NCBI RefSeq assembly: GCF_003312875.1
Contig: NZ_CP015163.1
Location: 5,146,001-5,210,000, forward strand
Direction of reading: 5' to 3'
DNA length: 64,000 bases
Source: Amycolatopsis albispora
Lineage (GTDB): Bacteria > Actinomycetota > Actinomycetes > Mycobacteriales > Pseudonocardiaceae
Part shown: positions 1 through 64,000 of the stretch, piece by piece
Layout: every line of letters begins with the position of its first letter
How positions within the stretch are numbered: the stretch's first letter is position 1
The notes under the pieces: model-generated
The model's database searches: none
Seen by the model: the letters and a program-made list of their open reading frames with translations, nothing else
Told to the model about the DNA's origin: nothing
Position numbers and translations under genes: made by a program

Positions 1-3000
1 GCGCGAACCGGATGCTGTTGCCCTGGGTGGACACCTCGGTCACGCCAGCCGCCCGGCACGCCTGCCGGAACCGCGCCACCGCCAGCAGCCTGCCCACCGA
101 AGCCGGCGGCTGGCCGTACCGGTCGACCAGTTCCTCGCGCACCGCGTCCAGCGCGGCGCCGTCGGTGGCCGCGGCGATCTTGCGGTACGCCTCCAGGCGC
201 AGCCTCTCCCCGGGCACGTAGTCGTGCGGGATGTGCGCGTCCACCGGCAGGTCCACCCTGACCTCGGCGGGTGCCTCGTCCTCCAGCGGCTCGGCGCCCG
301 CGCTGCGGCGGAACACGTCCACCGCCTCGCCGACCAGCCGCACGTACAGGTCGAAGCCGACGCCGGCGATGTGCCCGGACTGCTCCGCGCCCAGGATGTT
401 GCCCGCGCCGCGGATCTCCAGGTCCTTCATCGCGACCGCCATGCCCGCGCCCAGCTCGGTGTTCTGCGCGATGGTGGCCAGCCGGTCGTGCGCGGTCTCG
501 GTGAGCGGCGCCTCCGCCGGGTACAGGAAGTACGCGTACCCGCGCTCGCGGCCGCGGCCGACGCGCCCGCGCAGCTGGTGCAGCTGGGCCAGGCCGAGCA
601 GGTCACCGCGCTCGACGATGAGCGTGTTCGCGTTGGAGATGTCGAGCCCGGTCTCCACGATCGTCGTGCACACCAGCACGTCGAACTCGCGCGCCCAGAA
701 CCCCTCGATGATCTTCTCGAGCTTGTCCTCGTTCATCTGGCCGTGCGCGGTGACCACCCGTGCGTCCGGCACCAGCTCGCGGATGCGCTTCGCCGCCTTC
801 TCGATCGACGAAACCCGGTTGTGCACGTAGAAAACCTGGCCGTCGCGCAGCAGTTCGCGGCGGATGGCGGCGCCGACCTGCTTGTCGTCGTAGGCGCCGA
901 CGTAGGTCAGGATCGGGTGCCTGTCCTCGGGCGGGGTGAGAATGGTGGACATCTCGCGAATGCCCGCCAGCGACATCTCCAGCGTGCGCGGGATCGGCGT
1001 CGCCGACATGGTCAGCACGTCCACGTGCGTGCGCAGCGCCTTGATGTGCTCCTTGTGCTCGACGCCGAACCGCTGCTCCTCGTCCACGATCACCAGGCCG
1101 AGGTCCTGGTAGCGGATCCCGGTCTGCAGCAGGCGGTGCGTGCCGATGACGATGTCCACCTCACCGGCGGCCAGCCCCTCGAGCACCAGGTCCGACTCGG
1201 TCTTCGAGGTGAACCGCGACAGGCCCTTGATGGTCACCGGGAACGACTGCATGCGCTCGGTGAAGGTGCTCAGGTGCTGTTGCGCGAGCAGCGTGGTCGG
1301 CACCAGCACGGCCACCTGCTTGCCGTCCTGCACCGCCTTGAACGCCGCGCGCACGGCGATCTCCGTTTTGCCGTAACCGACATCACCGCAGATCACGCGG
1401 TCCATCGGGACCCCGCGTTCCATGTCGGTCTTGACCTCGTCGATGGCGGCGAGCTGGTCGCCGGTCTCGGTGAACGGGAAGGCGTCCTCCAGCTCGCTCT
1501 GCCACGGCGTGTCCGGGCCGAAGGCGTGGCCGGGCGCGGCCTGGCGGGCGGCGTAGAGCTGCACCAGCTCGGCGGCGATCTCCTTGACCGCCTTGCGCGC
1601 CTTGGCCTTGGTGTTCTTCCAGTCGGAGCCGCCAAGCTTGTTCAGCGTGGGCAGCTCGCCACCGACGTAGCGGGAGACCTCGTCGAGCTGGTCGGTCGGC
1701 ACGAACAGCCGGTCGCCCGGCTGGCCGCGCTTGGACGAGGCGTACTCCAGCAGCAGGTACTCGCGGGTGGCCCCGGCGACCGTGCGCTGCACCATCTCCA
1801 CGAACCGGCCGATGCCGTGCTGGTCGTGCACCACGTAGTCGCCCGCCTTGAGCGCGATCGGATCGACCGCGTTCCGGCGCCGCGACGGCATCTTGGTGTT
1901 CAGGTCCCTTGTGGACGTTCCGGCGCCCGCGCCGCGGCCGGTGAGGTCCGCTTCGCTGAGCACCACCAGCGCCTGGTCCGGCAGCGCGAAACCGTCGACG
2001 AGGCCACCGCAGGTGATCGTCACGACGCCGGTTTCCGGTGCCTTGTCCAGCCGGTCCACCTGGCGCGCGGGCACTTCGGCCGCGCCGAGCTGCTCGGCGA
2101 CCCGGCTGGCCGTGCCGTGCCCGGCGACCACGATCACCGCCGCGCCACCGGACGCGGTGTGCGCACGCAGGTCGGTGATCGCGCGCTCGAACTCGCCGCG
2201 GTAGGCGGGCGCGGCCTCGACCGCGACGTGCACCACGTCCTCGCCCTCGGTGGTCAGCTGCGACAGCGTCCACCACGCGCGCTTGGTGTCCTGCGCGTGC
2301 GCGGCCACCTCGCTCAGGTCGCGGTAGGCCGACGCGCCGAGGTCGATCGGCGCCGAACCCCCGCCCGCGGCCGTGGTCCACGAGGCTTCAAGGAACTCCT
2401 GCCCGGTGCGGACCAGGTCGTGTGCCCGCGCGCGGATCTTCTCCGGGTCGGCGAGCAGCACGTGCGCACCCGCCGGCATCGCGTCGGTGAGCAGCTCCAG
2501 CTCGCCCTCGCACAGCACCGGGATGAGCGCTTCCATGCCCTCGCAAGGGATTCCGTCCGCGAGCTTGGTCAGCATCTCGGCCAGCTGGGCGTCCGCGGCG
2601 TGGGTCTGCGCGAGTTCGGCGGCGCGGGCCTTGACCTCCGGCGTGAGCAGCAGCTCGCGGCACGGCGGCGCGACCACGGCGTCGATCTCGCCCGGCAGCG
2701 ACCGCTGGTCCGACACCGCGAACGCGCGGATCTCGCTGACCTCGTCGCCCCAGAACTCGACGCGGTGCGGGTGCTCGGCGGTCGGCGGGAAGACGTCCAG
2801 GATGCCGCCGCGCACGGCGAACTCACCGCGCTTCTCCACCATGTCGACGCGCGTGTAGGCCAGCTCGACCAGGCGCGAGAGCACGCCCTCGAACTCCTGC
2901 TCGGCGCCGACCCGCAGCTCGACCGGCGCCAGCGTGCCCAGGCCCGGCGCCATCGGCTGGATCAGGCTGCGGACGGTGGCCACCACCACCCGCAGGCCGC

Positions 3001-3358
3001 CGCGATCCGGGCCGTTGAGCCGGTGCAGCACGTCGAGGCGGCGGCCGACGGTGTCCGCGCGCGGCGAGAGGCGCTCGTGCGGCAGCGTTTCCCACGACGG
3101 GAAGTCGGCGACCGCGTCCGGGCCGAGCAGCGCGGACAACGCCGACGTCAGCTCGTCAGCCTCGCGGCCGGTGGCGGTGACCGCGAGCACCGGGCGATCG
3201 GCGCCGTCCGGCGCGGCGAGCGCGGCCGCGACCAGCTGCCGGGCGGCGGTCGGCCCCTGGAGTTCGAGCAGCGGGGCACCCGCGCGGTCGAGCACGGGGC
3301 GCAGCGTGGCGCCGGACAGGGCTGAGCCCACGAGACCGGACAGGACGGCGTCAGTCAC
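1..3358 (-). CDS. mfd: Transcription-repair coupling factor Mfd (3' end outside window)
   Basis: Mfd is the ATP-dependent translocase that removes RNA polymerase stalled at DNA lesions and recruits UvrA. The minus-strand frame opens with GTG at 3358 ([16 protein letters not shown]) behind an AGGGGA ribosome site and stays open to base 1, giving about 1119 codons. Mfd proteins are usually about 1150-1200 residues, so only the C-terminal tail is missing. The Walker A motif GDVGYGKTE is encoded near 1370-1395 and the [13 protein letters not shown] box near 1040-1085, both diagnostic of the Mfd/RecG helicase core. The long plus-strand frame over the same bases is an antisense shadow. The next gene is divergent, 91 bases away. 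Confidence 0.97.
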
Positions 3359-3449
3359 CGAAACTTCCCCTCACCTGGTGCGTCCCGCCAAGCCTACGTG
3401 GAGCGGACGACACTTTCGCGGCCGGTCACCACGGTGCATGCTGTGCTCC

Positions 3450-4673
3450 ATGCCCGCACGAAAAGCCGGATTCGCGATGATCGCCGCGCTGGTCGCGCTC
3501 ACCTCGGCCTGCAGCGACACGCCCCCCGCGCCGGACGCCGCCACGCCGGCGCCTGCCCCGTCGAACGCCGCGCCCGCCGGGAAACCGGGCAGCCTCGCGC
3601 TCCAGGTCGAGGAGGTCACCGGCGGGCTCACGCACGGCTGGGACATCGGCTTCCTGCCCGACGGCAAGGCGCTCGTCACGCAGCGGCCCGGCAAGATCGC
3701 GCTGGTCTCCGGGCTGCAGCCGGGGGCAACCGCGACCGAGGTGAAGGCCGACTTCTCCGACCTGTTCGTGGAGCACGAAAGCGGGCTGCTCGGCCTGGTC
3801 GTGCACCCCGATTTCGCCCAATCGCGCAGGTTCACCACCTGTCAGAACTACAAACAGGGCGAGACGCCGACCGACGTCCGGCTGATCACCTGGACGCTGT
3901 CCGCCGACGGCACCTCCGCGCAGCGCGTGCAGACGCTGCTGACCGGCATGCCGGTGAACCCGAACGGCAGGCACAGCGGCTGCCGGCCGACGCTGGCCGA
4001 GGACGGCGCGCTGCTGGTCGGCACCGGGGACGCGGCCGACAACCCGGACGTGCCGCAGGACCGCACCAATCTCGGCGGCAAGGTGCTGCGGATCGACCTG
4101 AACACCGGGGAAGGCCTGCCGGACAACCCGTTCGCGTCCTCGGCGAACGCGAACGAACGGCGCGTCTACACCTACGGCCACCGGAACGTGCAGGGCGTGG
4201 CCGTGCGCACCGGAACCGGGCAGGTTTTTGTCTCCGAGCACGGGCCGACGAACTTCGACGAGCTGAGCCTGGTCAAGGCGGGCGGCAACTACGGGTGGGA
4301 CCCGTCGCAGGGCGGCACGGTCGACGAGTACGACGAGAGCGTGCCGATGACCGACCTGGAGCGGTTCCCCGACGCCGTGCCGCAGGCGTGGACCTCGGGC
4401 AAGACCACCGAAGCCCCGTCCGGCGCGACCTTCCTGACCGGCCCGCAGTGGGGCGACCTCGACGGGCGGATGGTGCTGGCGGCGCTGCGCGGGCAGAAGC
4501 TGCTGGTGTTCACCATGGACGGTCCGGGCGCGGTGACCGACGTGTACCTGCCGCCGGAGTTCAACGCCGAGTTCGGCAGGCTGCGCGGGGTGCGCACCGG
4601 CCCGGATGGCGCTCTCTACGTCACCACCTCGACCGGCACCGACGACAAGCTGCTGCGGGTCACCCTGGCCTGA
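3450..4673 (+). CDS. PQQ-type glucose/sorbosone dehydrogenase family lipoprotein
   Basis: This is a predicted exported lipoprotein of about 407 residues. It starts MPARKAGFAMIAALVAL and has a lipobox ending LTSAC, so Cys would be lipidated near residue 22. The rest is a six-bladed beta-propeller of the glucose/sorbosone dehydrogenase (YliI/aldose sugar dehydrogenase) family, shown by HGWDIGFLPDGKALVTQR, ESGLLGLVVHPDF, GHRNVQGVAV and GGNYGWDP. Family members oxidise sugars with PQQ, but the actinobacterial substrates are mostly unknown. An upstream in-frame ATG lies at 3438; 3450 is preferred because it gives a normal lipoprotein signal. No good ribosome site is visible. The gene is divergent from mfd and is followed by a palindrome split by an insertion sequence. 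Confidence 0.88.
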   Translation: MPARKAGFAMIAALVALTSACSDTPPAPDAATPAPAPSNAAPAGKPGSLALQVEEVTGGLTHGWDIGFLPDGKALVTQRPGKIALVSGLQPGATATEVKADFSDLFVEHESGLLGLVVHPDFAQSRRFTTCQNYKQGETPTDVRLITWTLSADGTSAQRVQTLLTGMPVNPNGRHSGCRPTLAEDGALLVGTGDAADNPDVPQDRTNLGGKVLRIDLNTGEGLPDNPFASSANANERRVYTYGHRNVQGVAVRTGTGQVFVSEHGPTNFDELSLVKAGGNYGWDPSQGGTVDEYDESVPMTDLERFPDAVPQAWTSGKTTEAPSGATFLTGPQWGDLDGRMVLAALRGQKLLVFTMDGPGAVTDVYLPPEFNAEFGRLRGVRTGPDGALYVTTSTGTDDKLLRVTLA

Positions 4674-4682
4674 GCGGGCAAC

Positions 4683-4706
4683 GTCACGAATGTGGCTTTC
4701 GAGACG
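4683..4706. repeat. Left half of palindromic repeat interrupted by an IS
   Basis: These 24 bases (GTCACGAATGTGGCTTTC plus GAGACG) form the left arm of the window's recurrent intergenic palindrome. The matching right arm lies 1.6 kb away at 6343-6366. The intact copies elsewhere show that the two arms were originally separated only by a short loop. Confidence 0.9.
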
Positions 4707-4711
4707 TTTTT

Positions 4712-4748
4712 CCTGGATCCACCGATGTGTTTTGTCGGTGGATCCAGG
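4712..4748. repeat. Hairpin at left end of the IS
   Basis: CCTGGATCCACCGA (4712-4725) and TCGGTGGATCCAGG (4735-4748) form a perfect 14-bp inverted repeat around a 9-base loop. The inner arm repeats the terminal inverted repeat in the orientation of the right end. It lies downstream of the transposase stop, so it could act as a transcription terminator or as a secondary transposase site. Confidence 0.8.
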
Positions 4749-4843
4749 TGGTGGTTGTTGATCTTGTGGTGGTGGTTGGGCGTGTGGGATTGACCGGTCT
4801 CGCATCCGGTGTGTCCACTGTGGCTTGGTTGTGGGGTTGGGGG

Positions 4844-6217
4844 TCAGGGTGTCCGGGTGTGGGTGGCGGTGAATAGGCCCTGGTAGCTGGCTTGCCAGGG
4901 CCAGTTGGTGGGCAGTCGCAGGGTGATGCGGCGGGCGGTGCGGATGATGCGGGCTGGGATGGTGATCAGGTGCCGGCGGAGGGTGCCGGTGCGGGCTTTG
5001 GCGTGAAAGACGCTGGCCAGGCAGCCGGCGGCGCGGAGCAGGTTGTGGGTGAGGCAGGCCAGGATCAGCCAGGCGTGGTTGGCCGGGAAGCGGCCTGAGG
5101 GGAAATGTGCCAGGGCGGAATCGTTGAGGTCGGCGAAGACCTGCTCGATGATCGCGTGCTCGCGGTGGTGCTGGTCGGCGGTGGGCAGGTCGAAGCCGGT
5201 GTCGGTGAAGATCGCGTGGTAGTTCCAGGCGCGGAACAACTCGCCCTGGTCGTTGCGCTTGTTTCTCGGGGTGCGGCGGACCAGCAGCCGTGCGGTGACC
5301 TGGCGGCCGGGGTTCTGGGTGGTGTTGACGAACGCGGTCAGGGTGGTTTCGGCGATCTGCGCGTGCGTGATCAACTCGCCGGTGTCGGGGTCGGGGATCG
5401 GGTGACGGTAGGCGATCTCGGTCCAGTCGTCCTCGCCGATCCGGTCGATCACAGCCTGGGTGGCCACGTTTTTCTGGGCGGTGACCGAGAAGGACGCGCC
5501 CGCTGCGCGGATCGCGGCGATGATCGGGCCGGTGAAGAACGCCGAGTCGGCGCGGACCACGATCATGCCGGTCGCCCCGGCCCGGCGGGCCAGCCCGATC
5601 GCTTCGGTGATCATCGAGGCCGCCCCGCGGCGGGAATCGCAGGTCCCGCCGCGCAGCCGGGCGGTCAGGATCACCGGCGCGCAGACCGGGCTCGACAGCG
5701 TGGCGATCAGGTGGTTCAGGCCCCGGACCCCGGTGTAGCCGAATCCGCTGCCCTGTTTGCGGTGACCATAGGTTCGCTTGATTTTGGCGTCGATATCGAC
5801 AAACGCCAGCCGGTCGACCCCGGCCAGCAGTGACGGCACCCGCCCGGCCAGCCGGACCAGGGCCTCCCCGGCAGCGGAGGCGAGCTGGCGGGCGTGGCCG
5901 TGGGTGAACCCGCGCAGCCACGAACCGCAGGTCGAAGGCGCCCGCACCCGATCGAACAACCGCCCCATCCCGCCGTGCCGGATCACATCCAGGTCATCGA
6001 TCGAATCAGCACCAGCCACCATCCCGGCCACGACCGAGAGGGCTTTCGCGTCCGTGTTCGCCCCGACCGCCATCCCCAGATCGACCCGCTCATCGATCAA
6101 CACACCCAGGCCGATGCCCTCGGCCAGCCGCAGCATCGGCACCAGCCCCGCGCACGACACGAGACTCTCCTCGTCGAACCTCACCGACACCGACCCGGCG
6201 CTATGAGACGATCGCAT
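4844..6217 (-). CDS. IS1380-family transposase
   Basis: This 457-residue DDE transposase moves the surrounding insertion sequence. Candidate catalytic acids are in FVDIDAK (about residue 140), VVRADSAFF (about 225) and EHAIIEQVFADLN (about 365), the spacing expected for transposase group 1. It begins MRSSHSAGSVSVRFDEESLV, a typical start for actinobacterial IS1380 proteins, and its length fits the family. No frameshift or internal stop is present. It is the only gene in the element and faces away from the SDR end. Confidence 0.95.
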   Translation of the reverse strand: MRSSHSAGSVSVRFDEESLVSCAGLVPMLRLAEGIGLGVLIDERVDLGMAVGANTDAKALSVVAGMVAGADSIDDLDVIRHGGMGRLFDRVRAPSTCGSWLRGFTHGHARQLASAAGEALVRLAGRVPSLLAGVDRLAFVDIDAKIKRTYGHRKQGSGFGYTGVRGLNHLIATLSSPVCAPVILTARLRGGTCDSRRGAASMITEAIGLARRAGATGMIVVRADSAFFTGPIIAAIRAAGASFSVTAQKNVATQAVIDRIGEDDWTEIAYRHPIPDPDTGELITHAQIAETTLTAFVNTTQNPGRQVTARLLVRRTPRNKRNDQGELFRAWNYHAIFTDTGFDLPTADQHHREHAIIEQVFADLNDSALAHFPSGRFPANHAWLILACLTHNLLRAAGCLASVFHAKARTGTLRRHLITIPARIIRTARRITLRLPTNWPWQASYQGLFTATHTRTP

Positions 6218-6342
6218 CCAGCAGATGCCCTCTCACTCAGTGGACTTTGTTCCCTCGCAAGAACAATCATCCCAAGTCAGAGGGCATCTGCCCCTCAACG
6301 ACACCACTCCACCACCACAAACACCGGTGGATCCAGGTTTTT

Positions 6343-6366
6343 CGTCCCGAAAGCCACATTCGTGAC
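6343..6366. repeat. Right half of palindromic repeat interrupted by an IS
   Basis: These 24 bases (CGTCCCGAAAGCCACATTCGTGAC) pair with 4683-4706 with a single mismatch (GAGACG against GGGACG). With the IS and one target duplication removed, the site would be a normal palindrome with a TTTTT loop. It ends 2 bases before the SDR stop codon. Confidence 0.9.
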
Positions 6367-6368
6367 AC

Positions 6369-7094
6369 TCAGGAGCCCAGGTGGGCGCCGCCGTTGACGT
6401 GGAGGACCTGGCCGGTGATGTGCCCGGCGCCCTCACCGGCCAGGAAGACCACCGCGTCGGCGATCTCGTCCGGCTGCCCCGCGCGCTTGTTGATCGCCGC
6501 GGACAGCCTGCTCTCCAGCCACTTCTCGTCCAGTGTGCCCTGGAAGAACTCGGTTTCCAGCACCACGCCCGGCGCGACGACGTTCGCCGTGGCGCCCGAG
6601 GTGCCCAGTTGCTTGGCCAGGTTGACGTTCCACGACTCCAGCGCCGCCTTGGCCGCGCCGTACGAACCGGAACCGGCCTTCGCCGCGATCGAGCCGATGG
6701 TCACCACCCGCGCCCGCTCGGCCAGCCGCGGCTGCAGCGCGGTGGTGATCAGGACCGTGGTCAGCACGTTCGCCTCGTAGTTCGCGCGCCACGCGTCGGC
6801 CACCCCGGCCAGGTCGGTGGCCTTCTCGCGGACGCGGTCGGTGTTGCCGCCCGCGTTGTTCACCAGCACGTCGACGCGTTCCGGCAACTCCGCGAGCGCC
6901 CGCTCGACCGCGGCCGGGTCCGCCGCGTCGAAGGCCACGTACTTCGCGCCGAGCAACGCGGCCGACTCGGCCAGCACGCCCTCGCGGCGCCCGGTGATGG
7001 TGACGCTCTCCCCCGCCGCCGCGAACTTCGCGGCCACGGCGTAGCCGATCCCGGTGCCCCCACCGGTGACGACGACTTCCCTGCTCTGCCCCAT
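6369..7094 (-). CDS. SDR family NAD(P)-dependent oxidoreductase
   Basis: This is a classical short-chain dehydrogenase of 241 residues. The nucleotide-binding motif TGGGTGIG is near residue 10, NNAG near 80, the active-site Ser in VVTIGS, and SYGAAK supplies the catalytic Tyr and Lys. The C-terminal GHITGQVLHVNGG is typical of FabG-like reductases. The ATG at 7094 follows a GGGGAA ribosome site. The substrate cannot be read from sequence. It is divergent from the isochorismatase-fold gene, 88 bases away, so the two may share a control region. Confidence 0.9.
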   Translation of the reverse strand: MGQSREVVVTGGGTGIGYAVAAKFAAAGESVTITGRREGVLAESAALLGAKYVAFDAADPAAVERALAELPERVDVLVNNAGGNTDRVREKATDLAGVADAWRANYEANVLTTVLITTALQPRLAERARVVTIGSIAAKAGSGSYGAAKAALESWNVNLAKQLGTSGATANVVAPGVVLETEFFQGTLDEKWLESRLSAAINKRAGQPDEIADAVVFLAGEGAGHITGQVLHVNGGAHLGS

Positions 7095-7182
7095 CGTGTT
7101 CCCCTTGCTACGGTAAGCGCTTTCAGCGTTGTCGACGGCGGCGGGAAACCGACCATACCCGATCGCCCCCTACCCTGCGCCC

Positions 7183-7686
7183 ATGATCTTTTCCCCGGCC
7201 ACCACCGCACTGGTACTCGTCGACCTGCAGCCGCGCACCCTGGGCATGCTGCCGTGGGAGCCGTACACCGGGGAGCGCGTGGCGTCGGTCGCGCTCGAGC
7301 TGCGAGCCGCCTTCCACGCCGCGAACGCGCCGGTTTTTGTGGTGCGGCACCACTACCCGGACGGCGAAGGCGCCGAGCTGGTCTTCAGCCTCGACGACCG
7401 CGAAACGCTGGTCACCAAGCGGACGGTCGGCGCCTTCCAGGGCACCGGCCTCGACCAGGGACTGCGCGCGGCGAACGTGGAAACTGTCGTATTTGCCGGA
7501 ATAGCCACGAATTTCGGGGTGGAATCGAGCCTGCGTGCCGCGCTCGACCTCGGTTACGAAGTGGTCGCCGTGTCCGACGCGATGACCTCGATCGACGCCG
7601 AAAGCCACCACCTGGCCGTGTCGAAGATCTTCCCGCGGCTCGGCCGCGTGGTCACCGCCGCGGAACTGCTACGGGCTGAGCCGTAG
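7183..7686 (+). CDS. Isochorismatase-fold hydrolase lacking the usual Cys nucleophile
   Basis: A 167-residue single-domain protein with the isochorismatase/nicotinamidase fold. The conserved Asp is in LVLVDLQ near residue 15 and the conserved Lys in VTKRTVGAF near 80. The motif that normally carries the nucleophilic Cys reads GIATNFGVESSLRAA, with Gly at the expected Cys position. Several actinobacterial relatives share this change, so it may be a different enzyme type rather than an inactive copy. The start at 7183 gives the family length; an upstream GTG frame is longer than needed. Its end overlaps the convergent tetR gene by 18 bases. Confidence 0.85.
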   Translation: MIFSPATTALVLVDLQPRTLGMLPWEPYTGERVASVALELRAAFHAANAPVFVVRHHYPDGEGAELVFSLDDRETLVTKRTVGAFQGTGLDQGLRAANVETVVFAGIATNFGVESSLRAALDLGYEVVAVSDAMTSIDAESHHLAVSKIFPRLGRVVTAAELLRAEP

Positions 7687-8340
7687 CTTCGGCTTGTGCT
7701 CCAGGTGGGACAGGCCGTTCCAGGCCAGGTTGACCAGGTGCGCGGCCACTTCGTCCCGCTTCGGCTTGCGGGCGTCGAGCCACCACTGCCCGGTCAGCGC
7801 CACCATGCCCACCAGCGACTGCGCGTACAGCGCGGCGAGCTTCTCGTCGTACCCGCGCGCGGCGAACTGCTGGGCCAGGATGTGCTCGACCTGGCTGGCG
7901 ATGTCGTTGAGCAGGGTGGAAAAGGTGCCCGTGGAACTGGCCACCGGCGAATCGCGGACCAGGATGCGGAAGCCGTCGTGGGAGTCCTCGACGTAGGACA
8001 GCAGCGCGATCGCCGCCTGCTCCAGCATCACCCTCGGGTGCCCACCGTGCAAAGTGGACACCATGCGGTCCAGCAGCAGCTGGGTCTCGCGGTCCACCAC
8101 CACCGCGTAGATGCCCTCTTTGCCGCCGAAGTGCTCGTACACCACGGGTTTCGAGACGTTGGCGCGATGCGCGATCTCCTCGATCGACGCGCCCTCGAAC
8201 CCCTTTTCGGCGAACAGGGCCCGCGCCACGTCCAGCAGCTGCTGGCGGCGTTCGGCCCCGGTCATCCGGACACGGGTCACCGGGGTGCTGGGACGCACCC
8301 CGGTGATCCCCTCACGTTTCCCCCGACGTTTGGCCGCCAC
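7669..8340 (-). CDS. TetR/AcrR family regulator, probable control of the adjacent desaturase
   Basis: The helix-turn-helix lies near residues 45-75 (EGASIEEIAHRANVSKPVVYEHF), followed by a TetR ligand-binding domain of about 140 residues. It is positioned like Rv1019 beside mfd/glmU in mycobacteria. The gene is directly downstream of the fatty-acid desaturase on the same strand with a 29-base gap, so the two probably form an operon and the regulator may sense lipids or acyl-CoA. GTG at 8340 gives 223 residues; ATG at 8265 is an alternative start that would remove a basic 25-residue leader. A palindrome upstream of the desaturase is a candidate operator. Confidence 0.88.
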   Translation of the reverse strand: MAAKRRGKREGITGVRPSTPVTRVRMTGAERRQQLLDVARALFAEKGFEGASIEEIAHRANVSKPVVYEHFGGKEGIYAVVVDRETQLLLDRMVSTLHGGHPRVMLEQAAIALLSYVEDSHDGFRILVRDSPVASSTGTFSTLLNDIASQVEHILAQQFAARGYDEKLAALYAQSLVGMVALTGQWWLDARKPKRDEVAAHLVNLAWNGLSHLEHKPKLRLSP

Positions 8341-8369
8341 CGGGGCAGCCTAGCGCCCGGGCGCGAGCC

Positions 8370-9332
8370 CTAGTGGCTCTCCGTCGAAAGCCGGGCCAGC
8401 CGCTGCGGCGTCGGCCACCGCACGCTGTGCACCCAGCCGAGCTTTTCGAAGATCCAGATCAGCCGCGCGGAGATGTCGATCTGCCCGCGCTGCACGCCGT
8501 GCCGCGCCGAGGTCGGGTCCGCGTGGTGCAGGTTGTGCCACGACTCGCCGAAGCTGAAGATGGCCAGCGGCCAGAAGTTCGCCGACCGGTCGCGCGCGGT
8601 GAACGGGCGCTCGCCGATCATGTGGCAGATCGAGTTGACCGACCAGGTCACGTGGTGCAGCACGCAGATCCGGACCAGCCCGGCCCAGAAGAACGCGGTC
8701 ACCGCGCCCCACCACGACCAGGTGATCAGCCCGCCGAGCAGGGCGGGGGCGAACAGGCTGACCGCGGCCCACAGCCCGAACAGGCTGTTCACCCTGGCGA
8801 TCGCCGGGTCCTTGACCAGGTCGGGGGCGAACCGCTCGGCGTTGGTCTGGTCGCGCTCGAACAGCCAGCCCATGTGCGCGTGCCAGAAGCCCTTGGCCAC
8901 CGCCACCGGGGTGGTGCCGAAGGCCCACGGCGAGTGCGGGTCGCCGTCGCGGTCGGAGAACGCGTGGTGGCGGCGGTGGTCGGCGACCCAGGTGATCACC
9001 GGGCCCTGCAGCGCCAGGCTGCCGGAGATGGCCAGCACCACCCGCAGCCACGGCTTGGCCTTGAACGAGCCGTGCGTGAAGTAGCGGTGGAAGGCGACCG
9101 TGATGCCCAGCCCGCTCACGCAGTAGAAGAACACGAAGAGCCCGACGTCCACCCAGCTCAGGCCCCACCCCCAGGCGAAGGGAACCGCGACCAGCAGCGC
9201 CAGCAGGGGTGCGATGACCCCCAGGTAGACCGAGAACTGGATGGGAAAGGACCGCTGACCGCTGAGGACCGGTTTGGGGCCTTTGGCTGCTGGGGAATCT
9301 CCGGAGGCGGAACGGTCAAGGGTGGCCGTCAT
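8370..9332 (-). CDS. Acyl-CoA/acyl-lipid Delta9-type fatty acid desaturase
   Basis: This membrane di-iron desaturase introduces a cis double bond into fatty acyl chains. All three histidine boxes are present: HRYFTH near residue 85, HRRHH near 120 and HNLHH near 265. Hydrophobic pairs of membrane segments lie between them (residues about 30-80 and 175-210). ATG at 9332 has AGGAAG 11 bases upstream; a GTG at 9341 lies too close to that site. The protein has 320 residues, normal for the stearoyl-CoA desaturase group. It appears to head an operon with the tetR gene downstream. Confidence 0.93.
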   Translation of the reverse strand: MTATLDRSASGDSPAAKGPKPVLSGQRSFPIQFSVYLGVIAPLLALLVAVPFAWGWGLSWVDVGLFVFFYCVSGLGITVAFHRYFTHGSFKAKPWLRVVLAISGSLALQGPVITWVADHRRHHAFSDRDGDPHSPWAFGTTPVAVAKGFWHAHMGWLFERDQTNAERFAPDLVKDPAIARVNSLFGLWAAVSLFAPALLGGLITWSWWGAVTAFFWAGLVRICVLHHVTWSVNSICHMIGERPFTARDRSANFWPLAIFSFGESWHNLHHADPTSARHGVQRGQIDISARLIWIFEKLGWVHSVRWPTPQRLARLSTESH

Positions 9333-9391
9333 ACACGTCACTTCTTCCTACGGTGGACCCCTCATCACCAAGGGTGTCCTTACCTACGATG

Positions 9392-9404
9392 CCGTAAGTT
9401 ACGG
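9392..9404. promoter_or_regulatory. Candidate TetR operator upstream of desaturase
   Basis: CCGTAA-G-TTACGG is a perfect 13-bp palindrome 60 bases upstream of the desaturase ATG. Its position suggests a binding site for the TetR regulator encoded downstream in the same unit. The assignment is inference. Confidence 0.5.
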
Positions 9405-9531
9405 TACCGGAAGTTCCCCGGCATGGGGAGAGTCAAACCTCGCGGGGGCATACGCCACCAGGCATGATCGCGCGCGAGGCCAACCCGTGTGGCCCGGCTC
9501 GCACCGGGCTGGCTATCCTGACCAGGCACGA

Positions 9532-9603
9532 TCCGCCGTAGTGTAATTGGCAGCACTTCAGATTTTGGTTCTGACAGTTCAGGTTCGAATCCTGGCGGCG
9601 GAG
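9532..9603 (+). tRNA. tRNA-Gln (anticodon TTG)
   Basis: The 72-base cloverleaf starts TCCGCCG and ends CGGCGGA plus discriminator G. The anticodon stem is TCAGA/TCTGA around loop TTTTGGT, giving anticodon TTG. The T loop reads TTCGAAT. The 3' CCA is not encoded. It lies in the same orientation just before the GGDEF gene. Confidence 0.96.
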
Positions 9604-9656
9604 CACGCGCGCCCGATCGGAGACGGCCGAGGGGGTTGAATCCACTGCACGACGAC

Positions 9657-11420
9657 GTGAGTGAGCCCAAGCAGCAGGCCCGGCGCCCGGCGCTGATCGA
9701 AATGTCGGACGCCTGGCTGGTCGGCCGTGCCCGCGAACTCATCGCCGTCGTGCAGCGCAGCGAGTACGCCGAGCAGATCGGCATCATCGAGACCCTCGAC
9801 GAGCTGCTGGAGGAGACCCAGCGCCGCGGCGAGCCGATCCTGGTCGCCCAGCTGCTCCGGTCGGTGTGCCTGGCCAGGCTGGTCACCAAGGGCATGGCCG
9901 CCGACGCCGAGCCCACGCTCGACGAGATGCTGGCGCACACCCGGCGCCACGGCTTGGCCCTGCTGCGGGCCGACGCGCACGCGCTGCGCGGGCGGCGCCT
10001 GGTGCTGGCCGAGCAGGAGGACGCGGCGCTCACCGAGATCGCCAGGGCGCTGGCCATTCTCGACGACTCCGCCACCCCCGACGTGCAGCTCGGCCGCCGC
10101 GCCTGGGACAAGCTGCTGGCCAGCGCGCTGATCGACTGCTGGCTGGTGCTCAACCAGCTCGGTGTCTACGAAGCCGCCGAAGAGGTGATCTCCCGCGCGC
10201 ACCAGGCCATCCGCGACAGCGCCGGGCCGCACGAGATCACCCTGCAGCTGATCAACCGGGTCAAGATGATGCTCGGCTGGGGCCTGCGGCTCGAACGCGT
10301 CGGCCGCTACGACGAGGCGGTGGAGAAGTTCCGGACCGCGGCCTCGATGGCGGTGGCCGCCGAGGCGCCGTTCGCCGAGTCGCTGTTCCCGCGCAAGACC
10401 GGGGTCCCGGCGATTGACCAGGTCGGCGTGCTGGCCGCCGCGCTCGCGCTGGCCGCGCCCGACGCCGCCCACCTGGACCGCCTGCGCGGCCTGCTCACCG
10501 AGCCGGGTTACCCGCACGAGCAGGTCATCGTGACCATCGCGCTGGCCAGGTGCCTCGACCACATCGGCCGCCGCGACGAGGCGCTCGAGGTGCTCAACGC
10601 GGCCCGCGCGAACGCCGCCGAGGACACCTCGCAGCCGTCGATGCGGCTCAACCTGGTGCGTGAGCTGGCGAAGCTGGAGACGCACCAGAACGAGGACCTG
10701 GCCAAGGAGTCGGACGGCCCGGCCGCGGCGCCCACGCTGCTGCTGAACTACGCCGGCGCGCTGGAAGCCGAGCTGTGGACGCTGCGCGAGTCGCAGATCG
10801 CCACGCTCACCGCGCGCCGCGAGCACGAGCGGCTGACCGCCGAGCACGGCGAGATGACCCAGCAGGCGCTCCAGGACCCGCTGACCGGCCTGCCCAACCG
10901 CCGCGCGCTCGACGAGCGGCTGCGGGCGCTGGCTTCGTCGGCGACGTCACACCCGCTCGCGGTCGCGCTGGTCGACCTGGACGGGTTCAAGGGCGTCAAC
11001 GACCGGCATTCGCACGCGGAGGGTGACGACGTGCTGCGCGTCGTGGCCAGCACGCTGCGGGACGCGCTGCGCGGGGACGACATCGTCGCCCGCTACGGCG
11101 GTGACGAGTTCATCGTGCTGCTGCCCGGCGCGCCGGTGTCGGCGGCCACGCAGGCGCTCAGCCGCGCTGTGACGGCCGTCGCGTCGCTGCCGCACCACCT
11201 CTCGCACGGGGTGACCCTTTCGGTCGGTCTTGTTTCGATCCGCGCGCAGGAACGCGCCGAGCAGGTGCTCTCGCGCGCGGATGCCGCCATGTACCAGGCA
11301 AAACGCCGGGGCGGGAACCAGGTCGCCTCGGCCTATCTGGAAGCCGGCGAGTCCGCGGCGGACTGGCCGGGCGAGCCCGCCGACACCGACCCGGCGTGGG
11401 GTCTGCGAGAGCACACGTAG
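9657..11420 (+). CDS. Diguanylate cyclase with TPR-like N-terminal region
   Basis: The C-terminal third is a GGDEF domain that would make cyclic di-GMP. It contains DPLTGLPNRRALDERL, the active-site YGGDEF near residue 485, and an intact inhibitory I-site (RGDD, directly before IVARYGGDEF). The first 390 residues are helical and rich in Leu, Ala and Glu, consistent with a TPR-like sensor; no membrane segment is seen, so it is cytosolic. The start is uncertain: GTG 9657 gives MSEPKQQ; TTG 9636 is an alternative with a G-rich stretch immediately before it. The gene lies between tRNA-Gln and glmU. Confidence 0.9.
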   Translation: MSEPKQQARRPALIEMSDAWLVGRARELIAVVQRSEYAEQIGIIETLDELLEETQRRGEPILVAQLLRSVCLARLVTKGMAADAEPTLDEMLAHTRRHGLALLRADAHALRGRRLVLAEQEDAALTEIARALAILDDSATPDVQLGRRAWDKLLASALIDCWLVLNQLGVYEAAEEVISRAHQAIRDSAGPHEITLQLINRVKMMLGWGLRLERVGRYDEAVEKFRTAASMAVAAEAPFAESLFPRKTGVPAIDQVGVLAAALALAAPDAAHLDRLRGLLTEPGYPHEQVIVTIALARCLDHIGRRDEALEVLNAARANAAEDTSQPSMRLNLVRELAKLETHQNEDLAKESDGPAAAPTLLLNYAGALEAELWTLRESQIATLTARREHERLTAEHGEMTQQALQDPLTGLPNRRALDERLRALASSATSHPLAVALVDLDGFKGVNDRHSHAEGDDVLRVVASTLRDALRGDDIVARYGGDEFIVLLPGAPVSAATQALSRAVTAVASLPHHLSHGVTLSVGLVSIRAQERAEQVLSRADAAMYQAKRRGGNQVASAYLEAGESAADWPGEPADTDPAWGLREHT

Positions 11421-11465
11421 GATCGGCTCCCGGCGGAAACGCACACGAGGAGCGCTAGGAGCGTT

Positions 11466-12935
11466 GTGACCGGGCCTTTGACAACCCTGATCCTCGCCGC
11501 GGGCGAGGGCACCCGCATGCGGTCGTCCACCCCGAAGGTGCTGCACCCGATCGCCGGGCGGCCGCTCGTCGAGCACGCGGTGCGCGCGGCGGCCGGGCTG
11601 GACCCGGAGCACCTGGTGGTGGTGGTCGGACACGGCCGGGACGCGGTCACCGGGCACCTGGACGAGGTCGCCAAGCTGCTCGGCCGCCCGGTCGGCACCG
11701 CCGTGCAGGAGGCGCAGAACGGCACCGGGCACGCGGTGTCGTGCGCGCTGGCCACGCTGCCGCCGCGGCTCACCGGCACCGTGGTGGTCAGCTACGGCGA
11801 CGTGCCGCTGCTGGACACCGAAACGCTGGCCGCGCTGCTCGCCGAGCACCACGGCACCGGCAACGCGGTGACCGTGCTGACCGCGGTGGTCACCGACCCG
11901 ACCGGTTACGGCCGGATCGTGCGGGACGCCGGCGGCGCGGTGACCGCGATCGTCGAGCAGAAGGACGCCGACGAGACGCAGCTGGCGATCACCGAGATCA
12001 ACTCGGGCGTGTACGCCTTCGACGCCGAGGTGCTGGCCGACGGCCTGTCCCGGCTGTCCACCGACAACGCGCAGGGCGAGCTGTACCTGACCGACGTGCT
12101 GGGCATCGCGCGCGGTGACGGCAAGCCGGTCGGCGCGCTGGTGGCCGGTGACCCGTGGCTGACCGAGGGCGTGAACGACCGGGTGCAGCTGTCCGTGCTG
12201 GGCGCCGAGCTGAACCGCCGGATCGTGCGCCGCTGGCAGCAGGCCGGGGTGACCGTGGTCGACCCGGCCACCACCTGGCTGGACGCGGGCGTGACGCTCG
12301 CGCGTGACGTGCGCATCGAGCCGGGCGTGCAGCTCAAGGGCGCCACCACGGTCGGCGAGGGCGCCACCGTCGGGCCGGACACCACGCTCACCGACGTCGA
12401 GGTCGGCGCGGGCGCGACGGTCGTCCGCACGCACGGTTCGGGCGCGGTCCTCGGCGAGAACGTCACCGTCGGGCCGTTCGCCTACCTGCGGCCGGGCACC
12501 CGGCTCGGGGACAAGGGCAAGATCGGCACCTTCGTCGAGACCAAGAACGCCGACATCGGGCGGGGCACCAAGGTGCCGCACCTGAGCTACGTCGGCGACG
12601 CCACCATCGGCGAGCACAGCAACATCGGCGCGGCCAGCGTTTTTGTCAACTACGACGGCGTCAACAAGCACCACACCACCATCGGCTCCCACGTCCGGAT
12701 GGGCTCGGACAACATGTACGTCGCTCCGGTGACCGTCGGCGACGGTGCCGCCAGCGGCGCCGGTGCGGTGATCCGGCGGGACGTGCCGCCGGGCGCGCTG
12801 GCGGTTTCCGGGGGACCGCAGCGCAACATCGAAGGCTGGGTGGCCCGGAAGCGACCGGGCACTCCCGCGGCGGAGGCGGCCGAGGCGGCACTCGCCCGAA
12901 ACGAAGTGGAAAACGACGGGGAGTCGCAGAAATGA
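11466..12935 (+). CDS. glmU: Bifunctional GlmU: GlcNAc-1-P uridyltransferase / GlcN-1-P acetyltransferase
   Basis: GlmU makes UDP-GlcNAc for peptidoglycan. The N-terminal half carries the nucleotidyltransferase signature [20 protein letters not shown] (residues about 8-27). The C-terminal half shows left-handed beta-helix hexapeptides ([19 protein letters not shown]) and acetyltransferase residues in [22 protein letters not shown] at 11466 has GGAG five bases upstream. At 489 residues it is full length. The stop overlaps the prs start as ATGA, so the two are translationally coupled. Confidence 0.98.
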
Positions 12936-13912
12936 GCCCGAAGTCCGGTACGCCGAAGAAGAACCTGATGCTCTTCTCCGGCCGCGCCCACCCAGAACTG
13001 GCCGAAGAGGTGGCCAAGCACCTCAACATCACCATCACTCCCCAGACCGCGCACAACTTCGCCAACGGCGAGATCTTCGTCCGGTTCCAGGAGTCGGTGC
13101 GCGGGTGTGACGCCTTCGTGCTGCAGAGCCACCCGCAGCCGATCAACGAGTGGGTGATGGAGCAGCTGATCATGGTGGACGCGCTCAAGCGCGCCAGCGC
13201 CAAGCGGATCACCGTGATCATGCCGTTCTACCCGTACGCCAGGCAGGACAAGAAGCACAAGGGCCGCGAGCCGATCTCGGCGCGGCTGATCGCGGACCTG
13301 TTCAAGACCGCCGGCGCCGACCGGATCATGACGGTCGACCTGCACACCGCGCAGATCCAGGGCTTCTTCGACGGGCCGGTGGACCACCTGCTGGCGCAGA
13401 ACGTGCTGGCCGACCACATCAACAACACCTACGCCGAGCACGAGATCACCGTGGTGTCCCCGGACTCCGGTCGCGTGCGGCTGGCGGAGAAGTGGGCCGA
13501 GCAGCTCGGCAACAAGCCGATCGCGTTCATCCACAAGACCCGGGACCCGGACAAGCCCAACCAGGCGGTGGCCAACCGCGTGGTCGGCAAGGTCGAGGGC
13601 AGGCTGTGCGTGCTGATCGACGACATGATCGACACCGGTGGCACGATCGTGAAGGCCACCGAGGCGCTGCTCAACGAGGGCGCTTCGGACGTGGTCATCG
13701 CCTCGACGCACGGCATCCTCTCGGACCCGGCCACCGAGCGGCTGTCGAACTGCAAGGCGCGCGAGGTCATCCTGACCAACACGCTGCCCATTCCCGAGGA
13801 GAAGCGCTTCCCGGGGCTGACCGTGCTGTCGATCGCCCCGCTGCTGGCGCGCGCCATCCAGCAGGTCTTCGAAGACGGCTCGGTCACCAGCCTCTTCGAC
13901 GGCCAAGCCTGA
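12932..13912 (+). CDS. prs: Ribose-phosphate pyrophosphokinase (PRPP synthase)
   Basis: The enzyme makes PRPP from ribose 5-phosphate and ATP for nucleotide, His and Trp synthesis and, in mycolate-related actinobacteria, for decaprenyl-phosphoarabinose. The 326-residue protein has the PRPP-binding motif [13 protein letters not shown] near residue 228 and the ATP-loop region [16 protein letters not shown] near 105. It is coupled to glmU, the conserved actinobacterial order. A palindromic repeat starts 13 bases after the stop and could end the transcript. Confidence 0.98.
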
Positions 13913-13925
13913 CCGTTCCTCCGAT

Positions 13926-13978
13926 GTCACGAATGTGGCTTTCGGGGCAAATAACGTCCCGAAAGCCACATTCGTGAC
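13926..13978. repeat. Intergenic palindromic repeat, GTCACGAATG type
   Basis: A 53-base palindrome: GTCACGAATGTGGCTTTCGG, a short loop, then the reverse complement ending CATTCGTGAC. It is the first element after prs and may terminate glmU-prs transcription. Confidence 0.92.
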
Positions 13979-14057
13979 ACCCCAGCGGAGCACCTCCCCG
14001 AGGCGAGCCAGGCGCTTTTCCGAGGGAGCGCCCAGCCTCCCGGTCACCCGTCGCCAC

Positions 14058-14110
14058 GCTATGAATGTGGCTTTCATTGCGCCAGACGCTATGAAAGCCA
14101 CATTCATAGC
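14058..14110. repeat. Intergenic palindromic repeat, GCTATGAATG type
   Basis: A 53-base palindrome with the same GAATGTGGCTTTC core but different outer arms (GCTAT...ATAGC) that still pair with each other. It lies 80 bases after the previous copy, in front of the F420-type oxidoreductase gene. Confidence 0.9.
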
Positions 14111-14191
14111 ATTCGGCTCGCGCGCCGGCTCCCGCTCAGCCCACCGCGAAATCTTCACCATGCCCAGCTCGCCGCCGCTAACGTCCGCGGT

Positions 14192-15040
14192 ATGCGCGAA
14201 TTCAGGTTCGGCGTCTCCCTCCGGTCCATCGGCGATCCCCAGCAGTGGGCGGCGAAATGCCAGTCCGCCGAGGAGCTGGGCTACGACGTAATCACCATTC
14301 CCGACCACATCGGCGCCCTCGCGCCGTTTCCCGCCATGGCGGCCGCCGCCGCGGTGACGCGGCGCATCAAGGTCGGCACCCTCGTGCTCAACGTGCCGTT
14401 CTACAACCCGGCCCTGCTCGCCCGCGACGTGGCCGCCACCGTCCGGCTCTCCGGCGGCCGCTTCGAGCTGGGCCTCGGCGCGGGCCACATGAAGGCCGAG
14501 TTCGACGACGCCGGCCTGCCGTGGCAGGACCTCCGCACCCGCCTCGACCACCTCACCACCACCATCACCGAACTCCGCCGCCGCCTCGAAGCCGAAGACG
14601 TGGAAGTACCGCCGCTGCTCGTCGCGGGCGGCAGCAAGGGCGTGCTGTGGATCGCCGCCGAACACGCCCAGATCGTCGGCTTTGCCGGGCTCAAGCCAAA
14701 ACCCGGCGCCGAGCCGGGCATCTGGCGCCTCGCCACCGAGCCCGAACTCACCGAAAGCGTCACCTTCTACGCGAGCCTCGACGACCAGGCCGAGCGCAAC
14801 ATGCTCCTCCAGGACGTCGTGGTCACCGGCGAAAAGCAAGCCGCCGCGAAAACCTGGGCCGAGCAAGCCGAGTCCACAGTGGACGAAATACTCGCCGCGC
14901 CGCAGCTGCTGATCGGCACCGAGGCCGAGATCGTCGCCCGCGTCCACGAACTCCGCGAGCGCTACGGCTTCACCTACTTCACCGTCTTCGAACCCGCGAT
15001 GGAGACGTTCGCGCCGATCATCCGCGCGCTCAGGGCTTAA
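14192..15040 (+). CDS. LLM-class F420-type oxidoreductase
   Basis: A 282-residue luciferase-like TIM-barrel protein. The N-terminal MREFRFGVSLRSIGDPQQWA, the IPDHIGALAPFPAMAAAA segment and LSGGRFELGLGAGHMKAEF match the TIGR03621-type F420-dependent group. Such enzymes use reduced F420 (sometimes FMN) to oxidise or reduce small molecules; the substrate is not predictable here. No strong ribosome site precedes ATG 14192. Its stop overlaps the end of the convergent lipoprotein gene. Confidence 0.88.
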   Translation: MREFRFGVSLRSIGDPQQWAAKCQSAEELGYDVITIPDHIGALAPFPAMAAAAAVTRRIKVGTLVLNVPFYNPALLARDVAATVRLSGGRFELGLGAGHMKAEFDDAGLPWQDLRTRLDHLTTTITELRRRLEAEDVEVPPLLVAGGSKGVLWIAAEHAQIVGFAGLKPKPGAEPGIWRLATEPELTESVTFYASLDDQAERNMLLQDVVVTGEKQAAAKTWAEQAESTVDEILAAPQLLIGTEAEIVARVHELRERYGFTYFTVFEPAMETFAPIIRALRA

Positions 15041-16173
15041 CCGCCGAGCGTCGCGAACTCCGCCTCGATCTTCTGCTTGATCGCGCCGACGTCCACCGCG
15101 GCGATCGCCTCGCCGGTGGCCGACGGCATCGAGGTCACCTGGTAGGACGCGGTCCGGTTGGGCACGTTGAACCGGACCGTGCACGGCACGTCCACCACCG
15201 AGTTGGGCGCCGCGGTGGCCTCCGCGGTGCAGGTCTGGCTGCCCAGCTCCGGCGCGCTCACGTCCGCCTTCGCCACCACGCGCACCGACGAGACGCGCGC
15301 CGCGTCGCCGGTGACCGAGTTGCGCACCTTGATGGTCGAGGTGCACGACCCGCTGGTCTGGCACTGCAGGTCGTTGCCGTCGACCAGCACCACCAGCTCG
15401 GCGGCGTAGTCGAAGGCCTGCGCGAACGCGTCCACCGCGCCGCCGAGACCGTTCTTGAACTGGGCCAGCGCGTCCCCGGTGAGCCCGCCGGGGGTGACCG
15501 TGGTGCCCGCGCCGAACGCCTTGCCGACGCCCTCGACGAGCCCGGCGTCGAACGAGACCACCCGGTGCGGCTGGGCCGCGCTGATCACCAGCTTGCCCTT
15601 CGGCAGCGTCAGCTCGTAGGCCTCGGAGCCGTCCGCGAGCCGCGTCTTCACCGGGTCGGCGAGCTGGTCGATGCCGAGCGACGCGTCGTAGAGCGCGTTG
15701 CGGATCTCGCGCGGGGTGAGCACCTGGCTGGCCCGCAGCGGCAGGTCGGACTGCTCGACGAACATCCAGCGCTTGCCGTACTCCTCGGCCTGGCCGTCGT
15801 TCACGCCTTGGGTCTTCCAGTAGGCGGGCGGCGCGGACAGGTACGGCTTGCCATCCGCCTCGACCACGTTCACCACCTGCCCGCCGACGCCGACCGCGCC
15901 GTAGGTGGTGCCGTTCTTGGTCACGTTCAGCGCGAGGTCGACCAGCTCACCGGCGTCGTTGCGCAGCTGGCTGCGGTAGGCGATGGCCTCCTGCCCGGCG
16001 AGGTCGTCGACGGCGGCCTTGACCGCGTCGCGCTGCGCGGCGCGTGCGTCGGCCTTCGCCTGGTCGGCCGCCGCGGGCCCGGCCGCGCCGATGGTGGACA
16101 CCTCGCAGCCGGCCAGCACCAGCGCTGCCCCGGCGGCGAGCGCGGCGAACCCCCGCACCCGGCTCCTCCCCAT
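15037..16173 (-). CDS. Secreted lipoprotein of unknown function
   Basis: A 378-residue predicted lipoprotein: MGRSRVRGFAALAAGAALVLAGC gives a signal peptide with a lipobox ending LAGC. The mature part has alpha/beta composition with Cys pairs in DLQCQTSGSCT and TCTAEA...DVPCTV that could form disulfides outside the cell. The layout resembles LppX/LprG-like mycobacterial lipoproteins, and the position between prs and rplY is that of lpqT in M. tuberculosis, but I see no direct similarity to LpqT. ATG 16173 is chosen because it gives the signal sequence; the frame continues upstream without one. Confidence 0.82.
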   Translation of the reverse strand: MGRSRVRGFAALAAGAALVLAGCEVSTIGAAGPAAADQAKADARAAQRDAVKAAVDDLAGQEAIAYRSQLRNDAGELVDLALNVTKNGTTYGAVGVGGQVVNVVEADGKPYLSAPPAYWKTQGVNDGQAEEYGKRWMFVEQSDLPLRASQVLTPREIRNALYDASLGIDQLADPVKTRLADGSEAYELTLPKGKLVISAAQPHRVVSFDAGLVEGVGKAFGAGTTVTPGGLTGDALAQFKNGLGGAVDAFAQAFDYAAELVVLVDGNDLQCQTSGSCTSTIKVRNSVTGDAARVSSVRVVAKADVSAPELGSQTCTAEATAAPNSVVDVPCTVRFNVPNRTASYQVTSMPSATGEAIAAVDVGAIKQKIEAEFATLGG

Positions 16174-16474
16174 GACGGCCCTCGCTTTCGTTTCGCCTGA
16201 CGAAATGTACTCATCCGACGCCACCGTTGGATAACGGTTCCCGCCGCCCCGCCGCAAAGCCGCTGGACCGCCTTGCTCTACACTGTGCGGGTTGTCTCGG
16301 CGAGGCGGACTCCACGCACGCACCAGGTGGTGTCCGACGTGATCGACGCGGCGGCTTGAGTCGCCACGCGTCCAGGTCACGTCGTGGAATTCGCCGCCGG
16401 CGCAGCCGAGATGGGTCTCCCCCAGACCTCACCACCTGAGTTTGCCGAAGAAGATTTGTAAGGAGTGCTTCACC
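16174..16474 (+). promoter_or_regulatory. Divergent promoter region and leader of rplY
   Basis: A 301-base gap between the lipoprotein gene and rplY. A TACACT -10-like hexamer lies at 16279-16284, which would give a leader of about 180 bases. GGTCT/AGACC form a small hairpin near 16410-16425, shortly before the AAGGAG ribosome site of rplY. No known riboswitch is recognised. Confidence 0.4.
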
Positions 16475-17095
16475 GTGTCCGAGGTACGTCTGTCCGTCGA
16501 ACCGCGCACCGAGTTCGGCAAGGGCGCCGCGCGTCGCACGCGGCGCGCCGGCAAGATCCCCGCGGTTCTCTATGGTCACGGCTCGGACCCGCGGCACCTG
16601 TCGCTGCCGGCCATCGAGTTCGCCCGCGTCGTCCGTGAGAACGGCAGCAACGCCGTCATCACGCTGGACGTGGAGAACTCCAGCGAGCTGGCGCTGACCA
16701 AGACCATCGTGGTCCACCCGCTGAAGAACTACATCGAGCACGTCGACCTGCTGGTCGTCAAGCGCGGCGAGAAGGTCACCGTGGACGTGCCGGTGGTCAT
16801 CACCGGCGACGCCGCCCCGGGCACCCTGGTCTCGCAGGACCTGGACGCGCTGCAGGTCGAGGTCGAGGCGCTGCAAATCCCGGAGCAGGTCGAGGTCTCC
16901 GTCGAGGGCCTCGAGGCCGGCACGCAGATCAACGCGTCGCAGGTCCAGCTGCCCAAGGGCGCCGAGCTGGTGACCGACGGCGAGTACCTGGTCGTCGCGG
17001 TGAACGAGGCCCCGAACGAGGCGGCCATGGAGGGCCAGGTCGACGCCGAGGGCGCCGGTGTGGTCGAGGACCAGCCCGAGTCCACCGAGGAGTAA
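16475..17095 (+). CDS. rplY: 50S ribosomal protein L25/Ctc
   Basis: L25 binds 5S rRNA in the large subunit; the longer Ctc form has an extra C-terminal domain and is linked to stress. The 206-residue product begins [20 protein letters not shown] and contains the 5S-binding beta-barrel ([10 protein letters not shown]) followed by the TL5 domain, then an acidic tail. GTG 16475 follows AAGGAG with good spacing; the frame upstream ([10 protein letters not shown]) is not coding. It lies 7 bases before pth, as in mycobacteria. Confidence 0.97.
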
Positions 17096-17102
17096 TTCCC
17101 CC

Positions 17103-17696
17103 GTGGAAACCGACCTGCCTGGGGCCGGCGAGCAGATCGTGCTCGCCGGCCTCGGCAATCCGGGGCCCCGGTACGCGGGCAACCGGCACAACGCCGGTTT
17201 CCTCGTGCTGGACGAGCTGGCCGCCCGCATGGGCGGCAAGTTCAAGTCGCACAAGAGCGGCGGTGAGGTGCTCGAAGGGCGCCTCGCCGGGCGCAAGGTG
17301 GCGCTGGTCAAGCCCCGGTCGTTCATGAACCTCTCCGGCGGCCCGGTCGCCGGGGCCGCGCGCTTCTTCAAGGTCGGGCCGGATGGTGTAGTCGTCGTGC
17401 ACGACGAGCTGGACCTGCCCTACGGCGCGCTGAAGCTCAAGTTCGGCGGCGGCGACAACGGGCACAACGGGCTGCGCTCGATCACCAAGTCGCTCGGCAC
17501 CAAGGACTACTTCCGGGTGCGGTTCGGCGTCGGCCGCCCGCCCGGCCGGATGGATCCGGCCGACTACGTGCTCAAGGACTTCTCCACCGTGGAGCGCAAG
17601 GAGCTCGCGCTCAACCTCGACCGCTGCGCCGACGCCGTCGAAGCGCTCGTCGAGAAGGGGCTGCTGGCGGCCCAGAACGCCTTCCACGCCGGCTGA
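17103..17696 (+). CDS. pth: Peptidyl-tRNA hydrolase
   Basis: Pth releases peptides from dropped-off peptidyl-tRNA. The 197-residue protein shows [18 protein letters not shown], with the catalytic His in NRHN, then [10 protein letters not shown] and [10 protein letters not shown] with the catalytic-partner Asp, and [15 protein letters not shown] 17103 is the first start after the rplY stop. It is the downstream gene of an rplY-pth operon. Confidence 0.97.
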
Positions 17697-17869
17697 TCGG
17701 CGGTGACCTGTGCCTCGGCGACAAGGGTGACGATCGACACCCTGAGTGCCCGGATGCTCACCCGAAGGCGTGCGGTCCCGCCCCTGTTCGAGTAGCGGGT
17801 CTTCCGCGCGCCGCCTCGCGCGCACTAGGACGGACAGGGGACGTAACCGAAACCCTAGGGAGACCCCTC

Positions 17870-18229
17870 ATGTCCATGACCGCCGATGACGCCCGGAGCA
17901 CCGCCTTCGGGAACGCCCCGATCGGCAGGCGCGGTTACGCCAAGAACGAGGTGGACGACTTCGTTCAGCGGATCGCCGCGACCCTCGACGGGCAGGACGA
18001 CCTGACCGCGGCCGAGGTGCACCACGTGCTGTTCGGCAAGCCGCTGATCGGCAAGCGGGGGTACGACGAGCGCGAGGTCGACGAGTTCCTCGACGCCGCC
18101 GAGGAGGCGCTGCTGTCCCATCTCGGCGCCGACTGGCGGGCACACCAGGTGCCCGCGGCCAGGGCGGCGTCGCAGGCCACCGACGCCAGGGCCCGCTCGG
18201 CCCCGGCCGACGAGTACCTGGAGCGGTGA
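17870..18229 (+). CDS. Small DivIVA-domain-like protein, copy 1
   Basis: A 119-residue protein with two copies of a DivIVA-like N-terminal motif: [20 protein letters not shown] near residues 13-33 and [20 protein letters not shown] near 56-75. In DivIVA/Wag31 this motif binds curved membrane; here the long coiled coil of DivIVA is absent and a short Ala-rich tail follows. ATG 17870 has GGGAG seven bases upstream. The stop overlaps the start of a homologous gene. A role in cell-pole or envelope organisation is only inferred. Confidence 0.8.
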
Positions 18230-18576
18230 TGGCCGTCTCCGCCGCCGATGTGCTGACCATCCAGTTCCACCGCGCGCCGATCGGCACGCGCGGGTACAAC
18301 GAGGCGGACGTGGACAAGTTCCTCGACCGGATCGCCAAAACCCTCGACGGCGAGGAGCACCTGACCGCCGCCCAGGTGCACGAGGTGTCGTTCGGCAGGC
18401 CCGCGCTCGGGAAGCGGGGATACGACCAGCAGGAGGTCGACGCGTTCCTGCGCCAGGTGGAAAGCACGCTCGCCGAGCGCGAAGGCTGGACCCCGCACTC
18501 GACGAACGCCTACATCGCGCCGGCGCTGGAACACACCCACTCACGCAAGTCCCTGTGGCGGCGGGTGCGCAGCTAG
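18229..18576 (+). CDS. Small DivIVA-domain-like protein, copy 2
   Basis: A 115-residue paralogue of the preceding gene, with motifs FHRAPIGTRGYNEADVDKFL and FGRPALGKRGYDQQEVDAFL in the same order and spacing. The tail differs and ends basic (SRKSLWRRVRS). ATG 18229 overlaps the upstream stop as TGATG and has GGAG just before it, so the pair is co-translated. Tandem duplication is the simplest origin. Confidence 0.8.
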   Translation: MAVSAADVLTIQFHRAPIGTRGYNEADVDKFLDRIAKTLDGEEHLTAAQVHEVSFGRPALGKRGYDQQEVDAFLRQVESTLAEREGWTPHSTNAYIAPALEHTHSRKSLWRRVRS

Positions 18577-18597
18577 GGGCCGTTCACCTGCCCTCAC

Positions 18598-18654
18598 GTG
18601 CAATGAATGTGGCTTTCATAGCGTCTGGCGCAATGAAAGCCACATTCATTGCAC
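18598..18654. repeat. Intergenic palindromic repeat, GTGCAATGAATG type
   Basis: A 57-base palindrome with arms GTGCAATGAATGTGGCTTTC and its complement around the loop ATAGCGTCTGGCGCAAT. It is the first of three palindromes in the 343-base gap between the DivIVA-like pair and the convergent fatty-acyl-AMP ligase gene. Confidence 0.9.
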
Positions 18655-18710
18655 GGCTTGCCCCCTGCTCCGGTGGGGGCGCTGCGCTCGAGGGTGCGGG
18701 GGTGGCCGGG

Positions 18711-18767
18711 GTGTCACGAATGTGGCTTTCGAGACGTTCGGCGTCCCGAAAGCCACATTCGTGACAC
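18711..18767. repeat. Intergenic palindromic repeat, GTGTCACGAATG type
   Basis: A 57-base palindrome, GTGTCACGAATGTGGCTTTC to its complement ending GTGACAC, with loop GTTCGG flanked by one mismatch. It is the second of three in this gap. Confidence 0.92.
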
Positions 18768-18853
18768 CGGGCAACGCGTGGGGGGCAGGTACTCGTCGAC
18801 TGCTGAGGACTTTGCGCTGCGGCCGCCGCCGCGTCCACTGGCCACCAAGTTGG

Positions 18854-18904
18854 ACACGAATGTGGCTTTCGGGGCGAAATCCGCCCCGAAAGCCACATTC
18901 GTGT
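18854..18904. repeat. Intergenic palindromic repeat, ACACGAATG type
   Basis: A 51-base palindrome, ACACGAATGTGGCTTTCGG to its complement ending CATTCGTGT. It is the third of three in this gap and ends 15 bases before the stop codon of the ligase gene. Apart from the three palindromes I see nothing else in 18577-18919. Confidence 0.92.
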
Positions 18905-18919
18905 TCGGGTAGCCCGTGC

Positions 18920-20599
18920 TTACCGCGCTGCTTGCTCGATCTGCTCGGCGTACCGCGTCGCGGTGGCGGCGCGTTTGACTTTGCCCGACGGCGTCTTGGG
19001 CAGGCTGCCCGCCGGCAGCACCACCACGGCGAACGGCCGCACGTCCACCGCGTCGCGCACGCGGGCGGCGACCTCCTTGGCCAGCCGTCGTTCCTCGGCC
19101 TCGTCACCGGCCAGTTTGGACTCCAGCACCACGGCGAACCGCTCGCGCCTGCTGCCCGCGTCGATCCGGACCGCGACCGCGTTGCCCAGCCGCACCCCCT
19201 CCACCGAGGTGGCGGCGCGCTCGATGTCGGTCGGGTAGATGTTCCGGCCGCCCATGATGATCACGTCCTTGCGGCGGCCGCAGATCACGATCTGCCCGTC
19301 CACCAGGTAGCCGAGATCGCCGGTGTCGATCCAGCCGTCGGCGTCCTGTGTCTCCAGTGGACCGTCCACAGTGAAGTATCCGGGGGTGACGGCCGGCCCG
19401 CGCAGCCGGATTTCGCCGACCTCGCGCTCGCCGAGCACCTTGCCGGAGTCGTCGGCGATCTGCGCTTCGAGACCGTCGAGCGGACGGCCGAGCACCGCGA
19501 ACGAACGGACCTCCTCGGTCCCCCGGCGCGGATCGCCTTCGGGCACCGGCACCGCGCGGTTGTGCGCCTCCAGCGCCTCGGCCTCCACCACGTCCAGGGT
19601 CAGCCCGGTGAACAGCGGCGCGAACGACACCGCCAGCGTCGCCTCCGCCATGCCGTAGGCCGGGAAAACGCACTCCGGCGGCATCTTGAACCGCGCCCCG
19701 GCGTCCACAAAGGTCTGCACGGCGGTCTCGTCGATCGGCTCGGCGCCGTTCAGCGCGATCCGCAGCTTCGACAGGTCGAAGTCCTCGTCGGCCCGCGCCA
19801 TCCGCTTGCCGACCACCGCGTAGGCGAAGTTCGGCGCGGCGGTGGTGGTGCCGCCGTACTTGGTGATCAGCCGCGGCCAGATCAGCGGCCCGGTGAGGAA
19901 CTCGACCGGGGTGATCTTGATCAGCTCGACGCCGAAGGTCATCGGCACGGTGAGGAAGCCGACCATGCCCATGTCGTGGAAGGTGGGCAGCCACGACACC
20001 ATCACGTCGGTCTCGAAGTCGAACTCGGCGCGCTCGACCATCGCCTTGACGTTGGTGTACAGGTTGCCGTGGGTGATCCGCACGGCCTTCGGCTCGGCGG
20101 TGGAACCACTGGTCAGCTGCAGGAGCGCGAGGTCGTCCTCACCGACCGGCACCGGCTCGGCGATCGGCTCGCCCGCGTCCAGGTCGATGATCGAGTGGAA
20201 GGCGATGCCGTGCTCGGTGAGCACCGGCGCCAGCTGGTCGAACGGCTCGCCGAGCAGCACCAGCTCCGAGCCGATCATCCGCAGCACGCGCAGCGTGTCC
20301 TCGGCCCACTCGGCCAGGTCGGTGCGCGGGGTCGGCTGGTGCAGCATGGTCACGCTTCCACCGGCCAGCCACACGGCCTGCACGGTGGGCGCGATCAGCG
20401 ACGGCGCGGCGGCCAGCACGGCGACCGCGCTGCCGCGCTCCAGCCCGCGGTGGATCAGCTCGCCGGCGAACCGCCTGGCTTGCTCGTGGACCTCCGCCCA
20501 GGTGCGGCGAACCGGTTCCTTCGGCTCCCCAGTGACCATGCCCCGCTGCTGACCGCCCGCGGCCGCGGTGGCGACCAGGGTGTCCACGAACCGACTCAT
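18920..20599 (-). CDS. Fatty-acyl-AMP/CoA ligase (FadD/Pks16-like)
   Basis: A 559-residue adenylate-forming enzyme. The ATP-binding loop LLQLTSGSTAEPKAV is near residue 165, SWLPTFHDMGMVG near 215, FPAYGMAEATLAVSF near 320, WIDTGDLGYL near 425 and the catalytic Lys region LPKTPSGKVKR near the C-terminus. FHDMGMVG and the overall form are typical of fatty-acyl-AMP ligases (FAAL), which feed acyl-adenylates to polyketide or lipid assembly, but CoA ligase activity cannot be excluded. Its place beside ispE and rsmA is that of Rv1013 (pks16). It lies 45 bases downstream of the ABC-F gene on the same strand. Confidence 0.88.
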   Translation of the reverse strand: MSRFVDTLVATAAAGGQQRGMVTGEPKEPVRRTWAEVHEQARRFAGELIHRGLERGSAVAVLAAAPSLIAPTVQAVWLAGGSVTMLHQPTPRTDLAEWAEDTLRVLRMIGSELVLLGEPFDQLAPVLTEHGIAFHSIIDLDAGEPIAEPVPVGEDDLALLQLTSGSTAEPKAVRITHGNLYTNVKAMVERAEFDFETDVMVSWLPTFHDMGMVGFLTVPMTFGVELIKITPVEFLTGPLIWPRLITKYGGTTTAAPNFAYAVVGKRMARADEDFDLSKLRIALNGAEPIDETAVQTFVDAGARFKMPPECVFPAYGMAEATLAVSFAPLFTGLTLDVVEAEALEAHNRAVPVPEGDPRRGTEEVRSFAVLGRPLDGLEAQIADDSGKVLGEREVGEIRLRGPAVTPGYFTVDGPLETQDADGWIDTGDLGYLVDGQIVICGRRKDVIIMGGRNIYPTDIERAATSVEGVRLGNAVAVRIDAGSRRERFAVVLESKLAGDEAEERRLAKEVAARVRDAVDVRPFAVVVLPAGSLPKTPSGKVKRAATATRYAEQIEQAAR

Positions 20600-20644
20600 G
20601 GGCTCACTTTAGAGGGCGCCGCCGGAAGCCCTGTGCGGGCTGGG

Positions 20645-22414
20645 TCACTCGATGGCTTCGGAGGTCTCCAGCCAGCGCTGCTCGACCTCGTCCTTCTCCG
20701 CCTGCACGGTCTTCAGCTGAGCGTTCAGCTCCATCAGCTTCGCCGGATCGGTGGCCGCTTCGAGCAGTTGCGCGTGCAGCTTCTGCTCCTTGTCGTGCAA
20801 CTGGTCCAGCTTGCGCTCCAGCCGCGACAGCTCCTTGCCGAGCGCGCGCACCTCGGCCGAGGACAGCTTCGGCCCGGCGTCGGCGGGTTCCGGGGCCTTC
20901 TTCGCCGCGGGCCGGTCCTGCGTCGCGGTCAGGCGACGCCGCAGGTACTCCTCGATGCCGCCGGGCAGGTGCGTGATGCGCCCGTCGCCGAACAACGCGT
21001 AGACCGCGTCGCAGACCCGTTCGGTCAGGTACCGGTCGTGCGAGACCACCACCATCGTGCCCGGCCACGAATCGAGCAGGTCCTCCAGCTGCTGCAGGGT
21101 GTCGATGTCCAGGTCGTTCGTCGGCTCGTCGAGCAGCAGCACGTTCGGCTCGGCCATCAGCAGGCGCACCAGCTGCAACCGCCGCCGCTCACCACCGGAC
21201 AGATCCTCGACCGGCGTCCACTGCCGCGCCGGCGGGAAGCCCAGCTTCTCGGCCAACTGCGACGCGGACAGCTCCTGCTTGCCGAGCACCACCCGGCCGG
21301 CGACCTCTTCGACCGCCTCCAGCACCCGCAGGTGCCCCGGCAGGTCCTCGAGTTCCTGGGTCAGGTGCGCCAGGCGAACGGTCTTGCCCTGGATCCGGCG
21401 GCCACCGGCCAGCTCGGTCTCCCCCGCCAGCGCCTTGAGCAACGTGGTCTTGCCGGAGCCGTTCACCCCGACCAGGCCGATCCGGTCACCCGGGCCGATG
21501 CGCCAGGTCACCTTGTCCAGCAAGGGTTTCTCTCCGGCGACCAGGGTCACGTCCTCCAGCTCGACGACCGTTTTCCCCAGCCGCCGCCTGGCGAAGCTCA
21601 TCAGCTCGACGGAATCGCGCGGCGGCGGCACGTCGGCGATCAGCGCTTCGGCGGCTTCGATCCGGTACCGCGGCTTCGACGTGCGTGCCTTCGCGCCTCG
21701 TTGCAACCAGGCGAGTTCCTTGCGCGCCAGGTTCTGCCGCTTCTCCTCCAGCGTCGCGGCCAGCCGCGCGCGTTCGGCCCGCGCGAAAACCCAGTCGGCG
21801 TAACCACCTTCGTACTGCTCCACGCGCCCGCCGACGACCTCCCAGGTCCGCCCGCACACGGTGTCGAGGAACCAGCGGTCGTGCGTGACCACCACCAGCG
21901 CGACCTTGCGCGCCAGCAGGTGGTCGGCCAGCCAGCGCACCCCCTCCACGTCGAGGTGGTTGGTCGGCTCGTCGAGCACCACCAGGTCCAGTTCGCCGAC
22001 CAGCGCGGCGGCCAGTGCCACCCGGCGCCGTTCGCCACCGGACAGCGTGGCGGTCGGGTTGTCCAGGCCCAGCGCGGTGATCCCCAGACCCTCCACAATG
22101 GACCGGACGCGGGCGTCGGCGGCCCATTCGTGCTCGGCGTCGTAGGCGGCCAGCGCGGCGTCGCGCACGGTCTCGCCGATCAGCTCGGTGCGCTGGGTGA
22201 CCACGGCCATGCGCAGCCCGCGCACCTGGCTGACCCGGCCGCTGTCCGGTTCCGCGATGCCGGTGAGCACCTCGAGCAGGGTGGTCTTGCCACCGCCGTT
22301 GAGGCCGACGACGCCGATGCGCTCGCCCTCGCCGACACCGAGCGAGACGTTGTCCAGCAACGGCCGGACGCCGTAGGACTTGGACACGGATTCGAGGTTG
22401 ACCAGGTTGACCAT
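20645..22414 (-). CDS. ABC-F family ATPase (Uup-like)
   Basis: A soluble protein of 589 residues with two ABC ATPase domains and no membrane part, so it acts on the ribosome rather than as a transporter. Domain 1 has GLNGGGKTTLLEVL, LSGGERRRVALA and VVLDEPTNHLD; domain 2 has GVNGSGKTTLLKAL, LSGGERRRLQLV and LLLDEPTNDLD. A charged linker near 240-290 and a C-terminal coiled coil of about 80 residues (KELSRLERKLDQLHDKEQ) match the Uup/Etta branch; some relatives protect ribosomes from antibiotics. ATG 22414 overlaps the ispE stop (TAATG). Confidence 0.93.
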   Translation of the reverse strand: MVNLVNLESVSKSYGVRPLLDNVSLGVGEGERIGVVGLNGGGKTTLLEVLTGIAEPDSGRVSQVRGLRMAVVTQRTELIGETVRDAALAAYDAEHEWAADARVRSIVEGLGITALGLDNPTATLSGGERRRVALAAALVGELDLVVLDEPTNHLDVEGVRWLADHLLARKVALVVVTHDRWFLDTVCGRTWEVVGGRVEQYEGGYADWVFARAERARLAATLEEKRQNLARKELAWLQRGAKARTSKPRYRIEAAEALIADVPPPRDSVELMSFARRRLGKTVVELEDVTLVAGEKPLLDKVTWRIGPGDRIGLVGVNGSGKTTLLKALAGETELAGGRRIQGKTVRLAHLTQELEDLPGHLRVLEAVEEVAGRVVLGKQELSASQLAEKLGFPPARQWTPVEDLSGGERRRLQLVRLLMAEPNVLLLDEPTNDLDIDTLQQLEDLLDSWPGTMVVVSHDRYLTERVCDAVYALFGDGRITHLPGGIEEYLRRRLTATQDRPAAKKAPEPADAGPKLSSAEVRALGKELSRLERKLDQLHDKEQKLHAQLLEAATDPAKLMELNAQLKTVQAEKDEVEQRWLETSEAIE

Positions 22415-23388
22415 TACGCGTGCACCTGCGGGGGAGCCGGACGGGGGTCGTTGTCGCCGCCGCCGACCATCCGGGCGCCGGGCACCGGCCCGTGCGCGAC
22501 CCGGACCGTGCGGCACACCCCGGCGCCGGACAGCTCGGCCGCCACTTCGAGCGCGGATTCGGCGTCCTCGCAGAGGAAAGCGCAGGTCGGGCCGGAGCCG
22601 GAGACCGTGCCGGCCAGCGCACCGGCGTTCACCCCGGCGCGCAGCGTGCGGCGCAGGCCGGGGCGCAGCGAGACGGCGGCGGCTTGAAGATCGTTGCCCA
22701 GCAACAGGGCCAGCTGTCTCGGGTCGCCGGACGCGAGCGCTTCGACCACCGGCGCGTGCGAGCCGATCCGCGGTGGATCGCCCTCCTCGCGCAGCCGGTC
22801 GAGTTCGGCGAACACCCGCGGCGTGGACAGGCCCTTCTGGTCGAAGGCCAGCACCCAGTGGAAGGTGTGCCGCGAAAGCACCGGCACCAGTCGCTCACCG
22901 CGGCCGGTGCCGAGCGCGGTGCCGCCGTAGAGCGCGAACGGCACGTCGCTGCCGAGCTTCGCGGCGACCTCGGCGAGTTCGTCGCGGGAGATCTCCAGCT
23001 TCCACAACGAGGCCAGCCCGACCAGGGTGGCCGCCGCGTCGGCGCTGCCACCGGCCATGCCGCCGGCCACCGGGATGCCCTTGCGCAGCACCACCCGGAT
23101 CTTCGGCTCGCTCTCCGCGCGCCCGACGTGCGCGGCCAGCGCCTGCACCGCCCGCCAGGCCAGGTTGTTCGCCCCGGTCGGCACGGACTTCTCGCCCTCG
23201 CCGTAGACCTCGACGCCCGGGTCGTCGGTCACCGCCACGGTCACCTCGTCGGCCAGCGACAACGCCTGGAACACGGTCACCAGCTCGTGGTAACCGTCCT
23301 CGCGCAGGTCACCGACGGCCAGGTGCAGGTTGATCTTCGAGGGCACCCGGACGGTGACTGGTGGCGGAACGACAGCGAGCACGAGCAC
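22414..23388 (-). CDS. ispE: 4-diphosphocytidyl-2-C-methyl-D-erythritol kinase
   Basis: IspE phosphorylates CDP-methylerythritol in the non-mevalonate isoprenoid pathway. This GHMP kinase shows [20 protein letters not shown] near residue 15, the ATP loop [17 protein letters not shown] near 95 and the C-terminal [13 protein letters not shown]. It has 324 residues, slightly longer than E. coli IspE. Start is GTG 23388 or GTG 23382; the ribosome site is weak. It is translationally coupled to the ABC-F gene and preceded by a strong terminator. Confidence 0.96.
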
Positions 23389-23402
23389 AGCCTACGTGGC
23401 CG

Positions 23403-23454
23403 AAAAAAGGCCGTGGGTGCTCAGGGCCGTTCTGACGGCCCCGGCACCCACGGC
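23403..23454 (-). terminator. Rho-independent terminator of the MetN-like gene
   Basis: GCCGTGGGTGC (23410-23420) pairs perfectly with GCACCCACGGC (23444-23454), and an inner stem GGCCGT/ACGGCC tops the hairpin. On the minus strand it is followed by TTTTTT. It separates the MetN-like gene from ispE. Confidence 0.9.
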
Positions 23455-23464
23455 GGGTGGACGA

Positions 23465-24475
23465 TCAGGCGGCGACGCCCTGCGGGCCGCTGACCGGGTG
23501 CGTCACGTGCGCACCGCGCTCAGCGATCCAGGCCAGCGCGCCGTCGGCCTGCTCACCACGCAGGCCGATGCGGAACCGGCCGACCGGGGTGTCCCCGATC
23601 CGGGTCAGGCCACCGCCGATGGTGGCGATGTCGATGCCGAAGCGGGTGGCGGCCTCCGGCAGCAGCGCGCCGACCGAGGCGAAGCCGATCAGCACCACGT
23701 CGACCGCGCGGTCGTAGCGGGCCGACTGCGCGCGGGTGGTCTCGATCGCGGGCAGCAGCGCCTGCGCGGTGCGGCTCGACGGGTCGACCAGCAGCGAGAG
23801 CACGTTGCCGTTCTCCACCACGCGGCCGTCTTCGAGCACCGCGACGTCGTCGCAGATGCGGCGGACCACGCCGGCGTCCGGGGTGGTGACCAGCACGGTC
23901 AGGCCCAGCTCGGCGCGGGCCCGGTCGAGCGCGGTGAGCACACCGGCGGCCTCCTCGTTCTGGAGCCCGGCGGTCGGGTCGTCGGCGAGCAGCACGGCGG
24001 GCGAGGTGGCGAGCGCCTTGGCCACGGCCACCCGGCGGCGCTGCCCCGGGTTCAGCTCGGCCGGGTGCTGGCCGCCGCGCTGGGTCAGGCCGACCAGGTC
24101 GAGCAGGTTGCCGACGCGGGTGCGGCGGCGCGGGCCCTCGACGCCGAGCTGTTCCAGCGGCGAGGCCACGTTCCCGGCGACGGTGCGCTCGGGCTGCAAC
24201 GCGACGCGGGAGTCGACGATGCCGACCTGGCGGCGGATCTCGCGGAGGCGGCGGCCGTCGAGCGTGCCGGTGTTGAGCCCGTCGAGGCGGACCACGCCGC
24301 GGTCGGGACGTTCCTGCAGCGCGACGCACCGCGCCAGGGTGGACTTGCCGGAGCCCGCCGCGCCGACCACGCCGTAGAGCGAGCCTGCGTTGATGTCGAA
24401 GTTGACGTCCCGCAGCGCCAGCACGGGCGCGGAGTCGCCGGGGAAGGACTTGGTCAGGTTTTCGAGCGTGATCAC
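23465..24475 (-). CDS. MetN-like ABC transporter ATP-binding protein with C-terminal NIL-type domain
   Basis: A 336-residue ABC ATPase. Walker A is GAAGSGKSTLAR near residue 40, the signature reads ELNPGQRRRVAVAKAL and Walker B LLADDPTAGL. The last 90 residues (YDRAVDVVLIGFASVGALL...IGLRGEQADGALAWIAERG) resemble the NIL regulatory domain of methionine importers (MetN), which binds Met for feedback. No MetI permease or MetQ binding protein is next to it. GTG 24475 with GGAG upstream is chosen because homology begins at MITLENLTKSF. A SAM-type riboswitch upstream supports a methionine-linked role. The Walker B region reads ADDP rather than LDEP. Confidence 0.85.
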   Translation of the reverse strand: MITLENLTKSFPGDSAPVLALRDVNFDINAGSLYGVVGAAGSGKSTLARCVALQERPDRGVVRLDGLNTGTLDGRRLREIRRQVGIVDSRVALQPERTVAGNVASPLEQLGVEGPRRRTRVGNLLDLVGLTQRGGQHPAELNPGQRRRVAVAKALATSPAVLLADDPTAGLQNEEAAGVLTALDRARAELGLTVLVTTPDAGVVRRICDDVAVLEDGRVVENGNVLSLLVDPSSRTAQALLPAIETTRAQSARYDRAVDVVLIGFASVGALLPEAATRFGIDIATIGGGLTRIGDTPVGRFRIGLRGEQADGALAWIAERGAHVTHPVSGPQGVAA

Positions 24476-24675
24476 GTGAATGCTCCAACAGCTGGGCGCG
24501 GGCGCGCGCCGACCACAAGGAAGCACCGCCGAGACGACGGTGAGGCGTAAACCGGAAAGCGGCGAGAGTGGGTACTGGGGTCAGTCGTTGGAGCGACGAC
24601 ACGCACTTACCGTGCGGCGACCTTCATCCACTACTCGGCGTCGAGTCAGCATTCGCGACCGGTACACAGGATTCC

Positions 24676-24760
24676 TCCATCGGTCCTGGCGTTAGCACCT
24701 GCCCTCTCGGGTGGTTGCTGCGACTTCGGCGAGCCAGGCCTCTCAGTCGCTCGGGATGGA
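24676..24760 (-). ncRNA. SAM riboswitch aptamer (SAM-I/SAM-IV superfamily)
   Basis: Read on the minus strand, the segment has the conserved core CTGGCTCGCCGAAGTCGC then AGCAACC, a short stem-loop (ACCC GAGA GGG), and GGTGCTAA. An outer stem TCCATC/GATGGA (24755-24760 with 24676-24681) closes it; GCGAC/GTCGC and CCTGGC/GCCAGG give the second helix and a possible pseudoknot. It lies about 200 bases upstream of the MetN-like gene in a 356-base gap. SAM would switch expression off. The exact subclass is uncertain. Confidence 0.82.
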
Positions 24761-24831
24761 TGCACAAGGAGTACACCCGATCCGGTTCTCCGAACGCAAG
24801 CCCGTGGTCGCAGATCACACGAACAGCGGCG

Positions 24832-25689
24832 TTATCCCTCGTTTTCCGCCGCCGCCGCGATGCGGGCGAACTGCTCGACCGTGAGCTGCTCACCCCGGGT
24901 CCGTGGATCGATACCGGCCGAGGTCAGCAGCTCGCCGGCGCGCTCGGCGGACCCCGCCCAGCCCGCCAGTGCCGCGCGCAGGGTCTTGCGCCGCTGCGCG
25001 AAGGCCGCGTCGACCACGGCGAACACGGTCTTCCGCTCAGCTGGATAAGTGGCCTCGACGCGCTCGAAGGCGACCAGCGCGGAATCGACGTTGGGCACCG
25101 GCCAGAACACCGCGCGCGGCACCGCGGCCACCTTCTTGGCGCGGCCGTACCAGGCGAGCTTGACGCTGGGCACGCCGTAGGTCCGGCTGCCGGGGCCCGC
25201 GGCCATGCGGTCGGCCACCTCGGTCTGGACCATCACCAGGCCGCGGCTGAGGGACGGCAGCTCGGCGAGCAGGTGCAGCACGACCGGCACGGCGACGTTG
25301 TAGGGCAGGTTCGCGACGAGCGCGGTGGGTTCGCCGACGTCGGCTTGGCGGACCTTGAGCGCGTCGGCGGGGACGACGGTCAGGTTCCCGGCCGCGCCGG
25401 GCGCGTGCTCGGCGACGGTCGCGGGGAGGCGCTGGGCGAGGACGGGGTCGATCTCGACGGCGACCACGCGGGCGCCGGTGGCGAGCAGACCCAGCGTCAG
25501 CGAGCCGAGCCCGGGACCCACCTCGAGCACGACGTCGTCCGCGGTGACCCGGCCGAGCTCGGCGATCCGGCGCACGGTGTTGGGGTCGTGGACGAAGTTC
25601 TGGCCGAGCTTCTTGGTCGGCCGCACGTCCAGCTCGGCGGCCAGGCCGCGGATCTCGGCGGGGCCGAGCAGCCCGGCGGGTTTGGTCAC
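24832..25689 (-). CDS. rsmA: 16S rRNA (adenine1518/1519-N6) dimethyltransferase
   Basis: RsmA/KsgA dimethylates two adjacent adenines in helix 45 of 16S rRNA; its loss gives kasugamycin resistance. The 285-residue protein has [14 protein letters not shown] near residue 27, the SAM-binding loop [12 protein letters not shown] near 55 and the catalytic [10 protein letters not shown] near 128. GTG 25689 is the start. It follows rpfB on the same strand, but a terminator and a palindrome lie between them, so it may have its own promoter. Confidence 0.97.
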
Positions 25690-25736
25690 GTCCGGGAGTT
25701 TAGGCGCCCGGGTTCGGGCCCACCCCGCTGCCCGAC

Positions 25737-25789
25737 GTCACGAATGTGGCTTTCGAGACGCCAAACGTCTCGAAAGCCACATTCGTGAC
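25737..25789. repeat. Intergenic palindromic repeat, GTCACGAATG type
   Basis: A 53-base palindrome, GTCACGAATGTGGCTTTCGA to its complement, with fully paired GAGACG/CGTCTC inner arms and loop CCAAA. It lies between rpfB and rsmA. Confidence 0.93.
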
Positions 25790-25807
25790 ATGGGAGCGGA
25801 GCGGAAA

Positions 25808-25847
25808 CGAAAAGTGGCCTCCCGCGCGACTGGGCGCGGGAGGCCAC
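25808..25847 (-). terminator. Rho-independent terminator of rpfB
   Basis: GTGGCCTCCCGCGC (25814-25827) pairs perfectly with GCGCGGGAGGCCAC (25834-25847); on the minus strand the stem is followed by TTTTCG. It lies 20 bases downstream of the rpfB stop. Confidence 0.88.
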
Positions 25848-25866
25848 GTTCGAGAGAGTCAGTGCG

Positions 25867-27339
25867 TCAAGAGAGGCCGAGCTTCTTCGAGCAGTGCGGC
25901 CAGGCACCGTAGCCGCCGCGGGAGTCGCGCAGCTTGGTGGCGACGGCGATCTGCTGCTCCCGGCTGGCCTGGTGCGGCAGCGCCGCGTACTGCGCACCGC
26001 CGTAGGCCTTCCAGGTGCTGGCGTTGAACTGCAGGCCGCCGTAGTAGCCGTTGCCGGTGTTGGCGGCCCAGTTGCCGGTGGACTCGCACTGCGCGAGCCG
26101 GTCCCACACCGAACCGTCCGAGATCGCGGGCGTGGGCGCCTTCTTGGTGCCGACCCGGACCTTCTTCGGCTTGGCTTCCTTGGTGATCTCCTCGGAGATC
26201 TTCTCGCGGGCGACTTCCTTGTCGTTCTCCTTCGTCACCCGGTAGGTGACGTTCTTCGAACCGGCTTCGCCCTCTTCCTCGACAACGGTCTTGCCCTTGT
26301 CGAGCGTGTCGTCCTTGATCTCCTCGACCGGCGGCGGGATCTCTTCGTCCTCGTTCACCACGGACACGCCGGTGCGGCTGATGTGCACCTCGGCGCCGTC
26401 GGTCAGCTTGTAGTCCATGCCGCCGTCGACCTTGTCCTCCGGACCGATCGTCAGCTGCAGCTCGCCGAAGAATTCCTTGGCGGTCACCGCGTTCGTCTGC
26501 ACCTGGCGGGGCTCGTTGCCACCGTCGTACAGCGTGATGTTCTTCAGGGTCTTGACCTCGAGGGTCATCCCCTCGAGCGGGATCTGCCCGTCGCCGCCGA
26601 CCGACATCCAGGTGCCGGGCTTGGCCGCTTCGGCAAGGCCGAGCTGGGTCAGCGCCTCGGAAACCGTGGTCGCGCGCACCCACGCCTCACGCGGGCTGCC
26701 GTCGACGATCAGGTTCAGCTGGCGGCCGCGCTCCAGGGTGATGACCGTGTCGTCGGCGACCTTGGCGTCCGGCGACGGGGAGATCGCGTCGTGCGCGCCG
26801 ATCTCGTACCCGGCGTCCTTGAGCACCTCGCCGACCGTGCCGCCGAAGGTGTTCACCGTCTGCTGCGCGCCGTCGACGTCGACCGTGACGCTCTTGTTCA
26901 TCGCCATCGCGGCGGCGCCACCACCGGTCAGGGTGATCAGCACGGCCAGCACGGCGCCCTTGAGGAAGCGCTTCTTCCAGGTCTTGGCGGCCTTGACCAC
27001 GCCGTCCTCGACCGGCAGCGGCTGGCCCTGCGCGACCCGGTCCTCGCTGATCTCGTCGGGGATGACGATCGGCGGGAGCATCGTGGTCTCGGCGTTGATC
27101 AGCCGGATCAGCTCGTCGACGTCGACGTTGGCCTCGGCCATCAGCGCGTCGGCGTCGGGGCCGAGCACGGTCAGCACGTCGTGCTGGGTGACGTTCAGGT
27201 CGTCGGAGAAGTCCGCGAAGTCGAGTTCGCCCTCGGGGTTGGGCCAGTCGAGCGTGCCGACGCCCCCACCGGAGGAGGCGAACATGCTCGTCGGGTTGTC
27301 CTGGCGCGCGTAACCGCCGCGCCCGTAACCACCAGTCAC
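25867..27339 (-). CDS. rpfB: Resuscitation-promoting factor RpfB-type cell-wall hydrolase
   Basis: RpfB cleaves peptidoglycan outside the cell and helps dormant cells resume growth. The 490-residue protein has a cytosolic N-terminal segment of about 125 residues, one membrane anchor (about 126-148, [20 protein letters not shown]), DUF348 repeats (about 150-330), a G5 domain (about 345-420) and a C-terminal Rpf transglycosylase domain ([19 protein letters not shown]). The catalytic Glu follows the first Cys, and a second Cys (WPHCSKK) can form the disulfide. GTG 27339 has AAAGGGA upstream. The long N-terminal cytosolic extension is more than in M. tuberculosis RpfB. A structured leader precedes it. 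Confidence 0.95.
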
Positions 27340-27645
27340 TGGGTCGATCCCTTTCAGCAAAAGGCCGTTGCCTTCATTTCGGCGCCATGCGCCGGTTATC
27401 CGGCTCCCGCAGCCAGCGCCATCCAAGTGCTCCCGGGATTCGGGGTCCCGGCCTCACTTCCCCGACGTGCACTGACGTGACTGTGGGTGTCCCGGCCGCC
27501 GCCCCTCTGCGGGCAACCGACCGGCACGATCACGGGACAGTAACGAAGACTCGGGGGCAACGCAAACACCCCTCGCAGTGTCGTGATGTGCGTCACTCCT
27601 CAGATGGACCAGTGGGCCGGATCTTTTGTCGCAATGCGTCAAACC
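27340..27645 (-). promoter_or_regulatory. Structured leader and promoter region of rpfB
   Basis: The 306-base gap upstream of rpfB can form several hairpins: GGCGC-CAT-GCGCC and GCCGG-TTAT-CCGGC near 27380-27405, and CCGGGA/TCCCGG near 27433-27451. AAGGC-aacg-GCCTT (27361-27374), followed by TTTTGC on the minus strand, looks like a small terminator immediately before the ribosome site. I do not find the hallmark boxes of the ydaO (cyclic di-AMP) riboswitch known from rpf leaders. Confidence 0.4.
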
Positions 27646-28470
27646 CTAAGTAACGGTGGGGAGTCGGAAAACCCGTTCGGCGGTCTCGCGCACCGCGTCC
27701 GCGATCGTTTCGACCGGCTCTTCCCGCAGCTCAGCGAGGTTACGCACGGTGTAGGCCGTGCAGTAGGGCTCGTTGGGCCGTCCCCGGTACGGGTGCGGGG
27801 TGAGGAAGGGCGCGTCGGTCTCGACCACGAATTGACCGAGGGGCGAAATCCGCGCCGCTTCGTGCAGTCCGCGTGCGTTCTTGAAGGTCACCGTGCCCGC
27901 GAACGAAAGCACGTAACCGGCGTCGAGACACTTCCGGGCGAACTCTCCGTCACCGGAGAAGCAGTGGAAGACCACCGTGTCGGGGGCGCCCTCCTCGGCC
28001 AGGATGCGGAACACGTCGTCGTGCGCGTCGCGGTCGTGGATCATCAGCGTCTTGCCGAGCCGCTTGGCCAGGTCGATGTGCCAGCGGAAGGCCTCCTGCT
28101 GGGCGTCGTGCGGGGCGTAGTCCCAGTAGTAGTCCAGCCCGGTCTCGCCGACCGCCACCACCCGCTCACCGCGGGCCAGTCGCTCCACTTCGGACCGTTC
28201 CGCCTCGCCGAAATCCTTGGTGCGCGTGGGATGCACTGCCACCGCGGCGAACACTCGGCTGTCCCAAGTGGACGCTTCGGCGGCCCAGCGGGCGGCGGCG
28301 AGGTCGTCCGCGACGGTGACCACGCGGGCCACGCCGGCCGCCTCGGCGCGGTCGGCCATGGCGGTCACGTCGGCCGCGGTAACCGCGCCGCAGGCGTCCA
28401 TGTGCGTGTGCGCGTCGACCACCGGTGCCGGCAGCCTGTCCGGCACCGGTGGGAGTTCTTTCTTGCTCAC
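27646..28470 (-). CDS. tatD: TatD family metal-dependent deoxyribonuclease
   Basis: A 274-residue metal-dependent hydrolase with a TIM-barrel fold. It shows [12 protein letters not shown] near residue 18 (first metal His pair), [16 protein letters not shown] near 105, [13 protein letters not shown] near 145, [13 protein letters not shown] near 168 and [21 protein letters not shown] near 220. TatD proteins act as 3'-5' DNA exonucleases in repair. GTG 28470 overlaps the metG stop (GTGA), so it is translationally coupled to metG. Confidence 0.95.
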
Positions 28471-30260
28471 GGCTCGATCGGCGCCCAGTCCGGCCCGGTC
28501 TCGCCCAGCTTCGCGTCGAGCTTGGCGAACAGCGGCGACGGCTTGGCCAGCGGACGCCCCACCTCGATCGGGGTGGACGCCCACGAAGCCTGCTCGGCCG
28601 CGTAGTCCCCGGTGAGGATCGGGTTCACGCGACCGTCGATGTCGAGGTCCTCGACGTCCTGCAGCTCCGGCTGCGCCGCCCAGACACCCGTGCCGCCGAG
28701 CGCCTCGTGCACCTTCTGCGCCGAGTGCGGCAGGAACGGCGTCAGCATGGTGTTCGCGTCGGAAACCACCTGCAGCGCGGTGTGCAGCACGCTGTCGCGC
28801 CGCTCGGGGTTCTCCTTGAGCTTCCACGGCTCCTGGTCGGACAGGTACTTGTTCGCCGCCGAGACCACCTTCATCGCCTCGCCGAGCGCCAGCTTGAACC
28901 GCGAGCGCGCGAGGTGCCCGCCGACGGTGTCGAACGCCTGCCGCGACAGCGCCTTCAGCTCCTCGTCGGCCGGCGCGGGCGCGGACGGCGCGGGCACGCC
29001 GCCGTTGTTCTTGTGCGCCATCGAGATCGACCGGTTGACCAGGTTGCCCCACTCGTTGGCCAGCTCGAAGTTGGTGCGCCGGACGAACTCGTCCCAGGTG
29101 AACGCGGTGTCCTGGGTTTCCGGCCCGGCCGCGGCGATGAAGTACCGCAGCGTGTCCGGGCCGTACTCGCGCAGGAAGTCGTTGACGTAGATGACCGTGC
29201 CGCGCGAGGTGGAGAACTTCGAGCCGCTCATGGTGAGGAACTCGCTGGAGACGATCTCGCTGGGCAGGTTCAGCTCGCCGTACGGGCCCGGCTCACCACC
29301 GCGGTCGCCCTGGCCGTTGTGCCCCATCAGCAGCGCGGGCCAGATCTGCGCGTGGAAGGTGATGTTGTCCTTGCCCATGAAGTAGTACGACCGGGCGTCC
29401 GGGTTGTTCCACCACTGCTGCCAGGCGTCGGGGTCGCCGGAGCGGCGCGCCCACTCCACGCTGGCCGAGAAGTAGCCGATGACCGCGTCGAACCACACGT
29501 AGAACCGCTTCATGCCCTGATCGCGCCAGCCGTCGAGCGGGATCTTCACGCCCCAGTCGAGGTCGCGGGTGATCGCCCTCGGCCGCATGTCGTCGACCAG
29601 GTTCTTGGTGAAGTTGAGGACGTTCGGCCGCCAGTCGGTCTTGGTGGACAGCCACTTGCCCAGGGTCTGGGTGAACGCGGGCAGGTCGAGGAAGTAGTGC
29701 TCGGTCTCGACGAACTTCGGGGTCTCGCCGTTGATCCGGGACTTCGGGTTGATCAGCTCGGCGGCGTCGAGCTGGTTGCCGCAGTTGTCGCACTGGTCGC
29801 CGCGGGCGCCGTCGTACCCGCAGATCGGGCAGGTGCCCTCGACGTAGCGGTCGGGCAGGGTGCGCCCGGTGGACGGGCTGATCGCCCCCCGCGTGGTCTT
29901 CGGCACCACGTACCCGTTGCGGTGCAGCGCCAGGAAGATCTGCTGGGTGACCGCGGCGTGGTTGCCGGTGCTGGTGCGGGTGAACAGGTCGTAGGTCAGG
30001 CCGAGGCCACGCAGGTCCTCACCGATCTGGCGGGTGTACTTGTCCGCCGTCTGCTGCGCGGTCAGGCCCTCCTTGTCGGCCTGCACGGTGATCGGCGTGC
30101 CGTGCTCGTCGGTGCCGGAGACCATGAGCACCCGGTGGCCGGCCATTCGCTGGTAGCGGGAGAAGACGTCGGACGGAACGCCGAAGCCGGACACGTGGCC
30201 GATGTGGCGGGGGCCGTTGGCGTAGGGCCAGGCCACCGCGGTCAACACAGGGGTGCTCAT
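28467..30260 (-). CDS. metG: Methionyl-tRNA synthetase
   Basis: MetRS charges tRNA-Met. The 597-residue protein carries the HIGH-type motif [10 protein letters not shown] near residue 17, a zinc knuckle [17 protein letters not shown] near 143, and KFSTSRG (the KMSKS variant) near 340. The anticodon-binding helical domain follows, and there is no C-terminal dimer domain. The start at 30260 is convincing by alignment with the usual [16 protein letters not shown]. It heads the metG-tatD operon and is divergent from the PadR gene 51 bases away. Confidence 0.98.
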
Positions 30261-30311
30261 ACCGGATTAGCCTACGGAAGCCGTCACTCGCGTTCTGTCC
30301 TGGGAGGCCCG

Positions 30312-30893
30312 TTGTCCGCGACCCGCTTGCTGGTGCTCGGCGTGGTGCGGATCAGCGGCCGCGCCCACGGCTACCAGGTGCGGCGGGAGCTGCTCAACTG
30401 GCGTGCGGACAGCTGGGCCAGCGTGCAGCCCGGCTCGATCTACCACGCGCTGAAGAAGATGGCGCGCGAAGAACTCCTGGAAGAGGTCGAGACCGAGTCG
30501 GGGCGCGGCCCGGACCGCGTGGCCTACCAGCTCACCGAAGCCGGTGAGCGCGAGTTCTTCCGGCTGCTGACCGGCGCGCTCACCGACGCCGACATCACCG
30601 GGCACGAGCTGTCCGCCGGCATCGTGCTGATGCCGATGCTGGAGCGCTCGCGCGCCATCGAGCTGCTGAAACTGCTGGAGGTCCGGCTCGACGGCGCGAC
30701 CGCGGAGACCGCGCACACCGCCGAGCACGCACGCGAGTGGGGGCACCCGCCGCACGTGGTGCGGATGTACGGGCTCTGGGGCGGGCTCACCGAAACCGTG
30801 CGCTCCTGGGTGCACGACCTGGTCACCGCGCTGGAGGCGGGCGAGTACCAGATGGCCGACGACGAGCCGCCCACCTTTCCCGTGCACCGGTAA
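30312..30893 (+). CDS. PadR family transcriptional regulator
   Basis: A 193-residue regulator. The winged helix is near residues 5-75 (LLVLGVVRISGRAHGYQVRRELLNW, SIYHALKKM) and a Vir_C-type helical C-terminal domain follows. TTG 30312 is the start because GGGAGG lies four bases upstream and homology begins there. The gene precedes a DrrAB-type ABC exporter in the same orientation with 80 bases between. PadR proteins in this position usually repress the exporter until a toxic ligand binds. Confidence 0.9.
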   Translation: MSATRLLVLGVVRISGRAHGYQVRRELLNWRADSWASVQPGSIYHALKKMAREELLEEVETESGRGPDRVAYQLTEAGEREFFRLLTGALTDADITGHELSAGIVLMPMLERSRAIELLKLLEVRLDGATAETAHTAEHAREWGHPPHVVRMYGLWGGLTETVRSWVHDLVTALEAGEYQMADDEPPTFPVHR

Positions 30894-30945
30894 TCCCGGT
30901 TGACCCGATCGCGATAGCCAGGGAACATACCGGTCGCTTCACTAG

Positions 30946-30955
30946 TCAAATTTGA
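30946..30955. promoter_or_regulatory. Candidate operator upstream of the ABC exporter
   Basis: TCAAATTTGA is a perfect 10-bp palindrome 18 bases upstream of the ATPase ATG, in an A/T-rich patch unusual for this sequence. It is a plausible PadR binding site. Confidence 0.4.
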
Positions 30956-30973
30956 TTACCGAGAGGGGAAGGC

Positions 30974-31960
30974 ATGATCACCGCACGCGGCCTCGCCAGG
31001 CGGTTCACCGCCCGTGGCCGCACGGTCGACGCCGTCAAGGGCGTCGACATCGATGTGGCCGAGGGGGAACTGGTCGGCTTCCTGGGGCCCAACGGGGCAG
31101 GCAAGACCACCACGCTCCGGATGCTCACCACGCTGCTCAAGCCGACTTCGGGGCAGGCCACCGTCGGCGGTTGCGATCTGCTGGCCGACCCGGTCGGGGT
31201 GCGCCGCCGCATCGGGTACGTCGCGCAGGCCGGCGGCACCTGGCAGGACTGCAAGGTGATCGAGGAGATCGAGATCCAGGGCAGGCTGTACGGACTGTCC
31301 AAGGCCGACTCGCTGGCCCGCGGCGCCGAACTGGCCGAGCAGCTGGACCTGGCCAGCCTGGACCAGCGCCAGACCAAAACGCTCTCCGGCGGCCAGCGCC
31401 GCCGCCTCGACATCGTGCTCGGCCTGATCCACCGGCCCGGCCTGGTTTTCCTGGACGAGCCGACCACCGCGCTGGACCCGCAGAGCCGCGCCAACCTGTG
31501 GGAGCACATCCGCGCGCTGCGCACGCAGCACGGCGTCACGGTCTTCCTGACCACGCACTACCTGGACGAGGCCGACTCGCTGTGCGACCGTGTGCTGGTC
31601 ATCGACAACGGCGAGATCGTCGCCGAGGGCACGCCCGACTCGCTCAAGGCGCGCGTCTCCGGTGACGGCGTGACCGTCGGCGTGCCCGCCGAGTCGGCCG
31701 CCGCCGCGGCCGAGATCGCCGGGCGGCTGACCGGCGCGCACGAGGTGTCCATTGTGGAGGACACGGTGCGCTTCCGGGTGCCGCGCGGTGACGTGGCGAT
31801 GCCCGAACTGCTGCGCGCGCTGGACACCGCGGGCATCACGATGGAGTCCATGCAGGTGCACCGGCCGACGCTGGATGACGTTTTCCTCACCCTGACCGGT
31901 CGTTCCCTGCGCGACGCCGAGGCCGCCACGCCCGCTCCGGAGGCCGCGAATGTTCCGTGA
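30974..31960 (+). CDS. DrrA-type ABC exporter ATP-binding protein
   Basis: A 328-residue ATPase that powers the adjacent membrane protein. Walker A is GPNGAGKTTTLRML near residue 38, the signature LSGGQRRRLDIVLGL near 138 and Walker B LVFLDEPTTALD near 158, followed by the DrrA-typical C-terminal domain (residues 225-315). ATG 30974 has GGGGAAGG upstream. The last 11 bases overlap the permease gene. DrrAB pairs export drugs or secondary metabolites. Confidence 0.94.
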   Translation: MITARGLARRFTARGRTVDAVKGVDIDVAEGELVGFLGPNGAGKTTTLRMLTTLLKPTSGQATVGGCDLLADPVGVRRRIGYVAQAGGTWQDCKVIEEIEIQGRLYGLSKADSLARGAELAEQLDLASLDQRQTKTLSGGQRRRLDIVLGLIHRPGLVFLDEPTTALDPQSRANLWEHIRALRTQHGVTVFLTTHYLDEADSLCDRVLVIDNGEIVAEGTPDSLKARVSGDGVTVGVPAESAAAAAEIAGRLTGAHEVSIVEDTVRFRVPRGDVAMPELLRALDTAGITMESMQVHRPTLDDVFLTLTGRSLRDAEAATPAPEAANVP

Positions 31961-32717
31961 CATCTGGCTGATCTTCAAGCGGGACATGACGCTGTCCCTG
32001 CGCAACCCGGCCTGGGTGCTGATCGGCATCATGCAGCCGCTGCTCTACCTGTTCTTCTTCGGGCCGCTGATGGAGAAGGTCGTGGAGAACACACCGGGCT
32101 TCCCGCCGGGCAACTCGTGGGCGGTGCTCACCCCGGCGATCATGGTGCAGACCGCGTTGTTCGGCACCTCGTTCGCCGGGTTCGGCCTGCTCGCCGAATA
32201 CCGCGCGGGCGTCACCGAGCGGTTCCGCGTGACGCCGATCAGCCGGGCGGCCCTGCTGCTCGGCAAGCTGCTCGCGGCCAGCTTCCAGGCGATCGTGCAG
32301 GCGCTGCTGATCATCGTGGTGGCGTTCCTGGTGTTCCCGCTGGACGCGCCGGTGACCGGGGTGCTGATGAGCCTGGTGATCGTGGCGCTGCTGGCGATCA
32401 CGCTCGGCTCGGCGTCCTATTCGGTGGCGCTGCTGATCAAGAGCGAGACCGCTTTCCCGGCGCTGCTGAACGCGGTGCTGATGCCGTTGCTGCTGCTGTC
32501 CGGGATCCTGGTGCCGATCACCACCGGGCTGGCCCCGGCGTGGTTGTACAACCTGTCGCGGATCAACCCGTTCTCGCACGTGGTCGACGCCGAGCGCGCG
32601 GCGTTCCGCGGGGACATCACGATGGACGCGTTGTTCACCGGTTGCGTGGCGCTGCTGGTGATGGCGGTGCTCTCCCTGTTCTGGGGCGTGCGGACGTTCC
32701 AGAAGGAAAACGCGTGA
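31950..32717 (+). CDS. DrrB-type ABC-2 exporter permease
   Basis: A 255-residue membrane protein with about six hydrophobic segments (for example WVLIGIMQPLLYLFFFGPL near 22 and LLLSGILVPITTGLAPAW near 173). It is an ABC-2 type permease; the substrate is unknown. It is translated from ATG 31950 inside the end of the ATPase gene. A terminator follows 34 bases after the stop, closing the unit. Confidence 0.93.
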   Translation: MFRDIWLIFKRDMTLSLRNPAWVLIGIMQPLLYLFFFGPLMEKVVENTPGFPPGNSWAVLTPAIMVQTALFGTSFAGFGLLAEYRAGVTERFRVTPISRAALLLGKLLAASFQAIVQALLIIVVAFLVFPLDAPVTGVLMSLVIVALLAITLGSASYSVALLIKSETAFPALLNAVLMPLLLLSGILVPITTGLAPAWLYNLSRINPFSHVVDAERAAFRGDITMDALFTGCVALLVMAVLSLFWGVRTFQKENA

Positions 32718-32750
32718 GCGGCTGACATTTTCGGACACGCTGGACCGGTG

Positions 32751-32787
32751 AGGCCACCATATGTGCTGATCGCACGTATGGTGGCCT
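32751..32787 (+). terminator. Intrinsic terminator after the ABC exporter
   Basis: AGGCCACCATA (32751-32761) pairs perfectly with TATGGTGGCCT (32777-32787); an inner GTGC/GCAC stem completes the hairpin, followed by TTTC. It separates the exporter from the GH25-like gene. Confidence 0.75.
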
Positions 32788-32814
32788 TTCACTTACCTCG
32801 GGGGGAGGAGGCGA

Positions 32815-33429
32815 ATGCGCGAACCCGAGCCCGAGCGCGGGATCAACCTGTCCCACCACGAAACGGTGGACGACTGGAAAACCGTGCGTGCCAACGGGGT
32901 GCTGTTCTCCAGCGTGACGATCACCGAGAGCACGAACTGGAGCGATACAGCGGCGATCCGCAACGTCCGGGCCGCGCAGTCGGCCGGGCTGCACACCGGC
33001 GCACGCCACTTCGCCCGGCCCGGTTCGGTGCACGAGCAGGTCACGCACTTCCTGCGCACGGCGAGCCCGCTCGGGGTGTTCGCGCCGGGTTCGCTGGCCC
33101 CGTCGCTGGACGTGCGCGCGCCCGGCATCAGCGACCGCTTCATCAAGTCCTGGATCCGCGGGCTGCGGCACGCGGCGAACATCAAGCGGGTACTGGTGTA
33201 CGCGGGCTACGAGCAGTGGCTGCACGAGTTGCACCCGGACAAGTGGGCCGATTCCGAAGTGGTGCTGTGGCTTGCCCGGCACAACGGGATCCCCGGCCGT
33301 CCCGGCTGGTTCCACTCGCGACTCGGCGTGCACCAGCACGGCAGCGGCGACGACGCACCCGGCTTCCACGGCGAGATCGGTTACGACGCCGTGGTGTACC
33401 CGTTCGTACTGGCGGACCTACTTCTCTAA
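32815..33429 (+). CDS. GH25 lysozyme-fold protein with altered catalytic residues
   Basis: A 204-residue protein that looks like a glycoside hydrolase family 25 barrel: GINLSHHETVDDW near the start, GVLFSSVTITES, AAQSAGLHTGARHFARPGS and VLVYAGYEQW. GH25 lysozymes usually start GIDVSHHQG and carry an acidic D-x-E pair; here the first Asp is Asn and the later site reads LDVRAPG, with Arg where Glu is expected. There is no signal peptide. ATG 32815 has GGGGAGGAGG upstream. It may bind rather than cut glycans. Its stop overlaps the convergent DUF4185 gene by 12 bases. Confidence 0.75.
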   Translation: MREPEPERGINLSHHETVDDWKTVRANGVLFSSVTITESTNWSDTAAIRNVRAAQSAGLHTGARHFARPGSVHEQVTHFLRTASPLGVFAPGSLAPSLDVRAPGISDRFIKSWIRGLRHAANIKRVLVYAGYEQWLHELHPDKWADSEVVLWLARHNGIPGRPGWFHSRLGVHQHGSGDDAPGFHGEIGYDAVVYPFVLADLLL

Positions 33430-34401
33430 CTTGCTCCTCATCAGGAACACGTTGTACGGCCCCCACTGCGAGATCAGGTAGTAGATCTCGTCGCCGTCGA
33501 GCGCCCACGGGTGCAGGTAACCGCCGTAGAGCGCGGGCCAGTCCTGTCCGGACACCACCACCTCGCCGTCGGACCACGGCCCTTCGAGCCGGTCCGCGGT
33601 GCGCAGCACGATCGCCGCGCGGTGCTCGTCGAGGTGCATCGCCAGCCAGCATCCGAAGTGGACGCTGTACTCCACGGACAGCTCGCCGACCGGGCCCGGC
33701 AGCACCGGCGCGGCGGCGAACTCGTCGCGGCCCCAGCCGTCGCCGGTCCAGTACCGGTAGGCCGCCGGTTCGAGCACGGACGCCGGGTCGACGCGGGCCA
33801 GGTAGGCCGGTCCGAAACGGCCGTTGGTGGTGCCGAACAGGTAGACGTGGTGGTCGTCGCGCGCGAACGAGCCGATCTGGAACGGGTGGTCGCGCTCGGC
33901 GCGGTTGATCCAGCGGGCGCGGGCCGGCTGCGCCCAGGTCTCGCCGCCGTCGTCGGACACCGCGATGCCGCCGTAGTTGGTGTGCCACTGGCCGGGCGGT
34001 CCCCAACTGCGGACCGACATGTAGTGCACGTACTGCCTGCCGTCGATCGCGATACCGGCGTTGGGAATGATCGTCCACTCGTCACGCGGGTCGGCCGAGG
34101 CGAGCACCTGCGCGGCCAGCCCGTCCTCCCTGGTGACCACGCCGTCCAGCACCAGCCCGTGCGACAGGTCTCGCTGGGACGAATGGGCGAGCACGTTGCA
34201 CCGCCAGTCCGCCTCCGGCGGCCCGGCCCCGTCACCACCCCAGCCCGCGCCGTAGGTGTCGCCGAACAGCACCAGCACCCGGCCGTCCCCGGCGTCCCAG
34301 AGCACGCCGAGATCGGTGGCGTGGATGCCGAACCGCTCGTCGGTGCCCGTGCCGGCCCCGGTGACCTGTGCCACTCGCGTGGTTTCCAGTACTCGGACCA
34401 T
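33418..34401 (-). CDS. DUF4185 domain protein (predicted beta-propeller)
   Basis: A 327-residue protein with blade-like repeats: LGVLWDAGDGRVLVLFGDTYGAGWG, GGIAVSDDGGETW, HHVYLFGTTNGRFGPAYLARV and GYLHPWALDGDEIYYLIS. These fit the DUF4185 family, a glycosidase-like five-bladed propeller of unknown activity. ATG 34401 is chosen at MVRVLETTRV; an upstream frame adds 10 residues. No signal peptide is seen. It is divergent from pabB. Confidence 0.8.
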   Translation of the reverse strand: MVRVLETTRVAQVTGAGTGTDERFGIHATDLGVLWDAGDGRVLVLFGDTYGAGWGGDGAGPPEADWRCNVLAHSSQRDLSHGLVLDGVVTREDGLAAQVLASADPRDEWTIIPNAGIAIDGRQYVHYMSVRSWGPPGQWHTNYGGIAVSDDGGETWAQPARARWINRAERDHPFQIGSFARDDHHVYLFGTTNGRFGPAYLARVDPASVLEPAAYRYWTGDGWGRDEFAAAPVLPGPVGELSVEYSVHFGCWLAMHLDEHRAAIVLRTADRLEGPWSDGEVVVSGQDWPALYGGYLHPWALDGDEIYYLISQWGPYNVFLMRSKLEK

Positions 34402-34420
34402 GCCCCGACGGTAGGTCACA

Positions 34421-35698
34421 ATGGCCGCCATGCGGTTGGTGCGCGCGGCGATGCACTCGACGGTGGCGCCCGAGGTGGCGCTGTCGCTGCTCGACGCGCG
34501 CGCCCGCGCCCGCGGCCTGCCGCCACCGGCCGCGTTGTCGGGCGAGTGGTTCGGCTCGCGCGCGGTGCTCGCGCCCAGCGTGGCGATCGGCGAGGTGGCG
34601 CCCGATTCGGCGTATTCGCTGCCGATGCTCCCGGTGGACGGCGTGGTGCCCGGCGCGATCGGCGGCGGCTGGTTCGGTTACCTGTCCTACGACCTGACCG
34701 ATCCCAGCGGGCGGCGCACGCCACTTCCCCGAGCCGCCTGGGGCTGGGCGGATCACGTGTTGCGATTGGACAGTGACGGCACGTGGTGGTTCGAAGCGCT
34801 GGTCGACGGCGACGAGCCGCACGAACTCCGGCAGGAACTCGAAGCCGTGTTGCGCGGGGTGCCGCCCCGGCACGGCTGGACGCCCACCGAACTGCACCGG
34901 CCACTGCCCGCCGAGCACCACGACGCGGTGAAGGCTTGCGTGCACGCGATCGAAGCGGGCGAACTGTTCCAGGCGAACATCTGCACGCGCTTCTCGGCCG
35001 CCTTCGACGGCAACGCCGCCGAGCTGTTCGGCGAAGGCACCCGGCGGCTGCGGCCGCGGCGAGCCGCGTTCCTCACCGGCGACTGGGGTTCGGTGGTTTC
35101 CCTGTCGCCGGAGCTGTTCCTCGCCCGGCACGGCGATCTGGTCCGCTCCACGCCGATCAAGGGCACGCTCCCCCGCCGCGGCCCGGACGACGACCACCTG
35201 GCCGGGCTGCTGCGGCAGTCCGAAAAGGACGTCGCGGAGAATGTGATGATCACCGACCTGGTGCGCAACGACCTCGGCCGGGTCTGCGCGGTCGGCAGTG
35301 TCCGGGTGCCCGAGCTGCTCGCCGTGCGCCCGGCGCCCGGCGTCTGGCATCTGGAGTCCACTGTGGAGGGTCGGGTGGTCACCGGGGACGCCGCGCTGCT
35401 CGAAGCCACCTTCCCGCCCGGCTCGGTGACCGGCGCGCCGAAGATCCGCGCGCTCGACCTGATCGCGGAACTCGAGCCCGTGCCGCGCGGGGTGTACACC
35501 GGCGCGATGGGGCTGGTCTCCCCGGTCGCCGGGCTCGAGCTGAACGTCGCGATCCGCACCTTCGAACTGCACGCGGGCCGGCTGTGGCTGGGGGTCGGCG
35601 GCGGCATCACCGCCGACTCCGACCCGGCCCGCGAATGGCAGGAGTGCCTGCACAAGGCGGCACCGCTGGACCGGCTGCTGGCTACGCCCTGGGGTTGA
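34421..35698 (+). CDS. pabB: Aminodeoxychorismate synthase component I
   Basis: PabB aminates chorismate for folate (p-aminobenzoate) synthesis. The 425-residue protein has the chorismate-binding fold: FQANICTRFSA near 185, STPIKGTLPR near 243 with the PIKGT Lys typical of PabB, ENVMITDLVRNDLGRV near 272, FPPGSVTGAPKIRALDLI near 330 and IRTFELHAGRLWLGVGGGI. ATG 34421 or ATG 34430 could start it. It lies between metG and rsmI as in mycobacteria. No pabA or pabC is adjacent. Confidence 0.93.
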   Translation: MAAMRLVRAAMHSTVAPEVALSLLDARARARGLPPPAALSGEWFGSRAVLAPSVAIGEVAPDSAYSLPMLPVDGVVPGAIGGGWFGYLSYDLTDPSGRRTPLPRAAWGWADHVLRLDSDGTWWFEALVDGDEPHELRQELEAVLRGVPPRHGWTPTELHRPLPAEHHDAVKACVHAIEAGELFQANICTRFSAAFDGNAAELFGEGTRRLRPRRAAFLTGDWGSVVSLSPELFLARHGDLVRSTPIKGTLPRRGPDDDHLAGLLRQSEKDVAENVMITDLVRNDLGRVCAVGSVRVPELLAVRPAPGVWHLESTVEGRVVTGDAALLEATFPPGSVTGAPKIRALDLIAELEPVPRGVYTGAMGLVSPVAGLELNVAIRTFELHAGRLWLGVGGGITADSDPAREWQECLHKAAPLDRLLATPWG

Positions 35699-36641
35699 GC
35701 AGCAGCTTGCCGGTGGTCGCGCGGGATCGGATGTCCTCGTGCGCCCGGCGGGCGTCGGCCAGCGCGTACTCGCCGCCGTTGATCGCCTTGACCTGACCGC
35801 TCTTCGCCAGGTCGAACAGCTCGGCGAGGCCGCGCTCGAACACGCCGCCCGGCAGGCGCAGCGCGTGCGGCAGCCAGATGCCGGAGATGGTGGTCGAATG
35901 GCCGAGCAGGTTGCGCAGCTCGACCGGCTTCGGCTGCTCGCGGCTGGCCATGCCGTAGAAGGCGAGGCGGCCGAACGGCGCGAGCGCGGCGATGCTCTCG
36001 TCGGTGATGCGACCGCCGGTCATGTCGAGCACGATGTCCACCCGCTTGCCACCGTTGGCCTCGCGCAGCACGTCGGTCATGTTCTCGGCCCGCGAGTCCA
36101 CCGCCACGTCGGCGCCGAGGTCGACGGCCAGCTCGCGCTTGTCCTCGGAACTGGCGGTCGCGATCACGCGGCCCGCGCCCCACGCCTTCGCCAGCTGCAC
36201 GGCGAGCGAGCCGACGCCACCGGCGGCCGCGTGCACGACCACCGACTCACCGGCCTCCAGGTGCGCGTTCTTGCGGAGCAGCAGCCACGCGGTCATGCCC
36301 TGCGCGATGAACGCGAGCGCCGCGGTGTCGTCGACGCCGTCCGGCACCTCGTAGGTGGTCGCTTCCGGCGCGATGGCCTTCTCCGCGTAACCGCCCGCCT
36401 TGTGGAGCAACGCCACCACGCGCCTGCCGTCCGGCGTGCGGCCGACCACCTCACCACCGGGCACCAGCGGCAGCTCGGTCGGCGCGAGATAGCTGTTCTC
36501 GGCCTGGTGCGTGTCGGCGTAGTTGACGCCGGCGTGGTCGACCTCGATCAGCACCTCACCGGGGCCGGGCTCCGGATCGGGCAGCTCCACCAGCTTCAGG
36601 ACCTCGGGTCCGCCGAACTCGGTCACCTGCACAGCACGCAT
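35682..36641 (-). CDS. Quinone oxidoreductase / zinc-independent alcohol dehydrogenase family
   Basis: A 319-residue MDR-superfamily reductase: MRAVQVTEFGGPEVLKL, GEVLIEVDHAGVNYADTHQ, then the NADPH-binding AAAGGVGSLAVQLAKAWGA near residue 145. There are no zinc-ligand Cys clusters, so it is of the quinone oxidoreductase (QOR) type. It is divergent from a TetR gene with a perfect palindrome between them, so it is the likely target. Its 3' end overlaps pabB by 17 bases. Confidence 0.92.
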   Translation of the reverse strand: MRAVQVTEFGGPEVLKLVELPDPEPGPGEVLIEVDHAGVNYADTHQAENSYLAPTELPLVPGGEVVGRTPDGRRVVALLHKAGGYAEKAIAPEATTYEVPDGVDDTAALAFIAQGMTAWLLLRKNAHLEAGESVVVHAAAGGVGSLAVQLAKAWGAGRVIATASSEDKRELAVDLGADVAVDSRAENMTDVLREANGGKRVDIVLDMTGGRITDESIAALAPFGRLAFYGMASREQPKPVELRNLLGHSTTISGIWLPHALRLPGGVFERGLAELFDLAKSGQVKAINGGEYALADARRAHEDIRSRATTGKLLLNPRA

Positions 36642-36665
36642 TCCAGCCAGCCTTTCCCTCGTCGA

Positions 36666-36692
36666 ATGAGACGATCCTACCGATCGTCTCAT
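36666..36692. promoter_or_regulatory. Palindromic operator between qor-like gene and tetR
   Basis: ATGAGACGATC (36666-36676) and GATCGTCTCAT (36682-36692) form a perfect 11-bp inverted repeat with a 5-bp spacer. It fills the 60-base space between the two divergent starts, and a further GAGAC half-site lies at 36695-36699. It is very likely the binding site of the adjacent TetR protein. Confidence 0.75.
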
Positions 36693-36701
36693 GGTGAGAC
36701 A

Positions 36702-37277
36702 ATGTCGTGTTATGTTCCATACGTGGTCTCCACCAAACCGGACGTGACGGACGCGTTCCAGCTGGCGCGGCAGTGGTTCCTGGCCGGGCGGCGGATCGAC
36801 ATGCAGGAGCTGGCCGCCGAGCTGAAGGTCGGGCGGGCCACGCTGTTCCGGTGGGTCGGCAACCGGGAGCAGCTGCTCGGCGAGGTCATCTGGTCGATCA
36901 CCGAGCGCACCTTCGACCGGCACAACCGCGCGGTCGGCGGCTCGGGCGGGGCGCGGATCGCCGAGGTCGTCGGCACCTACGTGCGCACGGTCAACAACGA
37001 CGGGCCGTTCCGCGCGTTCCTGCGCCGCGAGCCGGAACGCGCGCTGCGGCTGCTCACCACGAAGGCCAGCCTGGTGCAGCGCCGCACCATCGCGGCGGTC
37101 GAGTCGATGCTGACCGAGGAGATCGACCGGGGCGCGCTGGAACCGCCGCTGCCGGTGCACGACCTGGCCTACCTGATCGTGCGGATCGCCGAGTCGTTCA
37201 TCTACACCGACATCATCTCCGGCGAGGAACCCGACGCCGACAAGGCGCGAGAGGCCGTCGCCGCGTTACTTCGCTGA
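36702..37277 (+). CDS. QsdR-like TetR family regulator
   Basis: A regulator of about 191 residues with helix-turn-helix near 25-55 (IDMQELAAELKVGRATLFRWVGNREQLL). It resembles the QsdR group of TetR proteins, first described for a lactone-degrading operon in Rhodococcus. ATG 36702 gives MSCYVPYVVSTKP; GTG 36723 is an alternative. It is divergent from the quinone oxidoreductase, with a palindrome between, and should repress both. The stop overlaps convergent rsmI by 12 bases. Confidence 0.87.
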   Translation: MSCYVPYVVSTKPDVTDAFQLARQWFLAGRRIDMQELAAELKVGRATLFRWVGNREQLLGEVIWSITERTFDRHNRAVGGSGGARIAEVVGTYVRTVNNDGPFRAFLRREPERALRLLTTKASLVQRRTIAAVESMLTEEIDRGALEPPLPVHDLAYLIVRIAESFIYTDIISGEEPDADKAREAVAALLR

Positions 37278-38111
37278 CTTGCGCGCGGCCAGTACCGCGT
37301 CGTACAGCTCCTTCTTCGACACGCCGGTCGCTTCGGCCACCTCGGCGGCTGCCGTCTTGAGGCGCTCCCCGGCGGCCACGCGGTCCGCGACCTCGCCGAC
37401 CAGGTCCTCGACGCTGGCCGAGCGCGGGGGCGCGGGCTCGACCACCACGGTGATCTCCCCGCGCACGCCCTGGTCGGCCCAGTCGGCCAGCTCGCCGAGG
37501 GAACCGCGCTTGACCTCTTCGTACGTTTTGGTCAGCTCGCGGCACACGGCGGCCCGCCGATCGGGGCCGAGCACCTCGACCGCGTCACGCAGGGTGCTGG
37601 CCAGCCGGTGCGGTGATTCGAAGAACACGGTGGTGCGTGGCTCAGTGGCCAGGCCACTCAGCCACCTAGCCTTTTCGCCACTTTTGCGCGGGGCGAAGCC
37701 GTCGAAGCAGAACCGGTCCGACGGCAGGCCGGACAACGCCAGCGCGGTGGTCACGGCGGACGGGCCGGGCAGGCAGGTGACCGGCAGCTCCTCCTCGACG
37801 CAGACCGCGACCAGGCGGTAGCCGGGATCGGACACGCTGGGCATGCCCGCGTCGGTGACCAGCAGCACGGTCTCGCCCGAACGGATCGACTCGAGCAGCT
37901 TCGGCAGGCGCGCGGTTTCGACGTCCTCGTAGAAGCTGATCACCCGGCCGGCAGGCGCGACCTCCAGCGCGGCGGCGAGATTGCGCAGGCGGCGCGTGTC
38001 CTCGGCGGCAATCACGTCAGCCGCGGCCAGCGCCTCCACCAACCGCCGGGACGCGTCACCCACGTCCCCCAGCGGTGTCGCGGCGAGCACCAGCCGCCCG
38101 GTTTCGGCCAT
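37266..38111 (-). CDS. rsmI: 16S rRNA (cytidine1402-2'-O)-methyltransferase
   Basis: RsmI methylates the ribose of C1402 in the ribosomal decoding centre. The 281-residue protein has LVLAATPLGDVGDASRRLVEAL near 7, DVIAAEDTRRLRNL near 32, VLLVTDAGMPSVSDPG near 82, CLPGPSAVTTALALSGL near 112 and TVFFESPHRLASTL near 160, all family signatures. ATG 38111 is the start. It is divergent from pmt with 194 bases between, the conserved actinobacterial arrangement. Confidence 0.97.
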   Translation of the reverse strand: MAETGRLVLAATPLGDVGDASRRLVEALAAADVIAAEDTRRLRNLAAALEVAPAGRVISFYEDVETARLPKLLESIRSGETVLLVTDAGMPSVSDPGYRLVAVCVEEELPVTCLPGPSAVTTALALSGLPSDRFCFDGFAPRKSGEKARWLSGLATEPRTTVFFESPHRLASTLRDAVEVLGPDRRAAVCRELTKTYEEVKRGSLGELADWADQGVRGEITVVVEPAPPRSASVEDLVGEVADRVAAGERLKTAAAEVAEATGVSKKELYDAVLAARKSAK

Positions 38112-38305
38112 GGCGAGAGCCTAGATGAGCGGTTGCTTGAAGCCGGCGGTCGCCACCCCGGGGGTTGGGGCGGGCGGGACCAGTCGGACCAGCCGGGCTG
38201 GGCAGCCGGGACACGGCCGGGCACAGCCGGATCGGCGGACTGGCGGAGCGGCCCGGGCTGGGCGCTCGCGGCGTCCTCACACCTCGGCGCCTAGGATCGG
38301 GTCCC

Positions 38306-39883
38306 GTGACCGCACTCCTGACGCGCCCGTTCGGTGACGGCCCGCGCCCGGATCCGGTTGACGAGCACGCCCCGCCCACCGACCGCGAAGCCGTCCTGCT
38401 CGGCCGTCCGATGCCGGTCGACCGGCTCCGCGGCTGGCTGGTCACGCTGGTACTGGTGGTCATCGGCGGCGTGATCCGCTTCCAGAACCTCGGCGTCCCG
38501 ACCGACAAGGGCACGCCGGTCTTCGACGAGAAGCACTACGTCCCGCAGGCGTGGCAGATGCTGCGCAACGGCGGCTACGAGGACAACTACGGCTACGAGC
38601 TGATCGTGCACCCGCCGGTCGCCAAGCAGCTGATCGCCATCGGCGAGTGGCTCTTCGGGTACAACGGCTGGGGCTGGCGCTTCTCCGCCGCGCTCGCCGG
38701 GACCGTGCTCATCCTGCTGGTCATCCGCATCGCCCGCCGGCTGACCAGGTCCACCTTTCTCGGCGGTGTCGCCGGGGTGCTGGTCATCTGCGACGGCGTG
38801 CTCCACCTGCAGTCGCGCATGGGCATGCTGGACATCTTCACCGCGCTCTTCGTCGTCGCCGCGTTCGGCTGTCTGCTGATCGACCGCGACCAGGTGCGTG
38901 AACGCATGGCGCTGGCCGTGCGCGAAGGCTGGGCCGACGAATCACCGTACGGGCCGCGGCTCGGGTTCCGCTGGTGGCGGTTCACCGGCGGGGTGATGAT
39001 CGGGCTTTCGCTCGGCGTCAAGTGGTCCGGGCTGTACTACATCATCGCGTTCGGCCTGCTCTGCGTGGCCTTCGACGTGGCGGCCCGCCGCGCCGCCGGC
39101 GTGCCCCGGCCGTGGGTGGGCACGCTGCGGCGCGACGTCGCCCCGGCGCTGTGGGGCCTGGTCGCCATCCCGGTGCTGGTCTACCTGGGCACCTGGACCT
39201 TCTGGTTCGCCAGCGAAACAGCCACCGACCGGCACCTGGTCGAACTGGACAACATCCAGCCGTGGTGGATCTTCGGCTGGGTGCCCGACGCGCTCGCCTC
39301 GCTCGTGCACTACTCGCTGCACGTGCTCGACTTCCACTCCGGGCTGAAAACCCCGGAGAACGACCCGCACCCGTGGGAATCCAAGCCGTGGACGTGGCCG
39401 ATGGGGCTGCGCCCGATGCTCTACGCCTACGAGTCCGGGCCCGCCGCGGCCGGCTGCGGTGAAGCCGACTGCGTGCGCGCCACCATGCTGATCGGCACCC
39501 CGGCGATGTGGTGGCTGGCCGTGCCGGTGCTCGCGTGGGGCCTGTGGCGCTGGCTGTTCCGCGCGGACTGGCGCTACGCCTCCGTGCTGGTCGCCTACCT
39601 GGCCGGCCTGCTGCCGTGGTTCGTCAACCTCGACCGCCAGATGTACTTCTTCTACGCCACGCCGATGGCGCCGTTCCTGGTGCTCGGCCTGACCCTGGTG
39701 CTCGGCCAGGTGCTCGGCGCGGTGCAGCAGGGGTTCGAACGGCGGGGCACCGGACTGCTCGTGGTGTCGTTGTACGTCGGGCTGGTGGTGGCCAACTTCG
39801 CCTGGCTGTGGCCGATCCTGAACGGCGATTCGATCACCAACACGCACTGGCAGGCCGAGTTGTGGCTGCCGTCGTGGCGGTGA
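38306..39883 (+). CDS. Dolichyl/polyprenyl-phosphate-mannose protein mannosyltransferase (PMT)
   Basis: A 525-residue multi-pass GT39 enzyme that transfers mannose from polyprenyl-phosphomannose to secreted proteins at the membrane. About ten hydrophobic segments are present. The first extracytoplasmic loop has PVFDEKHYVPQAWQML with the catalytic Asp-Glu pair, and the second has HPPVAKQLIAIGEW. The C-terminal HWQAELWLPSW is typical of the Rv1002c group. GTG 38306 is chosen; the frame is open upstream but shows no membrane-protein features. The many lipoproteins of this genome would be substrates. Confidence 0.94.
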   Translation: MTALLTRPFGDGPRPDPVDEHAPPTDREAVLLGRPMPVDRLRGWLVTLVLVVIGGVIRFQNLGVPTDKGTPVFDEKHYVPQAWQMLRNGGYEDNYGYELIVHPPVAKQLIAIGEWLFGYNGWGWRFSAALAGTVLILLVIRIARRLTRSTFLGGVAGVLVICDGVLHLQSRMGMLDIFTALFVVAAFGCLLIDRDQVRERMALAVREGWADESPYGPRLGFRWWRFTGGVMIGLSLGVKWSGLYYIIAFGLLCVAFDVAARRAAGVPRPWVGTLRRDVAPALWGLVAIPVLVYLGTWTFWFASETATDRHLVELDNIQPWWIFGWVPDALASLVHYSLHVLDFHSGLKTPENDPHPWESKPWTWPMGLRPMLYAYESGPAAAGCGEADCVRATMLIGTPAMWWLAVPVLAWGLWRWLFRADWRYASVLVAYLAGLLPWFVNLDRQMYFFYATPMAPFLVLGLTLVLGQVLGAVQQGFERRGTGLLVVSLYVGLVVANFAWLWPILNGDSITNTHWQAELWLPSWR

Positions 39884-39890
39884 CCCGCGC

Positions 39891-40709
39891 TCAGCGGAAG
39901 GCGTCGGCGTTCTCGCGCGCCCACTGCGCGAAGGTGCGTGCCGGGCGGCCGGTGACCCGCTCGACGGTGTCCACCACGGTGTAGCCCTCGACCGGCGGAT
40001 CGGCGTACCAGCCGATGACGTGGTCGACGGCCTCCGGTGAGGCACCCATGTCCCGCAGGCGGGCCCTGGCCTGCTCCTCGGTCAGCTCGACGAACCGGAT
40101 GTCACGCCCGGTGGCCGCGCTGAGCTGCGCTATCTTGTCCGGCACGGTCAGCACCTCCAGCCCGCTGAGCACGTATTCGCGGCCGTTGTGCCCGGGGTTC
40201 AGCAGCGTCTCCACCGCGACGGCGGCGATGTCGGCTTCGTGCACCATCGCGCTGCGCAACCCGGCGAACGGATCCCTGGCGACGCCCTCGGTGCGGATGG
40301 AGTCCGCCCACAGCAGCGTGTTGGACATGAACTCGACCGGCTGCAGCGTGGTCCAGGACAGCCCGCTGGCCGCGATGTCCGCCTCCAGCGGGCCGGGTTG
40401 CCCGCTCCAGAGCATGGTCACGTGCCGGACGCCCGCCGCGAGGGCGCGCTTGGCGATCTCGGGTCCGGTGGTCAGCGCCGAGCCGTCGGAACCGTCGAAG
40501 GTGATCAGGTAGGCGGCGCTCACCCCCTCGAACGCGGCGTCGAGCGTCTCGGGCGCGGCCAGGTCACCGGCCACCACCTCGACGTCGTCCGGCAGCTTCG
40601 CCGCCGCCGGGTTCCTGGTCAGCGCCCGCACCGGCACCCCGCGTTCCCGCAGCTGGCGGAGCACGTGGCCACCCACGTTGCCGGTCGCGCCGGTCACCAG
40701 AATCGTCAT
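39891..40709 (-). CDS. NmrA-like / atypical SDR NAD(P)-binding protein
   Basis: A 272-residue atypical short-chain dehydrogenase: ILVTGATGNVGGHVLRQL supplies the nucleotide-binding loop, followed by RALTRNPAAAKLPDDVEVVAGDL. It lacks a classical YxxxK. Relatives act as redox sensors (NmrA/HSCARG) or quinone oxidoreductases (QorB). ATG 40709 has GAGGAGG upstream. It is divergent from the chitinase gene, and the two chitinase regulatory boxes lie in the shared 134-base space. Confidence 0.88.
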   Translation of the reverse strand: MTILVTGATGNVGGHVLRQLRERGVPVRALTRNPAAAKLPDDVEVVAGDLAAPETLDAAFEGVSAAYLITFDGSDGSALTTGPEIAKRALAAGVRHVTMLWSGQPGPLEADIAASGLSWTTLQPVEFMSNTLLWADSIRTEGVARDPFAGLRSAMVHEADIAAVAVETLLNPGHNGREYVLSGLEVLTVPDKIAQLSAATGRDIRFVELTEEQARARLRDMGASPEAVDHVIGWYADPPVEGYTVVDTVERVTGRPARTFAQWARENADAFR

Positions 40710-40787
40710 CGGAATTCCCTCCTCGTTGGCTGGTCGCGACGCTAGAGGCTCCAGTTGACTCGAGGTCAAGCTGTTGCTTTTCGGCGC

Positions 40788-40803
40788 ATTGGACCAGACC
40801 ATG
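40788..40803. promoter_or_regulatory. Predicted DasR-responsive element 1 upstream of chitinase
   Basis: ATTGGACCAGACCATG resembles the DasR consensus ACTGGTCTAGACCAGT and the direct repeats of Streptomyces chitinase promoters. It lies 41 bases upstream of the chitinase ATG. DasR represses chitin use until glucosamine 6-phosphate binds. Confidence 0.55.
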
Positions 40804-40808
40804 GCCGT

Positions 40809-40824
40809 ATTGGTTTAGACCACA
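40809..40824. promoter_or_regulatory. Predicted DasR-responsive element 2 upstream of chitinase
   Basis: ATTGGTTTAGACCACA is the closer match to the DasR consensus. It lies 21 bases after the first box, about two helical turns, so both would face the same side of the DNA. Confidence 0.65.
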
Positions 40825-40843
40825 AGTCGCCGAAGGAGCCGAC

Positions 40844-41821
40844 ATGTCCCCGCGCAAGTCCCCGCTCGCCGCACTGGTCGCGACGGTGTTCCTGCTGCTC
40901 GCCGGGTTGCCCGCCACCGCGGGCGCGGCGGTGCCGAACAAGCACCTCACCGGTTACTGGCAGAACTTCGTCAACGGCGCGAAGCCGCAGAAGCTCGCCG
41001 ACGTCCCGGCCGCCTACGACGTGATCGTGCTGGCCTTCGCCAACTCCGACCCGGCCCGCCCCGGCGCGGTGACCTTCGGCGTGGACCCCGGACTGGCCAG
41101 TGCGGTCGGCGGGTACACCGATGCCGACCTCAAGGCCGACATCGCCGCGAAGAAGGCGGCTGGCAAGTCGATCCTGCTGTCCATCGGCGGGGAGAAGGGC
41201 AACGTCGACCTCAGCTCACCGGCGAACGTGACCAGGTTCGTCGACAGCTTCGCCGCGATCGCGCAGAACTTCGGCATCCAGGGCCTCGACGTGGACCTCG
41301 AACACGGGCTCAACGTCGCGAACACGGCCAGCGCGATCAAGCAGCTGCGCTCGCGGCTCGGCGACGGGTTCCTGCTGACCATGGCGCCGCAGACGATCGA
41401 CGTGCAGCCCGGCGGCCGGTACCTGCAGCTGATCGAGCAGACGAAGGACCTGATCACCGCGGTGCACACGCAGTACTACAACTCGGGCAGCATGCTCGGC
41501 TGCAACGACCAGGTGGTGCACCAGGGCAACGTCGACTTCATCACCGCGCAGGCCTGCTTCCTGCTGCGCACGCTGCGGCCGGACCAGGTCTCGCTCGGCC
41601 TGCCCGCTTCGCCGTCGGCGGCGGGTAGCGGGTACGTCAACCCGACCGTGGTGAACAACGCGCTGAGCTGCCTGGCCAAGCGCACGAACTGCGGTTCGTA
41701 CGTGCCCGCGACAGCGTTCCCGGCGATCGGGGGCGTGATGACCTGGTCGACCAACTGGGACGCCACCAGCGGCGGCGCCTTCTCCACGCCGGTCCGGGCG
41801 CACCTGAACTCGCTGCGCTGA
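40844..41821 (+). CDS. Secreted GH18 chitinase
   Basis: A 325-residue exported enzyme: MSPRKSPLAALVATVFLLLAG is a signal peptide with cleavage after about residue 29 (TAGAA). The catalytic domain shows KSILLSIGG near 108 and GLDVDLE near 149, where Asp and Glu are the catalytic pair of the D-G-x-D-x-D-x-E motif. The first Asp of the motif is Gln here (QGLDVDLE). The Met-Ala-Pro-Gln and Trp of the C-terminal MTWSTNWD fit ChiC-like bacterial chitinases. No chitin-binding module is fused. Two predicted DasR boxes lie upstream; a palindrome follows the stop. Confidence 0.92.
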   Translation: MSPRKSPLAALVATVFLLLAGLPATAGAAVPNKHLTGYWQNFVNGAKPQKLADVPAAYDVIVLAFANSDPARPGAVTFGVDPGLASAVGGYTDADLKADIAAKKAAGKSILLSIGGEKGNVDLSSPANVTRFVDSFAAIAQNFGIQGLDVDLEHGLNVANTASAIKQLRSRLGDGFLLTMAPQTIDVQPGGRYLQLIEQTKDLITAVHTQYYNSGSMLGCNDQVVHQGNVDFITAQACFLLRTLRPDQVSLGLPASPSAAGSGYVNPTVVNNALSCLAKRTNCGSYVPATAFPAIGGVMTWSTNWDATSGGAFSTPVRAHLNSLR

Positions 41822-41826
41822 CCGAC

Positions 41827-41879
41827 GTCACGAATGTGGCTTTCGAGACGCGGAACGTCTCGAAAGCCACATTCGTGAC
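41827..41879. repeat. Intergenic palindromic repeat, GTCACGAATG type
   Basis: A 53-base palindrome, GTCACGAATGTGGCTTTCGA to its complement, with paired GAGACG/CGTCTC inner arms and loop CGGAA. It sits between the ends of the convergent chitinase and kinase genes. Confidence 0.93.
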
Positions 41880-41890
41880 ATGCGAGCGGG

Positions 41891-43633
41891 TCAGTGGGCG
41901 CGCGGTACCACTCGGGTGACTGGGCCATCCGGGGACTTGCCCGCCCGCGACAGCCACCCCTCGACTTCCTTCCGCACCGAAGCCAGCGTCGGACGACGGC
42001 GTGGTTCCGGGTCCAGCGAGGCGATCAGCAGGCGCGAGTGCACACTCCGCTGCGGCAGCTTGTTCGCCGGTTCCGCCCGCGCCGCCGCCATCAGCGCGGC
42101 CATCGGCGTCTCCCGTGTGCCCCGCGGCGGCTGGCCGGACAGGGCGTAGCTCACCGTCGCGGCCAGTTGCCAGGCGTCCGACGCCGGCGACGCGGGCGCG
42201 CCCGCCGCGGTCTCCGGCGCGGTGAAGTCCGGCGTGCCGATCATCATGCCGGTCGCGGTCAGCTGCGAGTCGCCCTTGCTGCGGGCGATGCCGAAGTCGA
42301 TCAGGTGCGCGATGCCCGCCGGGTCCAGGATCACGTTCGACGGCTTCACGTCCCGGTGCAGCACACCCTTCTCGTGCGCCGCCGACAGCGCGCCCGCCAT
42401 CGTCGCCCACAACCGGCCCGCGGCCACGTCGTCCAGCGGGCCGCCGGTGTCCACCGCGGCGCCCAGCGGCTGCCCCTCCAGGTACTCCATCACCAGCGCG
42501 AGCCCGTCCGGCTCCTCGACCAGGTCGTACACCTTCACGCAGTTCGGGTGGTTGACCACGGCCAGCGCCCGCGCCTCACGCTGCATGCGCTCGACGGTGT
42601 CCCGGTCCGGCGCGTGCGCGATCTTCAGCGCGATGGTGCGGCCGAGCTGGTTGTCCACGGCCTCCCAGACGGTGCCGAACCCGCCGTGCCCGAGCCGCCG
42701 GACCCGGCGGTACCGGCTGCTGCCCGCGGAACCGCTCGAACCGGGCGGAACGGGCATCGGCCCCGGCGTGTTCGCCAGCCCGGGGCTCTCCGCCGGCTGC
42801 GGTTCGGGTGCCTGCGCCAGCGCGGTCTTCGGGTACTCCTTCGGCGGCGCGGGCGGCGGCAGCTGACGCTGCTGCGAAGGCGGCGGCACGTATGGCGGCG
42901 GTTGCCGCGGCGGCTCCACCGGCCGCCGCTCCGGCGGCCGTTCCGAGCGTTGCAGCGTCGACCAGGCAGGCGGGCCGACCAGCGCCACCGGCATGATGCC
43001 CAGCACGATCACCGGCAGGAAGCCCAGCCACAGGTGCACCGCGGTGTTCGCGGAGACCCCGATGCTGAAGAAGAACATCAGCACGAACGGGATCCAGAAG
43101 AACCGGGCAGGCCACTTCGGACCGCGGCGCAGCGCGGTGCGGGCCAGCAGCATGACAAACAGCAGGGTGAGCGCGGGAAGACCGATCAGCGCACCGAGGT
43201 AGTAGCCGTAGGCCAGCCCGCCCGACGGGTAGAACAGCGCCTCGTAGACGTTCTGCCCACCGCCGAGGTAGTCGCTCTGCTTGCCGATGAAGTCGCAGCG
43301 GTTGTTGCCCAGCTCCTCCATCAGCCCGGCGGACAGGTCGGCGCTCTCCCCCGCGCGCACCGCGCTGAAGTTGCTCGACACCCCGATGAACAGCAGCCAC
43401 GGCATGATCAGCGTGAAGAAGCCGGCGACCAGGCCGATCACGGCCATCATCGTCGGGTCGTACCGGTTCCCGGTGAACTTCCGGATCAGCGCCACGATCA
43501 CCGCGCCCGCCACCGGGAACAACGCGATCAGCGCGCCCGCCATGCTGGTCGCCCACACCGCGCCACCCGGGCAGAAACCAGGCCCGAACACCTCGTATGC
43601 GAACGACAGCAACGAGCTCGCGAATGAATCCAC
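41891..43633 (-). CDS. Membrane protein with C-terminal Ser/Thr protein kinase domain
   Basis: A 580-residue protein with an unusual order. Residues 1-225 hold four to five membrane segments (AVWATSMAGALIALFPVAGA near 26-50, VIGLVAGFFTLIMPWLLFI near 64-85, GALIGLPALTLLFVML near 147, then IPFVLMFFFSIGV and LGFLPVIVLGIMPVALVG). Residues 230-310 are a Pro-rich linker. Residues 315-560 are a Hanks-type kinase with LGHGGFGTVWEA, IALKIA, HRDVKPSN, IDFGIARSK and GTPDFTAPE. Catalytic residues are intact. PknB-type kinases put the kinase first; here the membrane domain could act as the sensor. The ATG at 43633 is the start. Confidence 0.9.
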   Translation of the reverse strand: MDSFASSLLSFAYEVFGPGFCPGGAVWATSMAGALIALFPVAGAVIVALIRKFTGNRYDPTMMAVIGLVAGFFTLIMPWLLFIGVSSNFSAVRAGESADLSAGLMEELGNNRCDFIGKQSDYLGGGQNVYEALFYPSGGLAYGYYLGALIGLPALTLLFVMLLARTALRRGPKWPARFFWIPFVLMFFFSIGVSANTAVHLWLGFLPVIVLGIMPVALVGPPAWSTLQRSERPPERRPVEPPRQPPPYVPPPSQQRQLPPPAPPKEYPKTALAQAPEPQPAESPGLANTPGPMPVPPGSSGSAGSSRYRRVRRLGHGGFGTVWEAVDNQLGRTIALKIAHAPDRDTVERMQREARALAVVNHPNCVKVYDLVEEPDGLALVMEYLEGQPLGAAVDTGGPLDDVAAGRLWATMAGALSAAHEKGVLHRDVKPSNVILDPAGIAHLIDFGIARSKGDSQLTATGMMIGTPDFTAPETAAGAPASPASDAWQLAATVSYALSGQPPRGTRETPMAALMAAARAEPANKLPQRSVHSRLLIASLDPEPRRRPTLASVRKEVEGWLSRAGKSPDGPVTRVVPRAH

Positions 43634-43872
43634 TCCCCGCTCCTTGTCGTTGCCTTGCTACCCGGCTCCAGTATGTCGGGTCTGTCGTTGGACGCGGGCG
43701 TCGCCCGGCAGGTTCATCACGGTGCGGACTCGACCGCGTCGGTCGCGTCACCGCCGAACCGGCAATGCTACCTGCCACCAGGGGTGTTTCCCCTGGTCAA
43801 GCGGGTTCGTTTCGCTCACGCCGGGCAGCCGGTACAAGATGGGCGTGCCGGCTCGTCGACGAGGAGGTCCCC

Positions 43873-45747
<1,875 letters not shown>

Positions 45748-45828
45748 TCGCGCGGTTACGGATTCCCTGTCCGGGCGACGCCCGCGAAATTCCTCAACCC
45801 CACCAACGGCCGTTGTGCTGCCCGGTTT

Positions 45829-45844
45829 ATTGGTCTATACCTTT
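45829..45844. promoter_or_regulatory. Predicted DasR-responsive element upstream of GH20 gene
   Basis: ATTGGTCTATACCTTT shares TGGTCTA-x-ACC with the DasR consensus and lies 35 bases upstream of the hexosaminidase GTG. The same type of box precedes the chitinase gene. Confidence 0.6.
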
Positions 45845-45878
45845 ATGCACTCTTAAGTCTCCCTGCCGGAGGTGCTCC

Positions 45879-47495
45879 GTGAGGAAGCGTTTGTCCTTGT
45901 CCGCCTTGCTCGGTGCGGCCGTGCTGGCCGTGTCGACGGTGGCTTCCACCGGGGCCGCCGCCGCGGCACCCGAGGAAGCGGCGGCCCCGTCGAACCACGG
46001 CGGAACCCAGCTGACCGACGTGCTGCCCGCACCGGTCGAAGTCAAGCCGGACGAGCGGTCCCGGTTCTGGCTCACCCCGCTCAGCCGCATCCGCACCCAG
46101 CCGGGCTCGAAGGAGGCCAAGCAGGTCGGCGACTACCTGGCCGGCCTGCTGCGCCCGGCCACCGGGTACCCGCTCAAGGTCAGCTCGGCGCCGTCGTGGG
46201 CGCCCGGCATCTCGCTGCTGCTCGGCGGTGCCGACCCGCGCATCGGTGACCAGGGCTACCAGCTCGACTCGAACCTCGCCGGCGTGACCATCCGGGCCAA
46301 CTCGGCCGCCGGGCTGTTCAACGGCGCCCAGTCGCTGCGCCAGCTGTTCGGCACCAAGATCGAGGCCGACACCCCGCAGCGCACCGCCTGGTCGGTGCCC
46401 GGCGGGCGGATCGTGGACTACCCGCGCTTCGGCTACCGCGGTGCGTTCCTGGACCTGGCCCGGCACTTCCACACGCCGGACGAGATCCGCGCCTACATCG
46501 ACCACGTGGCCCAGTACAAGATCAACTACCTGCACCTGCACCTGACCGACGACCAGGGCTGGCGCATCCAGATCGACAGCTGGCCCAAGCTGACCACGGT
46601 CGGCGGCGGCCCGGGCACCGGCGTGGACGGCGTCGGCGCCGGTTACCTGACCAAGGCCGACTACGCCGCGCTGAACAAGTACGCGGCCGAGCGGCAGATC
46701 ACCATCGTGCCCGAGATCGACATGCCGGGGCACACCAACGCCGCGCAGTCCACCTACGCGGAGCTGAACTGCGACGGGATCGCCCCGCCGCCGCGCACGG
46801 ACATCGAGGTCGGCTACTCCTCGCTGTGCATCGACAGCGAGCTGACCTACAAGTTCGTCGAGGACGTCATCCGCGAAGTGGCGGCCATGACGCCCGGCCC
46901 GTACATCCACATCGGTGGCGACGAGGCGCACGCGACCACCGACGAGGACTTCAAGAAGTTCATGGAGCGCGTCATCCCGATGGCGGCGAAGTACGGCAAG
47001 AAGCCGTTCGGCTGGCACGAAATCGCCAAGGCGAACTCGCCGGCCACCACCACCCCGCAGTACTGGTGGAGCACGCCGGACGGGGACGCCGCGGTCGCCG
47101 AGGCGGTCAAGCGCGGCAGCAAGGTCCTGGTTTCGCCGGCCAACAAGGCGTACCTGGACATGAAGTACGACGAGAACACCAAGCTGGGCCTCAAGTGGGC
47201 CGGCTACATCGAGGCCAAGACCGCCTACGACTGGGACCCGGGCACGTTCGTCCCGGGTGTGCCGGAGTCGTCGGTGCTCGGCGTGGAAGCCCCGCTGTGG
47301 TCGGAAACCCTGCGGAACATCAACGACATCGAGTTCATGGCGTTCCCGCGGCTGACCGCGATCGCCGAGCTCGGCTGGTCGCCGCGGGCCAAGCACAACT
47401 GGGAGAACTACCGCGACCGGGTCGCCAAGCAGGGTCCGCGGTGGACGCTGCAGGGCATCGACTTCTACCGGTCGCCGCAGATCGAGTGGAAGTAG
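45879..47495 (+). CDS. Secreted GH20 beta-N-acetylhexosaminidase
   Basis: A 538-residue exported enzyme that releases GlcNAc from chitin oligomers or glycans. MRKRLSLSALLGAAVLAVSTVASTGAAAAA is a signal peptide. A GH20b N-terminal domain (about 45-185) is followed by the GH20 barrel with GAFLDLARHFH, HLHLTDDQGWRI, IVPEIDMPGH and the catalytic Asp-Glu in HIGGDEAH near 350. GTG 45879 with GGAGG upstream gives the signal sequence. With the GH18 chitinase it provides complete conversion of chitin to GlcNAc, and both have predicted DasR boxes. Confidence 0.94.
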   Translation: MRKRLSLSALLGAAVLAVSTVASTGAAAAAPEEAAAPSNHGGTQLTDVLPAPVEVKPDERSRFWLTPLSRIRTQPGSKEAKQVGDYLAGLLRPATGYPLKVSSAPSWAPGISLLLGGADPRIGDQGYQLDSNLAGVTIRANSAAGLFNGAQSLRQLFGTKIEADTPQRTAWSVPGGRIVDYPRFGYRGAFLDLARHFHTPDEIRAYIDHVAQYKINYLHLHLTDDQGWRIQIDSWPKLTTVGGGPGTGVDGVGAGYLTKADYAALNKYAAERQITIVPEIDMPGHTNAAQSTYAELNCDGIAPPPRTDIEVGYSSLCIDSELTYKFVEDVIREVAAMTPGPYIHIGGDEAHATTDEDFKKFMERVIPMAAKYGKKPFGWHEIAKANSPATTTPQYWWSTPDGDAAVAEAVKRGSKVLVSPANKAYLDMKYDENTKLGLKWAGYIEAKTAYDWDPGTFVPGVPESSVLGVEAPLWSETLRNINDIEFMAFPRLTAIAELGWSPRAKHNWENYRDRVAKQGPRWTLQGIDFYRSPQIEWK

Positions 47496-47496
47496 G

Positions 47497-48072
47497 TCAC
47501 AGCTGAGCCAGGCGGGCGCGGATTCCGGTCCGCGCCCGCCGGTACGCGTCAGCATCCCCGTACAGCACGGAAAACGCGTTCGCCGCGCGGGCGAGCGCCT
47601 CGATTTCGAAGACCACCTGCTCGGCGTCGGCCACCCCGTCGAGCGATTCCACCAGCAGCCGGGTCCAGTTCCGGCTCCGCGCGACCAGTGCGTCGTGCAC
47701 CCGGCCGTCCCGTGCGTCGAATTCGGCGCACGTGTGGAAGAAGAAGCAGCCGCCGGGAAAGATCCGGGCCTCCGAGTAGTCGAGCCAGCGTTCGCACAGC
47801 TCCCGGCACCGGTCCGGACCGGTCAGCGAGGCGGGCACCGGGTCCACCACGTGCTCGGTGAAGATCGCGTTCGCGGCTTCGATCGCGGCGAGCTGCAACT
47901 CCTCCTTCGAGCCGAAAACCGCGAAGACCCCGCTCTTGCTCAGGCCCAGTTCACCGGCGAGCCTGCCGATGGACAGCCCGTCGAGCCCCTCCACCGAAGC
48001 GAGGTCGACCGCCCGCCGCAGCACCTCGCGCCGGGTCGCGTCACCCCGCGCCAGCCTGCCGTCAACCGGCAT
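47497..48072 (-). CDS. TetR/AcrR family regulator
   Basis: A 191-residue regulator with helix-turn-helix near 33-60 (LSIGRLAGELGLSKSGVFAVFGSKEEL) and a TetR_C C-terminal domain containing GGCFFFHTCAEFDARDG, typical of the YxaF/LmrA-like group. It overlaps the end of the MOSC gene by 11 bases and is probably co-transcribed with it. A palindrome in front of that operon is the likely binding site. Its stop lies directly after the GH20 gene, convergent. Confidence 0.9.
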   Translation of the reverse strand: MPVDGRLARGDATRREVLRRAVDLASVEGLDGLSIGRLAGELGLSKSGVFAVFGSKEELQLAAIEAANAIFTEHVVDPVPASLTGPDRCRELCERWLDYSEARIFPGGCFFFHTCAEFDARDGRVHDALVARSRNWTRLLVESLDGVADAEQVVFEIEALARAANAFSVLYGDADAYRRARTGIRARLAQL

Positions 48073-48757
48073 CGCGCGCCTCCACCCGCTGCAGCTTGCC
48101 GAGCAGGCCGTGCCGGAACTGCTCGGCCAGCGCGGGTGCCTTCACCGCTCGGCGCGCCAGGTCCAGGTACGCGGCCCGCTGCCCGGCGTCGAGATTCGAC
48201 GGATTGGCGAACGAGATCAGGTACAGCTCGGTGATCGTCGGACTCGCTTCGTCGCGCTCGACCAGGGTGAGCGAGCCGTTGGTGGGCACCGTGCCCGGCT
48301 GCCGGACCCGCAGGTACCAGCCGCTGCGGCCGGAGTCGATCATCGCCGGGATGAGGTCGCGGCGGCCGGTTTTCATGCCGAGCTTGTAACACGGCGTCCG
48401 CGGCTGGGACACCTCGACGACGGCGTCTCCCCACGACCAGACGTCACCGATGCGGATGGTGGATTCGTCCGCCCCGAGCAGGGAAAGGTTCTCCCCGACC
48501 GCACCCGGTTCCAGGTCGAAGGCATCGGCGGCCCAGCCGCGGTAGTGCTCGGCCGGGTAGGCGTAGACGGCCTTGTCCGGGCCGCCGTGCACGCTGAGAT
48601 CGGCCTGGGCGTCACCGGCGAGGTTCACCTCGGACAGCTCGAGGTGCGCCTCGCCGGTCCTCGCCTTGGTGATGCCGCTGAGCACGGGCTCGCCGCGCTG
48701 GTACCCGAGCACGCTCGGCTGCCCGACAAAAACCCCGTTGATCAGCAGTTCGGTCAT
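48062..48757 (-). CDS. MOSC domain protein (YiiM-like)
   Basis: A 231-residue protein of the YiiM group: HGGPDKAVYAYPAEHY near 56, VGENLSLLGADESTIRIGDVW near 87 and SQPRTPCYKLGMKTGRRDL near 117 with the conserved Cys that handles sulfur or the molybdenum cofactor. YiiM-type MOSC proteins reduce N-hydroxylated compounds such as 6-hydroxylaminopurine. ATG 48757 is the start. It forms an operon with the downstream TetR gene. Confidence 0.92.
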   Translation of the reverse strand: MTELLINGVFVGQPSVLGYQRGEPVLSGITKARTGEAHLELSEVNLAGDAQADLSVHGGPDKAVYAYPAEHYRGWAADAFDLEPGAVGENLSLLGADESTIRIGDVWSWGDAVVEVSQPRTPCYKLGMKTGRRDLIPAMIDSGRSGWYLRVRQPGTVPTNGSLTLVERDEASPTITELYLISFANPSNLDAGQRAAYLDLARRAVKAPALAEQFRHGLLGKLQRVEARDAG

Positions 48758-48768
48758 GGTAGAGAAAT

Positions 48769-48788
48769 TAGCACGACCGTTCGTACTA
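48769..48788. promoter_or_regulatory. Candidate TetR operator upstream of MOSC-tetR
   Basis: TAGCACGA-CCGT-TCGTACTA is an inverted repeat matching at 7 of 8 positions. It lies 11 bases upstream of the MOSC start and overlaps the last bases of the DUF779 gene. Confidence 0.5.
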
Positions 48789-49126
48789 CTCCAGCAGTTT
48801 GGACCGGATCAGGAAGCGCACGCCCTCGGGCGCCTCCAGCGAAAACCCGCTGCCCCGTCCCGGCACCACGTCGATGGTCAGGTGCGTGTGCCGCCAGTAC
48901 TCGAACTGCGGCCCGGACATCCACACCGGCACGTCCTCGATGCCGTCCACCTCGAGATCCCCGAGGTGGACGTCCGCGGCACCGATGCGGAATTCGCCTG
49001 CCGGGTAACACATCGGCGCGCTGCCGTCGCAGCAGCCGCCGGACTGGTGGAACATCACCGGCCCGTGCTGTGCCACCAGCTCCCGCAGCAACTCGGCGGC
49101 CTCCTCGGTGAGGGCCACCCTCTCCA

Positions 49127-49127
<1 letters not shown>
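48786..49127 (-). CDS. DUF779 protein linked to aldehyde dehydrogenase
   Basis: A 113-residue protein of the DUF779 family with a Cys-rich patch QSGGCCDGSAPMCYP near 28-42 that could bind metal or Fe-S, and a conserved MSGPQFEYWRHTHLTIDVVPGRG. The family is regularly encoded next to aldehyde dehydrogenases (as Rv0458-Rv0459 in M. tuberculosis); its function is unproven. ATG 49127 overlaps the dehydrogenase stop (TGATG), so it is translationally coupled. Confidence 0.88.
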
Positions 49128-50650
<1,523 letters not shown>

Positions 50651-50711
50651 CTGCGCCCTGACCTCCTGCTTCGTTGCCCGGATTGGCGTTGGCGGCGAAG
50701 GTAGGCGCGGT

Positions 50712-50731
50712 GACGTTGCACGGACGTTGCA
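50712..50731. promoter_or_regulatory. Direct-repeat regulator site between aldehyde dehydrogenase and GAF regulator
   Basis: GACGTTGCA occurs twice (50712-50720 and 50723-50731) with an 11-base period, one helical turn, in the 113-base space between the divergent genes. It is a plausible binding site for the GAF regulator. Confidence 0.55.
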
Positions 50732-50763
50732 GCGCCGTGACGGCGCTCACTACGCTCGTCCAC

Positions 50764-52233
50764 ATGGCGGAGCGGCCGGCACCGGAGCTACTGCGCGACC
50801 CGATGGAGTACGCGCAGCTGCTGCGTGCCGTGCACGAGGCCGTGCTGTCCGGCGTGCCGTCGCCGCGGTCGCCGCGCTCGCTGATCTCCGAATCCTGGGA
50901 CCGCTCGCTCGCCGCGCACGTCGATCCGGACCGCAAGCTGCCGCCGGTGGTCTGCGACCGGGGTGAGGTCGCCGACCTGCGGGAAGCGCACCCGCTCGCG
51001 CCGGTGCTGCCGCTGCTGCGCCAGACGCTGGTCAGCATCGCCGACGACGCCGAGCACATCATGATCGTCACCGACGCGGACGGCCTGATCCTGTGGCGCG
51101 AGGGGGCCAGCGACGTCTGCCGCCGCGCCGACGAGGTCCGGCTCGCCGAGGGCACCCGCTGGACCGAGGACGTGATCGGCACCAACGCCATGGGCACCGC
51201 ACTGGCCACCGGCGAGGCCGTGCAGATCTACTCGGCCGAGCACCTGGTGCGCACCTACCACACCTGGACCTGCGCGGCGGCGCCGTTGCGCGACCCCGAC
51301 ACCGGCGCCCTGCTGGGCGCGATCGACGTCAGCGGGCCGCTGCGGACGGTCCACCCGGCGATGCTGGCGCTGGTCACGGCGTCGGCGAGCCTGGCGGAGG
51401 GACAGTTGCGGGCGCAGCTGGCGGTCCGCGACGAGAAGACGCGGCGGGCCAACATGCCGCACCTGGCCGCGTTGCGCGGTGAACCGGGCGCGCTGCTGTC
51501 GGCGAGCGGGCGGGTGCTGGCCACCGAGTCGTGCGAACTGCCGTCCACAGTGGACATCCGGCGGGCCGGCGGCGCGGTGACCCTGCCGGACGGCCGCCTC
51601 GGCACCGTCGAACCGCTGCCCGACGGTTATCTGCTCCGGGTCAAGCGCGGCACCAGGGTGACGCGAACGCCGAAGCTCGCCCTGCGGTTCCTCGGCGACG
51701 GCTACCCTTCGGCCACAGTGGACGGTCGCGAGGTGCCGATCACCCTGCGGCACGCGGAAATCCTCACCCTGCTGGCGCTGCACCCGGCCGGGCTGACCGC
51801 GGACAAGCTGGCCTGGCAGCTCTACGGCGACGCGGGCAACCCGGTGACCGTGCGCGCCGAAATCCACCGGCTGCGCGGGCAACTCGGCCCGGAGGTGGTG
51901 CGGACGCGCCCGTACCGGCTGGCCGCCGAACTGGACGCGGACTTCCTGCGCGCCAGGTCCGCCGCGCGTCGTGGCTTCACCGTGGACTTCCCCGGGCCGC
52001 TGCTCCCGGAGTCGGAATCGCCCGCGGTGCGGGAGGAACGGGAATCGCTCACCGCGCTGGTGCGCCACGTCCTGCTGACCACCGGCGACAGCGACGCCCT
52101 CTGGTCCTATTGGGACACTTCATGCGGGGTCGACGACACGGAGATCATGGACGCCCTGCTCGACGCACTCCCCCGCGAGGACCCGCGGCGCTCCCTGGTC
52201 CGCACGCACCGCGGCCGCCTACTCGCCCCGTAG
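50764..52233 (+). CDS. GAF-domain transcriptional regulator with winged-helix C-terminus
   Basis: A 489-residue regulator. The N-terminal part is like AcoR (RSLISESWDRSLAAHVDPD near 40, then a GAF domain with RWTEDVIGTNAMGTALATGEAVQ near 135-150 and TCAAAPLRDPDTGALLGAIDVSG). There is no AAA+ sigma-54 domain; instead the C-terminal half has an OmpR/PhoB-like winged helix (ITLRHAEILTLLALHPAGLTADKLAWQLYG). It would sense a small molecule and control the divergent aldehyde dehydrogenase-DUF779 operon. ATG 50764 is chosen; the upstream frame is rich in promoter-like sequence. The end overlaps the convergent hydrolase by 15 bases. Confidence 0.88.
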   Translation: MAERPAPELLRDPMEYAQLLRAVHEAVLSGVPSPRSPRSLISESWDRSLAAHVDPDRKLPPVVCDRGEVADLREAHPLAPVLPLLRQTLVSIADDAEHIMIVTDADGLILWREGASDVCRRADEVRLAEGTRWTEDVIGTNAMGTALATGEAVQIYSAEHLVRTYHTWTCAAAPLRDPDTGALLGAIDVSGPLRTVHPAMLALVTASASLAEGQLRAQLAVRDEKTRRANMPHLAALRGEPGALLSASGRVLATESCELPSTVDIRRAGGAVTLPDGRLGTVEPLPDGYLLRVKRGTRVTRTPKLALRFLGDGYPSATVDGREVPITLRHAEILTLLALHPAGLTADKLAWQLYGDAGNPVTVRAEIHRLRGQLGPEVVRTRPYRLAAELDADFLRARSAARRGFTVDFPGPLLPESESPAVREERESLTALVRHVLLTTGDSDALWSYWDTSCGVDDTEIMDALLDALPREDPRRSLVRTHRGRLLAP

Positions 52234-53034
52234 GAACGGCAGCAACGCACCGAGCAGAGCCGCCGGGTTGTCCTCCTGCACCAGGTGCCCGGCGCCCTGG
52301 ATCAGCCGCAGCCCCGCACCCGGCACCAGCCCGGCCAGCTCCGACGCCTTGGCCACCGGGATCCACTGGTCGTCCACACCCCAGCAGACCAGGAACGGCA
52401 GGTCGATCTCCGGATATCGCGGCTGCACCTCATCGGTGTAGCGCTGGTCGGCCTGCGCGATCTGCCGGTAGAACGCGGCCTGCCCGACCTCGCCGAGCCA
52501 CGGTTCGGTCAGCTTCGTCAGCACGTCCGCGTGCAGCCCCGGCGAACTCGCCGAGTTGATGTACTCACGCACCAGCGCCTCGTGCAGGAACGGCGGCAGT
52601 TCCTCGAAAACCGCGGCATTCTCCCGCACCAGCCGGAAAAACGGCGACCCCCACGGCGCGAGCGCCACCGGGTCGACCACCGCGAGCCGCTCGTACGCGC
52701 GTCCGTGCAGCAGGTGCGCGCGCAGCGAGACGGCGCCGCCGAAATCGTGCGCGACCACCGCGGGCCGGTCCAGGCCCCAGTGGTCCAGCAGCTCGCTGAA
52801 CACCCGCGCCTGCGCGGCCAGCGACACGTCCTGGCCGTCGAACTTCGCGGACTGGCCGTAACCCGGCATGTCCCAGAGGTAAACCCGCCACCACCCGGCC
52901 AGCACCTCGGCGAACCGGCGCCAGACGAACGACGACCACGGCGTGCCGTGCAGCAGCACCAGCGGCGGGCCGTCACCGAAGCTCGCCCACCGCACCTGTC
53001 CGGCCGAACTCTCGAACCGCTCAGTCAGCTCCAT
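52219..53034 (-). CDS. Alpha/beta hydrolase with Asp nucleophile
   Basis: A 271-residue alpha/beta hydrolase. The oxyanion motif LLHGTPWSSFVWR is near 32, the nucleophile elbow VVAHDFGGAVSLRA near 97 has Asp (haloalkane dehalogenase/epoxide hydrolase type, not Ser), CWGVDDQWIP holds a second acid and GAGHLVQEDNP the catalytic His. The substrate is unknown. ATG 53034 (MELTERF) is preferred over GTG 53046. It is divergent from the SGNH hydrolase, with a perfect palindrome between. Confidence 0.88.
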   Translation of the reverse strand: MELTERFESSAGQVRWASFGDGPPLVLLHGTPWSSFVWRRFAEVLAGWWRVYLWDMPGYGQSAKFDGQDVSLAAQARVFSELLDHWGLDRPAVVAHDFGGAVSLRAHLLHGRAYERLAVVDPVALAPWGSPFFRLVRENAAVFEELPPFLHEALVREYINSASSPGLHADVLTKLTEPWLGEVGQAAFYRQIAQADQRYTDEVQPRYPEIDLPFLVCWGVDDQWIPVAKASELAGLVPGAGLRLIQGAGHLVQEDNPAALLGALLPFLRGE

Positions 53035-53057
53035 GCCCCCACCCAACCAGAGACCCG

Positions 53058-53076
53058 ATGTAGACGGCGTCTACAT
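53058..53076. promoter_or_regulatory. TetR-type operator, perfect 19-bp palindrome
   Basis: ATGTAGACG-G-CGTCTACAT lies between the divergent alpha/beta hydrolase and SGNH-tetR genes, 23 bases from the hydrolase start. The adjacent TetR protein (53907-54485) is the likely ligand. Confidence 0.7.
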
Positions 53077-53127
53077 GGGTTTGCTACAAAGTGGGACCGG
53101 GTTGAACAGACGGCGACGGAGAGATGA

Positions 53128-53940
53128 ATGGGTTACGAACGCTTTGTCGCGCTCGGCGACAGCTGCACGGAAGGGCTCGACGACCCGCATCCGGCGGACG
53201 GGCGCTACCGCGGCTGGGCCGACCTCGTCGCCGCCCGGCTCGCCATGGACGCGCCCGGGTTCCGCTACGCCAACCTGGGCGTGCGCGGCCGTCGGCTGGA
53301 CCAGATCACCGTCGAGCAGGTACCCGCGCTCAGCACGCTGCAACCCGATCTGGTCGCCCTGTTCGGCGGCGCCAACGACGTGCTCGCCGGCGCGAGCGCG
53401 GCCGAACTCGCGCGCCGCGTGGACACCGCCGTGCACCGCGTCACCGGGCTCGCCCCGAAGGTGGTGCTGTTCACGCTGAGCGACATCTCCCACCGCATGC
53501 CGTTCGGCAAGCGTTTGCGCCCCCGGATCGAAGCGCTCAACGACGCCATCCGCGACGCCGCCGCCACCTACGGCACCGAGCTGGTCGACCTCTGGCCCGA
53601 CCGCGCCGCCGACGACCTGCGGTACTTCGGCCGCGACCGGCTGCACCTGTCCGACCTCGGCCACCGCCGCCTCGCCGCGCACCTGCTCACCGCATTGGCG
53701 GTGCCGTTCGAGCCGAGCTGGCTGGCCGACCTGCCCGGCGCGCCCGCCCGGCCGGACGCCCGCGCGCACGCCGAATGGCTGTGGCACGTGGTCCGGCCGG
53801 TCGCCATCACGCGCCTGCGCAACCGGCTGATCGGCCGCTCCCCCGGCGACGGCTTCCTGCCGAAGCGCCCGGAACTGTTGCCGGTCTCGACCGAGGAGAT
53901 CAGGGCATGGATCTCCGCCCCGCTCCCCGGCAACGCCTGA
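53128..53940 (+). CDS. SGNH/GDSL-type esterase
   Basis: A 270-residue SGNH hydrolase. Block I is YERFVALGDSCTEGLDD with the nucleophilic Ser in GDSCTEG, block II has the Gly in ANLGVRG, block III is GGANDV with the oxyanion Asn and block V DRLHLSDLGH with the catalytic Asp and His. There is no signal peptide. ATG 53128 has GGAGAG upstream. Its last 34 bases overlap the downstream tetR gene, so the two form an operon. Confidence 0.9.
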   Translation: MGYERFVALGDSCTEGLDDPHPADGRYRGWADLVAARLAMDAPGFRYANLGVRGRRLDQITVEQVPALSTLQPDLVALFGGANDVLAGASAAELARRVDTAVHRVTGLAPKVVLFTLSDISHRMPFGKRLRPRIEALNDAIRDAAATYGTELVDLWPDRAADDLRYFGRDRLHLSDLGHRRLAAHLLTALAVPFEPSWLADLPGAPARPDARAHAEWLWHVVRPVAITRLRNRLIGRSPGDGFLPKRPELLPVSTEEIRAWISAPLPGNA

Positions 53941-54485
53941 TCGACGGCGCCGTCGCCCTGCTCGCGGCCGACGGCGTCGAGGCGGTCACCCTGCGCGGCA
54001 TCGCCAAGCACACCGGCGTCTCGCACGGTGCCCCGCTGCGCCACTTCGCCGGCCGCGCCGAACTGCTCTCCGCCGTCGCGGCCACCGGGTTCACCGAGCT
54101 GTACGCGCGCCGCGAGACGCTGCCGCCCGGTCCGCCGCGCGCCAGGCTGATCGCCGCCTGCCACGCCTACATCGAGTTCGCGCTGGGCAACCCGGCGATG
54201 TTCGAGCTGATGTTCCGGCACGACCTGCTCGACACCGAGGACGCCGAACTCGTGCGCGCCAGCAGCGCGGTCTTCGACTTCTTCGCGGACCTGGCGGGCG
54301 CGGCGTCGGAGCCGGACACCGATCCCCGCCTGACCGCCGCGTCGCTGTGGGCGGCGCTGCACGGCCTGGCGGAGCTGTGGCTGTGGGGCGGCCTCGCCAA
54401 GGCCAGCTTCGCGCCGTCGATCGACGTGCTGCTGGCGGTCACCCTGGACGCCTACCTCGGGAGTCAGCCGGCCACCGGGCGGTAG
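53907..54485 (+). CDS. TetR/AcrR family regulator
   Basis: A 192-residue regulator with helix-turn-helix near 28-50 (VTLRGIAKHTGVSHGAPLRHFAGRAELL) and a TetR_C_33-like domain. ATG 53907 lies inside the SGNH gene, which points to translational coupling. The 19-bp palindrome upstream of the operon is its probable operator and would let it control both the SGNH gene and the divergent hydrolase. The end overlaps the convergent reductase gene by 22 bases. Confidence 0.9.
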   Translation: MDLRPAPRQRLIDGAVALLAADGVEAVTLRGIAKHTGVSHGAPLRHFAGRAELLSAVAATGFTELYARRETLPPGPPRARLIAACHAYIEFALGNPAMFELMFRHDLLDTEDAELVRASSAVFDFFADLAGAASEPDTDPRLTAASLWAALHGLAELWLWGGLAKASFAPSIDVLLAVTLDAYLGSQPATGR

Positions 54486-55003
54486 ACGATCCGGACCGCG
54501 CCGCCGGGGAACTGCTCGGTCTCGGCGACCTCGAAGTTCACCTGGGTGTTGTCGAACAGGCGCTCGCCCTTGCCGAGCACGGTCGGGTGGACCAGCAGCT
54601 CCAGCTCGTCCAGCAGGCCCTCGGCCAGCAGCCAGCGGACCACGCTGACGCTGCCGGAGACCAGGATGTCCCCGCCGTCGCGGGCCTTCTCCTCGGCCAG
54701 CTTCGCCGCCGCGTCGGTGTTGATCAACGTGGAGGGCGTCCAGTCGACCGAGTCCAGCGTGGTGGACAGCACCAGCTTCGGCACGCTGTTCAGCACGCCG
54801 GCCAGCGCGTCCTCGGTCTCGTTCGGCCAGTGCGACGCGAAGATCTCGTAGGTCTTGCGGCCGAGCAGGAGCGCGCCCGCCTCGGTGAACCGCGAGCCGG
54901 TGACCTCCCCCATCCGGTCGTCGAAGAACGGTCCCTGCCAGGTTTCCGGTGCCTCGACCACCCCGTCGAGCGAGATGAAGAGGCTCGCAACAATCTTCCG
55001 CAT
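54464..55003 (-). CDS. RibD C-terminal/dihydrofolate reductase-fold protein
   Basis: A 179-residue protein with the DHFR-like fold: MRKIVASLFISLDGVVEAPETW, GALLLGRKTYEIFASHWP, DILVSGSVSVVRWLL and ELELLVHPTVLGKGERLFD. It belongs to the YyaP/YwjB-like group; true folate reduction is not shown for these. ATG 55003 is the start. It lies 24 bases downstream of a TetR gene on the same strand, so the two may be one operon. Confidence 0.9.
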   Translation of the reverse strand: MRKIVASLFISLDGVVEAPETWQGPFFDDRMGEVTGSRFTEAGALLLGRKTYEIFASHWPNETEDALAGVLNSVPKLVLSTTLDSVDWTPSTLINTDAAAKLAEEKARDGGDILVSGSVSVVRWLLAEGLLDELELLVHPTVLGKGERLFDNTQVNFEVAETEQFPGGAVRIVYRPVAG

Positions 55004-55027
55004 GCAGGCAGCGTCGCGGACGCGGCT

Positions 55028-55633
55028 CTACGCGCGCTCGAGAAGCCCCAGACCGTCGAGCAGGGTGCGCACCCAGCCTTCGGCCAGCTTCCGCCGAGTG
55101 GGCTCGTCCTCACGCCGCTGGTCGAAGTTGCTCAGGAAGCCTTGTTGCAGGCACGCGCCGAGCAGCAGTTCGGCCGCCGCGCGCGGATCGGCCTTCACAC
55201 TGATCCGGCCGAGGCGCTGTTCGGCTTCGAGATAGTCGGCGAGCATGTCGCCGACGTGCCGCGGGCCCTTGCCGCGGTCGTGCACCACCTCGCGGTGCGC
55301 GGTGAGCAGGTGCGGATCGGAGAACAGCGAAGCGGCGATCGGGAACGTCTCGCCGTAGAAGGCGATCGCGGCCTCGGCGAACTCGGTGAGCACCTGCTCG
55401 ACCGGATCCCCGCCGACCCGCTCCGGCAGGCCGCCGATCAGCAGGCCGAGCCCGGTCGGCATCCGTTCTTCGAGCACCGCGAGGAACAGGTCGGTCTTGT
55501 CGCGGAAGTGCTTGTACAGCGCGGCTTCGGAGAAGCCCGCCGCCTTCGCGATCTCCTTTGTGGTCGCCTTCGCCAGCCCGTGGCTGCGCATCACCCGCGC
55601 GGCCGCGTCGAGGATCCGGTCCCGAGTGCTCAA
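55028..55633 (-). CDS. TetR/AcrR family regulator
   Basis: A 201-residue regulator with helix-turn-helix near 22-45 (ATTKEIAKAAGFSEAALYKHFRDKTDLF). TTG 55633 is the best start because GGAGG lies six bases upstream and the family usually begins STRDRILDAA. It is divergent from an NAD(P)-binding protein gene; two GTGAG-NN-CTCAC palindromes between them are likely operators. Confidence 0.9.
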   Translation of the reverse strand: MSTRDRILDAAARVMRSHGLAKATTKEIAKAAGFSEAALYKHFRDKTDLFLAVLEERMPTGLGLLIGGLPERVGGDPVEQVLTEFAEAAIAFYGETFPIAASLFSDPHLLTAHREVVHDRGKGPRHVGDMLADYLEAEQRLGRISVKADPRAAAELLLGACLQQGFLSNFDQRREDEPTRRKLAEGWVRTLLDGLGLLERA

Positions 55634-55657
55634 GGCGCCTCCCGCTTGACAAGTAAG

Positions 55658-55669
55658 TGAGTGCTCACC
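55658..55669. promoter_or_regulatory. TetR operator 1 (GTGAG-TG-CTCAC)
   Basis: A perfect palindrome between tetR and the divergent SDR-like gene. A TTGACA hexamer at 55647-55652 lies just upstream and TATACC at 55674-55679 just downstream, so binding would block a plus-strand promoter; the 21-base hexamer spacing is longer than ideal. Confidence 0.7.
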
Positions 55670-55684
55670 CACTATACCGGTTAG

Positions 55685-55696
55685 TGAGCACTCACC
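55685..55696. promoter_or_regulatory. TetR operator 2 (GTGAG-CA-CTCAC)
   Basis: A second copy of the same palindrome, 27 bases after the first, just upstream of the AGGAGG ribosome site of the SDR-like gene. The flanks are also similar (AGTGAG...CTCACC). Confidence 0.7.
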
Positions 55697-55710
55697 AACC
55701 AGGAGGGATC

Positions 55711-56334
55711 ATGAAGATCACCCTTTTCGGGGCCACCGGCGCCACCGGCAAGCACGTGGTCGACCAGGCGTGTGCGGCCGGGCACCAGGTCACGGCCGTG
55801 GTCAGGGACGCGTCGAAGCTGACCAGGGGCGACGTGACCGTGGTCGAGGCCGACACCATGGACCCCGCGGCGATCGAGCCCGCGGTGGCCGGAGCCGACG
55901 GGGTGATCTCCGCGCTGGGCAGCCGGAACGGCCGCGCTCCCACCACCGTCTGCACCGACGGCGCGGCGAGCATCCTGCGCGCGATGGCCGCGGTGGGCAC
56001 CCGGCGGCTGGTGGTGGTCAGCGCGAGCGGGCTGGCCAAGGACAACGACGGCCCGCTCACGCGCGTGCTGGTCAAGCCGCTCGTGCAGCGGATGCTGCGG
56101 AACCCGTTCGCCGACATGACCCGGATGGAGGAACTCGTCCGCGAAAGCGAACTCGACTGGACGATCGTGCGCCCGCCGATGCTCACCGAAGGGCCGCGCG
56201 GGCCGTACCGGACCGCGGTCGACACCGGCGTGCGCGGCGGCATGCGGATTTCGCGGGCAAATCTCGCTCACGCGCTCCTGCGTGCGCTGCCCGACGAAGA
56301 CACCTACGGGAAAGTCCTCACCGTGGCGCGATGA
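55711..56334 (+). CDS. Atypical SDR / NAD(P)H-binding protein
   Basis: A 207-residue NAD(P)-binding protein: MKITLFGATGATGKHVVDQA is the nucleotide loop, then VTVVEADTMDPAAIEPAVAGADGVISALG. It matches the YwnB/BLVRB-like NAD(P)H-binding group and lacks a clear catalytic YxxxK. ATG 55711 has AGGAGG upstream. It is divergent from a TetR gene with paired operators between, so it is a probable target of that repressor. Confidence 0.9.
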   Translation: MKITLFGATGATGKHVVDQACAAGHQVTAVVRDASKLTRGDVTVVEADTMDPAAIEPAVAGADGVISALGSRNGRAPTTVCTDGAASILRAMAAVGTRRLVVVSASGLAKDNDGPLTRVLVKPLVQRMLRNPFADMTRMEELVRESELDWTIVRPPMLTEGPRGPYRTAVDTGVRGGMRISRANLAHALLRALPDEDTYGKVLTVAR

Positions 56335-56390
56335 GTTCCGTGCCTTCGCCGGGTTACAGGGGTGGACGCATTCGGCGAAAGGACGCGGTG

Positions 56391-57196
56391 ATGAACGACC
56401 AGGAGCAGATCCGGAGCCTGATCGAGCAGTGGATCGGGGCGGTGAACCAGCACGACCTGCCGGGCGTGCTCGCGGAGCACACCGACGACGTGGTCATGTT
56501 CGACGTGCCGGAACCGCAGGACGGGGTTCGCGGCATCGAGGCCTACCGCGAAACGTGGCCGCCGTTCTTCGAATGGCTTGCGAACGGCGCGATTTTCGAA
56601 CTGGTGTCGCTGGAAGTCACCGCCGGCGCGGACGTCGCGTTCGCCTTCGCCCTGCTGCGCTGCGGCAAGCCCGCCGAGATCGGCGACCAGCGGCTCCGGA
56701 TCAGCTTCGGCCTGCGGAAAGAGGATGGGCGCTGGCTGATCGCGCACGAGCACCACTCGTTCCCGCTGGTCGTGGACGGTGACGCGCGGGTGCGCGCAAT
56801 CCACGAGGAATGGTTCGAGGAAACCGCGCGCAAGGACCTCGACGGAATGATGGCGCACATCGCGGACGACGTGGTGTCGTACGAGCACGACGGCCCGCTG
56901 GAGTTCGTCGGCCTACCGGCGGTGCGCGAGGTGTGCCGGGCCGGGCTCGAGCAGAGCACGGGCAAGGTGGAATGGCACATGCCGGAAATGACCGTGCTCA
57001 CCGGGGACGACCTCGCCGTGGCCTGGGGCATCAACCACCTGCGAGCGGAGCGGCCGGACGGCACGTTCGCGGAGGACCGGTCGCGGGGCACGCGGGTCTT
57101 CCAGCGCCGTGACGGCCGGTGGCGGATGGTTCACCAGCACGTGTCCTTCCCGCGGGATCCCGACACGGAACCGTCCGATATGGCACGATTTCGCGA

Positions 57197-57200
<4 letters not shown>
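56391..57200 (+). CDS. Tandem SnoaL-like (NTF2-fold) domain protein
   Basis: A 269-residue protein made of two NTF2/SnoaL-like domains. Domain 1 (about 1-130) runs DQEQIRSLIEQWIGAVNQHDLPG to EDGRWLIAHEHHSFP; domain 2 (about 135-260) repeats the pattern, VRAIHEEWFEETARKDLDGMMAH to RDGRWRMVHQHVSFP. The repeated RDGRW-x-x-x-H-x-H-x-SFP ending suggests internal duplication. Such proteins act as ketosteroid-isomerase-like enzymes or binding proteins. ATG 56391 has AAAGG upstream; the stop overlaps the AraC gene as GTGA. Confidence 0.87.
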
Positions 57201-57643
<443 letters not shown>

Positions 57644-57653
57644 CGTGACGGCC

Positions 57654-58064
57654 ATGGACATCAGCATTCACTCCAGCTTCCTCCCGCAGGACGATCCGGA
57701 GGCCGCGCTCGCCTTCTACCGCGACACGCTCGGCTTCGAGGTCCGCAACGACGTCGGTTACGAGGGCATGCGGTGGATCACCGTCGGCCCGGTCGGCCAG
57801 CCCGGCACCTCCATCGTGCTGCACCCGCCCGCCGCCGATCCCGGGATCACCGAGGAGGAACGCCGCACCATCACCGAGATGATGGCCAAGGGCACCTACG
57901 GCGGTATCAACCTGGCCACCCGCGACCTCGACGCGGTGTTCACCCGGCTGCAGGCCGGTGACGCGGAGGTGGTGCAGGAGCCGACCGAGCAACCGTACGG
58001 GGTCCGCGACTGTGCCTTCCGCGATCCCGCCGGGAACATGATCCGCATCCAGGAACTGCGCTGA
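57654..58064 (+). CDS. VOC family (glyoxalase-like) protein
   Basis: A 136-residue single VOC protein: DPEAALAFYRDTLGFEV near 14, then RDCAFRDPAGNMIRIQEL at the end with the usual metal-ligand Glu. Members include glyoxalase I, dioxygenases and resistance proteins, and the reaction is unknown. ATG 57654 is chosen; GTG 57645 adds three residues. It overlaps the next gene as TGATG. Confidence 0.9.
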   Translation: MDISIHSSFLPQDDPEAALAFYRDTLGFEVRNDVGYEGMRWITVGPVGQPGTSIVLHPPAADPGITEEERRTITEMMAKGTYGGINLATRDLDAVFTRLQAGDAEVVQEPTEQPYGVRDCAFRDPAGNMIRIQELR

Positions 58065-58744
58065 TGCTCTCCCTCAACGCGGTTGGCGTGCCGGAAGGCG
58101 GGCGCGCCCTGTACGACGACCTGCACGTCGGCGGCCAGGTCGAGCTGACCGGCGCCGGAGCGCCGCCGGACGCGGGGTGCGTGCTGACCTACATCGTCGA
58201 CCAGCCGAGCGAGGTGGAAACCGTGCTGGCCACCGCGGTCCGCCACGGCGCGGAGGTGCTCAAGCCGGCGAAGAAGTCGCTGTTCGCCGGATTCGCCGCG
58301 ACCTGCCGGGCGCCGGACGGCACGGTGTGGAAGCTGACCGCGCCCACCAGGAAGGACACCGGCCCGGCCGCGGACCAGCCGGCGCCGACCGAGCTGGTGG
58401 CCATTCTCGCGGTCGCGGATCCCAAGGCGGCCAAGGCGTTCTACGAATCGCTGGGCATGGCGGTGGACCGCGACTACGGTGCCAAGTTCATCGACTTCCA
58501 GCTGACGCCGGGACGGCCGCGGCTGGGCCTGATGACCCGCGAGGCACTGACCAAGGACGCCGGCGGCCTGGGCACGGCGGTCCTCACCTGCACGGCCGAT
58601 TCCCGCGAAGAGGTCGACCGGGTGCTGGCGGCGGCGGTCGCGGCAGGCGGCCGGATCACCGCGCCCGCTCAGGAAAACGGCGGCTACGCCGGGGAGTTCG
58701 CCGCCCCGGACGGCCACCGGTGGAAAGTCCGGTTCACGCACTAG
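58064..58744 (+). CDS. VOC family protein with two glyoxalase-like halves
   Basis: A 226-residue protein with two VOC modules: the first ends FAGFAATCRAPDGTVWKLT, the second begins LVAILAVADPKAAKAFYESLGMAVD and ends YAGEFAAPDGHRWKVRF. ATG 58064 overlaps the previous stop, so SnoaL-like, AraC and both VOC genes form one coupled cluster. The substrate is unknown. Confidence 0.88.
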   Translation: MLSLNAVGVPEGGRALYDDLHVGGQVELTGAGAPPDAGCVLTYIVDQPSEVETVLATAVRHGAEVLKPAKKSLFAGFAATCRAPDGTVWKLTAPTRKDTGPAADQPAPTELVAILAVADPKAAKAFYESLGMAVDRDYGAKFIDFQLTPGRPRLGLMTREALTKDAGGLGTAVLTCTADSREEVDRVLAAAVAAGGRITAPAQENGGYAGEFAAPDGHRWKVRFTH

Positions 58745-58763
58745 CTAGTTGGAGGGGCACAGC

Positions 58764-61145
58764 ATGAGCAGGAGCACGCGGACGGGCCAGCGGTCGCCGC
58801 ACGTTGCCGACAGCCACGATCTGATCCGCGTGCACGGCGCGCGCGTGAACAACCTGAAGGACGTCACGGTCGAGATCCCGAAGCGCCGGCTGACGGTGTT
58901 CACCGGCGTTTCCGGGTCCGGCAAGAGTTCGCTGGTGTTCAGCACGATCGCCGCCGAGTCGCAGCGGATGATCAACGAGACGTACAGCGCTTTTGTGCAG
59001 GGGTTCATGCCGACGCTGGCGCGTCCCGAGGCCGATCTGCTGGAGAACCTGACCACGGCGATCATCGTCGACCAGGAGCGGATGGGCGCCAACCCGCGGT
59101 CCACTGTGGGCACTGCCACCGACGCGAACGCCTTGCTGCGCATCCTGTTCAGCCGCCTGGGGAAGCCGCACATCGGTTCGCCGAACGCGTATTCGTTCAA
59201 CGTGCCATCGGTGAAGGCCAGCGGTGCGATCACCATCGAGCGCGGCAACAAGAAGACGGTGAAGGCCACCTTCAACCAGACCGGCGGCATGTGCCCGCGC
59301 TGCGAAGGCCGCGGTGCGATCAACGACATCGACCTGACGCAGCTCTACGACGAAACGAAGTCGCTCGCCGAGGGCGCGATCACCGTGCCCGGTTACAACC
59401 CGGACGGCTGGACGGTCCGCTACTTCACCGCGTCGGGCTTTCTCGACGCGGACAAGCCGATCCGGAAGTACACCAAGCGGGAGCTGCACGATTTCCTGTA
59501 CAAAGAGCCCACCAAGGTGAAGATCGAGAACACGAACATCACCTATGAGGGCCTGGTACCGCGTATTCAGAAATCCTTCCTGTCCAAGGACAAGGAAGCA
59601 ATGCAGCCGCACATCCGCGCGTTTGTCGAACGCGCGGTCACCTTCACCACCTGCCCCGACTGCGACGGTACCCGGTTGAGCGAGGCGGCGCGGTCGTCGA
59701 AGATTTCCGGGAAGAGCATCGCGGATCTGTGCGCGATGGAGATCCGGGACCTGGCCGAATGGGTCCGCAAACTCCAGCAGCCCACCGTCGCGCCCCTGCT
59801 GGCCACCCTGCAGCACACCCTGGACTCCTTCGTCGAAATCGGCCTCGGCTACCTCTCCCTCGACCGCCCCGCCGGCACCCTGTCCGGCGGCGAAGCCCAG
59901 CGCACCAAACTCATCCGCCACCTCGGCTCCGCCCTCACCGACGTCACCTACGTCTTCGACGAACCCACCATCGGCCTGCACCCCCACGACATCCAGCAAA
60001 TGAACGACCTGCTGCTACGCCTGCGCGACAAAGGCAACACCGTGCTCGTCGTCGAACACAAACCCGAAACCATCGCCATCGCCGACCACGTCATCGACCT
60101 CGGCCCCGGCGCCGGCAGCGACGGCGGCACCATCACCTACCAAGGCCCGCTGGCCGGCCTGCGTAAAAGCGGCACCCTCACCGGCCGCCACCTCGACGAC
60201 CGCGCCACCCTCAAACCCGAAGTCCGCACCCCCACCGGCACCCTGGAAATCCGCGGCGCCACCACCCACAACCTGCAACACGTCGACGTCGACATCCCGC
60301 TCGGCGTGCTCTGCGTCATCACCGGCGTCGCCGGCTCCGGCAAAAGCTCCCTCCTGCACGGCTCCCTACCCACCGACGCCGGAGTCATCACCGTCGACCA
60401 AACCCCCATCCGCGGCTCCCGCCGCAGCAACCCCGCCACCTACACCGGCCTGCTCGACCCCATCCGCAAAGCCTTCGCCAAAGCCAACAACGTCAAACCC
60501 GCCCTGTTCAGCCCCAACAGCGAAGGCGCCTGCCCCGCCTGCAACGGCGCCGGCGTCATCTACACCGACCTCGGCATCATGGCCGGCATCACCACCACCT
60601 GCGAAGAATGCGACGGCCACCGCTTCCAAACCGCCGTCCTCGACTACCACCTCGCCGGCCACAACATCAGCGACGTCCTCGCCATGTCCGTCGCCCAAGC
60701 CCACCACTTCTTCACCACCGGCGACGCCACCACCCCCGCCGCCCACACCATCCTCACCCGCCTGCACGACGTCGGCCTCGGCTACCTCAAACTCGGCCAA
60801 CCCCTGACCACCCTGTCCGGCGGCGAACGCCAACGCCTCAAACTCGCCACCCACATGGCCGACAAAGGCGGCATCTACCTGCTCGACGAACCCACCACCG
60901 GCCTGCACCTCGCCGACGTCGAACAACTCCTCACCCTGCTCGACCGCCTCGTCGACACCGGCAAATCCGTCCTCGTCATCGAACACCACCAAGCCGTCAT
61001 GGCCCACGCCGACTGGCTCATCGACCTCGGCCCCGGCGCCGGCCACGACGGCGGCCGCATCATCTACCAAGGCACCCCCGCCGACCTGGTCACCAACCCC
61101 ACCACCCTCACCGGCAAACACCTAGCCGAATACGTCACCCGCTGA
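58764..61145 (+). CDS. UvrA-like ABC ATPase (UvrA2/drug-resistance type)
   Basis: A 793-residue paralogue of excinuclease UvrA, shorter than the 950 residues of true UvrA. It keeps two ATPases (GVSGSGKSSLVFSTIAAES near 52, GVAGSGKSSLLHGSL near 530), signatures TLSGGEAQRTKLIRHLGSAL and TLSGGERQRLKLATHM, Walker B VFDEPTIGLHPHD and LLDEPTTGLHLAD, and the zinc modules CPRCEGRG and CPACNGAG...CEECDGHR. Relatives protect against DNA-binding antibiotics (DrrC). ATG 58764 has GGAGGGG upstream. Codon choice changes sharply near 59,800 within the gene. The stop is 8 bases from the decayed jet remnants. Confidence 0.92.
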   Translation: MSRSTRTGQRSPHVADSHDLIRVHGARVNNLKDVTVEIPKRRLTVFTGVSGSGKSSLVFSTIAAESQRMINETYSAFVQGFMPTLARPEADLLENLTTAIIVDQERMGANPRSTVGTATDANALLRILFSRLGKPHIGSPNAYSFNVPSVKASGAITIERGNKKTVKATFNQTGGMCPRCEGRGAINDIDLTQLYDETKSLAEGAITVPGYNPDGWTVRYFTASGFLDADKPIRKYTKRELHDFLYKEPTKVKIENTNITYEGLVPRIQKSFLSKDKEAMQPHIRAFVERAVTFTTCPDCDGTRLSEAARSSKISGKSIADLCAMEIRDLAEWVRKLQQPTVAPLLATLQHTLDSFVEIGLGYLSLDRPAGTLSGGEAQRTKLIRHLGSALTDVTYVFDEPTIGLHPHDIQQMNDLLLRLRDKGNTVLVVEHKPETIAIADHVIDLGPGAGSDGGTITYQGPLAGLRKSGTLTGRHLDDRATLKPEVRTPTGTLEIRGATTHNLQHVDVDIPLGVLCVITGVAGSGKSSLLHGSLPTDAGVITVDQTPIRGSRRSNPATYTGLLDPIRKAFAKANNVKPALFSPNSEGACPACNGAGVIYTDLGIMAGITTTCEECDGHRFQTAVLDYHLAGHNISDVLAMSVAQAHHFFTTGDATTPAAHTILTRLHDVGLGYLKLGQPLTTLSGGERQRLKLATHMADKGGIYLLDEPTTGLHLADVEQLLTLLDRLVDTGKSVLVIEHHQAVMAHADWLIDLGPGAGHDGGRIIYQGTPADLVTNPTTLTGKHLAEYVTR

Positions 61146-61153
61146 CCGGAAAC

Positions 61154-61507
61154 TCAGCGGCATTGCCGGGTAGCGTCGAGAACGGCGGCGTACGAGATGC
61201 GTTCTTGCTCCAGCCGCACAGAACTCCCCAGCACGCCCTCCACAAGATCGGTGTAGAGGCTTGCCTCGTCCGGAAGAAGTGCCTCGAGGTGCTCGTTGGT
61301 GGGGTTGGGCTCCCCAACCCATTGCTCCTCGTGGGCCAGGAGCGTGGCCCGGTCCATGAGCATGGACCGGGCGCCTCCGAACGAGCGGCGCACGCTGTTC
61401 AAGATCGCGAAGCCGTGGGTGTCGATGTCACCCCAGTAGACAAGATCCTTGTGCGCCAGCCACTTCAACGGACGCAGCCGGGCGGCCGCGTAACCCTCAC
61501 CGAAGAG
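61154..61507 (-). pseudogene. Remnant of jetD (Wadjet nuclease subunit, DUF2220 C-terminus)
   Basis: The frame reads LFGEGYAAARLRPLKWL, VYWGDIDTHGFAILNSVRRS, then SMLMDRATLLAHEEQWVGEP and a C-terminal RLEQERISYAAV. VYWGDIDTHGFAIL is the hallmark of the JetD topoisomerase/primase-like nuclease domain (DUF2220). The piece is only about 118 codons, against about 390 in whole JetD, and no start codon context is present; an in-frame TAG (61508-61510) marks its upstream edge. It lies directly downstream, in the same frame, of a jetA remnant, the order expected if jetB, jetC and the rest were deleted. Confidence 0.8.
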
Positions 61508-61531
61508 CTAACGCGCGATGGCGGCGAACGG

Positions 61532-61855
61532 CTAGTAGCGATCCTGCTGGGCCGAATCGTCGAGCACGGCGAAGTCACCACCGGCGAGCCGGGCGGCCGG
61601 ATCGGTTTGCGCTCCATAGGCCATCTGGCGCAGCAGTTCGAACACCGTGTTCAGGCGGGACTCGGTACCGACGAACGAACGCTCCCACAACTCGTCGTCG
61701 AGACGGCTCGTCAGCTCGGTCGCCGAAATCGAGCGCACGTTGTCGTCGACGAACACCTTACGGAGAAAGCCCAGCACCAGTGGTGCGTGGTCAGCGCGCA
61801 GCAGCCGCCACGCCGGGTCATGACGACGCAGGGAGTCGAGCTCGTCGAAGTCCAT
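61532..61855 (-). pseudogene. Remnant of jetA (Wadjet subunit, DUF3375 N-terminus)
   Basis: This 107-codon frame starts with its own ATG and reads MDFDELDSLRRHDPAWRLL, LVLGFLRKVFVDDNVRSISA and RSFVGTESRLNTVFELLRQM, followed by TDPAARLA and LLDD-like VLDDSAQQDRY, then TAG. These are N-terminal blocks of JetA (DUF3375), normally about 480 residues. From memory of the family, the blocks are closer together than they should be (SRLDDELW joins ERSFVGTES; ARLA joins GGDF), which implies in-frame internal deletions as well as truncation. The start region and spacing to the divergent neighbour look intact. Confidence 0.78.
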
Positions 61856-61919
61856 CAGTGCTCACTGTCTCACCGCTACCATTCGTGTCCGCGAGCAGAG
61901 TCGGCGAACCGGATGGGCA

Positions 61920-62774
61920 GTGAGCGAATACCAGTACTACGAGTTCCTGGCGATCGACCGTCCGCTGGACGAGGACGCACGGGCGGTGGTCCGCTCGCTG
62001 TCCACCCGGGCGGCGATCACCGCCACCAGCTTCGTGAACGAGTACCACTGGGGCGATTTCAAGGGCGACCCGGAATGGCTGATGGAACGCTATTACGACG
62101 CGCACTTGTACGCCGCCAATTGGGGCACGCGCCGCGTCATGTTCCGCTTGCCGTCTGATCGGCTGGATCCGGACGTCGCCGAGGACTACTGCGTCGGCTA
62201 CCAGGTCACCGCCCGGGCCGCGGGTGATTTCCTCGTGCTCGCTTTCACCAGCGAGGACGAACCCGACGAATTCGACGACGATCACACAGCTTCGCTGTCC
62301 GCCATCGCCGGAGTTCGCACCGAACTCGCCGCCGGTGATCTTCGGCCGCTCTACCTGGCCTGGCTCGCCGCCTACGGCACCTGGGAGCGCGACGAAGACG
62401 CCTTCGACCGCGAGTCCGATGACGACCTCGAGCCGCCGGTACCACCCGGCTTGCGCACGCTCACGGCGGCACAACGGGCCCTGGCCGACTTCCTCCGCCT
62501 CGACGACGACCTGCTCGAAACCGCTGCTGAGACTTCTCCGCCACTCGAAGTGGTTACCGGCGACGTCACCGCTTGGGTGGCCCAACTGCCCGCCACCGAG
62601 AAGACCCACTTGCTGACGAGAGTCCTGAACGGCGACGCCGCACGGGTGCGATGGGAACTGCTACATCGCTTCCGTGGTCACAGCACCGCAGCCATCCCAC
62701 CCCGCCGAACCGCCGGCGACCTACTGGACACCGCCGCCCGCCGCCGCACCACCCGACCACCGCAGGACTTCTAG
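61920..62774 (+). CDS. Conserved actinobacterial protein of unknown function, probably truncated
   Basis: A 284-residue protein beginning MSEYQYYEFLAIDRPLDEDA with conserved STRAAITATSFVNEYHWGDF and MERYYDAHLYAANWGTRRV. I recognise it as a widespread actinobacterial family without a known function. Full-length relatives, as I recall them, continue with a long charged helical C-terminus; here the frame ends soon after RTAGDLLDTAARRRTTR, at the point where mobile-element-like DNA begins. GTG 61920 is the start. It is divergent from the jetA remnant, 64 bases away. Confidence 0.75.
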   Translation: MSEYQYYEFLAIDRPLDEDARAVVRSLSTRAAITATSFVNEYHWGDFKGDPEWLMERYYDAHLYAANWGTRRVMFRLPSDRLDPDVAEDYCVGYQVTARAAGDFLVLAFTSEDEPDEFDDDHTASLSAIAGVRTELAAGDLRPLYLAWLAAYGTWERDEDAFDRESDDDLEPPVPPGLRTLTAAQRALADFLRLDDDLLETAAETSPPLEVVTGDVTAWVAQLPATEKTHLLTRVLNGDAARVRWELLHRFRGHSTAAIPPRRTAGDLLDTAARRRTTRPPQDF

Positions 62775-62860
62775 AATTCCACCCCACCGAATCGATAGCT
62801 GCCCGATCAGATCAACGCAACCACGCGGGGGTCCGGGGGCGAAGCCCTCCGGGCGGGGCG

Positions 62861-62877
62861 TGGGGGCTGCGCCCCCA
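62861..62877. repeat. GC hairpin in element-border region
   Basis: TGGGGGC-tgc-GCCCCCA forms a perfect 7-bp stem followed by CAAAAC. It lies within a G-rich stretch (62830-62880) of a type often seen in actinobacterial plasmids and integrative elements. Bases 62775-62898 otherwise show no gene. Confidence 0.6.
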
Positions 62878-62898
62878 CAAAACACGCGGAACGCAAAA

Positions 62899-62925
62899 GG
62901 CGAGTGCTCTCCGCGAGCACTCGCC
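62899..62925. terminator. Strong hairpin before the HTH gene
   Basis: GGCGAGTGCTC (62899-62909) pairs perfectly with GAGCACTCGCC (62915-62925). An A-run precedes it (CAAAA), which would be a U-tract for minus-strand transcripts, so it may be a terminator reading leftward. It overlaps the first codons of the maximal HTH reading frame, so that frame probably starts later. Confidence 0.5.
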
Positions 62926-62933
62926 TCCCATGC

Positions 62934-63392
62934 GTGGACTTTAGGGGTGCTTACTCGAACATAAAAGACCAGGTCAGAGCCCTGGAGGAGCTCCGTGAGA
63001 AGCTCCCCAGCCTCGATACGCCCGAGCCGCCGTCGATCGAGCGCGATCGACCCCGGCGTGCCCGGCAACTCCATGCCGATCAAGTCGAGCAGTTGATTGC
63101 TGCCTACCGGTCCGGTGCGACGGTGTACGAGCTCGGTGACCGGTTCGGCATCGAACGGCGCACGGTCAGCAACATCCTCCACCGGCACGGCGTGGCGATG
63201 CGCCGCCGCGGCCTCTCGCCCGAGCAGGTCGACGACGCTATCCACCTTTACAACCTCGGCTGGTCGCTGGCGCGCGTCGGCGATCACCTGGGGGTCAACC
63301 ACACGACCGTGCTGAACAAGCTGCGTGAACGCGGCATCCCCACGCGAGACAGCCATGGACGTCCGCGCGTCGAAGCAGGTGGTGCTCGATGA
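62934..63392 (+). CDS. Helix-turn-helix DNA-binding protein of an integrative element
   Basis: The protein has two consecutive resolvase/sigma-like HTH segments: [39 protein letters not shown], and [40 protein letters not shown]. Such repeated HTH modules occur next to recombinase genes in actinobacterial mobile elements. The N-terminus is unclear: the frame is open back to 62904, but a strong hairpin covers that part, and GTG 62934 has no ribosome site, so the gene may be truncated. It overlaps the next gene as ATGA. Confidence 0.65.
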
Positions 63393-64000
63393 CCAGGCGT
63401 GCAGCTGTGTCGACTCGATCAGGTTCGGACGGGGCTGCTGTGGTTCAGGCCGTCACCGTGATCATGGGCGTCGTCGTCGGCCTTACTTTCCTGTTCGGCT
63501 TCGGCAACGTCCTCAACCTCGCACTCCGACTCGGCGTGCCCGCCTGGGTCGCGCCGCTGGTGGCTCCAGCAGTTGACCTTTCGATCCTCGGGCTTCTGCT
63601 TGGCACGCGGCACTTGGCCCTCACCGGCGCGTCCCCGGAGGTGCTACGGCCCGCTCGCCGGCTGTTGATCTTCGCGAGCGTGGTCACCCTCGCGCTGAAT
63701 GTGGCGGAGCCTCTCGTCGCGGGCGAGTTTGGTAAGGCGGCGTTCGACGCGGTAGGGCCGCTCCTCCTGATCGGATGGTCGGAGGTCGGCCCTGGCCTCT
63801 TGCAAGCGATCGGCGCAACGAGGCCAGTGCACAAACGACAAGACTTTCATCAAACAGAACGGCAAGCGCCAGCGAGGTCCGAAGCTAGTACCGACGTGGC
63901 GCAGGCTCGCCCAAAGGTAGATCACGTCATGCGGCCTGGTGACCAGCCTCCGCCTAGCAAGCGGTCACCGGAGGCCTTACTAGTGCAGGCGCGACAAGAG
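63389..64000 (+). CDS. DUF2637/SpdB-like membrane protein (C-terminus outside window)
   Basis: The frame opens at ATG 63389 and runs off the window after 204 codons. It has about four hydrophobic segments: [61 protein letters not shown] and [20 protein letters not shown]. This pattern matches the DUF2637/SpdB-type proteins that aid spreading of actinobacterial conjugative elements between cells. The tail after residue 150 is hydrophilic, Arg/Pro-rich and probably cytosolic. It is coupled to the HTH gene and marks the start of a probable integrative element extending rightward. Confidence 0.72.

Follow-up and report, generated by a model that had tools for sequence, protein, structure and literature searches.

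A 702-bp remnant in Amycolatopsis albispora, most probably a recently formed pseudogene, retains both ends of a type I Wadjet (jetABCD) operon

Within the 64,000 nucleotides of the Amycolatopsis albispora chromosome analysed here (referred to as the window), 702 bp on the minus strand (61855–61154) read as the start of jetA followed by the end of jetD, in one frame and with two TAG codons in between (61534–61532 and 61510–61508, seven codons apart). With a probability of roughly 93%, we take this locus to be a recently formed pseudogene, i.e., what deletions have left of a type I Wadjet (jetABCD) operon, namely its two ends. Stops and deletions relative to intact orthologues, as seen in pseudogenes, are indeed present. 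The host genome consists of one contig of 9,121,443 bases, on which the remnant occupies chromosome coordinates 5,207,154–5,207,855.

Homology to JetA (DUF3375) was confined to N-terminal pieces, and homology to the JetD C-terminal domain to the C-terminal 117 residues (Table 1). In profile searches, the JetA piece, which still has its start codon, matched Pfam DUF3375 with an E-value of 4.6e-24 and PADLOC JetA1 with one of 2.1e-34, while the JetD piece matched Pfam JetD_C (5.5e-36, profile positions 64–176 of 179) and PADLOC JetD1 (1.7e-48), and also matched, by sequence, solved MksG and JetD chains. An earlier note on this DNA had described JetA N-terminal blocks followed in the same frame by the JetD C-terminus, with two TAG codons seven codons apart; translation agrees with both statements, and the profile check proposed there returned matches for both pieces (DUF3375/JetA1 and JetD_C/JetD1).

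Table 1. Position in the window of the jet remnant, its deletion junctions, and the adjoining gene
Feature	Position	Strand	Description
jetA remnant	61532..61855	-	JetA residues 1-56, 117-151, 169-184; ends at TAG replacing conserved Gln185
jetA codons 186-192	61511..61531	-	between both TAG codons
jetD remnant	61154..61507	-	last 117 residues and stop; WGDIDTHG motif kept, Glu motif (VVENE) further upstream lost
First in-frame jetA deletion junction	61688..61690	-	loss of 60 codons; each end a Leu codon, overlap only 2-3 bp
Second in-frame jetA deletion junction	61583..61591	-	17 codons lost; inside imperfect 9-bp direct repeat (CGGcTCGCC / CGGgTCGCC in relatives)
Main junction	61505..61510	-	jetA codon 192 to jetD codon ~271; ~5.7 kb lost; holds second TAG, possibly filler bases
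Gap from jetA start to MSEYQYYEF gene	61856..61919		64 bp here vs. 434 bp in G017
MSEYQYYEF gene	61920..62774	+	284 residues; aligned range 1-286 on the 388-residue G017 protein

A DNA search for the remnant's pieces in 60 relatives located them ~6.3 kb apart in three of these genomes. Intact jetA-jetB-jetC-jetD operons were found in G001 (L023), G017 (L024), and G021 (L025), with a fourth in G080 (L087); the operon of G017 measures 6,643 bp (L024 5829–12471), and those of the relatives ~6.6 kb, vs. 702 bp for the remnant. The remnant aligned collinearly with all four, covering JetA residues 1–56, 117–151, and 169–192 and then JetD from ~271 to its end. Protein identity amounted to 85% between the JetA piece and the JetA of G017, and to 75–81% between the JetD end and the four intact JetD proteins. 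Since both ends have been kept in order and in orientation, at 75–85% identity to intact operons, a type I operon must once have been present here. What has been lost relative to the intact operons are 60 and 17 codons inside jetA and then ~5.7 kb, i.e., the rest of jetA, jetB, jetC, and most of jetD. The collapse of jetABCD to about 700 bp that had been claimed from the letters of the window is therefore borne out by the profiles and the intact ~6.6-kb operons, as are the complete absence of jetB and jetC and the loss of most of jetA and jetD; the extra in-frame deletions suspected inside jetA are visible in the alignment.

These losses stem from two in-frame deletions that took 60 and 17 codons from jetA and from one deletion of ~5.7 kb that joined jetA codon 192 to jetD codon ~271; in addition, a conserved Gln codon has changed into TAG. 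The deletions may be products of ordinary illegitimate recombination at repeats that are short or imperfect, with the main junction possibly formed via end joining. At the site of the first TAG, all four aligned relatives carry CAG (JetA Gln185). Neither side is matched well by the bases that separate GCGCGT (jetA) from TTCGG (jetD) at the main junction, so that the second TAG may stem from the join and not from a point change, a view that we hold loosely. All three deletions keep one reading frame, and there is no frameshift in the rest of the remnant; by simple arithmetic, keeping the frame through three deletions has a chance of ~1 in 27, which makes it a small oddity.

As for its functionality, the locus does not hold all four type I genes whole, with jetA and jetD being truncated and jetB and jetC being absent. 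Displacement of jetB or jetC to a nearby position was considered and dropped, because sensitive tblastn searches over the surrounding 9 kb yielded only chance matches (E 0.22 or worse). Across the genome, no type I JetC was found with a query that was run without a positive control, nor did any other type I JetA, JetC, or JetD match point to a second copy. The JetD remnant keeps the WGDIDTHG motif. In an alignment in which the position was counted by eye, it lacks the Glu corresponding to the residue mutated in the JetD(E248A) structure 8q72; this catalytic Glu sits before JetD residue 271, where the remnant begins. Judging from its sequence, this locus should be unable to yield the SMC ATPase JetC, JetB, or a full JetA or JetD, and we predict it to be dead as plasmid defence because JetB, JetC, and the catalytic Glu region of JetD are gone.

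A second JetD-like match in the same chromosome, at 1,980,698, falls outside the window among four consecutive and apparently intact open frames (G000:C1:1980425-1988125; L171 8426-16126) that match type III Wadjet, with profile scores of 253 bits for JetD3, 1,398 bits over the full length for JetC3, a weak 18 bits for JetB3, and 405 bits for JetA3. The strain thus probably keeps a type III Wadjet that looks complete. Where the earlier note spoke of the collapse of a plasmid-targeting defence system, its claim holds for the type I operon, which is gone, but is weakened as regards the loss of plasmid defence, since a complete-looking type III Wadjet is present in the same chromosome. The type I deletions may have persisted because the system was dispensable, perhaps given this remaining type III Wadjet.

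The age of the collapse was approached with codon models. With five sequences (216 codons), omega was 0.083 on the remnant branch vs. 0.054 elsewhere (LRT 1.09), and with eight sequences these values were 0.071 and 0.059 (LRT 0.26), with both an omega of 1 (2dlnL 36.0) and one of 0.15 (4.9) being rejected in the latter set. For the jetA part alone, omega 1 was strongly rejected (43.9), and omega was nominally higher than the background (0.066 vs. 0.035, LRT 1.9). For the jetD part alone, omega 1 was not rejected at the usual level (2dlnL 3.42), which leaves room for neutral evolution of this part. No relaxed constraint was detected on the remnant branch by these models, which is compatible with either a recent origin or remaining constraint. 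Because the codon rates show no detectable relaxation, the collapse looks recent; in the simplest reading, for which the jetA part provides the basis, the branch was mostly spent as a working operon. Continued constraint on a product would give the same codon-rate picture.

Such a product would be expected if the remnant still made short functional protein(s), i.e., the 107-residue JetA piece and/or a JetD piece of up to 117 residues, acting, say, on another SMC complex as dominant modulators. We regard this as highly improbable, even though the frame kept through all three deletions, the retained jetA start codon, and the low omega on the remnant branch would all suit it. Among proteins of 0.55–1.75 times the query length, the JetA piece had 85 matches, of which only the remnant's own covered it fully (the next best reached 85% coverage) and none other displayed the same JetA architecture with its internal deletions. 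For the JetD piece, short homologues were encountered among the listed matches (120 of 410), many of them on contigs of a few kb and some on long ones (e.g., P0087 from Nocardia sp. NBC_01329, 167 aa, 78% identity), and such short C-terminal open frames lend the idea some support. No match with both the JetA and the JetD Pfam domain was present among those listed. The proposition that conserved, stand-alone short proteins of this kind would speak against a collapse therefore finds no footing in the JetA piece, whereas short homologues of the JetD piece do exist elsewhere. A conserved mini-protein is further disfavoured by the two stops between the pieces, by the missing Glu motif of the JetD piece, by a jetA start just 64 bp away from the next gene, and by a comparable locus in G022 where the ends of jetA and jetD meet out of frame.

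A recently formed pseudogene could also have originated otherwise than by stepwise erosion in this strain, either through a single complex event or by arriving already broken from another strain. We think this unlikely, although the low omega implies little neutral time and yet three deletions and a stop have accumulated; moreover, the neighbours of intact operons vary between species, indicating that the type I system moves. On the other side, the order of the lesions is not given by the sequence, and a search of 80 genomes of the genus turned up no intermediate. That the remnant is an assembly or sequencing artefact is least credible of all: we found no point in its favour, the genome is a single contig of 9.12 Mb, and a mis-joined intact operon would explain neither the TAG change nor the two separate deletions in jetA. 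The deletion-derived pseudogene remains our preferred reading.

When 80 Amycolatopsis genomes were searched, matches to the alignments used here were obtained for JetD in 13 and for JetA in 11. Whole operons of the close type occurred in G001, G017, G021, and G080, and a more divergent one in G060. Further type I subfamilies are suggested by weaker matches in long open frames (G011, G023, G034, and a second locus in G080); in G028 and G004, the matches were limited to JetD. Besides the genome under study, type I scars were present in three other Amycolatopsis species (G022, G072, and G074) and in G021, which also holds an intact copy. The G022 scar joins jetA codons 1–30 out of frame to the last jetD codons, the G072 scar is a jetD piece of 65 codons with one stop inside the match, and the G074 scar consists of jetA codons 19–41; the latter two both adjoin the MSEYQYYEF gene. 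The second locus of G021 is a frameshifted jetA piece on a different contig from its intact operon. A possible jetD trace of 50 bp in G091 (E 3e-5) was left out of the scar count. A collapse common to G022 and the remnant is not favoured: of 177 bases that can be compared, G022 differs at 32 from the remnant, at 31 from the intact G001 operon, and at 28 from that of G017, in a stretch too short to decide. The open frames beside the G022 scar (L026 93-6068) resemble, by eye, a type I restriction system.

In a broader set of 397 genomes of the order, JetD_C was matched in 73 and DUF3375 in 85. When the 56 JetD loci with the strongest matches in this set were inspected for JetA on the same contig and strand, 47 had it no more than 20 kb away, and nine had no JetA match nearby. 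The distance between JetA and JetD was 4.5–5.5 kb in 46 of those 47 cases, with only the remnant below 1 kb (181 bp between the profile matches). Among the best 80 named Wadjet loci, all four genes were called in 59, the coverage required being 0.9 or more for jetA, jetC, and jetD and 0.85 or more for jetB. Of the 21 remaining loci, 14 have jet matches that start less than 500 bases from the start of the stretch, and these loci may for that reason simply be cut. Outside the genus, L102 (4907-6206; a Nocardia metagenome bin) carries jetA codons 1 to ~26 joined to what appear to be the last jetC codons, followed by a full-length jetD, which looks like another operon-internal deletion; in L133 (Nocardia niigatensis) and L146 (Agromyces bracchium), the JetD end alone was found in otherwise long stretches.

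The recurrence of type I scars within one genus is mildly interesting. It might be speculated, with more doubt than confidence on our part, that type I Wadjet undergoes repeated, selective dismantling in this genus through individual deletions after which one or both ends of the operon frequently remain, the system being a burden because it blocks useful plasmids or is redundant with type III. If so, type I Wadjet would be a fast-turnover module, with scars marking its past possession.

On its jetA side, the remnant is adjoined by the MSEYQYYEF gene, whose protein matched nothing in Pfam, NCBIfam, or PADLOC and whose G017 homologue had no match in Pfam. This gene is present in 17 of the 80 Amycolatopsis genomes, the present one included. 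It directly adjoins intact jetABCD in G001 and in G017 (L024 12906-14072 being the G017 gene), and a further intact jetABCD with this gene alongside is that of Nocardia sp. CC227C (L104 1495-2634), the only such case in the 80 named Wadjet loci, so that the gene is possibly an unrecognised Wadjet neighbour. The expectation that a relative would show intact jetABCD between a uvrA-like gene and the MSEYQYYEF gene was thus borne out on the latter side; in G001 and G017, the other neighbour was not a uvrA-like gene, counting matches of 45% identity or more. The full 388-residue length of the G017 protein is covered by 12 of the 19 copies of the MSEYQYYEF protein, while the present copy and six others are partial; with only 12 of 19 copies full, the truncation here need not belong to the same erosion. 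A small gene of ~104 codons precedes the MSEYQYYEF gene in 13 (in one partly) of 23 loci searched; counted by copies of the MSEYQYYEF gene, this is 13 of 19. It lies in the 434-bp gap of G017 and is absent both here and from the jetA-side copy of G001; as that G001 copy lacks it too, its loss likewise need not have been part of the collapse. A conserved non-coding element of ~330 bp upstream of the MSEYQYYEF gene was considered and dropped, as this stretch is the open frame of ~104 codons and Rfam gave nothing in the loci scanned.

Beyond the MSEYQYYEF gene, the flank contains an HTH gene (62904–63392), a gene that matches DUF2637 below threshold, and a regulator of the LacI type, past which long open frames resemble sugar-catabolism genes by eye. 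The HTH gene has matches in 54 of the 80 Amycolatopsis genomes, occurs here in three copies (the other two being 90% identical), and lies close to the MSEYQYYEF gene in 5 of the 17 genomes carrying the latter. No FtsK/SpoIIIE match was found within 130 kb of the remnant (the nearest being ~137 kb off, at 5,344,664), and the nearest integrase match was a weak one ~70 kb away, at 5,278,222. The incoming conjugative element that had been proposed to lie next door is consequently unsupported, with neither a transfer ATPase nor an integrase nearby. Downstream of the remnant, the window encodes a UvrA-like protein (58749–61145) of 798 residues that scores 678.9 bits vs. a curated UvrA cut-off of 729.8 and is probably a short UvrA paralogue. 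Rfam hits elsewhere in the window were a SAM riboswitch (24674–24762, minus strand), the actinobacterial sRNA Ms_IGR-7 (6220–6336, plus strand), and a tRNA (9532–9603, plus strand).

According to a passage in PMC10482375, Wadjet occurs in 42% of actinobacterial genomes vs. 7% of others. With its junctions identified, its intact relatives, and its sister scars in the genus, the remnant documents one case of the loss of a plasmid-defence operon, and it warns that a JetA or JetD profile match does not equal a working Wadjet; counting such scars could provide an estimate of the turnover rate of such systems. No report of this jet remnant was present among the full-text literature matches listed for Wadjet. 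Compared with type I Wadjet proper (JetABCD; the subfamily with PADLOC JetA PDLC00457 and JetD PDLC00530), both pieces of the remnant match the profiles and are collinear with intact operons, but jetB and jetC are missing, jetA and jetD are truncated, and two stop codons are present. Broken Wadjet loci are already known in kind, and in this sense the remnant is ordinary. The PADLOC paper mentions a frameshifted jetC in a type I Wadjet locus (PMC9252829), and jetA/jetC pseudogenes are described for some Xylella strains (PMC9148166). As in those passages, a Wadjet operon has been inactivated here; however, they concern one or two broken genes, whereas only the two ends of the operon are left in the remnant. 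Loss of Wadjet genes by chromosomal deletion is likewise described in PMC12287153 for a Clostridium cellulovorans laboratory mutant, in which a spontaneous deletion took the Wadjet operon; the paper also reports that targeted deletion of jetABCD raised conjugation by about five orders of magnitude. The spontaneous deletion reported there spans ~23 kb, in contrast to the internal collapse described here, which spared the ends of the operon.
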